From Rhodospirillales bacterium (GTDB lineage Bacteria; Pseudomonadota; Alphaproteobacteria; Kiloniellales; JAKSDN01): a stretch of 43,724 nt of DNA. The stretch's first letter is position 1; every line of letters begins with the position of its first letter. Below the pieces are notes generated by a model. It did not search any database. It was not told the DNA's origin and saw nothing but the letters and a program-made list of their open reading frames with translations. This document shows, in pieces, positions 1 to 43,724 of this stretch. Position numbers and translations under genes: made by a program. The DNA is taken from assembly GCA_029859805.1 (NCBI GenBank), contig JAOUCL010000008.1, positions 1 to 43,724 on the forward strand, read 5' to 3'.

Positions 1-556
1 CGGCAAGGCGATCGCGGTATCCCTATTCGATGGCATGGCAGACTGGATGACCGTGCCGCTGTTGCACCAGGCCTATGGCGGGCGGGCGCCGGCGCGGGCC
101 GGGCTCAACCACCCCTCGATCGCGCCCTACGGGGCCTACGCCGCGGCCGACGGCGAGGTCGTGCTGTCGATCCAGAACGAGCGCGAATGGCGCCGCTTCT
201 GCGCCGAGGTTCTGGCGCGCCCGGCCTTGGCGGAGGATCCGCACTTCGCCGACAACCCGGCGCGGGTCGCCAACCGGCCGGCCCTCGATCGGGAGATCGC
301 CGCGGTCTTCGGGACGCTCGGCCGCGATGCGCTGATCGGCCGCCTGCGCGCCGCAGGCATCGCCTACGGCGCGCTCAACTCGGTGGCCGAGCTGGACCGC
401 CACCCCCAGCTTCGCCGCGCGGCGGTGGATACGCCCGGCGGCGCGGTCGAGCTGGTCGCGCCGCCCGCCCGCGTCGGGGGCGAGACGGTCGCGCTCGGCG
501 CGGTACCGGCGTTCGACCAGCACGGGGCCTCGATCCGCGAGGAATTCGCAGAGTAG
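1..556 (+). CDS. CaiB/BaiF family CoA-transferase, C-terminal part (5' end outside window)
   Basis: ORF 35..556 open to the left edge; segments such as LNHPSIAPYGAYAAADGEVVLSIQNEREW and AAGIAYGALNSVAELDRHPQL are typical of class III CoA-transferase C-termini. Confidence 0.85.
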   Translation, partial: GKAIAVSLFDGMADWMTVPLLHQAYGGRAPARAGLNHPSIAPYGAYAAADGEVVLSIQNEREWRRFCAEVLARPALAEDPHFADNPARVANRPALDREIAAVFGTLGRDALIGRLRAAGIAYGALNSVAELDRHPQLRRAAVDTPGGAVELVAPPARVGGETVALGAVPAFDQHGASIREEFAE

Positions 557-757
557 TGCGAACTCGAGGTGAGTGGCATGATCGGGCTTCCCCGAGGCCA
601 CGGAATGACGTAGGAGTCTCTCCCGTTAACCATGATCGACCTTTGGCGGACCGACATCGGCCCCTTTCCCGAGATGCACGCGACAGCCCTTGAGCCGGTC
701 CCGGCCGGTAACCAGATCTCAACCATCGGCGCGCATTGATTGGACAGGAGTTTGAGC

Positions 758-1609
758 ATGACTGAAACGCTCGACCATCTGCGCCGCTGGATCGGCCGCA
801 CCCAGGAGACCGGCGAGGTCGTCGATCTGCTGCGCGCGCGCGCCCTGCAGGGGACCTTGGACGACCCGGCTCCGTCGCTCCAGGCCGGCGATCCGCTGCC
901 CCCGTTGTGGCACTGGCTGTATTTCTGGAACGCGACGGCGCAGGCCACCCTCGGCCCCGACGGCCATGCCGCGCGCGGCGAGTTCCTGCCCCCGGTAAAC
1001 CTGCCTCGCCGCATGCTGGCCGGCGGCCGGGTCAAGTTTCTGCGGCCGCTGACCGCCGGCACCATGGCCAAGCGCCGCTCGACCGTCGCCGACGTGGCCG
1101 TGAAGCAGGGGAGCAGCGGCCAGCTGGTCTTCGTCACCATCGAGCACGAGATTTCCGACAAGACCGGCCCCTGCATCCAGGAGGAGCAGGACGTCGTCTT
1201 CCGCGAATTGGCCAAGCCGGGCGAAATTCCGCGGCGCGAGGCGGCGCCGGCCGTTCTGCCATGGCGCCAGCAGGTTACGCCCGACCCCGTGCTGCTGTTC
1301 CGCTATTCCGCGCTGACCTTCAACGGCCACCGGATCCACTACGATCTGAAGTATGCGACCGAGGAGGAGGGCTATCCCGGGCTGGTCGTCCATGGCCCCC
1401 TGCTCGCCACTTTGATGGCGGGACTGGTGCGCCGGCAGGCCCCCGACCGCCAGGTCACCGCTTTTCGGTACCGGGCCATGCGGCCGGTCTTCGACACGGC
1501 GCCGTTTACCGTCGGCGGCCGTCTCGTCCGGGATGGTGCCGGTGCCGACCTCTGGATTGCCGATTCTAGCGGCACCTTGGCCGTAAAGGGTGGGGTCGAC
1601 CTGGCCTAG
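758..1609 (+). CDS. HTD2/MaoC-like acyl-CoA dehydratase (mesaconyl-C4-CoA hydratase type)
   Basis: MTETLDHLRRWIGRTQ...; SALTFNGHRIHYDLKYA...YPGLVVHGPLLATLM hot-dog dehydratase signature; ATG at 758 with ggacaggag upstream. Confidence 0.82.
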   Translation: MTETLDHLRRWIGRTQETGEVVDLLRARALQGTLDDPAPSLQAGDPLPPLWHWLYFWNATAQATLGPDGHAARGEFLPPVNLPRRMLAGGRVKFLRPLTAGTMAKRRSTVADVAVKQGSSGQLVFVTIEHEISDKTGPCIQEEQDVVFRELAKPGEIPRREAAPAVLPWRQQVTPDPVLLFRYSALTFNGHRIHYDLKYATEEEGYPGLVVHGPLLATLMAGLVRRQAPDRQVTAFRYRAMRPVFDTAPFTVGGRLVRDGAGADLWIADSSGTLAVKGGVDLA

Positions 1610-1703
1610 CGCTCCGTTTCCGCGAGTCTCCGGCGCGCCGGCCGCCGGCGCCGTTTGCCGGCCAGGACGCGCTTCGCCGGCTCTATCGAAAGGACCGTTA
1701 CCG

Positions 1704-2189
1704 ATGCGCCAGGCCCTCCCCCAGGTCGCCCTCGGCTTCCTGCTTCTGCTGACGGCCTGCGCCGCGCTGGAGCCGACGCTGGCGCCGCGGGTTCGACTGG
1801 CCGACATCACACTGCTCGAGGGCGGCCTGCTCGAACAGAAGATGCGGGTCGAGCTCGACATCGGCAACCCGAACAACTTCGACCTGCCGTTGGACGGGCT
1901 GACCTTCACGCTGGAGCTGAACGACCGGCCCCTGGTCGAAGGTTTCACGAACGAGTCCGTCGTGATCCCCCGGCTCGGCGAGGCCAGGCTGGCGGTCTTC
2001 GCCTCGACCTCCCTGCTTGGCATCATCCGCCAAGTGATGGCCCTGGGCCAGGGCGAGGCGCTCAGCTACCGACTTTCGGGGCGGGCCTATCTGACCGGCC
2101 TCGCGCGCGTGAGCGTGCCCTTCGAGACCGGCGGCACCCTGGAACTTCTGCCGGACGAGGGCCGGGAAAAATCTCTCGTCCCCCTCTGA
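1704..2189 (+). CDS. LEA type 2 family lipoprotein
   Basis: MRQALPQVALGFLLLLTACAALEP lipobox; LDIGNPNNFDLPLDGLTFTLELN is typical of the LEA14/WHy fold. Confidence 0.75.
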   Translation: MRQALPQVALGFLLLLTACAALEPTLAPRVRLADITLLEGGLLEQKMRVELDIGNPNNFDLPLDGLTFTLELNDRPLVEGFTNESVVIPRLGEARLAVFASTSLLGIIRQVMALGQGEALSYRLSGRAYLTGLARVSVPFETGGTLELLPDEGREKSLVPL

Positions 2190-2298
2190 AAAGGGTGTCG
2201 GATTCCTTCCTCGCACACCGGCTCTCGGGCGGCCCCTTGACGCGCCGGCCCGCGACGGCCCAATACTGCGGCGGGAGGAACGGCGAGGAGCGGCGGCG

Positions 2299-2685
2299 GT
2301 GACCGAGACGAACCCGAACCTGTTCGAGCTGATCGACCGCGGCGACACCGCCGGGCTCGAAGCCGCGCTCGCGGCTGGGGCGGACGCCGATGCGGCCGGC
2401 CGCGGCGGGCAGCCGGCGCTCGGTTATGCCGCTGCGCGGGGCGACCTGACGGCCCTGCGCCTGCTGCTCGGCCACGGCGCGTCGGTCGAGCGCAGCGGCG
2501 AGGCCGGCAACACCGCGCTGATGGAAGCGGCCGCGCGCGGCCACCTCGAAGTCGTCCAGGCCCTGCTCCAGGCCGGCGCCGACCCGGCGCAGTGCAACAA
2601 GTGGGGCTTTGGCGCCGCCGACTGGGCCGAGTGGCCCGCGAACGCCGTCGAAATCCGGGCCCTGCTGCAGGCCGGCGGGCGGTAA
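2299..2685 (+). CDS. Ankyrin repeat protein
   Basis: Repeats such as GNTALMEAAARGHLEVVQALLQAGADPAQ; GTG start. Confidence 0.88.
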   Translation: MTETNPNLFELIDRGDTAGLEAALAAGADADAAGRGGQPALGYAAARGDLTALRLLLGHGASVERSGEAGNTALMEAAARGHLEVVQALLQAGADPAQCNKWGFGAADWAEWPANAVEIRALLQAGGR

Positions 2686-2817
2686 AGCGGCGGGCGGTAA
2701 AGCAGCGCGCCCCGCCATTTCCGGAGCCCGACTCGGGCCGGTTGTGATAAGCTTCGCGCCCACGTGATGGAGTCGGCCGGCCAGCGCCGGTCGAGATCTT
2801 TTGATCGGAGCCCCCGC

Positions 2818-3390
2818 ATGGAAACGGGAAGCATCGTCCTTATCGTGGTCCTGGCAGCGGTCGTGCTGCTCGTCTTCTACGGCATCGCCGCTTACAACGG
2901 CCTGGTCTCGGGCCGCAATCAGGTGGAGGCGGCCTGGGGCCAGATCGACGTGCAGCTGAAGCGCCGCCACGACCTGATCCCGAATCTGGTCGAAGTGGCC
3001 AAGGACTACATGGACTACGAGCAGGAAACCCTGCAGCAGGTGATCCAGGCGCGCAACAGCGCGGTCGCGGCCGAGGGCCAGTCGCGCGAGGCGTCGATCG
3101 GCGCCGAGGGCATGCTGGGCGCTGCGCTCGGCCGGCTCTTCGCCCTGGTCGAGAACTATCCCGACCTCAAGGCCAACGAGAACGTCCAGCGCCTCATGGA
3201 GGAGCTCGCGACCACCGAGAACCGCATCGCCTTCTCGCGCCAGCACTACAACGACTCGGTCCTGAGCTTGAACACCAGGATCGAAAGCTTCCCGTCCAAC
3301 ATGGTGGCGAATTCCTTCGGCTTCGTCCGGGCGCCCTATTTCGACGTGCCGGAGGCGGAGACCGAGCCGGTCAAGGTCGACCTGCGCTAG
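2818..3390 (+). CDS. lemA: LemA family protein
   Basis: IVLIVVLAAVVLLVFYGIAAYNGLVSGRNQVEAAWGQIDVQLKRRHDLIPNLVE is the LemA signature. Confidence 0.95.
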   Translation: METGSIVLIVVLAAVVLLVFYGIAAYNGLVSGRNQVEAAWGQIDVQLKRRHDLIPNLVEVAKDYMDYEQETLQQVIQARNSAVAAEGQSREASIGAEGMLGAALGRLFALVENYPDLKANENVQRLMEELATTENRIAFSRQHYNDSVLSLNTRIESFPSNMVANSFGFVRAPYFDVPEAETEPVKVDLR

Positions 3391-3403
3391 CGGCCGCCGG
3401 GCG

Positions 3404-4441
3404 ATGGCCGAGCTTCCGGACGGAGGGTCCTCCGAATCGACAGCCCCGGCGCCCGGCCTCCGGCGGACCGACTTCTACGCCGCGATCCGGCGCAACGAGC
3501 GCAACACGCTCTGGCTTTGCACGATCATGATCGTGATCGCCGGCGGGCTCGGCTACGTGATCGGCTGGGCGGCGGAGATCGTCTATCTGAGCGCGCTCAG
3601 CGACGGCGCGCCGCTCGGCGTCGTCGAGGCGCTGGCCTACCGGAGTCCCTGGGGCGTGAACGGGGCCGGCGTCATGATTGTCGTCGGCGCCGTCTGGGTC
3701 CTGGTGGCGGTTTTCGCCGGGGACCGGATTCTGCTCGCCCTGGCCGGGGCCAGCGAGGTCTCGTCCGAGAGCGAGCCGGTCCTGCACAACGTGGTCGAGG
3801 AGATGGCGCTGGCCGCCGGCCTGCCCAAGCCGCGGGTCTTCGTGCTGGAGAGCCCGGCGCTCAATGCCTTCGCCACCGGGCTCAAGCCCGAGAAGTCGGC
3901 GATCGCCGTCACGCGCGGCCTCATCGACCGCCTGACTCGCCCCGAGCTGCAGGGCGTGGTGGCGCACGAGATGGGCCATATCGCGAACAGTGACATCCTC
4001 TATGCCACGGCGGTCGCGGTCGTCGTCGGGCTGATCGCGCTCGTCTCGGATGCGGTTCTGCGCGGCGCAATGCGCGGCGGCCTGCACTCGCGCGGGCGCT
4101 CGCGTTCCAAGGGCGGCGGCGCGGCGCTGGCGCTGGTCGTGGTCCTGGTCTTCGCGGTCCTGGCGCCGCTCGCGGCCTGGCTGGTGCAGATGTCGATCTC
4201 GCGCGAGCGCGAGTATCTGGCCGACGCCACTGCGGTCAAGCTGGCGCGCAATCCGCTCGGCCTGATCGGCGCCCTTGAGAAGATCGACACGACCACGGAG
4301 CGCTTCGAGGGCGCCAACCGCGCCGTTCAGCACCTCTTCATCGCCAATCCCTTCCGCAAGTTCGGCGTCCGAGCCAGCGCGCTCTTCTCGACCCATCCCC
4401 CAACCCCGGAGCGGATCGAGCGCCTGCGCGATCTGGGCTGA
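3404..4441 (+). CDS. M48 family (HtpX-like) membrane metalloprotease
   Basis: HEMGH zinc motif, multiple TM segments, EYLADATAVKLARNP, FSTHPPTPERIERL; directly downstream of lemA. Confidence 0.93.
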   Translation: MAELPDGGSSESTAPAPGLRRTDFYAAIRRNERNTLWLCTIMIVIAGGLGYVIGWAAEIVYLSALSDGAPLGVVEALAYRSPWGVNGAGVMIVVGAVWVLVAVFAGDRILLALAGASEVSSESEPVLHNVVEEMALAAGLPKPRVFVLESPALNAFATGLKPEKSAIAVTRGLIDRLTRPELQGVVAHEMGHIANSDILYATAVAVVVGLIALVSDAVLRGAMRGGLHSRGRSRSKGGGAALALVVVLVFAVLAPLAAWLVQMSISREREYLADATAVKLARNPLGLIGALEKIDTTTERFEGANRAVQHLFIANPFRKFGVRASALFSTHPPTPERIERLRDLG

Positions 4442-4511
4442 GGCGCGGTCCGGCCTTGCCGGCCTCGCCGGCGCCGGGCCCGCGGCCGCCCGAGACCGGA
4501 TTACCACTTGC

Positions 4512-4553
4512 GATACCGACAAGTATGTGGTAGCATACCGAGTAGTATGTCAC
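4512..4553. promoter_or_regulatory. Two candidate TetR operator sites (ATAC-N6-GTAT)
   Basis: GATACCGACAAGTATGTGGT (4512-4531) and CATACCGAGTAGTATGTCAC (4534-4553), 22 bp apart, immediately before the TetR gene. Confidence 0.6.
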
Positions 4554-4554
4554 T

Positions 4555-5436
4555 GTGAGCGAAATCATGAAGGTTCGGGACAGGATCATGACCGCCGCCC
4601 GCACGCTCGCCGGCGAGAAGCCGGCCAAGGACATCAGCCTCGCCGAGCTTGCGCGCGCCTCGGGGGTGAGCTGGCCGACGGTCCGTCGGCACGTCGGCGG
4701 CCGGGACGGCCTGCCGCGGTTCCTGGAGGCGATCGGCGCCGCAAGCGCGGATACGGCCGGGCCCCAGGGCGTCGGGGCCGAGGCGGCCGACACACGCTCG
4801 CGAATCCTCGAGGCCGCGTTCCGGACCTTCGCCCGGCACGGTTACTCCGGCGCGACGCTGGACGACGTGGCGGCCGACGCGGGCCTGACCAAGGGGGCCG
4901 TCTATTGGCACTTCGCCGGCAAGGACGACCTCTGTATGGCGCTCATCGAAGAGCGGTTCAGACGCGAAGCAGCGCGCATTCCCGATGATATTCGCGACGC
5001 GGTGCGTGACGGCGCGGGCGAGCGGGCCCTGGTGGCCTTCGTCGCCCACGAGGTCCAACAGGCACGCAAGGGTGAATCTTGGCGGCGGCTCGGGCTCGAG
5101 TTCGTGTCACGCAGCCGGAACCCGGCCCTGCGCCACAGGTACGCGGAGCTGGCGCGGAAGTTCTACGATGACACCCTGCCGGTGGCTCAATGGCTGATCG
5201 ACAGTGGCGTCGTCGCGAAGGATCTGGACCCCCAGGCGCTCGCCGTCGTCTGGCGCTGTATCCTTCTCGGCGTGGGCCTGTGGATGACCCAAGACCCGGA
5301 CGGCCTCGATTTCGACGCCATGGCGCCGCGCCTGGCCCAAGTCATGTGGCGCGGCATGGCACCCGGCGATGCCGATGCAGAGGACCGCCCGATGGCCGAA
5401 GAGGCAGCGAGCGAACGGACGGAGGCCCCCGAGTAG
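4555..5436 (+). CDS. TetR/AcrR family regulator with an extra N-terminal HTH-like segment
   Basis: TRSRILEAAFRTFARHGYSGATLDDVAADAGLTKGAVYWHFAGKDDL is a canonical TetR N-terminus, preceded by DRIMTAARTLAGEKPAKDISLAELARASGVSWPTVRRHVGGRDGL; start GTG 4555 or ATG 4567. Confidence 0.9.
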   Translation: MSEIMKVRDRIMTAARTLAGEKPAKDISLAELARASGVSWPTVRRHVGGRDGLPRFLEAIGAASADTAGPQGVGAEAADTRSRILEAAFRTFARHGYSGATLDDVAADAGLTKGAVYWHFAGKDDLCMALIEERFRREAARIPDDIRDAVRDGAGERALVAFVAHEVQQARKGESWRRLGLEFVSRSRNPALRHRYAELARKFYDDTLPVAQWLIDSGVVAKDLDPQALAVVWRCILLGVGLWMTQDPDGLDFDAMAPRLAQVMWRGMAPGDADAEDRPMAEEAASERTEAPE

Positions 5437-5450
5437 AAAAATTTTTGAGA

Positions 5451-5470
5451 GTGACATACTGACGAGTATC
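5451..5470. promoter_or_regulatory. Third candidate TetR operator site
   Basis: GTGACATACTGACGAGTATC; reverse complement GATACTCGTCAGTATGTCAC matches the two upstream sites. Confidence 0.55.
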
Positions 5471-5555
5471 TGATGGAAACCGGCCACGGGCAACCACGCC
5501 GGACCAGGTGAGCCGGAGAGGTGCGGCGATTGCACGAGTCTGGGAGACGAACGCC

Positions 5556-6122
5556 ATGTTGACGGAAATCGAGAATCTCAGAGAGATCGCCCGTTGTTGC
5601 CAGGCCGGCGAGCCCCTGGACGACGATCTTTCGCGCTGGCTGGGCAGCAGGCTGGAAGACTTCTTGAGCCAGCGCCGCACAAGCTTGGGCGAGGCCTTCG
5701 GGCTGCGCGGCGCGCAGGGCGGAGTGCCCTGGTGGCTCGAGGCCGCGATCCGCAAGCGCAACGCCGCCCTGCGGGAGCTCGCCGAATGCCTGTGCAGCGA
5801 CGGTTCGGCGACCGCGCTGGCCCGGGAGGTGCATCGGCTGACGGTGCGCTATGCCGGGACCTCGTGGAACCGCGACCGGCGCCGCGACGACATGCCGGGG
5901 GCCTATGCCGGAACGCCCAAGGCCTGTCTGTGGCGGGCGTTCACCTCCGGCGCGGCCATGCCGGTCTGCGAGCGCCAGCTGCGCAGCATCCTGGCGCATC
6001 AGACCGCCCGCCGGCCTGCGAAGGCGCAATGGGCTGGGTCCTGCGCGAAAGGCGGCGCCCAGAGCGCGGCCCCGGCCGGCGCCAGCGCGACCGCGACAAC
6101 AATCCCGGCCCGCGCTCCGTGA
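5556..6122 (+). CDS. Hypothetical protein
   Basis: ORF 5508..6122; MLTEIENLREIARCCQAGEPLDDDLSRWLG... ; ATG 5556 downstream of a candidate operator. Confidence 0.6.
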   Translation: MLTEIENLREIARCCQAGEPLDDDLSRWLGSRLEDFLSQRRTSLGEAFGLRGAQGGVPWWLEAAIRKRNAALRELAECLCSDGSATALAREVHRLTVRYAGTSWNRDRRRDDMPGAYAGTPKACLWRAFTSGAAMPVCERQLRSILAHQTARRPAKAQWAGSCAKGGAQSAAPAGASATATTIPARAP

Positions 6123-6225
6123 GGGCGGCGGGACCGAGCGAAGGTGCCAAAAGTCCCTGTAGCGTAAACCTATTCTTTTCAAGGACTTACGCCTCGACCT
6201 CTGACCCGGCGACCACACTTAACCT

Positions 6226-6268
6226 CTTGAAATCAAACAACGATTTACTTTGCATGGGCTCGTTTGCT
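6226..6268 (+). repeat. Dispersed repeat H, copy 1
   Basis: CTTGAAATCAAACAACGATTTACTTTGCATGGGCTCGTTTGCT; matches 26581-26623 reverse complement at 37/43 positions by eye. Confidence 0.75.
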
Positions 6269-6286
6269 CCGGCTTCTGGGTGCGCG

Positions 6287-6979
6287 TCAGGGCCGCAGGG
6301 GCAGGCCGGAGGCGAGGGCGTGGCGCCGGGCGATCTGGCCAGGCGCCGCCTGGGGCCGGGAGGACGGCTGGGTTCCGGCGGGTGGCTTGGCCGCGATCCG
6401 GGCCCGGTCGGCCTGGCGGCGGGCCTCGCGCCAGGCGCGGAACACTTTGAGGCGGTAGGGGCCGCTGAGGCGTGGCGTCCGCGAATGATAGCGGCCGATC
6501 GCCGTGGTCCAGGAGCCGGTCTCTTGGCGCAGGCGGGCGAGATAGCCGGCGGCATAGGCGGCGTTTCGCGCCGGGTCGAAGGCGTCTTCGAGGCTGGCGA
6601 AGGCCTCGGGGTGGTAGCGCAGGTTTACCTGCAGGCAGCCGACGTCGATGTTGCTGAGCCCGCGCGCCCGGAGCGTCCGCACCTCGGCCAGCGCCGCCGC
6701 GCGGCTCGGCAGATAGCGCCCCCGGCCCTCGGCGGTGACGGTCCAGGGCCAGGCAATAACTGCCCCCTCGGCCGCGTTCCAGCGGCCCGCCTCGACCTTG
6801 GCGATGGCGCCCAGCAGGTGGTGCGGCAGGCCGCTTCGCCGGGCCGCGGCGCCGGCGTGTTCCGCGCAGAGCGCCCAGGGATCCGGCGCCCCGGCACGAA
6901 GGCCCTCTGGGGCCGCGGCCAGCAGGCCGAGGCCGAGGGCGAGGCAGGCGATCGTGCGGCGGGCGCCGGGCAGGCACAT
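6287..6979 (-). CDS. Lytic transglycosylase (SLT-like domain) with signal peptide
   Basis: AARRSGLPHHLLGAIAKVEAGRWN, LSNIDVGCLQVNLRYHPEAFASLEDAFDPARNAAYAAGYL, WTTAIGRYHSRTP. Confidence 0.9.
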   Translation of the reverse strand: MCLPGARRTIACLALGLGLLAAAPEGLRAGAPDPWALCAEHAGAAARRSGLPHHLLGAIAKVEAGRWNAAEGAVIAWPWTVTAEGRGRYLPSRAAALAEVRTLRARGLSNIDVGCLQVNLRYHPEAFASLEDAFDPARNAAYAAGYLARLRQETGSWTTAIGRYHSRTPRLSGPYRLKVFRAWREARRQADRARIAAKPPAGTQPSSRPQAAPGQIARRHALASGLPLRP

Positions 6980-7024
6980 CAGAGGAGCCTCCTGCCCCTC
7001 AGCGAAGCAAACCCCGTGCCAAGA

Positions 7025-7365
7025 TCAGGTAATGCTGTTCGGCCCGAGTAGGGTGGCGTCGCCCTCGCCCAGGGCGCGCTGCAGGAGCACGCAGTCGACC
7101 CAGCGGCCGAACTTGAACCCGACCGAGGGGATCAGGCCGGCCCGCGTGAAGCCGTGCGCTTCGTGCAGCCGGATCGAGGGCAGGTTCGCGCCGTCACCTC
7201 GTCGAAGCGCGCGGTCATGGTCTCGAGGTCCGGCGGATCGAGCTCGAAGGAGGCGAGGCCGTGGCGCACGTGCTCGGCATAGATCGCCTGCACCGCGCCG
7301 AGATCCGCCGGGGCCGCGTCACGCAGCAGCAAGCCCCCGTCCGGCGGCGCCCCCGGACCGGTCAT
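7025..7365 (-). pseudogene. GNAT/PAT-type N-acetyltransferase with internal deletion and frameshift
   Basis: N-terminal LLLRDAAPADLGAVQAIYAEHVRHGLASFELDPPDLETMTARFDEVT joins directly to an out-of-frame C-terminus NLPSIRLHEAHGFTRAGLIPSVGFKFGRWVDCVLLQRALGEGD; the acetyl-CoA binding middle is absent. Confidence 0.8.
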
Positions 7366-8258
7366 TGCGCGCCGAGCAGGGTCCCGTCGATGCGGCCGAG
7401 GGCGGCGATCACGCCGTGCATCTCCTCGGCCAGCCGGGGCAGGTGGGCGCCGCGCCGAATCCGGCCCTCGTCCATGTAGAGCGCCCGGTTGATCTCGATC
7501 TGCAGCGCGTGGACCGACTGGGCCGGCCGGCCGTAGTGGCGGGTCACGAAGCCACCGGAATAAGGCGCGTTGCGGGCCACGTTGTAGCCGAGCCGCGCGA
7601 GCTCGGCCGCGGCGGTCTCCATCACCACCGCCCCGCAGGCCGTGCCGTGGCAGTCGCCCAGCACGAAATCGACCCTGGCCGCACCGGGGTCACGGTCCGC
7701 CGGCCCGCCGACCGACGGCATGGAGTGGCAGTCGATCAGGACGCAATAGCCGAATGCCCCCCGGGTGGCCTCGACCAGGTCGCGCAGCGCCTCGTGATAG
7801 GGCCAATAGTAGTTGCGGATCCGCTCCAGGGCCTCGCCGACCGCGAGCTTGCGGCGGTAGATGTCGGCGCCGTTGGCGACCACCCGCGCGATCGTGCCGA
7901 GCCCGGCGGCGACCCTGGGCGAGCGCGTGTTGGCGTAGCTCGGCAGGTCGTCCTCGAACATGGCCGGGTCGAGCTCGAAGGGCTCGCGGTTGGGATCGAC
8001 GAAGGCCCGCGGGAAGAGCGCCCGGATCAGCGGCGCGCCCAGACCGGGCGCCGCCTGGAAGATCTCGTCCACGAAGCTGTCCTCCGAGCGGCGTAGGGCG
8101 AGGTGGTCGAGCTTGGAGGCGGCGAGGAAGTCCCGCGGGTAGCGGTTGCCGCTGTGCGGCGAGGCGAAGACCAGTGGCAGAGTCTGGCGCGCCGGCGCCA
8201 CCACTTCGTGCGGGGCCTCGATCCCGGCGATCCCGGCGACCGGGGAGTCTGCGTCCAT
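7362..8258 (-). CDS. N-formylglutamate amidohydrolase family protein
   Basis: PLVFASPHSGNRYPRDF, RSEDSFVDEIF, VDPNREPFELD, DCHSMPS. Confidence 0.92.
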   Translation of the reverse strand: MDADSPVAGIAGIEAPHEVVAPARQTLPLVFASPHSGNRYPRDFLAASKLDHLALRRSEDSFVDEIFQAAPGLGAPLIRALFPRAFVDPNREPFELDPAMFEDDLPSYANTRSPRVAAGLGTIARVVANGADIYRRKLAVGEALERIRNYYWPYHEALRDLVEATRGAFGYCVLIDCHSMPSVGGPADRDPGAARVDFVLGDCHGTACGAVVMETAAAELARLGYNVARNAPYSGGFVTRHYGRPAQSVHALQIEINRALYMDEGRIRRGAHLPRLAEEMHGVIAALGRIDGTLLGAQ

Positions 8259-8449
8259 GGGTCTTGGTCCCTTGCCGTGCTTCCCAGGTGTTTACGGGAA
8301 AGCGCCGCGCCTGTCATGAGACTTTCTTCGCCCCTCCGTCCTACATAATCGTTAATCACTATTTTAGACCGGCCCGCATAGGGTATAGTCCTCCTTGGGC
8401 GCGGCCGGACATGGCCGCCCGAGCGGCCGCCGCGAGAGTGAAGGGCAAG

Positions 8450-8812
8450 ATGGCGCAAATTCTGCTCGCCGAAGACGACGACTCCATGCGCGACTTCCTC
8501 GCCAAGGCGCTGACCCGCGCTGGGCACGAGGTGCGCGCGGTGGGCGATGGCCTCGATGCGCTCACCACCCTGGCCGAGGAGCGGGTCGACATCTTGCTGG
8601 CCGACGTGGTCATGCCCGGGCTCGACGGCATCGAGCTGGCGCGCCGCGCCGCCAAGGAGCAGCCCGGCATCAAGGTCATGTTCATCACCGGCTTCGCCGC
8701 GGTCGCGCTGAAGGCCCGCGAGGAGACCTCGCGCGGCGCAAGGGTGCTGTCAAAGCCCTTCCACCTGCGCGAACTGGTCAGCCAGATCGACGTGATGCTG
8801 AGCGCCCGCTAG
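8450..8812 (+). CDS. cpdR: CpdR-like single-domain response regulator
   Basis: MAQILLAEDDDSMRDFLAKALTRAGHEVRAVGDGLDALTTL...LLADVVMPGLDGIELARRA...VLSKPFHLRELV; receiver domain only. Confidence 0.88.
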   Translation: MAQILLAEDDDSMRDFLAKALTRAGHEVRAVGDGLDALTTLAEERVDILLADVVMPGLDGIELARRAAKEQPGIKVMFITGFAAVALKAREETSRGARVLSKPFHLRELVSQIDVMLSAR

Positions 8813-8942
8813 GGCGCGAATCGGGACAGCTTCCGAGTCTTGCCAAAGCCCTGGGGATGATGTTATCTCGCCCCGCCTGTCGGCGATCCGCCTTGCGGCG
8901 ACGCTGGGCAGGCCGGACCAAGCATCGCCGGTTCCGGCGGAA

Positions 8943-9017
8943 GGGCGCGTAGCTCAGCGGGAGAGCACTACGTTGACATCGTAGGGGTCGCTGGTTCAAT
9001 CCCAGCCGCGCCCACCA
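8943..9017 (+). tRNA. tRNA-Val (anticodon GAC), CCA encoded
   Basis: GGGCGCG/CGCGCCC acceptor stem, anticodon arm CTACGttGACatCGTAG, T arm GGTTCAATCCC, 3' ACCA. Confidence 0.96.
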
Positions 9018-9145
9018 GTTTCCCCAGCGGTCGGCAGGTTCCGGGCCCGTCTCGGGCCTCGACGGGGGCGCCGGTCGCGCATATCCTGCCCCGGCATGGT
9101 TAACAGGCGTTAACACCTCCTTTACCTTGTGCATTTACCAAGGGC

Positions 9146-10168
9146 TTGGCGGAATTCATCCCATCGTGGCCGCGAGAGAGGACCGGATTGTCTAAGGCAA
9201 GGGGCGCATCGGTGCTTGCGACGGCAGGACCGGCCGAGATCGGCCTTTCCCAGCGCGAGCGCCTCTTGGCGCGGCTGCGGGACTCCGGAGTGCCGATGCG
9301 CCGGACCGCGCCGGAGGTGCAGCTGGTCGCGGTCCGGCCGGAGGCCGAGCAGCTCCCCGAGCAGCTCCCCGAGCGGCCCCCCGGGCGGCCCGTGGGCAAG
9401 GCGCCGGAGCTCCGCTGGGACAAGACGCGACTTGACGTAGTCCAGAAAGTCTGGGGCAAGGGCTTTATCGCCCCCGGCGGCAAGAAGACCATCCTCGGGC
9501 TGGTCGAGCCGCTCGGCCTGAAGCGCGGGATGCGCGTGCTCGACCTCGGTGCCGGTTTGGGCGGCCCGGCGCGCGTTCTGGCCAAGCGGTTCGGCGCCCG
9601 GGTGACCGGCCTGGAGGCGGACCGCCGCCTGGCCGAAGCGGGCAGGGCGCTCTCCTCCCGGGCCGTCCTGCCGAGCAAGGCGTCGATTCATTCCCTGGCG
9701 CAGAGGCACGAGGTGCTGGCGCCGGGCGCCTTCGACCGGATCTTCTCGAAGGACGTCCTGTTCACCGTGCGGGACAAGGCGCGGCTCCTGGCCGTGGCCG
9801 AGGCCCTGCTCGCCGACGGCGGCCGGATGCTGTTCGTCGACTACGTCGTGGCGGCGGACGGCCGGCAGACACCGGGGGTCGAGGCCTGGGTGGCCGCCGA
9901 TCCGGCACGGCCCACGCCCTGGTCGGTCGAGGACTATATCGAGGCGCTCACCGGGCTTGGCCTGAGCCTCCGTATCGACGACATCACCGGGGAAACCCGG
10001 AGGGCGATCAACGGGGCCTGGGCCGACTTTCTGGCCAGACGACGACGGCCCTCCCTGGATCGCAGGGCCGCGCAGATGCTGCTCGACGAGGCCAGGCTCT
10101 GGAGCCGGCGGGCCAAGCTTCTCAGGACCGGCGAGCTGCGCGCCTGCAGGATCGTCGCTGAGCGCTAG
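9146..10168 (+). CDS. SAM-dependent methyltransferase (paralog A)
   Basis: MRVLDLGAGLGGPARVLAKRFGARVTGLEADRRLAEAG motif I region; aligns along its length with the ORF at 11472. Confidence 0.9.
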   Translation: MAEFIPSWPRERTGLSKARGASVLATAGPAEIGLSQRERLLARLRDSGVPMRRTAPEVQLVAVRPEAEQLPEQLPERPPGRPVGKAPELRWDKTRLDVVQKVWGKGFIAPGGKKTILGLVEPLGLKRGMRVLDLGAGLGGPARVLAKRFGARVTGLEADRRLAEAGRALSSRAVLPSKASIHSLAQRHEVLAPGAFDRIFSKDVLFTVRDKARLLAVAEALLADGGRMLFVDYVVAADGRQTPGVEAWVAADPARPTPWSVEDYIEALTGLGLSLRIDDITGETRRAINGAWADFLARRRRPSLDRRAAQMLLDEARLWSRRAKLLRTGELRACRIVAER

Positions 10169-10374
10169 GACGCGGGATCGCCGCTCGGGTACATCCAGGC
10201 GGTTTACGCCCGGACGCGGATTTGGCAAGGTCGGGCGATCTTCCGTTCGGCCGGACTCTTCGCGGGAGCCGGGGTCCGGACGATCCGAAAACCACCCGGA
10301 GGGAAACCCGCCTGTTGCCCGGTACAGAGCCTGCGGAACGGACGCGGAAGAACAGGCGTCACTCCCCGGACAGT

Positions 10375-11412
10375 GTGCCGGCGCGTCGGCTGGCGTCGTT
10401 TCTGGCCGTCTGCCTGGCCGCGGTCCTGGCCGCCTGCACGGCCGGTCGCATGCCGCCCGGGCCGGGCCCGACGGAGCCGCGCCTGACCGACGACCGCCTG
10501 ATCGCGCCCGACGGCATGGAGTTGGCCCTGCGCAGTTGGCTGCCCGAGGAGGAGCCGAAGGCGGTGCTGCTTGCCCTGCACGGATTCAACGACTACTCGC
10601 GGGCCTTCAAGGCGCCGGGCGAATGGTGGGCCGCGCGCGGCATCGCCACCTACGCCTACGACCAGAGGGGCTTCGGCGAGGCGCCCTACCGCGGCCTCTG
10701 GGCGGGCAGCGAGACGCTGGTCGACGACGCGAGGACCGCGGCTCGACTGCTGCGCGCCCGCTACCCTGGGACGCCGCTCTATCTCGTCGGTGACAGCATG
10801 GGCGGGGCCGTCGTCCTGGTCGCGATGACCGGAGCGGACCCGCCGGAGGCAGACGGCGCGATCCTCGTGGCGCCAGCGGTCTGGGCGCGCTCGCAGATGC
10901 CGTTCTACATGCGCGCCGCCCTGTGGATTGGCGCGCGCCTGGTGCCCTGGGCCGAGGTCTCGGGCGAGGGGCTCGATATCCAGGCCTCGGACAACATCGA
11001 GCGGCTGCGCGAGATGGGCCGCGACCCCCTGTTCATCAAGCGCACGCGGATTGGGACCTTGGAAGGCCTGACCGACCTGATGGGTGATGCGTTGGACAGC
11101 GCCGGGCGCCTGCAGGCGCCGTCCCTCCTGCTCTATGGCGAGAAGGACGAGATCATTCCGCGCAAACCCACGCTGGCGCTTTGGCGCCACCTGCCCAACG
11201 GACCCGACGCACAACAGCGCCCGGCGCTCTATGCGGACGGCTGGCACATGCTGCTGCAGGACCTCGGCGCCGCGCGGGTACTGGCCGACATCGCCGCCTG
11301 GATCGACCATCCGCGGCGCCCGCTGCCCTCGGGCGCCGACCGACGGGCGCTGAACGCGCTGGCCAACGGGGAGCCCCAGACCTCGCGGTCGCCGAGCAAA
11401 CCAGCGAAATGA
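10375..11412 (+). CDS. Alpha/beta hydrolase lipoprotein, monoacylglycerol lipase-like
   Basis: VPARRLASFLAVCLAAVLAAC lipobox; LHGFNDYSRAF, GDSMGG nucleophile elbow, YGEKDEIIP, DGWHMLLQD. Confidence 0.9.
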   Translation: MPARRLASFLAVCLAAVLAACTAGRMPPGPGPTEPRLTDDRLIAPDGMELALRSWLPEEEPKAVLLALHGFNDYSRAFKAPGEWWAARGIATYAYDQRGFGEAPYRGLWAGSETLVDDARTAARLLRARYPGTPLYLVGDSMGGAVVLVAMTGADPPEADGAILVAPAVWARSQMPFYMRAALWIGARLVPWAEVSGEGLDIQASDNIERLREMGRDPLFIKRTRIGTLEGLTDLMGDALDSAGRLQAPSLLLYGEKDEIIPRKPTLALWRHLPNGPDAQQRPALYADGWHMLLQDLGAARVLADIAAWIDHPRRPLPSGADRRALNALANGEPQTSRSPSKPAK

Positions 11413-11471
11413 TCTAGGTAAACGAAGCTAGTTTAACGCGCGATTTACCTAGCTGCTGTAGGAAAACTACC

Positions 11472-12488
11472 GTGGAAGTCCTTCCCGCCGTTGCCGCGGG
11501 GAAGGACGGCGTGCCAAGTCGAAGGGGGGTTCACGTGGCCAACACGACCGGGTCTCATAGCGCCAAGATCCCCATCCGTTGGCGTCTCAAGGCCTGGTGG
11601 GAGGGTTACGACCTCGAACTGCACCAGAAGGAATCCGAGGGCACGCCGCTGGACTCTGGCGAAGCGCACCACAAGGTTCGCTACGAGCGCCCGGAGATGC
11701 GCTGGGAGACCGCGCGCATCGCGCTCGTCCAGGAAGTCTGGGGCAACGGACTCGTCGGGCCCGGCGGCGAAGAGGCGATCCTCAGCCTGGTCAAACCCTT
11801 CGGCCTGACCCCGGCCATGAGCCTGCTGGAGTTGGGCGCCGGCCTGGGCGGCGCGGCGCGAGTCATGGCGGACCACTTCGGTGTCTGGGTGACCGGGCTC
11901 GAGGCCGAGACCCATTTGGCCGAAGCCGGCATGGAGCTGTCCAACATGGCCGGTCTGGGCAAGAAGGCGCCAGTCAACAGCTTCGACCCGGAACACTTCG
12001 AGCTGCAGCCCAAGACCTACGACTGTGTGTTCTCCAAAGAGTTCCTGTTCACCGTCGAGGACAAGGACCGCTTGTTCCGGATGGTCGACCTTGCCCTCAA
12101 GGACCGCGGCCAGCTGCTGTTCACCGACTTCGTCCTGGCCGAGCCGAAGCGGAAGACGGACGGTCTGGATCACTGGAGCGCCTCGGAACCGGTCACGCCC
12201 CATCCCTGGGCCATGGAGGACTATGTCAAGGCCCTGACCCACTACAAGCTCGACATCCGCATCACCGAGGACATCACCAAGGAGACGGGCAAGCAGATCA
12301 CCGAGTGCTGGTCCAACTACATGGCCCGGGTGGACCAGGCGTCCCTGGACAGCGAGGCCGGGTCCGTCCTGGTCGATGAGGTCGAGCTGTGGACTCGCCG
12401 GGTCAAGCTCATGAAGGCCGGCGACCTAAAGGTCTGCCGCATCCTCGGCGTGAAGAAACCCAGGGACGGGCTGTTGTCCGACTGGTGA
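11472..12488 (+). CDS. SAM-dependent methyltransferase (paralog B)
   Basis: MSLLELGAGLGGAARVMADHFGVWVTGLEAETHLAEAG; co-linear with paralog A, including RWDKTRLDVVQKVWGKGFIAPGGKK vs RWETARIALVQEVWGNGLVGPGGEE. Confidence 0.9.
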   Translation: MEVLPAVAAGKDGVPSRRGVHVANTTGSHSAKIPIRWRLKAWWEGYDLELHQKESEGTPLDSGEAHHKVRYERPEMRWETARIALVQEVWGNGLVGPGGEEAILSLVKPFGLTPAMSLLELGAGLGGAARVMADHFGVWVTGLEAETHLAEAGMELSNMAGLGKKAPVNSFDPEHFELQPKTYDCVFSKEFLFTVEDKDRLFRMVDLALKDRGQLLFTDFVLAEPKRKTDGLDHWSASEPVTPHPWAMEDYVKALTHYKLDIRITEDITKETGKQITECWSNYMARVDQASLDSEAGSVLVDEVELWTRRVKLMKAGDLKVCRILGVKKPRDGLLSDW

Positions 12489-12616
12489 CCCGTACCCGTT
12501 TCACAGGGCCGATTCCGGCCGCCAGCGGGCGATTGACAGGCGCTGCAGGCTTGCCTATCTTCGCGCCCTCTTGACCGGGCCGGCCGGGCCGGCCGCTGGA
12601 GTTTGGGAACGTTCCG

Positions 12617-12742
12617 ATGAAAGTCGTCAATTCGCTCAAGACCGCGAAGCTGCGCGAGAAGGGCTGCCGCATCGTGCGCCGCCGGGGCCGGGTCTACGTG
12701 ATCAACAAGAAGAACCCGCGCTTTAAGGCGCGCCAGGGCTGA
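12617..12742 (+). CDS. rpmJ: 50S ribosomal protein L36
   Basis: Translated by hand: [41 protein letters not shown]; too short for the supplied ORF track. Confidence 0.96.
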
Positions 12743-12788
12743 GCCGTCCCGCCGGGCTTTCGCGCCCGCGCAAGGCCGTAATCTCGCC

Positions 12789-12828
12789 GGCAAAGCCGCG
12801 CCCCCCGGCCGGGAGGCGCGGCTTTGCC
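12789..12828. terminator. Strong hairpin downstream of rpmJ, possible terminator
   Basis: GGCAAAGCCGCGCC ... GGCGCGGCTTTGCC perfect 14-bp stem; no clear U-tract. Confidence 0.55.
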
Positions 12829-12917
12829 GTGCCCGGGTCCCGCCCTCGGGCCCGGCCATTGACCCGTCTGCCGGACCTGACCATAGTTGGCACGGCCCTG
12901 CGGGGAGGTGGGCGCCG

Positions 12918-14405
12918 ATGAAGATGCCGGAACCCGACGCCACGGTGCTCGCGCGCCGGCGCGAGATCGCCCGGGCGTTGAACGCCATCGTGCCCGGCGA
13001 GGGGGTGATCGCCGACCGGGACGAGCTCGCCGTCTACGAGAGCGACGGGCTGACCGCCTACCGGCAGCGGCCGATGGTCGCCGTGCTGCCCGAGACCGTC
13101 GAGCAGGTCAGCCGGATTCTCGCCTACTGCAACGCCGAGGGCATCAAGGTCGTGCCCCGCGGCGCCGGCACCTCGCTCTCGGGCGGCGCGCTGCCGCTGG
13201 CCGATGGCGTCCTGCTGTGCATGGCTCGCTTCAACCGCATCCTCGACATCGACTTTGCCAACCGCTGCGTCGTCGCGCAGCCCGGGGTCACCAACCTGGG
13301 CATCACCAAGGCGGTGGAATCGGAGGGTTTCTACTATGCACCCGACCCCTCCAGCCAGATCGCGTGCACTATCGGCGGCAACGTCGCCGAGAACTCGGGC
13401 GGGGTGCATTGCCTGAAGTACGGGCTCACCACGAACAACCTGCTCGGCCTGGAGATGGTGCTGATCGACGGCACGGTGGTGCGTTTGGGCGGCCGGCACC
13501 TGGATGCCGGGGGCTACGACCTGCTCGGGCTCATGACCGGCTCGGAAGGCCTCCTCGGCGTGATCACCGAGGTCACGGTGCGCATCCTGCAGGCGCCCGA
13601 GACCGCGCGCGCCCTGCTGCTCGGCTTTCCGACCAACGAGGCCGGCGGCAACTGCGTCGCCGCGATCATCGGCGCCGGGATCATCCCGGGCGGCATGGAG
13701 ATGATGGACCGGGCGGCGATCCACGCCGCCGAGGACTTCGTCCAGGCCGGCTATCCGCTCGACGTGGAATCGCTGCTGATCGTCGAGCTGGACGGCCCCG
13801 AGGCCGAGGTCGACGACCTGATCGCGCGCATCTCGGCGATCGCCGCGAACTGCGGCGCCGTTACCAGCCGGGCCTCGGAAAGCGAGGAGGAGCGCCTCAA
13901 GTTCTGGGCCGGGCGCAAAGCCGCCTTCCCGGCGGTCGGCCGTATCTCGCCAGACTACTACTGCATGGACGGCACGATCCCGCGCCACCGCCTGCCCGAG
14001 GTGCTGAAGCGCATGGCCGAGATGAGCGCGCGCTACGGCCTGCGCGTCGCCAACGTGTTCCACGCCGGCGACGGCAACCTGCATCCGCTGATCCTCTACG
14101 ACGCCAACAATCCCGGCGAGCTGGAGAACGCCGAGGCCTTCGGCGCCGAGATCCTCAGGCTCTGCGTCGAGGTCGGTGGGGTGCTGACCGGCGAGCACGG
14201 CGTCGGCGTCGAGAAGCGCGACCTGATGGGCACCATGTTCTCCGAGGCCGACCTGGCCCAGCAGCAGCGGGTCAAATGCGCCTTCGACCCGGACTCGCTC
14301 CTTAACCCTGGAAAGATGTTCCCCGTGCTGCACCGCTGCGCCGAGCTCGGCCGCATGCACATCTCTCGCGGCCAGATCCCCTTCCCCGACCTGCCGCGCT
14401 TCTGA
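12918..14405 (+). CDS. glcD: Glycolate oxidase FAD subunit
   Basis: VVPRGAGTSLSGGALPLADGVLL, PDPSSQIACTIGGNVAENSGG, HAGDGNLHPLILYD, GEHGVGVEKRDLM. Confidence 0.95.
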   Translation: MKMPEPDATVLARRREIARALNAIVPGEGVIADRDELAVYESDGLTAYRQRPMVAVLPETVEQVSRILAYCNAEGIKVVPRGAGTSLSGGALPLADGVLLCMARFNRILDIDFANRCVVAQPGVTNLGITKAVESEGFYYAPDPSSQIACTIGGNVAENSGGVHCLKYGLTTNNLLGLEMVLIDGTVVRLGGRHLDAGGYDLLGLMTGSEGLLGVITEVTVRILQAPETARALLLGFPTNEAGGNCVAAIIGAGIIPGGMEMMDRAAIHAAEDFVQAGYPLDVESLLIVELDGPEAEVDDLIARISAIAANCGAVTSRASESEEERLKFWAGRKAAFPAVGRISPDYYCMDGTIPRHRLPEVLKRMAEMSARYGLRVANVFHAGDGNLHPLILYDANNPGELENAEAFGAEILRLCVEVGGVLTGEHGVGVEKRDLMGTMFSEADLAQQQRVKCAFDPDSLLNPGKMFPVLHRCAELGRMHISRGQIPFPDLPRF

Positions 14406-14468
14406 GGAACGCGAGATTTGAACCGGGTGCTATGGCATAGAAATAGGAGCGGATCGGGCCACTGAAGA

Positions 14469-14504
14469 CCTCCCCCCTTGCGCGGGAGGGTTTGGGTGGG
14501 GGGT
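14469..14504 (+). repeat. Left inverted repeat of the DUF559 unit
   Basis: CCTCCCCCCTTGCGCGGGAGGGTTTGGGTGGGGGGT; reverse complement matches 14861-14896 at 34/36 positions. Confidence 0.85.
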
Positions 14505-14530
14505 GAGGCTTGCGACGGTACGATTGAGCA

Positions 14531-14902
14531 ATGGCATCGAAAACGGCAAGACACTTGAGGAAGACCCCGACGGAGGCGGAGCAGAGACTCTGGTCGGTCC
14601 TGCGCCGCCGTCAGCTGGCGGGCGCCCGTTTTCGCCGTCAAGTGCCTCTAGGTCCCTACGTGGCCGACTTCGCTTGCTTCTCCCACCGTCTCGTCGTCGA
14701 GGTCGACGGCGGACAGCACAACCTGTCGCAGGCCCGCGACGGCAGACGCGCTCGGTGGCTGGAAAGCCAGGGCTATTGGGTGATCCGGTTCTGGAACAAC
14801 GAGGTGGACGGGAACCTGGAGGGCGTGACCGAAACGATTCGACTGGCGCTGCGCAACCATACCCCCCACCCTAACCCTCCCCCGCAAGGGGGGAGGGGAT
14901 AG
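14531..14902 (+). CDS. DUF559 (VSR/restriction-endonuclease-like fold) protein
   Basis: LRKTPTEAEQRLWSVLRRRQLAGARFRRQVPLGPYVADFACFSHRLVVEVDGGQHNLSQARDGRRARWLESQGYWVIRFWNNEV; C-terminus TPHPNPPPQGGRG encoded by the right repeat. Confidence 0.93.
   Translation: MASKTARHLRKTPTEAEQRLWSVLRRRQLAGARFRRQVPLGPYVADFACFSHRLVVEVDGGQHNLSQARDGRRARWLESQGYWVIRFWNNEVDGNLEGVTETIRLALRNHTPHPNPPPQGGRG
14861..14896 (-). repeat. Right inverted repeat of the DUF559 unit
   Basis: ACCCCCCACCCTAACCCTCCCCCGCAAGGGGGGAGG. Confidence 0.85.
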
Positions 14903-14925
14903 AGCGGCGAGGTGCCGGGACAACC

Positions 14926-16149
14926 ATGACCGGGATCTTCAGGCCGGAGAATGCGGCGCAGGTCGTCGAGGCGGTCGCCTGGGCGGCGGCGGAGGAGGAG
15001 CCGCTCGAGGTGCTGGGCCGCGCCAGCAAGCGCGCGTTCGGCCGGCCGGTCCAGGCGGGCCACGGGCTCGAGCTCTCGGGGCTTGCCGGCATCACGCTCT
15101 ACGAGGCCGAGGAGCTGGTGCTCTCGGCGCGCGCCGGCACGCCCATCGCCGAGATCGAGGCGGCGCTGGCCGAGAAGAACCAGGAGCTGGCCTTCGAGCC
15201 GCCGGACCTGGGGCCGCTGCTGGGCGGCGAGGCGGGCGCCGGCTCGATCGGCGGCGTGCTGGCCTGCAACCTGGCCGGCCCGCGGCGCATCAAGGCCGGC
15301 GCGGCGCGCGACCACTTCCTGGGGGTTTCCGCGGTCTCGGGCCGCGGCGAAGCCTTCAAGTCCGGCGGCCGCGTGGTCAAGAACGTGACCGGCTACGACC
15401 TGTGCAAGCTGATGGCCGGCTCCTACGGCACCCTGGCGGCGATGACCGACGTCACGGTCAAGGTCCTGCCGGCGGCCGAGAAGACGCGCACCGTGCTGCT
15501 GCTCGGCCTCGACGACGGAAAGGCGCTCGCCGCCATGACCCGGGCGCTCGGCTCGGCCCACGAGGTCTCGGGCGCCGCCCACCTGCCGGCGGCGCTCGCC
15601 GCGGACTCGGAGGTCTCCTACGTGCGCGAGGCGGGCGGCGCGGTCACGGCGCTGCGCGTCGAGGGCACCGGCCCCTCGGTCGAGTACCGCTGCGCCGCGC
15701 TGCGCCGCGAACTGGCGGAATTGGGCGAGAGCGAGGAGCTGCACGACAGAAATTCCGCGGTCTTCTGGCAGGAGGTGCGCGACGTCCGGCCCTTCGTCAC
15801 CCGGCCGGAGCGCCTGGTCTGGCGGGTCTCGGTGCCGCCGCAGGCCGGCCCGGCGGTCGCCGGCGCGCTCGCCCAAGGCCAGGACGCGCTCGCCTACTAC
15901 GATTGGGGCGGCGGGCTCCTCTGGCTCGCCCTGCCGCCTTCGAAGGACGGCGGGCACGTGGGCCTGCGCGCGGCGCTTTCGGACTGCGGCGGCCACGCGA
16001 CCCTGGTCCGCGGGCCCGAGACGCTGCGCGCCGCGGTCCCCGTGTTCCAGCCGCAGGACCCGGCCATGGCGGCCCTGACCAGGCGGGTCAAGGACGGCTT
16101 CGACCCGCGCCGGGTCTTGAACCCCGGGCGCATGGTGGCGGGGCTCTGA
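14926..16149 (+). CDS. glcE: Glycolate oxidase FAD-binding subunit
   Basis: FRPENAAQVVEAVAWAAAEEEPLEVLG, GAGSIGGVLACNLAGPRRIKAGAARDHFLGVSAVSGRGEAFKSGGRVVKNVTGYDL. Confidence 0.94.
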   Translation: MTGIFRPENAAQVVEAVAWAAAEEEPLEVLGRASKRAFGRPVQAGHGLELSGLAGITLYEAEELVLSARAGTPIAEIEAALAEKNQELAFEPPDLGPLLGGEAGAGSIGGVLACNLAGPRRIKAGAARDHFLGVSAVSGRGEAFKSGGRVVKNVTGYDLCKLMAGSYGTLAAMTDVTVKVLPAAEKTRTVLLLGLDDGKALAAMTRALGSAHEVSGAAHLPAALAADSEVSYVREAGGAVTALRVEGTGPSVEYRCAALRRELAELGESEELHDRNSAVFWQEVRDVRPFVTRPERLVWRVSVPPQAGPAVAGALAQGQDALAYYDWGGGLLWLALPPSKDGGHVGLRAALSDCGGHATLVRGPETLRAAVPVFQPQDPAMAALTRRVKDGFDPRRVLNPGRMVAGL

Positions 16150-16150
16150 C

Positions 16151-17476
16151 ATGCAGACGCACTTCTCCCTGGTCCAGCTCGCCGACCCCGACATCGCAGA
16201 GGCCGACAAGATCCTGCGCGCCTGCGTGCATTGCGGCTTCTGCACGGCGACCTGCCCGACCTATGTTTTGCTGGGCGACGAGCTCGACAGCCCGCGCGGG
16301 CGCATCTACCTGATCAAGGACCTGCTGGAGAGCGGCCGGCCCGCCTCGGCCAAGGTCGCCAAGCACCTCGACCGCTGTCTCACCTGCCTCTCCTGCATGA
16401 CGACCTGTCCCTCGGGCGTGCACTACATGCACCTGGTCGACCACGCCCGCCTGCGCGTCGAGGAGACGTACAAACGCCCGCTCTTCGAGCGCCTGCTGCG
16501 CGGCCTGCTCGCTTTCGTGCTGCCCTATCCCGGGCGCTTCCGCCTGGCGCTGGCGGGCGCCGCGTTGGCCCGGCCCATCCGGCGCCTCCTGCCGGGCAGC
16601 CTCGGCGCCATGCTCGCGCTGGCGCCCGGCCGCGTCCAGCCGCCCAGCCCGCTCGACAAGCCGCAGGTCTTTCCGGCCGAGGGGCCGCGCCGGGCACGCA
16701 TGGCGCTGATGACCGGCTGCGCCCAGCAGGTGCTGGCGCCGCAGATCAACGAGGCGAGTGTGCGCCTGCTGACCCGCCACGGCGTCGAGGTCGTGGTCGC
16801 GAAAGGCGCCGGCTGCTGCGGCGCGCTGGTCCACCACCTGGGCCGGGGGGAGGCGGCGCTGGCCGCCGCGCGGGCCAACGTCGCCGCCTGGAGCGCCGAG
16901 CTCGAGGCCGGCGGCCTGGACGCGGTTGTCATCAACGCGTCGGGCTGCGGCACCACGGTCAAGGACTACGGCTTCCTGCTGCGCGGGGACCCGGCCTGGG
17001 CGGACAGGGCCGCGCGTGTCTCGGCGCTGACCCGGGACATCAGCGAGGTCATGGCCGAGCTCGACCTGAAGCCGCCGGCGCGCGCGACCGGACTCCGCCT
17101 GGCCTACCACTCCGCGTGCTCCATGCAGCACGGCCAGAAGATCACGCGCGAACCCAAGGACTTGCTGGCTGCCGCCGGCTTCCAGGTGCTCGACGTGCCC
17201 GAGGGCCACCTCTGCTGCGGCTCGGCCGGCACCTACAACATCCTTCAGCCGGGCCTCGCAGGCGCCTTACGCGCCCGCAAGGTGGCCAATATCGAGGGTC
17301 TGGCGCCCGACGCCGTGGCCACCGGCAACATCGGCTGCCTGACCCAGATCGCCGCCGCCACGAGCCTGCCCCTGGTGCATACGGCCGAGCTGCTCGACTG
17401 GGCCACCGGCGGCCCCCTGCCCAAGGCACTGGAAGGCGTCGAAGCCGCCGCCGCCCCGGCCCAGGCGGCGCAGTAG
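16151..17476 (+). CDS. glcF: Glycolate oxidase iron-sulfur subunit
   Basis: CVHCGFCTATCPTY and CLTCLSCMTTCPSG 4Fe-4S motifs; CCG motifs GAGCCGALVHHLG and GHLCCGSAGTYN. Confidence 0.95.
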   Translation: MQTHFSLVQLADPDIAEADKILRACVHCGFCTATCPTYVLLGDELDSPRGRIYLIKDLLESGRPASAKVAKHLDRCLTCLSCMTTCPSGVHYMHLVDHARLRVEETYKRPLFERLLRGLLAFVLPYPGRFRLALAGAALARPIRRLLPGSLGAMLALAPGRVQPPSPLDKPQVFPAEGPRRARMALMTGCAQQVLAPQINEASVRLLTRHGVEVVVAKGAGCCGALVHHLGRGEAALAAARANVAAWSAELEAGGLDAVVINASGCGTTVKDYGFLLRGDPAWADRAARVSALTRDISEVMAELDLKPPARATGLRLAYHSACSMQHGQKITREPKDLLAAAGFQVLDVPEGHLCCGSAGTYNILQPGLAGALRARKVANIEGLAPDAVATGNIGCLTQIAAATSLPLVHTAELLDWATGGPLPKALEGVEAAAAPAQAAQ

Positions 17477-17503
17477 CGGCGCCAAGTCGTCGCCCCCGGC
17501 CCG

Positions 17504-18106
17504 CTAAAAGCGGTAGCGCGCCTTGAGGTTGACGTTGTGGTCCTGGAAGGGGTTGTCGACGTCGAAGGCGAGGCCGCGGAGGTCGAGCGTAAACAGCGGA
17601 TCGCCGGCCGGCAGGGCGCGGTACTCGAGGTTCAGCGTCAGGTTCGGCGCGGCCTGGTAGCTGAGGCCGGCAAAGACGCGGGTCTTGCGCTGCTTCTTCT
17701 CCTTGGTCAGGCCCAGGTCGCGCTCGGCCAGGTTCATCGACAGCTTGAACACGCCGATGCCGAAACCGGCATAGGGCACGAGCGGGGAGGACGTGGCCGG
17801 CGTCCCGGTGCCCCAGGCTTCGTTCCTGCGCAGGAGCAGCAGGCGGGGCCCGGACTTCGCCCGCGCCCCGTGGCGCTGGGCGACGCTGGGGCGGGCGGGC
17901 CGGGTCCCGGCGGCGGCGTCGTGATCCAGGCTATCGGTGGTCAGGTCCAGCCCGGCCGTGGCCGCGCGATCGGAGAAGAGCTGCTCGAAGGCCTGCCGGA
18001 GCCACTTGCCGGCCCCCAGGGTGCCGGCGCCGGCCGCGACCAGCACGGCGAGGATCCCCACGGCCGCCACCCGCTTCGCCGTCCTGTCGAAGGTCCGCAT
18101 TGCCAT
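17504..18106 (-). CDS. Beta-barrel outer-membrane-like protein (paralog 1)
   Basis: PYAGFGIGVFKLSMNLAERDL...LNLEYRALPAGDPLFTLDLRG...NLKARYRF; terminal aromatic residue. Confidence 0.7.
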   Translation of the reverse strand: MAMRTFDRTAKRVAAVGILAVLVAAGAGTLGAGKWLRQAFEQLFSDRAATAGLDLTTDSLDHDAAAGTRPARPSVAQRHGARAKSGPRLLLLRRNEAWGTGTPATSSPLVPYAGFGIGVFKLSMNLAERDLGLTKEKKQRKTRVFAGLSYQAAPNLTLNLEYRALPAGDPLFTLDLRGLAFDVDNPFQDHNVNLKARYRF

Positions 18107-18252
18107 CTCCGCTTGTCCCTGCCTGGGTCCGCGCCGGCCCGCCCCGGGGCTTGGCTTTCACCTGATGTAGGGCGTAACTTGGCCCGGAGCCGGACGATCT
18201 TGTGGCGGAAATAGGGCAGCGCCCGCCGGACGGCCGGCAGGGGAGGAGAGGC

Positions 18253-18627
18253 ATGGCAAAGCTCGAAATCACGGCGGGCGAGGTCTCGCTGCGGGTCGAG
18301 GTCTTCGATACGCTGACCGGGCGCGCGGTCCTGGCGGCGGCGCCCTTCGAGTCGCGGGCCAACACCTGGGGCGAGGAGGTCTACTTCTCGACCCCGGTCC
18401 GGGTCGCGCGGGAGGCCGACGCCCGGGCCCTGGTCGAGGCCGGCGAGATGGCCTTCTGGGTCGAGGGCGACGCGATCGCGATCGGCTTCGGCCCGACGCC
18501 GATCTCGACCGGCGACGAGATCCGCTTGGCGGCGCCGACCAACATCTGGGGCTGCACGGCCGACGACGTCCGGCGGCTCGAGGCCGTGCGCGACGGCGAC
18601 CCGGTCGCGGTCAAAACCGTCGATTGA
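18253..18627 (+). CDS. Small cyclophilin-like fold protein (TM1367-like)
   Basis: LTGRAVLAAAPFESRANTWGEEVYFSTPV...FWVEGDAIAIGFGPTPIS. Confidence 0.7.
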   Translation: MAKLEITAGEVSLRVEVFDTLTGRAVLAAAPFESRANTWGEEVYFSTPVRVAREADARALVEAGEMAFWVEGDAIAIGFGPTPISTGDEIRLAAPTNIWGCTADDVRRLEAVRDGDPVAVKTVD

Positions 18628-18665
18628 ACAGGTCGCCGCGGCCCGGTCATCCCGGGGACGCGGCT

Positions 18666-19280
18666 TCAGAACCGGTAGCGGAGGCTCATGCGCAGGTCGT
18701 GGACGCTCAGCCGGTCGGCCGAGAAGGTCTGGCCGCCGAGATCGAGCTCGAACAGCGGGTTGTCGCCGGCCATGGCCCGGTACTCCAGCGCCAGGCTGGT
18801 GCGGGGCGCCATCCGGTAGCGCATGCCGAGGAACACCCGACTGCTCCCGCTGCGCTTCTCCTTGCCGAGCTTGAGATTGCCGCTGTCCAGGTCCATCGAG
18901 AGCTTGAGCTTGCCCATGCCGAGGCCGGCGTAGGCGCGGAAGCCGCCCCGGCCGTCGCCGGCGCGGCGGAGGCCGCCGAGGCTGCCGAGATCAATCGAAT
19001 CGACCTCGATCCTCTGCGACTCGGCCTCGAGCTCGGCGCGCTGCCACGGCGGCACGGTCTCCGCCATGGCGGCGCCCGCGTCGCTCGGGCTCTTGAGGTG
19101 GATCTGGACGCCCGGCCGCGGTGCACTGGTGGCCTTTGGGCGGTCCACGGCCTGACTCACGGCCGCGGCCTCCAACGCGGCGGCCTCCGGTCCTTCCTCC
19201 GCGGCGGCGTGGCCGAAGTGCCCCATGGCCACCATCGCCATGCCGCCGGCGATCGCCAATCTGTGCGCTGTCATCTCCAA
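18666..19280 (-). CDS. Beta-barrel outer-membrane-like protein (paralog 2)
   Basis: Signal peptide; AYAGLGMGKLKLSMDLDSGNLKLGKEKRS...LALEYRAMAGDNPLFELDLGG...MSLRYRF aligns with paralog 1. Confidence 0.72.
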   Translation of the reverse strand: MEMTAHRLAIAGGMAMVAMGHFGHAAAEEGPEAAALEAAAVSQAVDRPKATSAPRPGVQIHLKSPSDAGAAMAETVPPWQRAELEAESQRIEVDSIDLGSLGGLRRAGDGRGGFRAYAGLGMGKLKLSMDLDSGNLKLGKEKRSGSSRVFLGMRYRMAPRTSLALEYRAMAGDNPLFELDLGGQTFSADRLSVHDLRMSLRYRF

Positions 19281-19345
19281 CCTCCCGATTCGGGTCGGTG
19301 TCGTCAGCGCCCCCCAACAACAATTAAATTACTATAAAAGTATAC

Positions 19346-19359
19346 TATTTACGTAAATA
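19346..19359. promoter_or_regulatory. Perfect palindrome TATTTACGTAAATA in an AT-rich upstream region
   Basis: 14-nt self-complementary sequence, upstream of the minus-strand gene ending at 19280. Confidence 0.4.
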
Positions 19360-19549
19360 AGATTCAATTTGCAAAATTTTAGGCAATTTCAAGGCAATTG
19401 CAGAAATGTTAGGAATATTTGGACAGGATAAATCCCGCCGGTTAGCCAAAATCGCGCCGTGATTTCTTGTTGATGCCGGATAAAATGCTTGCGGCGGTCG
19501 TGTTCAAGGCACCGCTTCTGGGAAATTGCGTGACCCCGGCGGGACCGCC

Positions 19550-20638
19550 TCAGCCCTCGGCGAGGCCCTCGAGGGCCTGGCGCTGGGTCTCGAGCGCGCG
19601 CTCCCAGACCATCTCCTTCCAGGCGTCCTCGTCCGGGAAGAAGGCGGCGCGGATCTGCTCTTTGATGGCGCGGCCCTGGGCCGAGTCCGGCCGGCCGTGG
19701 GCGTGCAGCCAGTTGTCGGCCCGGAGCGCCAGGCGCACCTCGGGCGAGGGAATCGTGCCGTACTCCAGCGCCACGGCGGTCAGCGCGGTCGGCCCCGGCA
19801 GGGCGTCTTCCATGCCCATCACGTTGAAGCCGAAGATCTCGACCGAGGCCGAATCGCCCAGCGCCGGCGAGGTCACGTCGTCGCCGAACCATCGCCGCGC
19901 GCGGGCGAGGCCCTCGGAGCCCGGCTCGTGGATGCAGATCCGCTCGCCATGGCCGTGGGGCCCGAGCCCCGTGTGGTAGTCGATCACCGCGACCTGCCGG
20001 GCGGCGGCGAGCCGGTCCCGGAAGACCCGTTTCAACAGACGGTGCGACCAGGTCGGGCGGCTGCCGCCGTAGAAAATGCCTTGCGGATGGCTGTACTGGC
20101 CGCCGGAAATCGCCTTCTGGAGGGCGCGCGGCCCCTTGGCCCCGGCGTAGGCGTCGAGAATGGCGCCTGTCTCGGCGACCACCGCGTCGTTCCATTCGGG
20201 CGGGCAGATGGCCTCCTTGAGCGCTTCGTAGCCCTCGTTGACCGGATAGGGCGCGCCGTGGTCGACGAAGTTGCGGTTGAGGTCGACGTTGTCCTCGGTG
20301 ACCCGGCGCAGCCAGGCGAAGCCGTAGGGATTGATCGCGTGGATCTGCAGCAGTGCGATGCCGTCCGGCAGGTCCCTGTGCAGGCCGGCCTCCAGCCAGC
20401 CGCACTGGACGCCCGAACCGCAGAAGCCCTCGACGCCGTGGGTCGCCGAGACCGTCACCAGGACCCGCTCCGCCTCGGCCGCGCCCAGCCAGGCGACATC
20501 GGCGAACAGCGCCTCGCCGCCGGGACCGCGGGTCGGGTTCTCGTGGCTCTCGACCGCCGCCCCGGCCCGCCGGCTGGCCTCCAGGAAGCGGCCGCGCGCC
20601 TCGGCATAGTCGTTCGAAAAGTGCCGGCTCGCCGTCAT
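19550..20638 (-). CDS. DUF2817 / M14-like zinc carboxypeptidase family protein
   Basis: VTVSATHGVEGFCGSGVQ, IHAINPYGFAWLRRVTEDNVDLNRNF, VIDYHTGLGPHGHGE. Confidence 0.9.
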   Translation of the reverse strand: MTASRHFSNDYAEARGRFLEASRRAGAAVESHENPTRGPGGEALFADVAWLGAAEAERVLVTVSATHGVEGFCGSGVQCGWLEAGLHRDLPDGIALLQIHAINPYGFAWLRRVTEDNVDLNRNFVDHGAPYPVNEGYEALKEAICPPEWNDAVVAETGAILDAYAGAKGPRALQKAISGGQYSHPQGIFYGGSRPTWSHRLLKRVFRDRLAAARQVAVIDYHTGLGPHGHGERICIHEPGSEGLARARRWFGDDVTSPALGDSASVEIFGFNVMGMEDALPGPTALTAVALEYGTIPSPEVRLALRADNWLHAHGRPDSAQGRAIKEQIRAAFFPDEDAWKEMVWERALETQRQALEGLAEG

Positions 20639-20747
20639 GTCGCTCTCGCGTGGTGGTGCCCCGGCGCCTTTGGCCTCGTGAAATCGTGACTGCCGGGCGC
20701 GGACAATCCCCTTGGGCTGCGGAGACCGCCGCGTCATACTTAGAGGC

Positions 20748-21302
20748 ATGAGCGCGTTCCGGGCAACAGTCTTGGCTCTTGCCGTCCTCCTCGCCGGCGG
20801 GCGGGCCCTGGCCGACCAGCGCGACGCGCGGCTTCCGGACCTCTTCGCGCAGTTGCTGGGGGCCTCCGACATCGGGACCGCGCAGGCCGTCGAGGCGCGG
20901 ATCTGGAGCCTCTGGTACGAGCACGACGACAACGCCATCGTGCTGCTCATGCACCAGGCGCGCGCCGCCATGGCCCGGCAGGACCACGGCTCCGCGCTGC
21001 GCTCGCTCGATCAGGTGGTCAAGATCGCGCCGGACTTCGCCGAGGGCTGGAACGCGCGGGCGACGCTCTATTACCTGATGGGCCGGCACGCGGATTCGCT
21101 GGCCGACATCGAGCGGACCCTCGCGCTCGAGCCGCGCCACTTCGGCGCGCTGTCGGGCCGCGGCCTGGTCTATTTGGCGCTCGAGAAATGGGAGCTGGCG
21201 CTCGGGTCCTTCGAGGCGGCGCTCGCGGTCAATCCGCAGATGCCCGGCGCGCGCCTCAACGCCGAGGCGATTCGCAAGACGCTCCGCGACCGCGAGATCT
21301 AG
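20748..21302 (+). CDS. TPR repeat protein with signal peptide
   Basis: ALRSLDQVVKIAPDFAEGWNARATLYYLMGRHADSLADIERTLALEPRHFGALSGRGLVYLALEKWELALGSFEAALAVNP. Confidence 0.92.
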   Translation: MSAFRATVLALAVLLAGGRALADQRDARLPDLFAQLLGASDIGTAQAVEARIWSLWYEHDDNAIVLLMHQARAAMARQDHGSALRSLDQVVKIAPDFAEGWNARATLYYLMGRHADSLADIERTLALEPRHFGALSGRGLVYLALEKWELALGSFEAALAVNPQMPGARLNAEAIRKTLRDREI

Positions 21303-21472
21303 GTCGCCTGCAACCGGGATCGCGCCGGGATCGCGCCAACGCGTGGCGTAACCCTTCGTTAGCCAATTTGAGATATCGACGTGTGTCTGACCGGGCCGTC
21401 GTGAGCGCCTGCCTGCGCCGCAGCCGGCCGCGCGGTGGCGACGGTTCGCACAACAGCTGCCTTCGAGGTGAG

Positions 21473-22624
21473 ATGACCGATACCACGACCTTTGCTGTCG
21501 ACTCGGCGCTCGAGGCCGACGAGAAGCTCTCCAAGCGCCTGCTCGCTCCGCCGGAGATCGACCTGGCGAAACACTTGCGGGCGGCGACCAAGGCCGGAGC
21601 GCACACCTCGGCCGTCGTCTCGGAGATATGGCGGCTGGGGCGCGGCCCGGGAAAGCTGTCGCATCACGAATACTTCTACTACCGGCTCTATGACGGCGCG
21701 CTCAGCTTCGCCGACAAGCTGAAATTCATCGGCAAGAAGGCGCAGGAACGCATGCACCTCGCCTGCAACGACACCACGTGGTTTTCCCTGGTCCACGACA
21801 AGGTGCAGTTCCAGGCCACCATGCAGGGCCTGGGCCTGCCGACCCCGCGCCTCCTGGCGGTATACCATCCGTTTCGAAGCTCCGGGCAGGCGCGGCCCTT
21901 GCGGAGCGGGAGCGAACTGGAAGGTTTTCTCCGGGACGCCGCCGTCTATCCCTTCTTCGCCAAACCGGTCGACGGGATGTTCAGCCTCGGATGCTGGAGC
22001 ATCGAGGCGCTGTCCGCCGAGGACGACACGCTCGTCTCCTCCGACGGCAGCCGGGTCGGCGTGGCCGAGTTCTGCCGCTACGTCGAGGGCCGTGGGTCGA
22101 GCGGCTACCTCTTCCAGGAACGGCTTCGCCCGCACCGGACGCTGTCCGAGGCCTGGGGCGACCGGCTTACGACGATCAGGGTCTTTACTTTCATTTCGGA
22201 GCGCGGCCCGGAAATCTTCCGGGGCGTCTGCAAGATCTGCGCGAACGGCAATATCGCCGACAACTACTGGCGCGCCGGCAACATCCTCGGCGCCATCGAC
22301 CTCGAGCGCGGGACGATCCTGCGCGCGGTCTCGGGCACGGGCGACGATCAGGCCGAGCGCCCGAAGCATCCGGATACCGGCGGGCCGATCGTCGGCCTGC
22401 AGCTGCCCGACTGGCAGGCCACGCTGGACCTCTGCCTGGCCGCGGCCGCCTCGCTGCCGGCCATCAGGACCCAGTCCTGGGACATCGCGCTGACCAGCGA
22501 GGGCCCCGTCCTGGTCGAGGCCAACTTCGGCGGCGACCTCAATCTGCCGCAGATCGCCTTCGGCGCCGGCTGCCTCGACGACCGCTTCCGCGACCACCTG
22601 CTCGCCTGCGGCTACAAGTTTTGA
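21473..22624 (+). CDS. Sugar-transfer associated ATP-grasp family protein
   Basis: YRLYDGALSFADKLKFIGKKAQERMHLACND, YPFFAKPVDGMFSLGCWSI, YLFQERLRPH, TIRVFTFI, WDIALTSEGPVLVEANFGGDL. Confidence 0.8.
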   Translation: MTDTTTFAVDSALEADEKLSKRLLAPPEIDLAKHLRAATKAGAHTSAVVSEIWRLGRGPGKLSHHEYFYYRLYDGALSFADKLKFIGKKAQERMHLACNDTTWFSLVHDKVQFQATMQGLGLPTPRLLAVYHPFRSSGQARPLRSGSELEGFLRDAAVYPFFAKPVDGMFSLGCWSIEALSAEDDTLVSSDGSRVGVAEFCRYVEGRGSSGYLFQERLRPHRTLSEAWGDRLTTIRVFTFISERGPEIFRGVCKICANGNIADNYWRAGNILGAIDLERGTILRAVSGTGDDQAERPKHPDTGGPIVGLQLPDWQATLDLCLAAAASLPAIRTQSWDIALTSEGPVLVEANFGGDLNLPQIAFGAGCLDDRFRDHLLACGYKF

Positions 22625-22695
22625 GCCGGAGCTTCGGGCGCCGGCCAGCGACCCGAATTCAGAGGCCCCCGCCAACGGCGGTCATCGCGCGCCAG

Positions 22696-23727
22696 TTACG
22701 CATGGCCACCATAGTCCGGATCCGTGACGATCACTCGCATTCCCGGATCCATCCCGCGAGAGGTTCGAGGCGCTGCGTCGGTGCCCTGCCCGAACTTGAT
22801 GATCTTCACAGGAACGGTGACGTCTGACGCGATTGACGATGCGGTAATCCTCTTGAATGTGCTCACCAGGGATGTCCCGGGGGCATCCTCCAGGAAATAC
22901 AGACCGCGGTCCCTATCGTAATCGCGCATGTGTTTCTCCAGAAAGGGCAGGGCGTTTTCGGTGGAGATGAAATAGTATTTGCTCTTGGGTTTCCGTCCGA
23001 AGAAGGACCGGTCGACGTCCACCAACAAGATACCATCCGTCCGAGGCAGGATGATGGGCATCCCCTCACCCCAGAGGATCGCACTGTGGAGAGCTTCGTC
23101 ACCGACCCCGGTGACCAGGGAAATGCGCATGACGAAAGCGTCCGCGCCATGTGCCGCCTGGATCGCGTCCCGGTGAAAATTATGGCGCCAAATCGACGTC
23201 AGCCACGCCTCGTCCAGGATAGGAAGGGATGGAACGCCTTCGGCCTCATGCTTCTTGTAATGGTCAAACAGCGCGTCGACGGCGCGCTGATTGTGTTCTC
23301 GCCAGCTTGAAACAAGCAGCGGCGCGTGAGGCACTGTCATCAAGCCGTTGCGGCCGTCGTCGAATTCCTGCCGGTCGAAGATAGTCAATCCGAATCTGGC
23401 GGCGAAATCCGCCAATACAGGCATGGCTTCATAGGCAAAGAACGACGGTCGGCAGTAGTTCAAGTTGCCGTGCCAACCGGTATAGCGGTAGGGCGGAGGC
23501 AGGGGAGCCCGCACCTCATCGTCGCCGCCCGGCGGCTTGTGACCGGCTTCCTGCGTCAGCGCAAAGGAGACATCCGTGTCCTCGTTCTCGTACCAATACT
23601 CTACGCTGCCGTCATCGATGGGTCGTCTGGTGAATTGCGGGAACTGATCGGCCCATCCGCGCACTTCGCCGTCCGGCAGATCGCCGGTTGCAGGTGCGGC
23701 CAGGCAATAGTGAATGTCAAAACTCAC
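22696..23727 (-). CDS. Hypothetical protein
   Basis: Long ORF, MSFDIHYCLAAPATGDLPDG...; composition visibly less GC-rich than neighbours. Confidence 0.75.
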   Translation of the reverse strand: MSFDIHYCLAAPATGDLPDGEVRGWADQFPQFTRRPIDDGSVEYWYENEDTDVSFALTQEAGHKPPGGDDEVRAPLPPPYRYTGWHGNLNYCRPSFFAYEAMPVLADFAARFGLTIFDRQEFDDGRNGLMTVPHAPLLVSSWREHNQRAVDALFDHYKKHEAEGVPSLPILDEAWLTSIWRHNFHRDAIQAAHGADAFVMRISLVTGVGDEALHSAILWGEGMPIILPRTDGILLVDVDRSFFGRKPKSKYYFISTENALPFLEKHMRDYDRDRGLYFLEDAPGTSLVSTFKRITASSIASDVTVPVKIIKFGQGTDAAPRTSRGMDPGMRVIVTDPDYGGHA

Positions 23728-23948
23728 CCGACTTTCCTAATCCACACGCGGGAGCATCAATCGCTCGCCCTCGGCCTGCAAGTCGCTACGAAATGACAGT
23801 AGACCACAAAGAGCAGGGTACTTTGAAAGGTGAATTAACGCCGTTCTTCTCTGCTTCCGCGCATGCCTGCCATGCCGCGGCGGGGCTGGGCCGGCGGCGC
23901 GGGGCGGTGTAAGGTCGCGGCCGAATTTGCCGGCAAGGGGGCAAGGCC

Positions 23949-24890
23949 ATGAGCGCGGGGAGCGCGGGGAGCGCGGGCCAGGGCGACCGCGCCCGGACCA
24001 CGGCCGGCGTATTCTACGCGCTGGCCGCCTTCCTGTTCTGGGGCGGCATCCCGGTCTACTTCAAGGCGGTCGGCCACGTGCCGGCGGCCGAGATCCTGGC
24101 CCACCGGGTCGTCTGGTCGGTGGTCCTGCTCGCCGGCCTGGTCACCCTGACGCGCCACTGGCCGGTGATCCGAACGGCGCTCGGCGACCGGCGCACGCGG
24201 CTGCTCCTCGTGCTCTCCACGCTGATCGTCTCGGTCAACTGGCTGGTCTTCATCTGGGCGATCGCCTCCGGGCGCGTGCTCGAGACCAGCCTGGGCTACT
24301 ACATCAACCCCCTGGTCAACGTGGTCCTGGGCATGGTCGTGCTGCGCGAGCGCATCGGCCCCTGGCGCGGCTTCGCCGTCGGGCTCGCGACCGTCGGCGT
24401 GCTCAACCTGGCGGTCCGGGCCGAGGGCCTGCCCTGGGTGTCGCTGACCCTGGCGCTGACCTTCGGGCTCTACGGCCTGATCCGCAAGACGGTCCGGATC
24501 GAGGCGGTCGACGGCCTGTTCGTCGAGACCGCGCTGCTGCTGCCCTTGGCGCTGGCCTATCTGGGCTGGCTGGCCTTCGCCGGCAGCGGCGCCTTCGGCG
24601 CCGTCGGCCTGGAGACCGACCTGCTGCTGTTCCTGGCCGGGGCGGTCACGGCTCTGCCGCTAATCTGGTTCACCGCGGCGGCCCGCCGGCTCGACTATTC
24701 GACCGTCGGCTTCTTCCAGTACATCGCACCGTCGTGCCAGTTCCTGCTGGCGGTCCTCGTCTACGGCGAGTCCTTCACCGGGGCGCACCTGATCACCTTC
24801 CTGTGCATCTGGAGCGCGCTCGCCATCGTCACCGCGCGCTCGGCCCTCGAGGCGCGCCGCCGCCGGGCGGTGGCCCGGGCCGCCGGCTGA
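23949..24890 (+). CDS. rarD: EamA family transporter RarD
   Basis: GVFYALAAFLFWGGIPVYFKAVGHVPAAEILAHRVVWSV, LGYYINPLVNVVLGM, FFQYIAPSCQFLLAV. Confidence 0.94.
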   Translation: MSAGSAGSAGQGDRARTTAGVFYALAAFLFWGGIPVYFKAVGHVPAAEILAHRVVWSVVLLAGLVTLTRHWPVIRTALGDRRTRLLLVLSTLIVSVNWLVFIWAIASGRVLETSLGYYINPLVNVVLGMVVLRERIGPWRGFAVGLATVGVLNLAVRAEGLPWVSLTLALTFGLYGLIRKTVRIEAVDGLFVETALLLPLALAYLGWLAFAGSGAFGAVGLETDLLLFLAGAVTALPLIWFTAAARRLDYSTVGFFQYIAPSCQFLLAVLVYGESFTGAHLITFLCIWSALAIVTARSALEARRRRAVARAAG

Positions 24891-24923
24891 TCGCGGAAAT
24901 CGAAGACTTGGAGACCGCGCCGC

Positions 24924-25028
24924 CCTTCGAGACGGCCCTTCGGGCCTCCTCAGGACGAGGGTATATGTTTGAAACCGCCACCCACCTCATGGTGATGAGG
25001 CCGCCGCTGGCGGCCGTCTCGAACCATG
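24924..25028. repeat. Inverted pair of REP-like palindromic units
   Basis: CCTTCGAGACGGCCCTTCGGGCCTCCTCAGGACGAGG (24924-24960) and opposing CCTCATGGTGATGAGGCCGCCGCTGGCGGCCGTCTCGAACCATG (24985-25028) between convergent rarD and pyk. Confidence 0.75.
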
Positions 25029-25059
25029 CCGGCCGGGTCGCCGCCGCCTGGGCCCTCCA

Positions 25060-26478
25060 TTAGTCCTCGACCCAGGCGATGCGCAGCAGGTTCGTGGTGC
25101 CGGGCGTGCCGAAGGGGACACCGGCGGTCACCACGATCTTCTCGCCCGTGCTCGCGAAGCCTTCCTGGGCCGCGAGGCGCTGGGCCTTGTCGACCATCTC
25201 CTGGGGGCTGCGCACGTCGGCGGTGTGGACGCAGTGGGCGCCCCACAGGAGCGCCAGGCGCCGCGCCGTCTCCATCTTCGGGGTCAGCACCAGGATCGGC
25301 ACGTCGGGCCGCTCGCGCGCGGCGCGGATCGCGGTCGAACCCGACATGGTGAAGCTGACGATGGCCGCGGCGCCGATCGTGGCGGCGACCTGCGCGGCGG
25401 CCGCGGTGATCGCGTCGGCGGCGGTCGCCTCGGGCTCCGGGTGGAGCGCGTGGAGCAGGCGCCGGTAGGAATGGTCCTGCTCGGTGCTGGCGGCGATCCG
25501 GTCCATCATGGCGACGGATTCGACCGGGTAGTCGCCGGCCGCGCTCTCGGCCGAGAGCATGACCGCGTCGGCGCCGTCGTAGACCGCCGTGGCGACGTCC
25601 GAGGCCTCGGCCCGGGTCGGCGTCGGCGCGTGGACCATCGAGTCCAGCATCTGGGTTGCCACGACCACCGGCTTGCCGGCCAGGCGGCAGGACCGGATGA
25701 TGTCCTTCTGGCGGCCCGGCACTTCCTCGGCCGGCATCTCGACGCCCAGGTCGCCGCGCGCCACCATGACCGCGTCGCTGAGCTCGACCAGCTCGGTCAG
25801 GCGCTCGAGCGCCGCCGGCTTCTCGATCTTGCTCATCACCGCCGCGCGCCCGGCGATCAGGCGGCGGGCCTCGGCCAGGTCCTCGGGGCGCTGGACGAAG
25901 GAGAGCGCGACCCAGTCGACCCCGAGGTCGAGCCCGTAACGCAGGTCCGCGCGGTCCTTCTTGGTGAGCGGCGAGAGCGGCAGCACGGCGCCCGGCACGT
26001 TGACGCCCTTGTGGTCCCGCAAGGGGCCGCCGGCCAGCACCAGGGCCTCGGCGTAGTCCTTGCCGCAGGCCTCGACCTGCAGGCGCAGCTTGCCGTCGTC
26101 GAGCAGCAGCAGGGTGCCGGGCTTGAGAGCGGCGAAGACCTCGGGGTGGGGCAGCGGTGCGCGCACCCGGTCGCCGGCCATCTCGTCCAGGTCGAAGCGG
26201 TAGCGCTTTCCGGCCACGAGCTCGGTCTCGCCGCCCGCGATCTCGCCGACGCGCAGCTTGGGCCCCTGCAGGTCGAGCAGCACGCCGATCGGCCGGCCGG
26301 CCTCCAGCTCGAGCGCGCGGATGATCTCGAGGCGCTTGCGGTGGTCCTCGTGACTGCCGTGGGAGAAGTTGAGCCGGAACACGTCGGCCCCGGCCTCGAA
26401 CAGCGCCTTGATGGTGGCGGCGTCCGAGGAGGCCGGCCCCAGGGTCGCGATGATCTTGGCTTTGCGGCGGCGTCGCAT
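25060..26478 (-). CDS. pyk: Pyruvate kinase
   Basis: RRKAKIIATLGPASSDAATIKALFEAGADVFRLNFSHG, VMVARGDLGVEMPAEEVPGRQKDIIRSCR, ATQMLDSMVHAPTPTRAEASDVATAVYDGADAVMLSAESAAGDYPVESV. Confidence 0.97.
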   Translation of the reverse strand: MRRRRKAKIIATLGPASSDAATIKALFEAGADVFRLNFSHGSHEDHRKRLEIIRALELEAGRPIGVLLDLQGPKLRVGEIAGGETELVAGKRYRFDLDEMAGDRVRAPLPHPEVFAALKPGTLLLLDDGKLRLQVEACGKDYAEALVLAGGPLRDHKGVNVPGAVLPLSPLTKKDRADLRYGLDLGVDWVALSFVQRPEDLAEARRLIAGRAAVMSKIEKPAALERLTELVELSDAVMVARGDLGVEMPAEEVPGRQKDIIRSCRLAGKPVVVATQMLDSMVHAPTPTRAEASDVATAVYDGADAVMLSAESAAGDYPVESVAMMDRIAASTEQDHSYRRLLHALHPEPEATAADAITAAAAQVAATIGAAAIVSFTMSGSTAIRAARERPDVPILVLTPKMETARRLALLWGAHCVHTADVRSPQEMVDKAQRLAAQEGFASTGEKIVVTAGVPFGTPGTTNLLRIAWVED

Positions 26479-26580
26479 GGGGGAGAGCTTACAGGCCCTG
26501 GCCGCGAGGTCCACGGCAAATCGGCGGGGGTGGCGGGTGCAGGCGGAATCCGTGGCGGTCAGGGGCTTGGGCGCGAAAAA

Positions 26581-26623
26581 AGCAAACGAGCCCATGCACA
26601 GTAAAACGTCGTGTTGTTTCAAG
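26581..26623 (-). repeat. Dispersed repeat H, copy 2
   Basis: Reverse complement CTTGAAACAACACGACGTTTTACTGTGCATGGGCTCGTTTGCT; see copy 1 at 6226. Confidence 0.75.
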
Positions 26624-26764
26624 GAGTTATAGGTCGTTCGCGGTCGAGTGGCGCGGCATAAGTCATTGAAAACAAATAGATCTTACCATAAGGACGTAGA
26701 GGTTCGAGCGGATCATGGCGGCAGTGGCGCCGCGCAAGCCGCACGAACCGATGAACCAACTTTT

Positions 26765-26862
26765 GAACCACGAAGACACCAAGACACGAAGGTCAGTTCT
26801 CGCGCGCGCAGCGCGCAAACAAACCGTTCTTTGTGTCTTCGTGCCTTGGTGTCTTCGTGTTG
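26765..26862. repeat. Inverted CACGAAGACACCAAG-type repeat
   Basis: GAACCACGAAGACACCAAGACACGAAGG (26765-26792) opposed by TTCTTTGTGTCTTCGTGCCTTGGTGTCTTCGTGTTG (26827-26862). Confidence 0.75.
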
Positions 26863-26961
26863 AAGTGGGTGTTTTAGTTCTCTGTGCCTATGTGGTGAAC
26901 CTTGTTGTTTCCCGCCGGGCCGCCACCGCGGTGAAATGGGCCCTCGTCGGCGGCTCTGGGA

Positions 26962-27438
26962 TCAGCCCGCCATGGCCTCGTCGGCCGACTCCGTTATCTC
27001 GTGGTCCATCTCGAAAGTCTTGGACCTCACCTTGCACATGTCCAGACGCGCGGGCGTGAACCCCGCCGCGACCGTGACCTTGGCGATCGGCACCTTGCCG
27101 CCGGCCTTGCCGCCGACGGCGTGCATCGGCACGTCGACCGAGCCCGTGGCGCCCTCGACGAGGACCTTGGGAGTCACCTGAAACAGCTCCTCGGATCTTC
27201 CGGATTTGAGCTTTGCATAGCTGGTTTCGCCGTCCGAGACCTCGGTGACCTTGACCTCCAGATCGTGGAACTCGATGAACGGACCACTCGTTTGCGAGTG
27301 GGCGATGTTCTTGACCTTCAGGTGAAGCGTGAAGTCCTCGGGCGGGCTTGCCGCGAAACCGGCGGCAGGCTCCACCGAATAGGTGACGTCCAGACACTCG
27401 CCCAACATCCCGCAGATATCCTGAGCGCTGATCGGCAT
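26962..27438 (-). CDS. Hypothetical protein
   Basis: MPISAQDICGMLGECLDVTYSVEPAAGFAASPPEDFTLHLKVKNIAHSQTSG... Confidence 0.7.
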   Translation of the reverse strand: MPISAQDICGMLGECLDVTYSVEPAAGFAASPPEDFTLHLKVKNIAHSQTSGPFIEFHDLEVKVTEVSDGETSYAKLKSGRSEELFQVTPKVLVEGATGSVDVPMHAVGGKAGGKVPIAKVTVAAGFTPARLDMCKVRSKTFEMDHEITESADEAMAG

Positions 27439-27709
27439 TGGCTTGTCCTCCTTCGCTCGGGCGCGGACGAAGCCGCTCGGGCTCATCCGAACCGGGGTCG
27501 GGTCCGCAGGGCCGCGCTGTTCCTTGCCGGCGGTATCGGGCCGAAACCGGCCGAGGACCGCGACCTGGCCGGATCGTCACGTGCCGACGAGACCGCGTTC
27601 CGTTGGCCCGATCCTCACTTCTTGTTCCTCGCGCGCCATGCCGCCGCCCGGCGCGGCGGGCGTCGCGATATCCCCGACAGGCTGAGCCTCTCGGGTCGAA
27701 AGTCAATGA

Positions 27710-29005
27710 TCTGGATCAGCCCTGCGCCTGTCCTACGACGCCCACGGCAAGCGCCGCCTGACCGACTGGCAGCCGGCCGGCGGCCTCATCGTGCCGCTCG
27801 AGACGTGGCGCGGCTTCACCGGCCACGAGCACCTGGACAAGCTGGGCCTGATCCACATGAACGGCCGGGTCTACGACCCCGTCCTCGGGCGCTTCCTCTC
27901 GGCCGATCCCACCGTGCAGTTCCCGAAGACGACGCAGGGCTTCAACCGCTACAGCTACGTGCTCAACAACCCCTTGAGCTTCACCGACCCGAGCGGCTTC
28001 GGGATCATCGGGGCGATCAAGAAGGTGATGCGGAAGTTCACCAAGTTCCTGCACAGGTACGGCCGGGTCCTCATGTCCGTGGCCGCCGCGGCGGGCTGCG
28101 GGGGTAATCTGGGCTGCTCGGTGCTCGTTGCCGCGTTCACCTCGGGCATGTGGACGGCGTCCTACGGCGGCAGCCTCACCGACGTGGTCACCCAGTCCGC
28201 GATCGCCGCCGGCACGGCGCTGGCGTTCCATGGCATCGGGAAAACCTTCGGCGATAAGGTGGGCTTCCTGTCTGCCGCGCACGTCAAGAAGATCGTCGCG
28301 CACGGCGTGGTCGGCGCCGTCTCGACCGCCCTGCGCGGCGGCAAGGCCGTCGGCGGCTTCCTGGCCGGCGCCTTCGCCCAGCTCGCCGCGCCGGCGATCG
28401 GTTACATCGGCGAGGGCACGGCCGATTATTACAGCCAGAGCAACATCATGGCGCGGACGGCGGCCGCGGCGGTCGCCGGCGGCCTCGGCGCCGTGCTCGG
28501 CGGCGGCAAGTTCAAGAACGGCGCGATCACCGGGGCGTTTTCGCGGTTGTTTAATGAGGAGAACGCGGCGCACCGGTACCGACGCCTGGAGGATCTAACG
28601 AGAAAGGAGAAAATAATCTTCGGTCGAACTGCGAGAGCCTTCTTGTCAGGCGTTCAAGGTATGTCCGACGAGGAGATATATCGGAAATTCGATCTTGGCG
28701 GTAAGGTCAACCCAAGGATCGCAGATCTTGTCCGGCTTAACATACTCTATAGTGTCAGGGCGATCGTTGTTGACGAGTTGAAAGTTTACGGGTGGGGAGC
28801 CTTCCAAAATCTTTATGTGATGCCGTACGTAATGGCCCCACTAAGTGTCTCCTCTACTGTGGCCCCATGGGCCGAATTCTATCTGAGCGTGTCCAGCCTG
28901 GAGATGGCTGTTGTTTGGCTAGAAAGCAGTCCTACATACACATTTGGCTGTAATGCCGAAGGGGTTTGTGCGGGCACATCGCCACAGGGCGGCTTCAAGT
29001 ACTAG
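27710..29005 (+). CDS. Orphan Rhs C-terminal fragment: end of RHS core plus variable tip, N-terminal repeats absent
   Basis: In-frame SALRLSYDAHGKRRLTDW...HLDKLGLIHMNGRVYDPVLGRFLSADPTVQFPKTTQGFNRYSYVLNNPLSFTDPSGFG is the RHS-associated core end; frame opens after a TGA at 27707; first candidate start GTG 27791. Confidence 0.9.
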   Translation, partial: SGSALRLSYDAHGKRRLTDWQPAGGLIVPLETWRGFTGHEHLDKLGLIHMNGRVYDPVLGRFLSADPTVQFPKTTQGFNRYSYVLNNPLSFTDPSGFGIIGAIKKVMRKFTKFLHRYGRVLMSVAAAAGCGGNLGCSVLVAAFTSGMWTASYGGSLTDVVTQSAIAAGTALAFHGIGKTFGDKVGFLSAAHVKKIVAHGVVGAVSTALRGGKAVGGFLAGAFAQLAAPAIGYIGEGTADYYSQSNIMARTAAAAVAGGLGAVLGGGKFKNGAITGAFSRLFNEENAAHRYRRLEDLTRKEKIIFGRTARAFLSGVQGMSDEEIYRKFDLGGKVNPRIADLVRLNILYSVRAIVVDELKVYGWGAFQNLYVMPYVMAPLSVSSTVAPWAEFYLSVSSLEMAVVWLESSPTYTFGCNAEGVCAGTSPQGGFKY

Positions 29006-29031
29006 TTCGAGCCGGATGATCGGGGTGAAAC

Positions 29032-29535
29032 ATGCGTTGTGCGAAGATCCTATTGACGTCGGCAGTGGCCGGATTGTTGATGCTTACCGGTGGCCATTTG
29101 GCGCCTATTCGCGCAGGCGAACGCGCCCCGGATCCGGACTTGGTCGCTGTGGCCGGTTCATCGGAAAGCACTATGTTTCTTAAGCTCTTCGGTTGTGTCA
29201 TGCCGTTGCCGCCGAATTATATTCTACGGGCGGACGCCGAACCGTTCTACTTCTACCGGACCTTTGGTTTTGGGACCATATCAATCAAGCCGTACGGTCC
29301 GCCCGACCCATCCAAGGAAGACGTCATCGAAGAGAGCACAATAGGGCCGCTTCGAATTGTCACGGTGAAAGCGAAGTTTGGTCGACACCGCCCTACAGTC
29401 AGATTTGTTCATGACGGCAAGACTCAAATTGTCATCGGAGGCCAGGACGAGGATTGGCTTGAACGCATGGCCCGAAGCTGCGTGGAGGGTATTGAGCCTC
29501 CTTGTCTGCAAGGAGCAGCGCGCTGTAGCGGTTGA
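29032..29535 (+). CDS. Small exported protein, candidate cognate immunity
   Basis: Signal peptide MRCAKILLTSAVAGLLMLTGGHLAPIRAGE; directly downstream of the Rhs tip; similarly low GC. Confidence 0.6.
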   Translation: MRCAKILLTSAVAGLLMLTGGHLAPIRAGERAPDPDLVAVAGSSESTMFLKLFGCVMPLPPNYILRADAEPFYFYRTFGFGTISIKPYGPPDPSKEDVIEESTIGPLRIVTVKAKFGRHRPTVRFVHDGKTQIVIGGQDEDWLERMARSCVEGIEPPCLQGAARCSG

Positions 29536-29555
29536 GGGCCGAAAAGGAGTCATGC

Positions 29556-29588
29556 GAAAAGGGGTCAGGTCCTGTTTTAATGTTTTTT
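29556..29588 (+). repeat. Repeat B, copy 1
   Basis: GAAAAGGGGTCAGGTCCTGTTTTAATGTTTTTT, identical to 31393-31425. Confidence 0.85.
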
Positions 29589-29600
29589 TTTGGCCATTTC

Positions 29601-30358
29601 AATTCCAGGGACAGTATACTTATCTCTCGACACCCCCGCACCCCCGCGCTAACCTCGCCTCATGGCCCGTTTCGCCCGCGTCGTGGTTCCCGGCGTCCCG
29701 CATCACGTGACCCAGCGGGGCAATCGTCGGCTCGAGACCTTTTTCAATGACGGGGACTACCGCGCCTATCTGGACCTCCTGGCCGAATACTGCGCGGCGG
29801 CCGAGGTCGCGGTCTGGGCCTACTGCCTGATGCCGAACCACGTGCACCTGATCCTGGTGCCGCGGGACGAAGACGGCCTGCGCCGGGCCTTGGGCGAGGC
29901 GCACCGGCGCTACACCCGGCGGGTCAACTTCCGCGAGGGCTGGCGCGGCCATCTGTGGCAGGAGCGGTTTCATTCCTTTGCCCTGGACGAGGGCCATCTG
30001 CTGGCCGCGGCGCGCTATGTCGAGCTCAATCCGGTGCGCGCGAAGCTGAAGCGCCGGGCGCGGGACTGGCGCTGGTCGAGCGCGCGGGCGCACCTGGCGG
30101 GGCACGACGACGCCCTGGTCGCGGTCGCGCCGCTCCTGGAGCGGGTGCCCGACTGGCGGGGTTTCCTGGCCGGCGGCTTGGAGGAAGAGGCGCTGGAGGC
30201 GCTCCGCCGCCACACGCGCACCGGCCGCCCGCTCGGCAACCCGGCCTTCCTCGCGCGCCTCGAGGCCCGCCTCGGCCGGCGCTTGCGGCCCGGCAAGCCG
30301 GGGCCCAGGCCGAAGGGCGGCGAGGGTGGCGGGAGATAAGTATACTGTCCCCGGAATT
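29601..30358 (+). mobile_element. RAYT-type unit: Y1 transposase bounded by 26-nt inverted repeats
   Basis: AATTCCAGGGACAGTATACTTATCTC (29601-29626) and GAGATAAGTATACTGTCCCCGGAATT (30333-30358), 25/26 complementary. Confidence 0.88.
29662..30339 (+). CDS. REP-associated tyrosine transposase (Y1_Tnp/TnpA_REP)
   Basis: RVVVPGVPHHVTQRGNRRLETFFNDGDYRAYLDLLAEYCAAAEVAVWAYCLMPNHVHLILVP (HVH motif), HLWQERFHSFALDEGHLLAAARYVELNPVRA. Confidence 0.96.
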   Translation: MARFARVVVPGVPHHVTQRGNRRLETFFNDGDYRAYLDLLAEYCAAAEVAVWAYCLMPNHVHLILVPRDEDGLRRALGEAHRRYTRRVNFREGWRGHLWQERFHSFALDEGHLLAAARYVELNPVRAKLKRRARDWRWSSARAHLAGHDDALVAVAPLLERVPDWRGFLAGGLEEEALEALRRHTRTGRPLGNPAFLARLEARLGRRLRPGKPGPRPKGGEGGGR

Positions 30359-30629
30359 CTCCGCGTGCGGGCCCCTGGACACCGCCTTCAGATCATTGCC
30401 TTTGCGTGCTATGTTAGAACAAGCGAATGTGCCGTTTCGGCATGGCAGCTATCCGGGTAGTTATGGATATTAGGACGGACGGAGAGAATTCCGACGCGAA
30501 ATAGATCTTCTGCCGTTGTCCAGAAGCTTGCCGATGTTGGCCTCGGCTTGGGACGTCCACCATGAAGATCGAAATCGGCTGAAATCAGCCAGAATCTCGC
30601 ATTAGAAATGCAGTTGGCGTGGAGCACTT

Positions 30630-31292
30630 GTGTTTGATGAAATAGCAATAAATGAGACCTTGAGTGATCTCGGGTACAAGCGGATGAAGCGTTTCACGTA
30701 CAGGGCGCTTTGGAGCACGTCGGGGGTCGAGCACTTTCTCTATTTGGAATTTTATGGAACACCGAAGCATCTCCTTACGGCGGGTTTTGGGTTTCGGAAT
30801 CTGTCTGCTGAACTTTTTAGCCTCAGGTCGATTCGCTCTTATGGTGGAGAGCTCTATCGCCTAATAAGACACGATGAGCGTTTCGACTGCGCCATGAATT
30901 TTTCCTTTGGAAGACTCAGAAGTCCTGTAAGGAGGTGGTCTCTCAACACGCCCGATTTTTCGGGCTCGGGGCTCGCGGAGAGACTGAAGTCGGAAATCGA
31001 AGACGTCTTGCTGCCAAGGATCCAAAGCATAAGGGGACTTTCAGAATTCCATGCACTTCTCCTCTCTGATGTCGAACCTTTCCCGTGGGTCGCCTGCAAC
31101 GGCGCCATAAGAGCGGCTCAAGTCGTTGCGATCGGTCGCCAGATCGGCATGAAAGCAACAAAGATTCGTGCTGCGTTGCGACCACGCGAGCAGTGGATAC
31201 GGGTGGGCTTGCACACGGCCTGTGACCCAGAATATTACATTGAGAAGGTGCTCGACGATTGGGATGCGCAAGTTCGAGCGCTGGACGCCTAA
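30630..31292 (+). CDS. Hypothetical protein
   Basis: MFDEIAINETLSDLGYKRMKRFTYRALWSTSGVEHFLYLEFYGTPKHLLTAGFGFRN...; low-GC accessory composition. Confidence 0.65.
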   Translation: MFDEIAINETLSDLGYKRMKRFTYRALWSTSGVEHFLYLEFYGTPKHLLTAGFGFRNLSAELFSLRSIRSYGGELYRLIRHDERFDCAMNFSFGRLRSPVRRWSLNTPDFSGSGLAERLKSEIEDVLLPRIQSIRGLSEFHALLLSDVEPFPWVACNGAIRAAQVVAIGRQIGMKATKIRAALRPREQWIRVGLHTACDPEYYIEKVLDDWDAQVRALDA

Positions 31293-31300
31293 TAGCAGAC

Positions 31301-31383
31301 GGGGTCAGCGACTGTGTTGCTGTCAAGCGTGTTCGGGGTTCCAGCTTTCGAGATGGGGTCAGCGACTGTGTTGCTGTCAAGCG
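31301..31383 (+). repeat. Direct repeat C, two copies of 29 nt
   Basis: GGGGTCAGCGACTGTGTTGCTGTCAAGCG at 31301-31329 and 31355-31383. Confidence 0.9.
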
Positions 31384-31392
31384 AGGAAAAGG

Positions 31393-31425
31393 GAAAAGGG
31401 GTCAGGTCCTGTTTTAATGTTTTTT
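31393..31425 (+). repeat. Repeat B, copy 2
   Basis: Identical 33-mer to 29556-29588. Confidence 0.85.
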
Positions 31426-31683
31426 ATACCCGTTTGCATTCACCTACTCCGGTCGCGGCGCAACGAAGGCGCCGGTGCAGGGTCTCGTGAGCCCGGAGCT
31501 TGCTTCCTTGCAGTATTGCGCCGCCGCCGCTGATTTCCAGAGGCACCTCGCCGGTCGCGGCGGCACGCCTTTAGGCGTTCGGGGGAGGTGGACTTCCAGC
31601 TTCGGTCTTCGAACGCCGGGCTTTTGCACCGCCGGATCATCTCGGATAGTCTGTGGCGAAACGCGGTGGAGGAGACGCTCGAA

Positions 31684-31986
31684 ATGCCCCGTCTGCATGA
31701 ACCGTCGCCGCGAGCCGCGACCCCGGCGACGCGGACTCTGGCATGGCTTCCGGTCGCGGCCGTGGTCTGGGCCGATGCCGGCCTGGGCCAGGAGGACCCG
31801 AAAGATATCATCGCGGCGGCCGTTCGTCAGAGAGGCCATGACTGTACCGAGCCCGAAAGCGCGCGGCCGGATCCGGACAACTCCTCGCGGGACCAGAAGG
31901 CATGGATCCTCCGCTGCGAAAACGCCACCTTCAGGGTCAAGTACATCGGCGACCGCGGGGCCGAGGTCGAGCCGATCGGCGAGTGA
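31684..31986 (+). CDS. Small exported hypothetical protein
   Basis: MPRLHEPSPRAATPATRTLAWLPVAAVVWADAGLGQEDPKDIIAAAVRQRGHDC... signal-peptide-like start. Confidence 0.55.
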   Translation: MPRLHEPSPRAATPATRTLAWLPVAAVVWADAGLGQEDPKDIIAAAVRQRGHDCTEPESARPDPDNSSRDQKAWILRCENATFRVKYIGDRGAEVEPIGE

Positions 31987-32098
31987 TGCGCCGGACCGTC
32001 CCCCGCTTTCGGGGCTTCGCCCCGGTGACGCCTCTGCTTCGCGTGGGCGGCGGGCGACGCCGTAACGTGGAAATCGTCGACACCCACAAGGGTTCAAC

Positions 32099-32296
32099 AT
32101 GCCGAGGACGCCGGATACTGCGCTCGGGCTCGCCCGGCTGTTCGGCACCACGCCGCAGTTCTGGATCAACCTTAGGCCGCGCACGATCTTTGGAAGGCCA
32201 AGGTCGAGAGCGCCGCGGCGATCGAGCGCGCGATCAAGCCGGTGCACGCGGATGCGGCATGGGCGCCGCCCGCGCCGACGGGTGAGCTTCCCTTGA
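32099..32296 (+). pseudogene. HigA-like antitoxin remnant, truncated and frameshifted
   Basis: TPDTALGLARLFGTTPQFWINL then a frame change to DLWKAKVESAAAIERAIKPVHADAAWAPPAPTGELP*. Confidence 0.75.
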
Positions 32297-32312
32297 CCCG
32301 GGACCGGACGGC

Positions 32313-32678
32313 GTGAAGAACAAGCCTTTCCTGCAGCGTCTCGCCTTCGCCGCGTCGGGTCTGGGCGCGGCCTGGCGGCGCGAGCGCAGCTTCCGCACCC
32401 AGGTCTGGATCGCCGGCCTGGTCGGGCTGGTGCTGGTCGCGCTCCGCCCGGCGGCGCCGTGGTGGGGCGTGATCCTGCTCGCCGTCGCCCTGGTCCTGGT
32501 CGCCGAGCTGTTCAACGCCGCGGTCGAGTCCCTGATCGACCACCTGCACCCGGACCTGCACCCGGAGATCCGGGCGGTCAAGGACATGGCGGCCGGCGCG
32601 GTCCTGGTGGCGAGCCTCGCGGCGGTCGCGGTCGCCGCCGCGCTGGCCGTCTCCTGGTTTGGTAATGAAGGGACATAA
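32313..32678 (+). CDS. dgkA: Diacylglycerol kinase
   Basis: RLAFAASGLGAAWRRERSFRTQVWIAGLVGL, AELFNAAVESLIDHLHPDLHPEIRAVKDMAAGAVLVAS. Confidence 0.93.
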   Translation: MKNKPFLQRLAFAASGLGAAWRRERSFRTQVWIAGLVGLVLVALRPAAPWWGVILLAVALVLVAELFNAAVESLIDHLHPDLHPEIRAVKDMAAGAVLVASLAAVAVAAALAVSWFGNEGT

Positions 32679-32785
32679 TACTAATTTCGCTAGGGCTGGC
32701 TGCCGCCGCCCGGGAGAAATTAGTACTGTGTCCCCGTTTTGACGGCGCGGCGCCGCCCAGTACTGTGTCCCCGTTTTGACGGCGC
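32669..32785. repeat. REP-like inverted repeat plus tandem unit
   Basis: GGGACATAATACTAATTTC opposed by GAAATTAGTACTGTGTCCCC; AGTACTGTGTCCCCGTTTTGACGGCGC present twice, starting at 32722 and 32759. Confidence 0.8.
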
Positions 32786-32852
32786 CGCCCAGGGGCATTG
32801 CTTTCGGGGCCGGCCTGCTGAACCATGGGGCGCACGAAGGGGAGGGCGCGCC

Positions 32853-34571
32853 ATGGGCGACGGGGCGAAGGGCATGCGGCGGGGCTTGACCCGCTATGGG
32901 GACGAGGGCTTCGCGCTCTACCTGCGCAAGGCCTTCATCAAGGCGCTCGGCTATTCCGAGGACGCGCTCGACCGCCCCGTGGTCGGCATCGCCGATACGT
33001 CGAGCGGCTACAACGCCTGCCACGCGACCGTGCCGCGGATCGTCGAGGCGGTTGAGCGCGGCGTGCTCATGGCCGGCGGCCTGCCGGTTTCCTTCCCGAC
33101 CATCTCGCTGCACGAGTCCTTCTCCTGGCCCACCTCGATGTACCTGCGCAACCTGATGGCCATGGACACCGAAGAGATGATCCGCGCCCAGCCGATGGAC
33201 GCGGCGGTCCTGATCGGCGGCTGCGACAAGACCGTGCCGGCTCAGCTCATGGCCGCGGCCAGCGCGGATATCCCCGCGATCCTGGTCGTCACCGGCCCGA
33301 TGCTGCCGGGCAGCCACCGGGGCGAGCGCCTGGGCGCCTGCACCGACTGCCGGCGGCTCTGGGCGCGCTTTCGTTCGGGCGATCTCGACGAATCCGAGGT
33401 CGCGGCGGCCGGCGCCCAGCTCGTGCCCACGGCGGGCACCTGCGGCGTCATGGGCACGGCCAGCACCATGGCGTGTTTGACCGAGGCGCTCGGCATGATG
33501 CTGCCCGGCGGCGCGGCGATTCCGGCGGTCGAGGCCGAACGCCTGCGCCACGCCGAGGCGGCTGGCGCGCGCGCCGTCGCCCTGGCGGAGCACGGGCCGA
33601 CGCCCGGCCAGATCCTGACGCCCGCCGCCTTCGCCAACGCGCTCCGCGTGCTGCTCGCCGTCGGCGGCTCGACCAACGCCTTGGTGCATCTGGCGGCGGT
33701 GGCGGGACGCCTGGGCATCGCGATCGACTATGACGCCTTCGACCGCCTCGGCCGCGAGATCCCTCTTCTCGTCGACCTCAAGCCCTCGGGCCGCCACTAC
33801 ATGGACGGGTTGCACCGCGCCGGCGGCCTGGCGCCCGTCCTGCGCGCGCTCGCCCCGCGGCTCGACCTCGGCTGCCTGACGGTGACCGGACGCACCCTGG
33901 GCGAGGAGATAGAGTCCCTGCCGCCGGCCTGGGATCAGGACGTCGTGCGGCCGCTCGCGGACCCGCTGCACGAAGGCGGCGCGATCGCCGTCTTACGCGG
34001 CAACCTGGCCGGCGACGGGGCCATCATCAAGCAGTCGGCGGCCACGCCCGCGCTGCTGAGGCACAGCGGCCGTGCCGTCGTGTTCGACTCCCTGGACGAC
34101 CTGGCGGCGCGCATCGACGCCCCCGACCTGGCGGTCGAACCCTCCGATGTGCTTGTGTTGCGCAATGCCGGGCCCAAGGGCGCGCCCGGCATGCCCGAGG
34201 CCGGGTACGTCCCGATCCCGCGCAAGCTGGCGCAAGCCGGCGTCACCGACATGGTGCGGATCTCCGACGCGCGCATGAGCGGCACCGCCTTCGGCACCAT
34301 CGTCCTGCACGCCAGTCCCGAGGCGGCGGCCGGCGGCCCGCTGGCGCTGGTCCAAGACGGCGACACGATCGCCCTCGACGTGCCCGGGCGGACGCTCACG
34401 CTCGAGGTGTCCGAGGACGAGCTGGCCCGGCGCCGCGCGGCCTGGACACCGCCGGTCATGGGCGAGGGCCTCACCGGCTTCCGCCGGCTCTACCACGACA
34501 CGGTGCTGCAGGCGCCCCAGGGCTGCGACTTCGATTTCCAGGTCCGCCCGGTCACCGCCCGCACGCCGTGA
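32853..34571 (+). CDS. IlvD/Edd family dehydratase
   Basis: VGIADTSSGYNACHATVPRIVEAVERGVLMAGGLPVSFPTISLHE, GGCDKTVPAQLMAAASADIPAILV, GTCGVMGTASTMAC, ISDARMSGTAFGTIVLHASPEAAAGGPLALVQDGD. Confidence 0.94.
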   Translation: MGDGAKGMRRGLTRYGDEGFALYLRKAFIKALGYSEDALDRPVVGIADTSSGYNACHATVPRIVEAVERGVLMAGGLPVSFPTISLHESFSWPTSMYLRNLMAMDTEEMIRAQPMDAAVLIGGCDKTVPAQLMAAASADIPAILVVTGPMLPGSHRGERLGACTDCRRLWARFRSGDLDESEVAAAGAQLVPTAGTCGVMGTASTMACLTEALGMMLPGGAAIPAVEAERLRHAEAAGARAVALAEHGPTPGQILTPAAFANALRVLLAVGGSTNALVHLAAVAGRLGIAIDYDAFDRLGREIPLLVDLKPSGRHYMDGLHRAGGLAPVLRALAPRLDLGCLTVTGRTLGEEIESLPPAWDQDVVRPLADPLHEGGAIAVLRGNLAGDGAIIKQSAATPALLRHSGRAVVFDSLDDLAARIDAPDLAVEPSDVLVLRNAGPKGAPGMPEAGYVPIPRKLAQAGVTDMVRISDARMSGTAFGTIVLHASPEAAAGGPLALVQDGDTIALDVPGRTLTLEVSEDELARRRAAWTPPVMGEGLTGFRRLYHDTVLQAPQGCDFDFQVRPVTARTP

Positions 34572-34593
34572 GCGGGCGGTGTCGGGCGCAGGC

Positions 34594-34625
34594 AAAAAGG
34601 GCCGGGCGTTGAGGCCCGGCCCTTC
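34594..34625. terminator. Bidirectional hairpin terminator between convergent genes
   Basis: AAAAAGGGCCGGGCgttgagGCCCGGCCCTT. Confidence 0.8.
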
Positions 34626-34645
34626 AACCGTCGCAAGCGAGGCGC

Positions 34646-35215
34646 TCAGAAGGTGTAGCGCAGCCCGGTCATGATGGTGCTGTTCAGGTAGTCGAGCTTG
34701 TCGCCGAAGATTTCGGGATCCGCGGTGCCGAAGAACCGGTAGTCCAGGCTCACCGCCAGCTGAGGCGTGATCTCGTAGGCGACGCCGACGCCGGCCTGAT
34801 AGGCGAAGACGTTGTCGTCGTCGCTGCCCCCGCTGTCGATTTCGACATTGGCGAAGCCTATGCCGCCGCCGATGTAAGGGACCCAGTTGGTTCCGGTCTG
34901 GAAGTCATAGTAGCCGTTGGCCATGAAGGCCCAGGAACTGATGTCGCCGGAAAAATCCGAGAGATCGTTATTGCGGTAAGTGACCTCGGCGTCGACCCGG
35001 AAGTTCGAGTTGATGCGGTAGCCGCCGATGATGCCAACCGCGGCTCCAACATCGAAATCCAGATCGAGACCGCCGATGTCGGTGTCGTGCGCGATATTCA
35101 TTCCCGCCTGTAGGCCCACATAGAAGCCCTGCGCCGACATGCCCTGCGCCGAGGCGCCTTGCATGCCGAGAAGCAGGAACGCCGCGGCAATCACCGGTAG
35201 TTTCAAAGTTCGCAT
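34646..35215 (-). CDS. Outer membrane beta-barrel protein (Omp25/31-like porin family)
   Basis: Signal peptide MRTLKLPVIAAAFLLLGMQGASAQ; YVGLQAGMNIAHD, YIGGGIGFANVEID, ITPQLAVSLDYRFF, terminal GLRYTF. Confidence 0.9.
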   Translation of the reverse strand: MRTLKLPVIAAAFLLLGMQGASAQGMSAQGFYVGLQAGMNIAHDTDIGGLDLDFDVGAAVGIIGGYRINSNFRVDAEVTYRNNDLSDFSGDISSWAFMANGYYDFQTGTNWVPYIGGGIGFANVEIDSGGSDDDNVFAYQAGVGVAYEITPQLAVSLDYRFFGTADPEIFGDKLDYLNSTIMTGLRYTF

Positions 35216-35322
35216 AATACCCTCTTCTATAGGTGTACGGTTCGGCGCATCTAAGAGGAGAGTGATTGACAAGCGCTTAACGGCCAGCGGGAGGTGTCGT
35301 CGCCCGCCGCGAGCACCCGCGC

Positions 35323-36168
35323 TCAGAAGCTGTAGGACAGGCCGAGGCCGGCCTGGAGTTGGTTTGGCGAGCCGCGGTCCTCGACGATCGGGCTGTCGGC
35401 CGCGCCGCGGACCAGGCGCCGGTAGATGAGGACGCCGCCGATGGTCCAGTGTTGGAAGAAGCGGTAGCCGCTGCTGAGGGTGACGCCGAGGTCCCGAAAT
35501 CCAGCGTCCGGCTTGTAGGCCGCCAGGCCCGAGGCCGTGGATCCCGCGGCGTCGACCCCGAAGAAGGCGCGCATGTAGCTGGCGCTCGCCCAGGTCGCCT
35601 CGCCCTTGACCCGGACCCAGCCGGTGCCGGCCAGGGATACCTTGGTCGAGGCGCCGAGTACGGCGAGCGCGCCCTCGTGGCCCGAGGCGACGTCCTGGCG
35701 GAACGACAGGTAAAGGCGCAACGGCCCCGGGTCGTAGCGCAGGAAGCCGCCGACCTCGACCCCGTCGTCGACCTCGTCCAGGCCCTCGAGCTCGTCCTCG
35801 TCGCCGCGGCCGTGGTCGCGCCTGACGTCGAGGCCCGCCCGGAAGGTCTCGTTCTTGATCAGGTTGACGCCGGCGGTCTCGTTCTTCAGGAACAGCCGGT
35901 CGCGCCAGACGATGCTGAAGTTGGGCGCGTAGCCGAATTCATAGCTGTCGGCGCCGGGAAACTCCGGCCCGATGCTGCCGATCATGCCGACGCTGATCGC
36001 CCAGTCGCGCTCCTCGGGAAACTTCGGCTCGGGCTCGAAGCCGGGCGCCTCGTCCAGGTTCTCGGCGAGCTGGACCCGGAGGCCCGGGCCCTCGGCCTGC
36101 CCGGCCCCGGCGGGCCCGGCGGCGGCCAGCACCGCGCAGAGGCCGGACGCTAGCAGGGCCCGGCGCAT
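35323..36168 (-). CDS. MipA/OmpV family outer membrane protein
   Basis: ISVGMIGSIGPEFPGADSYEFGYAPNFSIVWRDRLFLKNETAGVNLI, terminal QAGLGLSYSF. Confidence 0.88.
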   Translation of the reverse strand: MRRALLASGLCAVLAAAGPAGAGQAEGPGLRVQLAENLDEAPGFEPEPKFPEERDWAISVGMIGSIGPEFPGADSYEFGYAPNFSIVWRDRLFLKNETAGVNLIKNETFRAGLDVRRDHGRGDEDELEGLDEVDDGVEVGGFLRYDPGPLRLYLSFRQDVASGHEGALAVLGASTKVSLAGTGWVRVKGEATWASASYMRAFFGVDAAGSTASGLAAYKPDAGFRDLGVTLSSGYRFFQHWTIGGVLIYRRLVRGAADSPIVEDRGSPNQLQAGLGLSYSF

Positions 36169-36375
36169 GCGGTCTTCCGGCAGGCCCGCGTCGTCCTCAT
36201 GCCCTTCGCTCCGACAGGATCCGAGAAAGCAGGCGAACACAGGCCGAAGTCTCGCCGCCTTTAGCGCCCTTGGCAAGGCGGGACGCCTTCGAACCCGCGG
36301 GCCGAAAAGGTCTTGTGACTCGCCGGCCGTGCCCCGAACATGACCCGGCCACGAGACCGGAGCACGAACCCGAGG

Positions 36376-37677
36376 ATGACGACCACCGCCGACTTCCTGC
36401 CCTTGGAGCGCCTGGCTGCCCTCGGCGCGGAGCGCTGGGCCGCCCAGCGGCGCTACGTCATGGAAAGCTCCGGCTTCTACAGGCGGCTCTGGGACGGCGG
36501 GGCGGTGCCCGAGCGGCTCGAGGACCTTGCGGACCTGCCGCTTTCGGACAAGGCCATGCTGCGCGAGAGCCAGGCGGCGCACCCGCCCTTCGGCGACTAC
36601 CTGGCCGCGCCCGAGCAGGCCGTGCGCCGGCTGCACCGCACCTCGGGCACCAGCGGGCAGGCCATGAACCTGGCGCTCGGCGCCGCCGACGCCCGGCAGA
36701 CCGCCGAGGTCGGCGGGCGCGCCCAGCGGGCGGCCGGCCTCGGCCCCGGGCACCGGGTCGTGCACTGCCTGAACTACCAGCTGTGGATGGGCGGCGTCAG
36801 CGACCACCTGACCCTGGAGGAGACCGGCGCCACGGTGATCCCTTTCGGCGTAGGGTCGAGCGAGCTTCTGGTACGCACCATACGCGAGCTCGGCGTGACC
36901 GCCATCTCCTGTACGCCATCCTACCCGGCGGTGCTCGAGCAGGTGATCGCCGAGCACTTTCCGGACCTCGCCCCGCGCGACCTGGGCCTCGAGCTCGGCC
37001 TGTTCGGCGGCGAGGCCGGGCTCGACAACGCGAGCTTTCGGGCGCGCCTCGAGGAAACCTGGGGCTTCAAGGCGCGCAACGCGAACTACGGCCTCTCCGA
37101 CGTGTTCTGCAACTTCGCCAGCCAGTGCGCGCACGACACCGACCTGCACTTCCTGGCGCTCGACGTGCTGCACCCCGAGGTGATCGAGCCGGAGAGCGGT
37201 CAAGTTCTGCCCTGGCGCGCGGGCAGCCAAGGCGAGCTGGTGCTGACCCATCTGGCGCGCGAGTGCCAGCCCCTGGTGCGCTTCCGCACCGGCGACATCG
37301 TCGCGCTGAGCGCGACCGGGCCCTGCGCCTGCGGCCGCACGGCGCCGCGCTTTCGTGTGATCGGGCGCAGCGACGACATGGTCACGGTGCGCGGCCTCAA
37401 CGTCTTCCCGACGGCCGTGGCCGCGGTGGTCAATACCTTTCCCGAGCTGTCGGGCGAGTACCGCATCGTGCTGGCCGGCCCCGGGCCCTACGACCGCCTG
37501 CCGCTCGAGGCCGAGCTGGCCGAGGGCGTCGCGCCCTCGCAGGCGCTGGCCGAGCGTCTCGCCGCGGCGATCCGCGAGCATATCCGCGTCACCGCCCAGG
37601 TCACGCTTACCCCGCCCCGGTCCCTGCCGCGCAGCGCCGGCAAGACCCGGCGCGTCGTCCGCAAGGAGGTCCCATGA
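36376..37677 (+). CDS. Phenylacetate-CoA ligase-like adenylate-forming enzyme
   Basis: LHRTSGTSGQAMNLALG, GLFGGEAGLDNASFRARLEETWGFKARNANYGLSD, CACGRTAPRFRVIGRSDDMVTVRGLNVFPTAV. Confidence 0.93.
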   Translation: MTTTADFLPLERLAALGAERWAAQRRYVMESSGFYRRLWDGGAVPERLEDLADLPLSDKAMLRESQAAHPPFGDYLAAPEQAVRRLHRTSGTSGQAMNLALGAADARQTAEVGGRAQRAAGLGPGHRVVHCLNYQLWMGGVSDHLTLEETGATVIPFGVGSSELLVRTIRELGVTAISCTPSYPAVLEQVIAEHFPDLAPRDLGLELGLFGGEAGLDNASFRARLEETWGFKARNANYGLSDVFCNFASQCAHDTDLHFLALDVLHPEVIEPESGQVLPWRAGSQGELVLTHLARECQPLVRFRTGDIVALSATGPCACGRTAPRFRVIGRSDDMVTVRGLNVFPTAVAAVVNTFPELSGEYRIVLAGPGPYDRLPLEAELAEGVAPSQALAERLAAAIREHIRVTAQVTLTPPRSLPRSAGKTRRVVRKEVP

Positions 37678-38438
37678 CCGACACCGTGATCACCAGCAGG
37701 GCCGAGGATGGCATCCGCAAGATCGCCCTCAACCGGCCCGAGCGGCTCAACGCTATCAACCCCGAGCTGCTGGCCGCGCTGCGGCTGGCGCTGGCCGAGG
37801 GCAACGACGATCCGGCGACCCGGGTCGTGATCCTGCAGGGCCGGGGCCGGGCGTTCTGCGCCGGCGACGACTTGAAGGAGTTCGACCGGCAGGCCGGGAC
37901 CGAGGCCGAGACCCGGGCCTATATCGAGTCGATCCAGGACATCACCCGCGAGATCGTGCTGGGCGACAAGATGGTGATCGGCGCGATCCACGGCTGGGCG
38001 GTGGGCGGCGGCCTGGAATGGGTGATCAACTGCGATTTGGCGATCCTGGCCGAAGGCACGCGCTGCTTCTTCCCCGAGATCTCGCTCGGCGTCTTCGTCA
38101 CCGGCGCGGTGACGACCCTGCTGCCTCGGCTGGTTGGCCTGCAGAGGGCGCGCGAGATGATCCTCTTCGGCGAGCGCTTCGATGCCGCGGCGGCGCTCGA
38201 CATGGGCCTCGCCTGGAAGGTCGTGCCCGAGGACGACCTGATGGCCGAGGCCGAAGCGGCGGCGCGGAGCATCGCCGAGCTGCCCGAGCACGCGGTCACG
38301 GCGCTCAAGCGCGTGCTCAACCGCGCCTGCATGCTCGACGCCGAGGGCGCCATGGCGCTCGAGACCGAGGCGACGGTGCAGGGCTTCCTGCACCCGGAGA
38401 CAGCCAAGATCATCGCCGAATTCGGCCAGAAGCAGTGA
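37674..38438 (+). CDS. Enoyl-CoA hydratase/isomerase family protein
   Basis: ATGA overlap with upstream gene; IALNRPERLNAINPELLAALR, GRGRAFCAGDDLKEF, AIHGWAVGGGLEWVINCDLAILAEGTRCFFPEISLGVFVTGAVTTLLPRLVG. Confidence 0.94.
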   Translation: MTDTVITSRAEDGIRKIALNRPERLNAINPELLAALRLALAEGNDDPATRVVILQGRGRAFCAGDDLKEFDRQAGTEAETRAYIESIQDITREIVLGDKMVIGAIHGWAVGGGLEWVINCDLAILAEGTRCFFPEISLGVFVTGAVTTLLPRLVGLQRAREMILFGERFDAAAALDMGLAWKVVPEDDLMAEAEAAARSIAELPEHAVTALKRVLNRACMLDAEGAMALETEATVQGFLHPETAKIIAEFGQKQ

Positions 38439-38502
38439 GACGCGAAGCGGACCGGGGGAATGCATTGGGTGAAGGCACGGATGGGACCGAGGTGAACGCG
38501 GC

Positions 38503-39639
38503 ATGACGGCACTGCCTGACTTCAAGCTGGAAACCCACTTTTCGCGGTGGGAGTTCAAGGTCCGCTATCACCTGACCGCTTCGGACGCGGAGAGCCTCTC
38601 TCTCCGCGACCTGCTCGCCATGGCGACGCCGGAGGAGCGCGAGGACTTCGAAGGACTGTGGCTCGGATATACCGAGACCTTCGGCGCCCCCGACCTGCGC
38701 GAGGTCATCGCGGAGACCTTCGAGCGCCGCAGCGTCGCGGATATCCTGTGCTTCGCGGGCGCCAGCGAGGGGATTTTCGCGGCCAACGCCGTGCTGCTCG
38801 ACAAGGACAGCCACGCGATCGTCGTCACGCCGAACTATCAGTCTCACGAGACCCTGCCCCTGGCGACCTGTGCGGCGACCGGCGTGCCGCTGGACCCCGA
38901 CGACAACTGGTCGCTCGATATCGACCGGGTTGCCGAAGCGATCCGACCCAACACCAGGCTCGTGACGATCAACGTCCCCCATAACCCCACAGGCGCGATC
39001 CTCGCCCGCGATCGCTTCGAGGCGTTGATCGATCTGTGCCGGAGACACGGGATCTACATTCTGAGCGACGAGATCTTCAAAGGCCTCGGTCGAACGGGCA
39101 CGAAGCATCTCCCCCATGTCGCGGACCTCTACGAGCGCGGGCTTTCGCTGAACGTCATGTCGAAGGCCTATGGCCTGCCCGGTCTTCGGATCGGCTGGAT
39201 CGCCTGCGCGGACCGGGACGTGCTCTCGAGATTGGAGCGCATGAAGCATTACCTGTCGATCTGCAACTCGGGCCCGAGCGAGAGGCTGGCCAGGATCGCG
39301 CTGCGCAACCGCGACAAGCTTCTAGCGCGCAATTGCGCGCTCATCGACGAGAACCTGATCAAGCTCGATGCCTTCTTCGCCCGCCACTCGGATCTCTTCG
39401 GCTGGAAGGCCTCGGATGGGTCCTGCACGGCCTTTCCGCGTTACAAAGGACCGGAAGGCGTCGAGGACTTCACCAGGCGCCTCGTGGACGAAAGCAGCGT
39501 GCTGCTCCTTCCCGGCAGCATCTTCGCGTCGGACCTGACCGAGACGCCGAGGGACCGTTTTCGCATCGGCTTCGGTCGCAGCGGTCTCGATGAAGGGCTC
39601 GCGGCGCTGGAGGCCCACCTGGCGCGCAACCGCGTCTGA
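38503..39639 (+). CDS. PLP-dependent class I/II aminotransferase
   Basis: NVPHNPTGAILARDRFEALIDLCRRHGIYILSDEIFKGL, LNVMSKAYGLPGLRIGWIAC. Confidence 0.92.
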   Translation: MTALPDFKLETHFSRWEFKVRYHLTASDAESLSLRDLLAMATPEEREDFEGLWLGYTETFGAPDLREVIAETFERRSVADILCFAGASEGIFAANAVLLDKDSHAIVVTPNYQSHETLPLATCAATGVPLDPDDNWSLDIDRVAEAIRPNTRLVTINVPHNPTGAILARDRFEALIDLCRRHGIYILSDEIFKGLGRTGTKHLPHVADLYERGLSLNVMSKAYGLPGLRIGWIACADRDVLSRLERMKHYLSICNSGPSERLARIALRNRDKLLARNCALIDENLIKLDAFFARHSDLFGWKASDGSCTAFPRYKGPEGVEDFTRRLVDESSVLLLPGSIFASDLTETPRDRFRIGFGRSGLDEGLAALEAHLARNRV

Positions 39640-39673
39640 GAACCGGGCGAATGTATTTGGGAGACAGTTCGCG

Positions 39674-40360
39674 ATGCTTGAAATCTGGGGCCGGCGGAAC
39701 GCCAGCAACGTGATGCCGGTGATGTGGGCGGTCGGGGAACTGAACATCGCGCACCGGCGCCACGACGTGGGCGGCTCGTTCGGCGGCGTCGATACACCCG
39801 AGTTTCTGTCCCTGAACCCGAACGGCCGCATACCCACGGTTCGCGATGACGGCTTCGTCCTGTGGGAATCGAACGCGATCGTGCGCTACCTGTCCAGACG
39901 CTACGGCGACGGCATCCTGTGGCCGGACTCCGAGCAGCAGTGCGCGGTCACCGACCAGTGGATGGAGTGGTTCAAGTCCACCGCCTATCCGCTCTACATT
40001 GACCTCTTCTGGTCGATCGTCCGCACCGAGCCGGCGCGTCGCGACAAAGGCGCCATCGCACGCCTGACGGCATCCCTGGGCGACAAGCTGCTGATACTGG
40101 AGGCGCAGCTTGCCCGGCATCCGTACCTGGCCGGGGATGCATTGACCATGGCGGACATCCCCTACGGGCCGATGGCGCACCGGTACTTCAACCTGGACAT
40201 CGAACGACCGGATCTACCGAGGATGGCCGAATGGTATAGGCGGCTGTGCGACCGACCCGCCTTTCGCGAACACGTCGGCTTTGCCTTCGGGCGCAATCCG
40301 GCCGAATGGTATGTGCTCGAGCGTGAGGGACTGATCGGTACCGAGAGTCACGGCCGGTAG
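39674..40360 (+). CDS. Glutathione S-transferase family protein
   Basis: MLEIWGRRNASNVMPVMWAVGELN, FLSLNPNGRIPTVRDDGFVLWESNAIVRYLSRRYG, GDALTMADIPYGPMAHRY. Confidence 0.93.
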   Translation: MLEIWGRRNASNVMPVMWAVGELNIAHRRHDVGGSFGGVDTPEFLSLNPNGRIPTVRDDGFVLWESNAIVRYLSRRYGDGILWPDSEQQCAVTDQWMEWFKSTAYPLYIDLFWSIVRTEPARRDKGAIARLTASLGDKLLILEAQLARHPYLAGDALTMADIPYGPMAHRYFNLDIERPDLPRMAEWYRRLCDRPAFREHVGFAFGRNPAEWYVLEREGLIGTESHGR

Positions 40361-40435
40361 CCTTGTGTTCGTCCTGGCGGGAAGATGGCGCGTATATGAG
40401 CTGAAAGCTTTCAGGCAGCCAGGGGAATGAAGTCG

Positions 40436-42028
40436 ATGAAACGGGAGATGACGCCGGCGAAACAGAGCGCCTTCGCCTGGATCGAGGCTAATTTCGCGCG
40501 GCTTTCTGACTGGAACCAGACAATCTGGCACTACGGCGAGACCGCCTGGCGCGAATACAGATCCGCCGCCTGGTACGTCGCGCGCCTGCGCGCCGAGGGC
40601 TTCGAGGTCGAGGCGGCGAGCGGCGGCATGCCGACCGCCTTCGCGGCGACCTGGCGCAAGGGCGCGGGGCCGGTGGTCGCCGGCTACGCGGAATACGACG
40701 GCGTACCCGGCAACTGCCAGGCCGCGGCCACGCGCAAGGCGCCCCGCGCGGGGCTCAGCCCCTTTGCCGGCGGCCACACCGACCCGCATTCGGCGCTCGG
40801 CATCGGGGCGCTGGGCGGCATCCTAGCCGCCAAGGCTGCCATGGAAGAGCACGGCCTCGCCGGCACCCTCAAGTTCTTCGGCGAACCGGCCGAGAAGGTG
40901 CGCGGTTCCAAGCCGATCCACGCAGCGCAGGGCTATTACGACGGCATCGACGGCCTGATCAGCTTCCACCCCTGCTTCATGCTGCCGCTCTCCAACACGA
41001 CCCGTTGGGATACCCACTGCGGCGCCGGATACGGGGTGATCTACGAGTTCCGCTGCGAGCAGCCCGAGACCTGGCTGGCCGCGCCCGGCGACGCGCCGAT
41101 CCCCCAGGCGCACAGCTCGGCGCGCGCACCCGGCGCCAATGACGCCCTGGTCACCATGTACATGACGAGCAAAATGACCAAGGAGTCGATGCTGCCGTTC
41201 TCGGGCGGCTGGTCGGTCAACGAGGCGATCCTCCTGGCCGGCCAGGCGACGGCCGACAACCTGCCGGCCCAAGTCGCCCAGATCCAGTACTTCGTTCGGA
41301 CGCCGACCGTGGAGATGGCGGAGGACGTCGTCCGGGTGCTCGACCGCAACGCCGCCGCCGCGGCCCAGGCCGCGCACTGCACGTGGCGGCGCCATTGGGT
41401 CTCCAAGTCGCGCCCGGGCCTGGCCAACCACGTCATGGCGGAGCTGACCTACCGCAACCTCGAGCTGGCCGGCCCGCCGGTCTTCGGCCCCGAGGCCGTC
41501 GCCGCGGCGCGCGAGATCCAGGCGAACCTGGGCCAGGAGCCCATGGAGCGGCCGTTTCTGGAAGCCTGCGAGACCTTGATCGAGCCGCGCGAGGCCGAGG
41601 CGATCGTCCGGGAGTCCCTGCCGCCCGCGCAGCTTCATTCGACCTCCGACGACTATACGGACATGGCCTGGCACGCGCCGACCGCCCGGCTCTACGTCGG
41701 CCGGCCGATGCTGAAGGCGCCGCCGGGCGTCCGCACCCCGGACTGGGTGGCGAACGCGCTGGGCGGCATCCGGGCCACGATCGACCCGACGATCTACAGC
41801 GCCAGCCGGGCGATCGCCGCGACCCTGGTCGACCTCCTGAGCGACCCGGCGATGGTCGCCGAGGCCTGGGCCGAGTTCGAGGAGCGCACCGGCGGCGGCA
41901 TCGGCGGCACGGACTGGCTGGCGCCGCTCTGCGACTACGACCCGCCGATCCACTTCCCCTGGCCGGAGTACATCACGACAGAGCGCGGCCAGTCGTGGTG
42001 GATCCCGGCCATGCCGGAGGGCGGGTGA
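40436..42028 (+). CDS. M20 family amidohydrolase/peptidase
   Basis: IWHYGETAWREYRSAAWYVARLRAEGFEV, VVAGYAEYDGVPGNCQA, HTDPHSALGIGALGGILAAKAAMEEHGLAGTLKFFGEPAEKV. Confidence 0.9.
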   Translation: MKREMTPAKQSAFAWIEANFARLSDWNQTIWHYGETAWREYRSAAWYVARLRAEGFEVEAASGGMPTAFAATWRKGAGPVVAGYAEYDGVPGNCQAAATRKAPRAGLSPFAGGHTDPHSALGIGALGGILAAKAAMEEHGLAGTLKFFGEPAEKVRGSKPIHAAQGYYDGIDGLISFHPCFMLPLSNTTRWDTHCGAGYGVIYEFRCEQPETWLAAPGDAPIPQAHSSARAPGANDALVTMYMTSKMTKESMLPFSGGWSVNEAILLAGQATADNLPAQVAQIQYFVRTPTVEMAEDVVRVLDRNAAAAAQAAHCTWRRHWVSKSRPGLANHVMAELTYRNLELAGPPVFGPEAVAAAREIQANLGQEPMERPFLEACETLIEPREAEAIVRESLPPAQLHSTSDDYTDMAWHAPTARLYVGRPMLKAPPGVRTPDWVANALGGIRATIDPTIYSASRAIAATLVDLLSDPAMVAEAWAEFEERTGGGIGGTDWLAPLCDYDPPIHFPWPEYITTERGQSWWIPAMPEGG

Positions 42029-42042
42029 ACCGGAGGGAAACC

Positions 42043-42084
42043 GGGACTGGCTCGTTTTCGCGCGAGCGAAAAGGTGCCTGCCCC
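42043..42084 (+). repeat. REP-like hairpin family E, copy 1
   Basis: GGGACTGGCTCGTTTTCGCGCGAGCGAAAAGGTGCCTGCCCC. Confidence 0.8.
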
Positions 42085-42131
42085 GCTTGCCCGTGCCGCC
42101 GCAAGATCGCGGCCATCGGGCCCGCGAAAAG

Positions 42132-42174
42132 GAGACCGGCACGGATTCGCTGACGCGAATGCGAGCCAATCCCC
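42132..42174 (-). repeat. REP-like hairpin family E, inverted copy
   Basis: Reverse complement GGGGATTGGCTCGCATTCGCGTCAGCGAATCCGTGCCGGTCTC. Confidence 0.65.
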
Positions 42175-42188
42175 TTCTTCGCTCCGTC

Positions 42189-43205
42189 TCAACCGAAACG
42201 AACCACGGACTGCAGGACGTTGCCGAGCAGACCAATGATCAATGGCGCGAACATGGCGGCAAGGTTGCGGATCTGTTTCTCCACGGTGACGGGCACTTGA
42301 TCGGTCAGCCAGGTCTGGAATTCCTGTGGCGCCTTCAGCCGCTCCCGATAGCGCTGCGCCCTGTGGCGAAGAATCAGCGTGGCCGGCACGAAGGTTGCGA
42401 TGAGCGTTAGGGTGAAGACCGTGCCCCAGAACGCCGTGAGCCCTTGCGCGTAGGCACTGAGCGCCATCCTCGTGGCGTCGTCGCCGGCCAACGCCACCGG
42501 CAGCTGGAAGAACAGCATGATGGTGATGGTGCTGGTCACCAGCACTGCGCTAAGCACATAGAAGGCCTGTTGCAGCATGCGCACCCGCACGACGAACTGC
42601 CGACGCCATTCCCCGTCCGACCGTCTTGGCAATTCGCCGGCCGCCGCGGTTGCGAGCGCCGCGGCCGTGATCACCGCGACCATGCCGAACAGCGTCGGGA
42701 TGTAGACGAGGATCGACAGCTTGGTGAAGTCACCGACCACGTACCGAGTCAGGTCGGCCTCGGCCAAACTGAGCCGCAAGATCTCGCGGATGTTGACGTA
42801 GGTCAGCTTGTAGACCGCGAAGTCCAACTGCGGCGCGCGGAGCAGAACAACGGTCAGTGTGAGGACGACCAAGGCGGCGAGGATGTAGAGATGCCCGCGA
42901 CGCCGCAGTGGCGTCGGCATGCGGCGAAGCCCATCGAGGAAATAGACGATCGCCCCGAGGCACACGACGATGTGGAAAAAGCCGGCCGCCGCGTAGATCA
43001 TTCGGTCCGCCATGTGCCGCCCCAGAACGTCGCGCCCCTCGGCAAAGGCCCCCGTGAGATTGGCGGGCGACAGTTCGGGATGCGTGATGAACTGCAGGAT
43101 CGCCGCCGCGCCGAGCAGGGGAACCAGCGGCGGGAGCAGCAGCAGGAGCCACGCTTGGCCGGAGCGAACCGGTTCGGTCGGATCGGTGCTGTCGCCGTCG
43201 GCCAT
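42189..43205 (-). CDS. Multi-pass membrane protein of unknown function
   Basis: About six hydrophobic segments, e.g. AWLLLLLPPLVPLLGAAAILQFI, MIYAAAGFFHIVVCLGAIVYFL, FYVLSAVLVTSTITIMLFF. Confidence 0.75.
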   Translation of the reverse strand: MADGDSTDPTEPVRSGQAWLLLLLPPLVPLLGAAAILQFITHPELSPANLTGAFAEGRDVLGRHMADRMIYAAAGFFHIVVCLGAIVYFLDGLRRMPTPLRRRGHLYILAALVVLTLTVVLLRAPQLDFAVYKLTYVNIREILRLSLAEADLTRYVVGDFTKLSILVYIPTLFGMVAVITAAALATAAAGELPRRSDGEWRRQFVVRVRMLQQAFYVLSAVLVTSTITIMLFFQLPVALAGDDATRMALSAYAQGLTAFWGTVFTLTLIATFVPATLILRHRAQRYRERLKAPQEFQTWLTDQVPVTVEKQIRNLAAMFAPLIIGLLGNVLQSVVRFG

Positions 43206-43242
43206 CGTTACAACAGTGCCCCCATGGATCCGGCTGGACTAT

Positions 43243-43271
43243 ACCAAAGGTCATTATCAATGGCCTTTGGT
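43243..43271. promoter_or_regulatory. Inverted repeat upstream of the membrane-protein gene
   Basis: ACCAAAGGTCATTatcAATGGCCTTTGGT: 13-nt arms, 1 mismatch, 3-nt spacer. Confidence 0.55.
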
Positions 43272-43458
43272 GTAATGGTTTCCGGTGCCGAGGTCTCGCC
43301 GAAATTTACGTGTTTGAAGGCCAACGCTGCCCACGCCGAAAGGTCTGCTCGTTCTCGGCGAGACGGAGTTCGCTATCCTGTGCAACCTGAGACTGCCTGA
43401 ATGATACTCACAGGTCACTGATAAGAACCTTCGGTATCAGGTCTCTTGGAGGGAAACC

Positions 43459-43499
43459 GGGACCGGCTCGTCTTCGGGCAATGAAGATGTGCCCGTCCC
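43459..43499 (+). repeat. REP-like hairpin family E, copy 2
   Basis: GGGACCGGCTCGTCTTCGGGCAATGAAGATGTGCCCGTCCC. Confidence 0.8.
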
Positions 43500-43724
43500 T
43501 ATTTGCCGGGCCGCCGCAAAGATGGCAGGGGGCGGGCCCGCGACTCCTGAAATCATCGCGCCACTGTGCGCCGTTCAGTGGCGGGGGTGAATTCTTCGTG
43601 GCTCTTAGTTTTGAAGGCTATCGGTGGCAAATCATCGGTGGCCGGCCGCCGGTCCATTTCGGGGCTTCTCGCGATATGGTATCTTGAGGCTCGCCGGCAG
43701 GCGGCGGCGTCCTCCACCTGGTGG

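Follow-up and report, generated by a model that had tools for sequence, protein, structure and literature searches.

The 43,724-nucleotide stretch of contig JAOUCL010000008.1 from a Rhodospirillales bacterium (the window) contains a small DUF559 gene that is enclosed by inverted repeats, and its neighbors are FAD-oxidase genes (glcD- and glcE-like) and an Fe-S glcF-like gene. This arrangement raises the question of whether the gene and its repeats form one mobile unit or are neighbors without any functional relationship. The region 14469-14896 (~430 bp) is, in our judgement, probably a mobile cassette in which one homing-type DUF559 nuclease gene is enclosed by two copies of its own REP-like hairpin in inverted orientation. 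The features of the region are as follows.

12918..14405, plus strand: glcD-like FAD-linked oxidase, the operon gene upstream, outside the cassette
14406..14468, no strand: glcD-side intergenic sequence, congener-like for the first ~22 nt and divergent thereafter
14469..14504, plus strand: left REP-like unit, a hairpin CCTCCCCC-CTTGCG-CGGGAGG followed by a G-rich tail GTTTGGGTGGGGGGT directed toward the gene
14531..14902, plus strand: DUF559 open reading frame of 123 amino acids, a predicted PD-(D/E)XK/Vsr-like nuclease
14861..14896, minus strand: right REP-like unit, an inverted copy (34/36) that overlaps the 3′ end of the reading frame
14926..16149, plus strand: glcE-like FAD-binding subunit, the operon gene downstream, outside the cassette

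The arms lie exactly where the initial annotation had placed them, around one DUF559 reading frame. They are 36 nt each, 94% complementary and separated by 356 nt, and no inverted repeat between 12.0 and 17.5 kb of the window is longer. Each arm consists of a hairpin and a tail, and both tails are directed toward the DUF559 gene. The right arm is also the coding sequence of the C-terminus, TPHPNPPPQGGRG, so that the protein ends in a REP-encoded tail, TPHPNPPPQGG; translation of the reading frame confirmed this part of the annotation. The real flanks align with a score of 64, and none of 2000 mononucleotide shuffles exceeded 32; the window contains exactly two matches to the repeat core pattern where 0.06 are expected, so that neither chance nor base composition explains the arms. 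No Rfam family and no PADLOC defense match was found at the window cassette. The source genome has a single DUF559 gene; the unit occurs in it at least 39 times at up to 3 mismatches, and a reversed control pattern gave 0. Eight other pairs of units in this genome are close doublets with spacers of 29–33 nt, in a geometry opposite to that of the cassette, with the tails pointing outward.

The window protein matches PF04480 (DUF559) with an E-value of 1.4e-40 and 138 bits against a cut-off of 20.6, over positions 4–108 of 109. The only other family matched in the profile search is MTES_1575, below its cut-off, and the search gave no Y1_Tnp match. An AlphaFold model of the protein has a mean pLDDT of 78. 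A structure search with this model returned NGO0050, a Neisseria DUF559 protein (3hrl), as the nearest structure, then the homing endonuclease I-Bth0305I (3r3p), with Vsr (1vsr) as a third and weaker match; profile searching gives the same first two structures. A restriction-endonuclease-like (VSR) fold is known for DUF559. Five residues, E17, D46, E57, D59, and H63, are invariant among 46 diverse family members and are all present in the window protein, and the modeled protein combines the core fold with the catalytic D...ExD...H residues of PD-(D/E)XK/Vsr-like enzymes. The best reading is that DUF559 is a homing-type nuclease whose nearest folds are I-Bth0305I and Vsr. The nearest experimental lead found is VsrA of Caulobacter, a DUF559 protein that is linked to a cytosine methylase and not to repeats, that causes an SOS response in cells without the ScmA methylase, and that is itself SOS-induced (PMC12907096).

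The enclosure of DUF559 genes by REP-like units recurs across phyla. Packaging was assessed on 110 frames, which came from 60 relatives plus 192 genomes of the class. The score was that of an alignment between the upstream flank and the reverse complement of the downstream flank, with a cut-off of at least 40. By this score 62 of 105 alphaproteobacterial loci lie between inverted REP-like units, where ~6 are expected from mismatched loci. The sequence of the unit varies by lineage, with CCTCNCCC-loop-GGGNGAGG-nn-GGGTGAGGGG as a common form, and many frames have a C-terminal tail that is encoded by the REP, for example PHPNPPPQGG or PHPGPLPGGERE. A named multi-phylum set, drawn from GTDB genomes and viral contigs with one masked locus left out, gave 62 packaged loci of 82 against 0/503 controls; it partly overlaps the alphaproteobacterial set and contains a few apparent repeats (e.g., L258/L053 and L269/L106). 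These loci span Alpha-, Beta-, Gamma-, and Deltaproteobacteria, Chloroflexi, Gastranaerophilales, Binatia, and others. Co-occurrence of inverted repeats and an HPNPPPQGG-like tail with DUF559 was found far above controls.

A passive explanation is that REPs enter gaps beside small dispensable genes or act as terminators, so that flanking a DUF559 gene is meaningless. REPs are indeed multi-copy and intergenic, and a right arm at the 3′ end of the reading frame is in the place expected of a terminator, but the upstream arm cannot be a terminator of the DUF559 gene, and packaging is specific. On the same control stretches, 22 of 40 DUF559 genes and none of 211 neighbor genes are packaged (p = 5e-21). 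A separate hairpin count found hairpins on both sides at 52 of 103 DUF559 loci versus 0 of 677 placements, and on one side at 29 of 103 versus 15 of 677. Additionally, none of 26 ParE toxin genes is packaged, the repeat class varies with the nuclease family, and arms and genes are paired as cognates within genomes, as described below. Passive hitch-hiking is therefore strongly disfavored and, in our estimate, very unlikely. What counts against the cassette interpretation in these surveys is that ~40% of the alphaproteobacterial loci are without a strong inverted pair and that 22/103 loci have no recognizable hairpin.

Solitary small GIY-YIG nuclease genes are packaged as well (36/66), in repeats that differ from those of DUF559 and are CGTCATGCYCGGGCTTGACCCGRGCATCCA-like or CCTCATGCTGAGCTTGTCGAAGCATGAGG-like; a DUF559-like arm was found in only 2 of 39 cases. 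Genes of a WKIxLIE subfamily (L422, L392, L421, L408, and others) lie between inverted CGTC-type REPs, and those of a SRAKKEALI subfamily (L400, L420, L395, L394) lie between inverted CCTCATGCTGAGCTTGTCGAAGCATGAGG-like repeats. The CGTC REPs of Alphaproteobacteria are widespread and were reported in 2013 as apparently having no dedicated transposase (Di Nocera 2013, PMC3733652).

The window also holds, at 29601–30358, a RAYT/TIRYT-type Y1 transposase gene (domain 29704–30024) between its own 44-nt inverted ends, which contain GGGACAGTATACTTATCTC. It is one of six Y1_Tnp matches in the source genome, and such enzymes could be imagined to mobilize the DUF559-type REPs, with DUF559 as a passenger. 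A Y1_Tnp match is, however, missing from 41 of 70 DUF559 genomes, and RAYT genes have ends of another type, GGGGTCAG/GGGACAG, that differ from the DUF559 arms. RAYT-driven mobility of the DUF559 cassettes was rejected on these grounds, and we regard the passenger role as highly improbable.

Repeats and DUF559 also co-occur at the level of whole genomes, where repeat counts rest on pattern searches for which a reversed control pattern gave near zero. In the survey of 192 genomes, two or more REP pattern matches were counted in 32 of 45 genomes with a strong DUF559 match and in 10 of 146 without one (p = 2e-17); when only genomes of at least 3.3 Mb are considered, the figures are 28/36 and 5/46. 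Sister contrasts within families gave 12 for the association, 2 against, and 2 ties (p = 0.013). Some genomes have REPs without DUF559 (23 in G079 and 37 in G092), and the searched pattern is missing from 11 strong-DUF559 genomes, both of which count against the cassette interpretation. Arms that flank the same DUF559 gene match each other with a median score of 65, as compared with a median of 30 for arms of different DUF559 loci in one genome. Loci whose proteins share higher identity also have more similar arms (rho 0.56 within genomes; overall, Mantel rho 0.22 with p = 0.006). Where one genome holds several DUF559 genes, their repeats differ.

The E. coli homolog, ycjD, is matched in 3366 of 5426 complete genomes. 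In strain MC1061, where the gene order is sapF-ycjD-fabI (L436, 2880–3780), hairpins of the same type are found only downstream of ycjD, and other E. coli genomes carry an eefRABCD operon at the ycjD site. In a sample of 60 E. coli genomes the median number of further repeat places is 11 with ycjD and 3 without it (p = 8e-9), a comparison that is confounded by phylogroup. The repeat found in E. coli possibly belongs to Box C, a family listed in PMC2267715.

The initial annotation held that the cassette may move or be maintained like a RAYT/REP or homing unit, and all three of its computational checks support this: the tail co-occurrence given above, the presence of the repeat elsewhere in the genome in multiple copies, and an empty glcD-glcE site in relatives. 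DUF559 is absent from the junction in 11 of 11 relatives, seven of which have a compact junction, and the window gene is therefore a lineage-specific insertion, placed in an operon gap that is tolerant of such events. The junction of G012 holds a bare REP doublet, and that of G004 a single REP-like unit. No clean target duplication was found at glcD-glcE, where the congeners G001 and G002 (L145, L146) have an unrelated inverted repeat, CACAGAGGCACAGAGG, in the gap. This lack of a clean duplication counts against a cassette, as does the opposite geometry of the doublets.

Insertion is also seen at other sites. In six genomes with paralogous cassettes (G001, G032, G044, G136, G139, and G212), the paralogs share only 346–676 nt, which corresponds to the gene and its repeats, and the sequence outside is unrelated. 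Three cassettes from three families (L035, L036, and L049) are found at the identical nucleotide of the carB 5′ end, after ATCCTGATCATCGG, and a stretch of 42–45 nt from the carB start occurs twice around the cassette and once in empty sites. In the empty site of the congener G007 the two cassette flanks overlap over 44 nt, and both target copies in L036 are identical to the empty site of the congener G052. Judging from its sequence, the right end appears to provide carB with a new ribosome site and start codon in both L036 and L049. These three loci are the only ones with recognized target duplications, and many direct repeats around other cassettes are merely REP doublets. The DUF559 tree, built on 102 columns, requires at least 3 changes of the carAB label, which lends moderate support to repeated insertion at carB. 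Recurrent insertion at a conserved site and absence from close relatives, both expected of a homing element, are thus found at carB in three genomes, which do not include the glcD-glcE copy itself. Both this homing-like insertion and the resemblance of the modeled structure to a homing endonuclease go beyond what the initial annotation had claimed.

The same data bear on the possibility that DUF559 is a Vsr-like repair enzyme that tends the repeats by removing mismatches or cruciforms, and that stays close to them for this purpose and not in order to mobilize them. The Vsr-like fold fits such a role, as do the methylase-less SOS response caused by Caulobacter VsrA and its SOS induction (PMC12907096), and the link of VsrA to a cytosine methylase rather than to repeats counts against the cassette interpretation. 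A housekeeping enzyme, however, needs neither a location inside its substrate nor repeated insertion into operons, and here gene and repeats duplicate together and a single carB nucleotide was struck three times. A pure repair role is therefore considered unlikely.

For the mobile cassette two routes can be proposed. In a homing route, DUF559 would cut an unoccupied target, of which the carB site is an example, after which repair would copy the cassette in. In a REP-processing route, it would cut the hairpin or cruciform of its cognate REP before repair copies the cassette in, and both routes may be concurrent. The carB data and the fold favor the homing route; REP processing is favored by the cognate pairing and by the dispersal of repeats that lack a gene. 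The data show packaging, its specificity, co-occurrence, and insertion, and from these we infer that DUF559 cuts the target or the repeat and thereby spreads both. The gene-less REPs and doublets may be non-autonomous derivatives of the cassette, by analogy with the relation of REPINs to RAYTs. Joining the outer ends of a cassette would give the tail-hairpin-hairpin-tail order that is seen in the doublets, which could thus be end-joined derivatives. The DUF559 system probably functions like a RAYT/REP pair in which a hydrolytic nuclease replaces the tyrosine transposase, and the data suggest that a widespread class of bacterial repeats has in DUF559 its long-missing partner.

Few repeats are as common in bacteria as REPs. 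From these data two repeat superfamilies gain a specific enzyme partner, and a large domain of unknown function acquires a proposed role. Should the enzyme act on its own repeats, the ~430 bp cassette would be among the smallest mobile units known and the solo repeats of thousands of genomes would be explained; ycjD of E. coli K-12 makes this role testable. A wider generalization, which we hold tentatively and at slightly less than even confidence, is that REPs are generally made by dedicated small nucleases and not by tyrosine transposases alone. DUF559 would make the CCTCNCCC class, and two GIY-YIG subfamilies would make the CGTC class and a GAGCTTGTCGAAG-containing class, with each pair a minimal homing-like element that spreads by cut and repair. 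If true, a new mode of mobile DNA would exist throughout the domain Bacteria. No earlier report of DUF559-repeat packaging was found in the literature outside preprints and most subscription papers, and nothing relevant was found there on GIY-YIG with extragenic palindromes or on Vsr with REPs.

The DUF559 cassette resembles several known systems. It shares with REPtrons, in which GTAG REPs flank a RAYT (TnpA_REP) gene, and with REPINs a small enzyme gene between inverted hairpins, dispersed single repeats and doublets, and genome-specific enzyme-repeat pairs; the cognate pairing within genomes is likewise that of RAYT-REP pairs. The flanking REPs are inverted and genome-dispersed as in REPtrons, but the enzyme is PD-(D/E)XK/Vsr-like without a match to the Y1 transposase family, the arms have no GTAG tag, and the cassettes at carB have a target duplication of 42–45 nt. 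TIRtrons (TIRYT; Di Nocera 2013, PMC3733652) also feature a single enzyme gene with inverted repeats that are possibly dispersed, but they use a tyrosine transposase and their ends share GGGGWSAS; the example in the window at 29704–30024 has ends unrelated to the cassette. The CGTC-tagged REPs (PMC3733652) are widespread in the same bacterial class and reportedly have no dedicated transposase, but they are another repeat class and flank small GIY-YIG genes instead of DUF559. The EDxHD homing endonucleases (I-Bth0305I, 3r3p) and Vsr are alike in fold, active-site layout, and recurrent insertion at one site of a conserved gene, although DUF559 is free-standing between REP hairpins and no intron or intein was found. 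The nearest known kinds to the DUF559 cassette are REPtrons and homing endonuclease genes.
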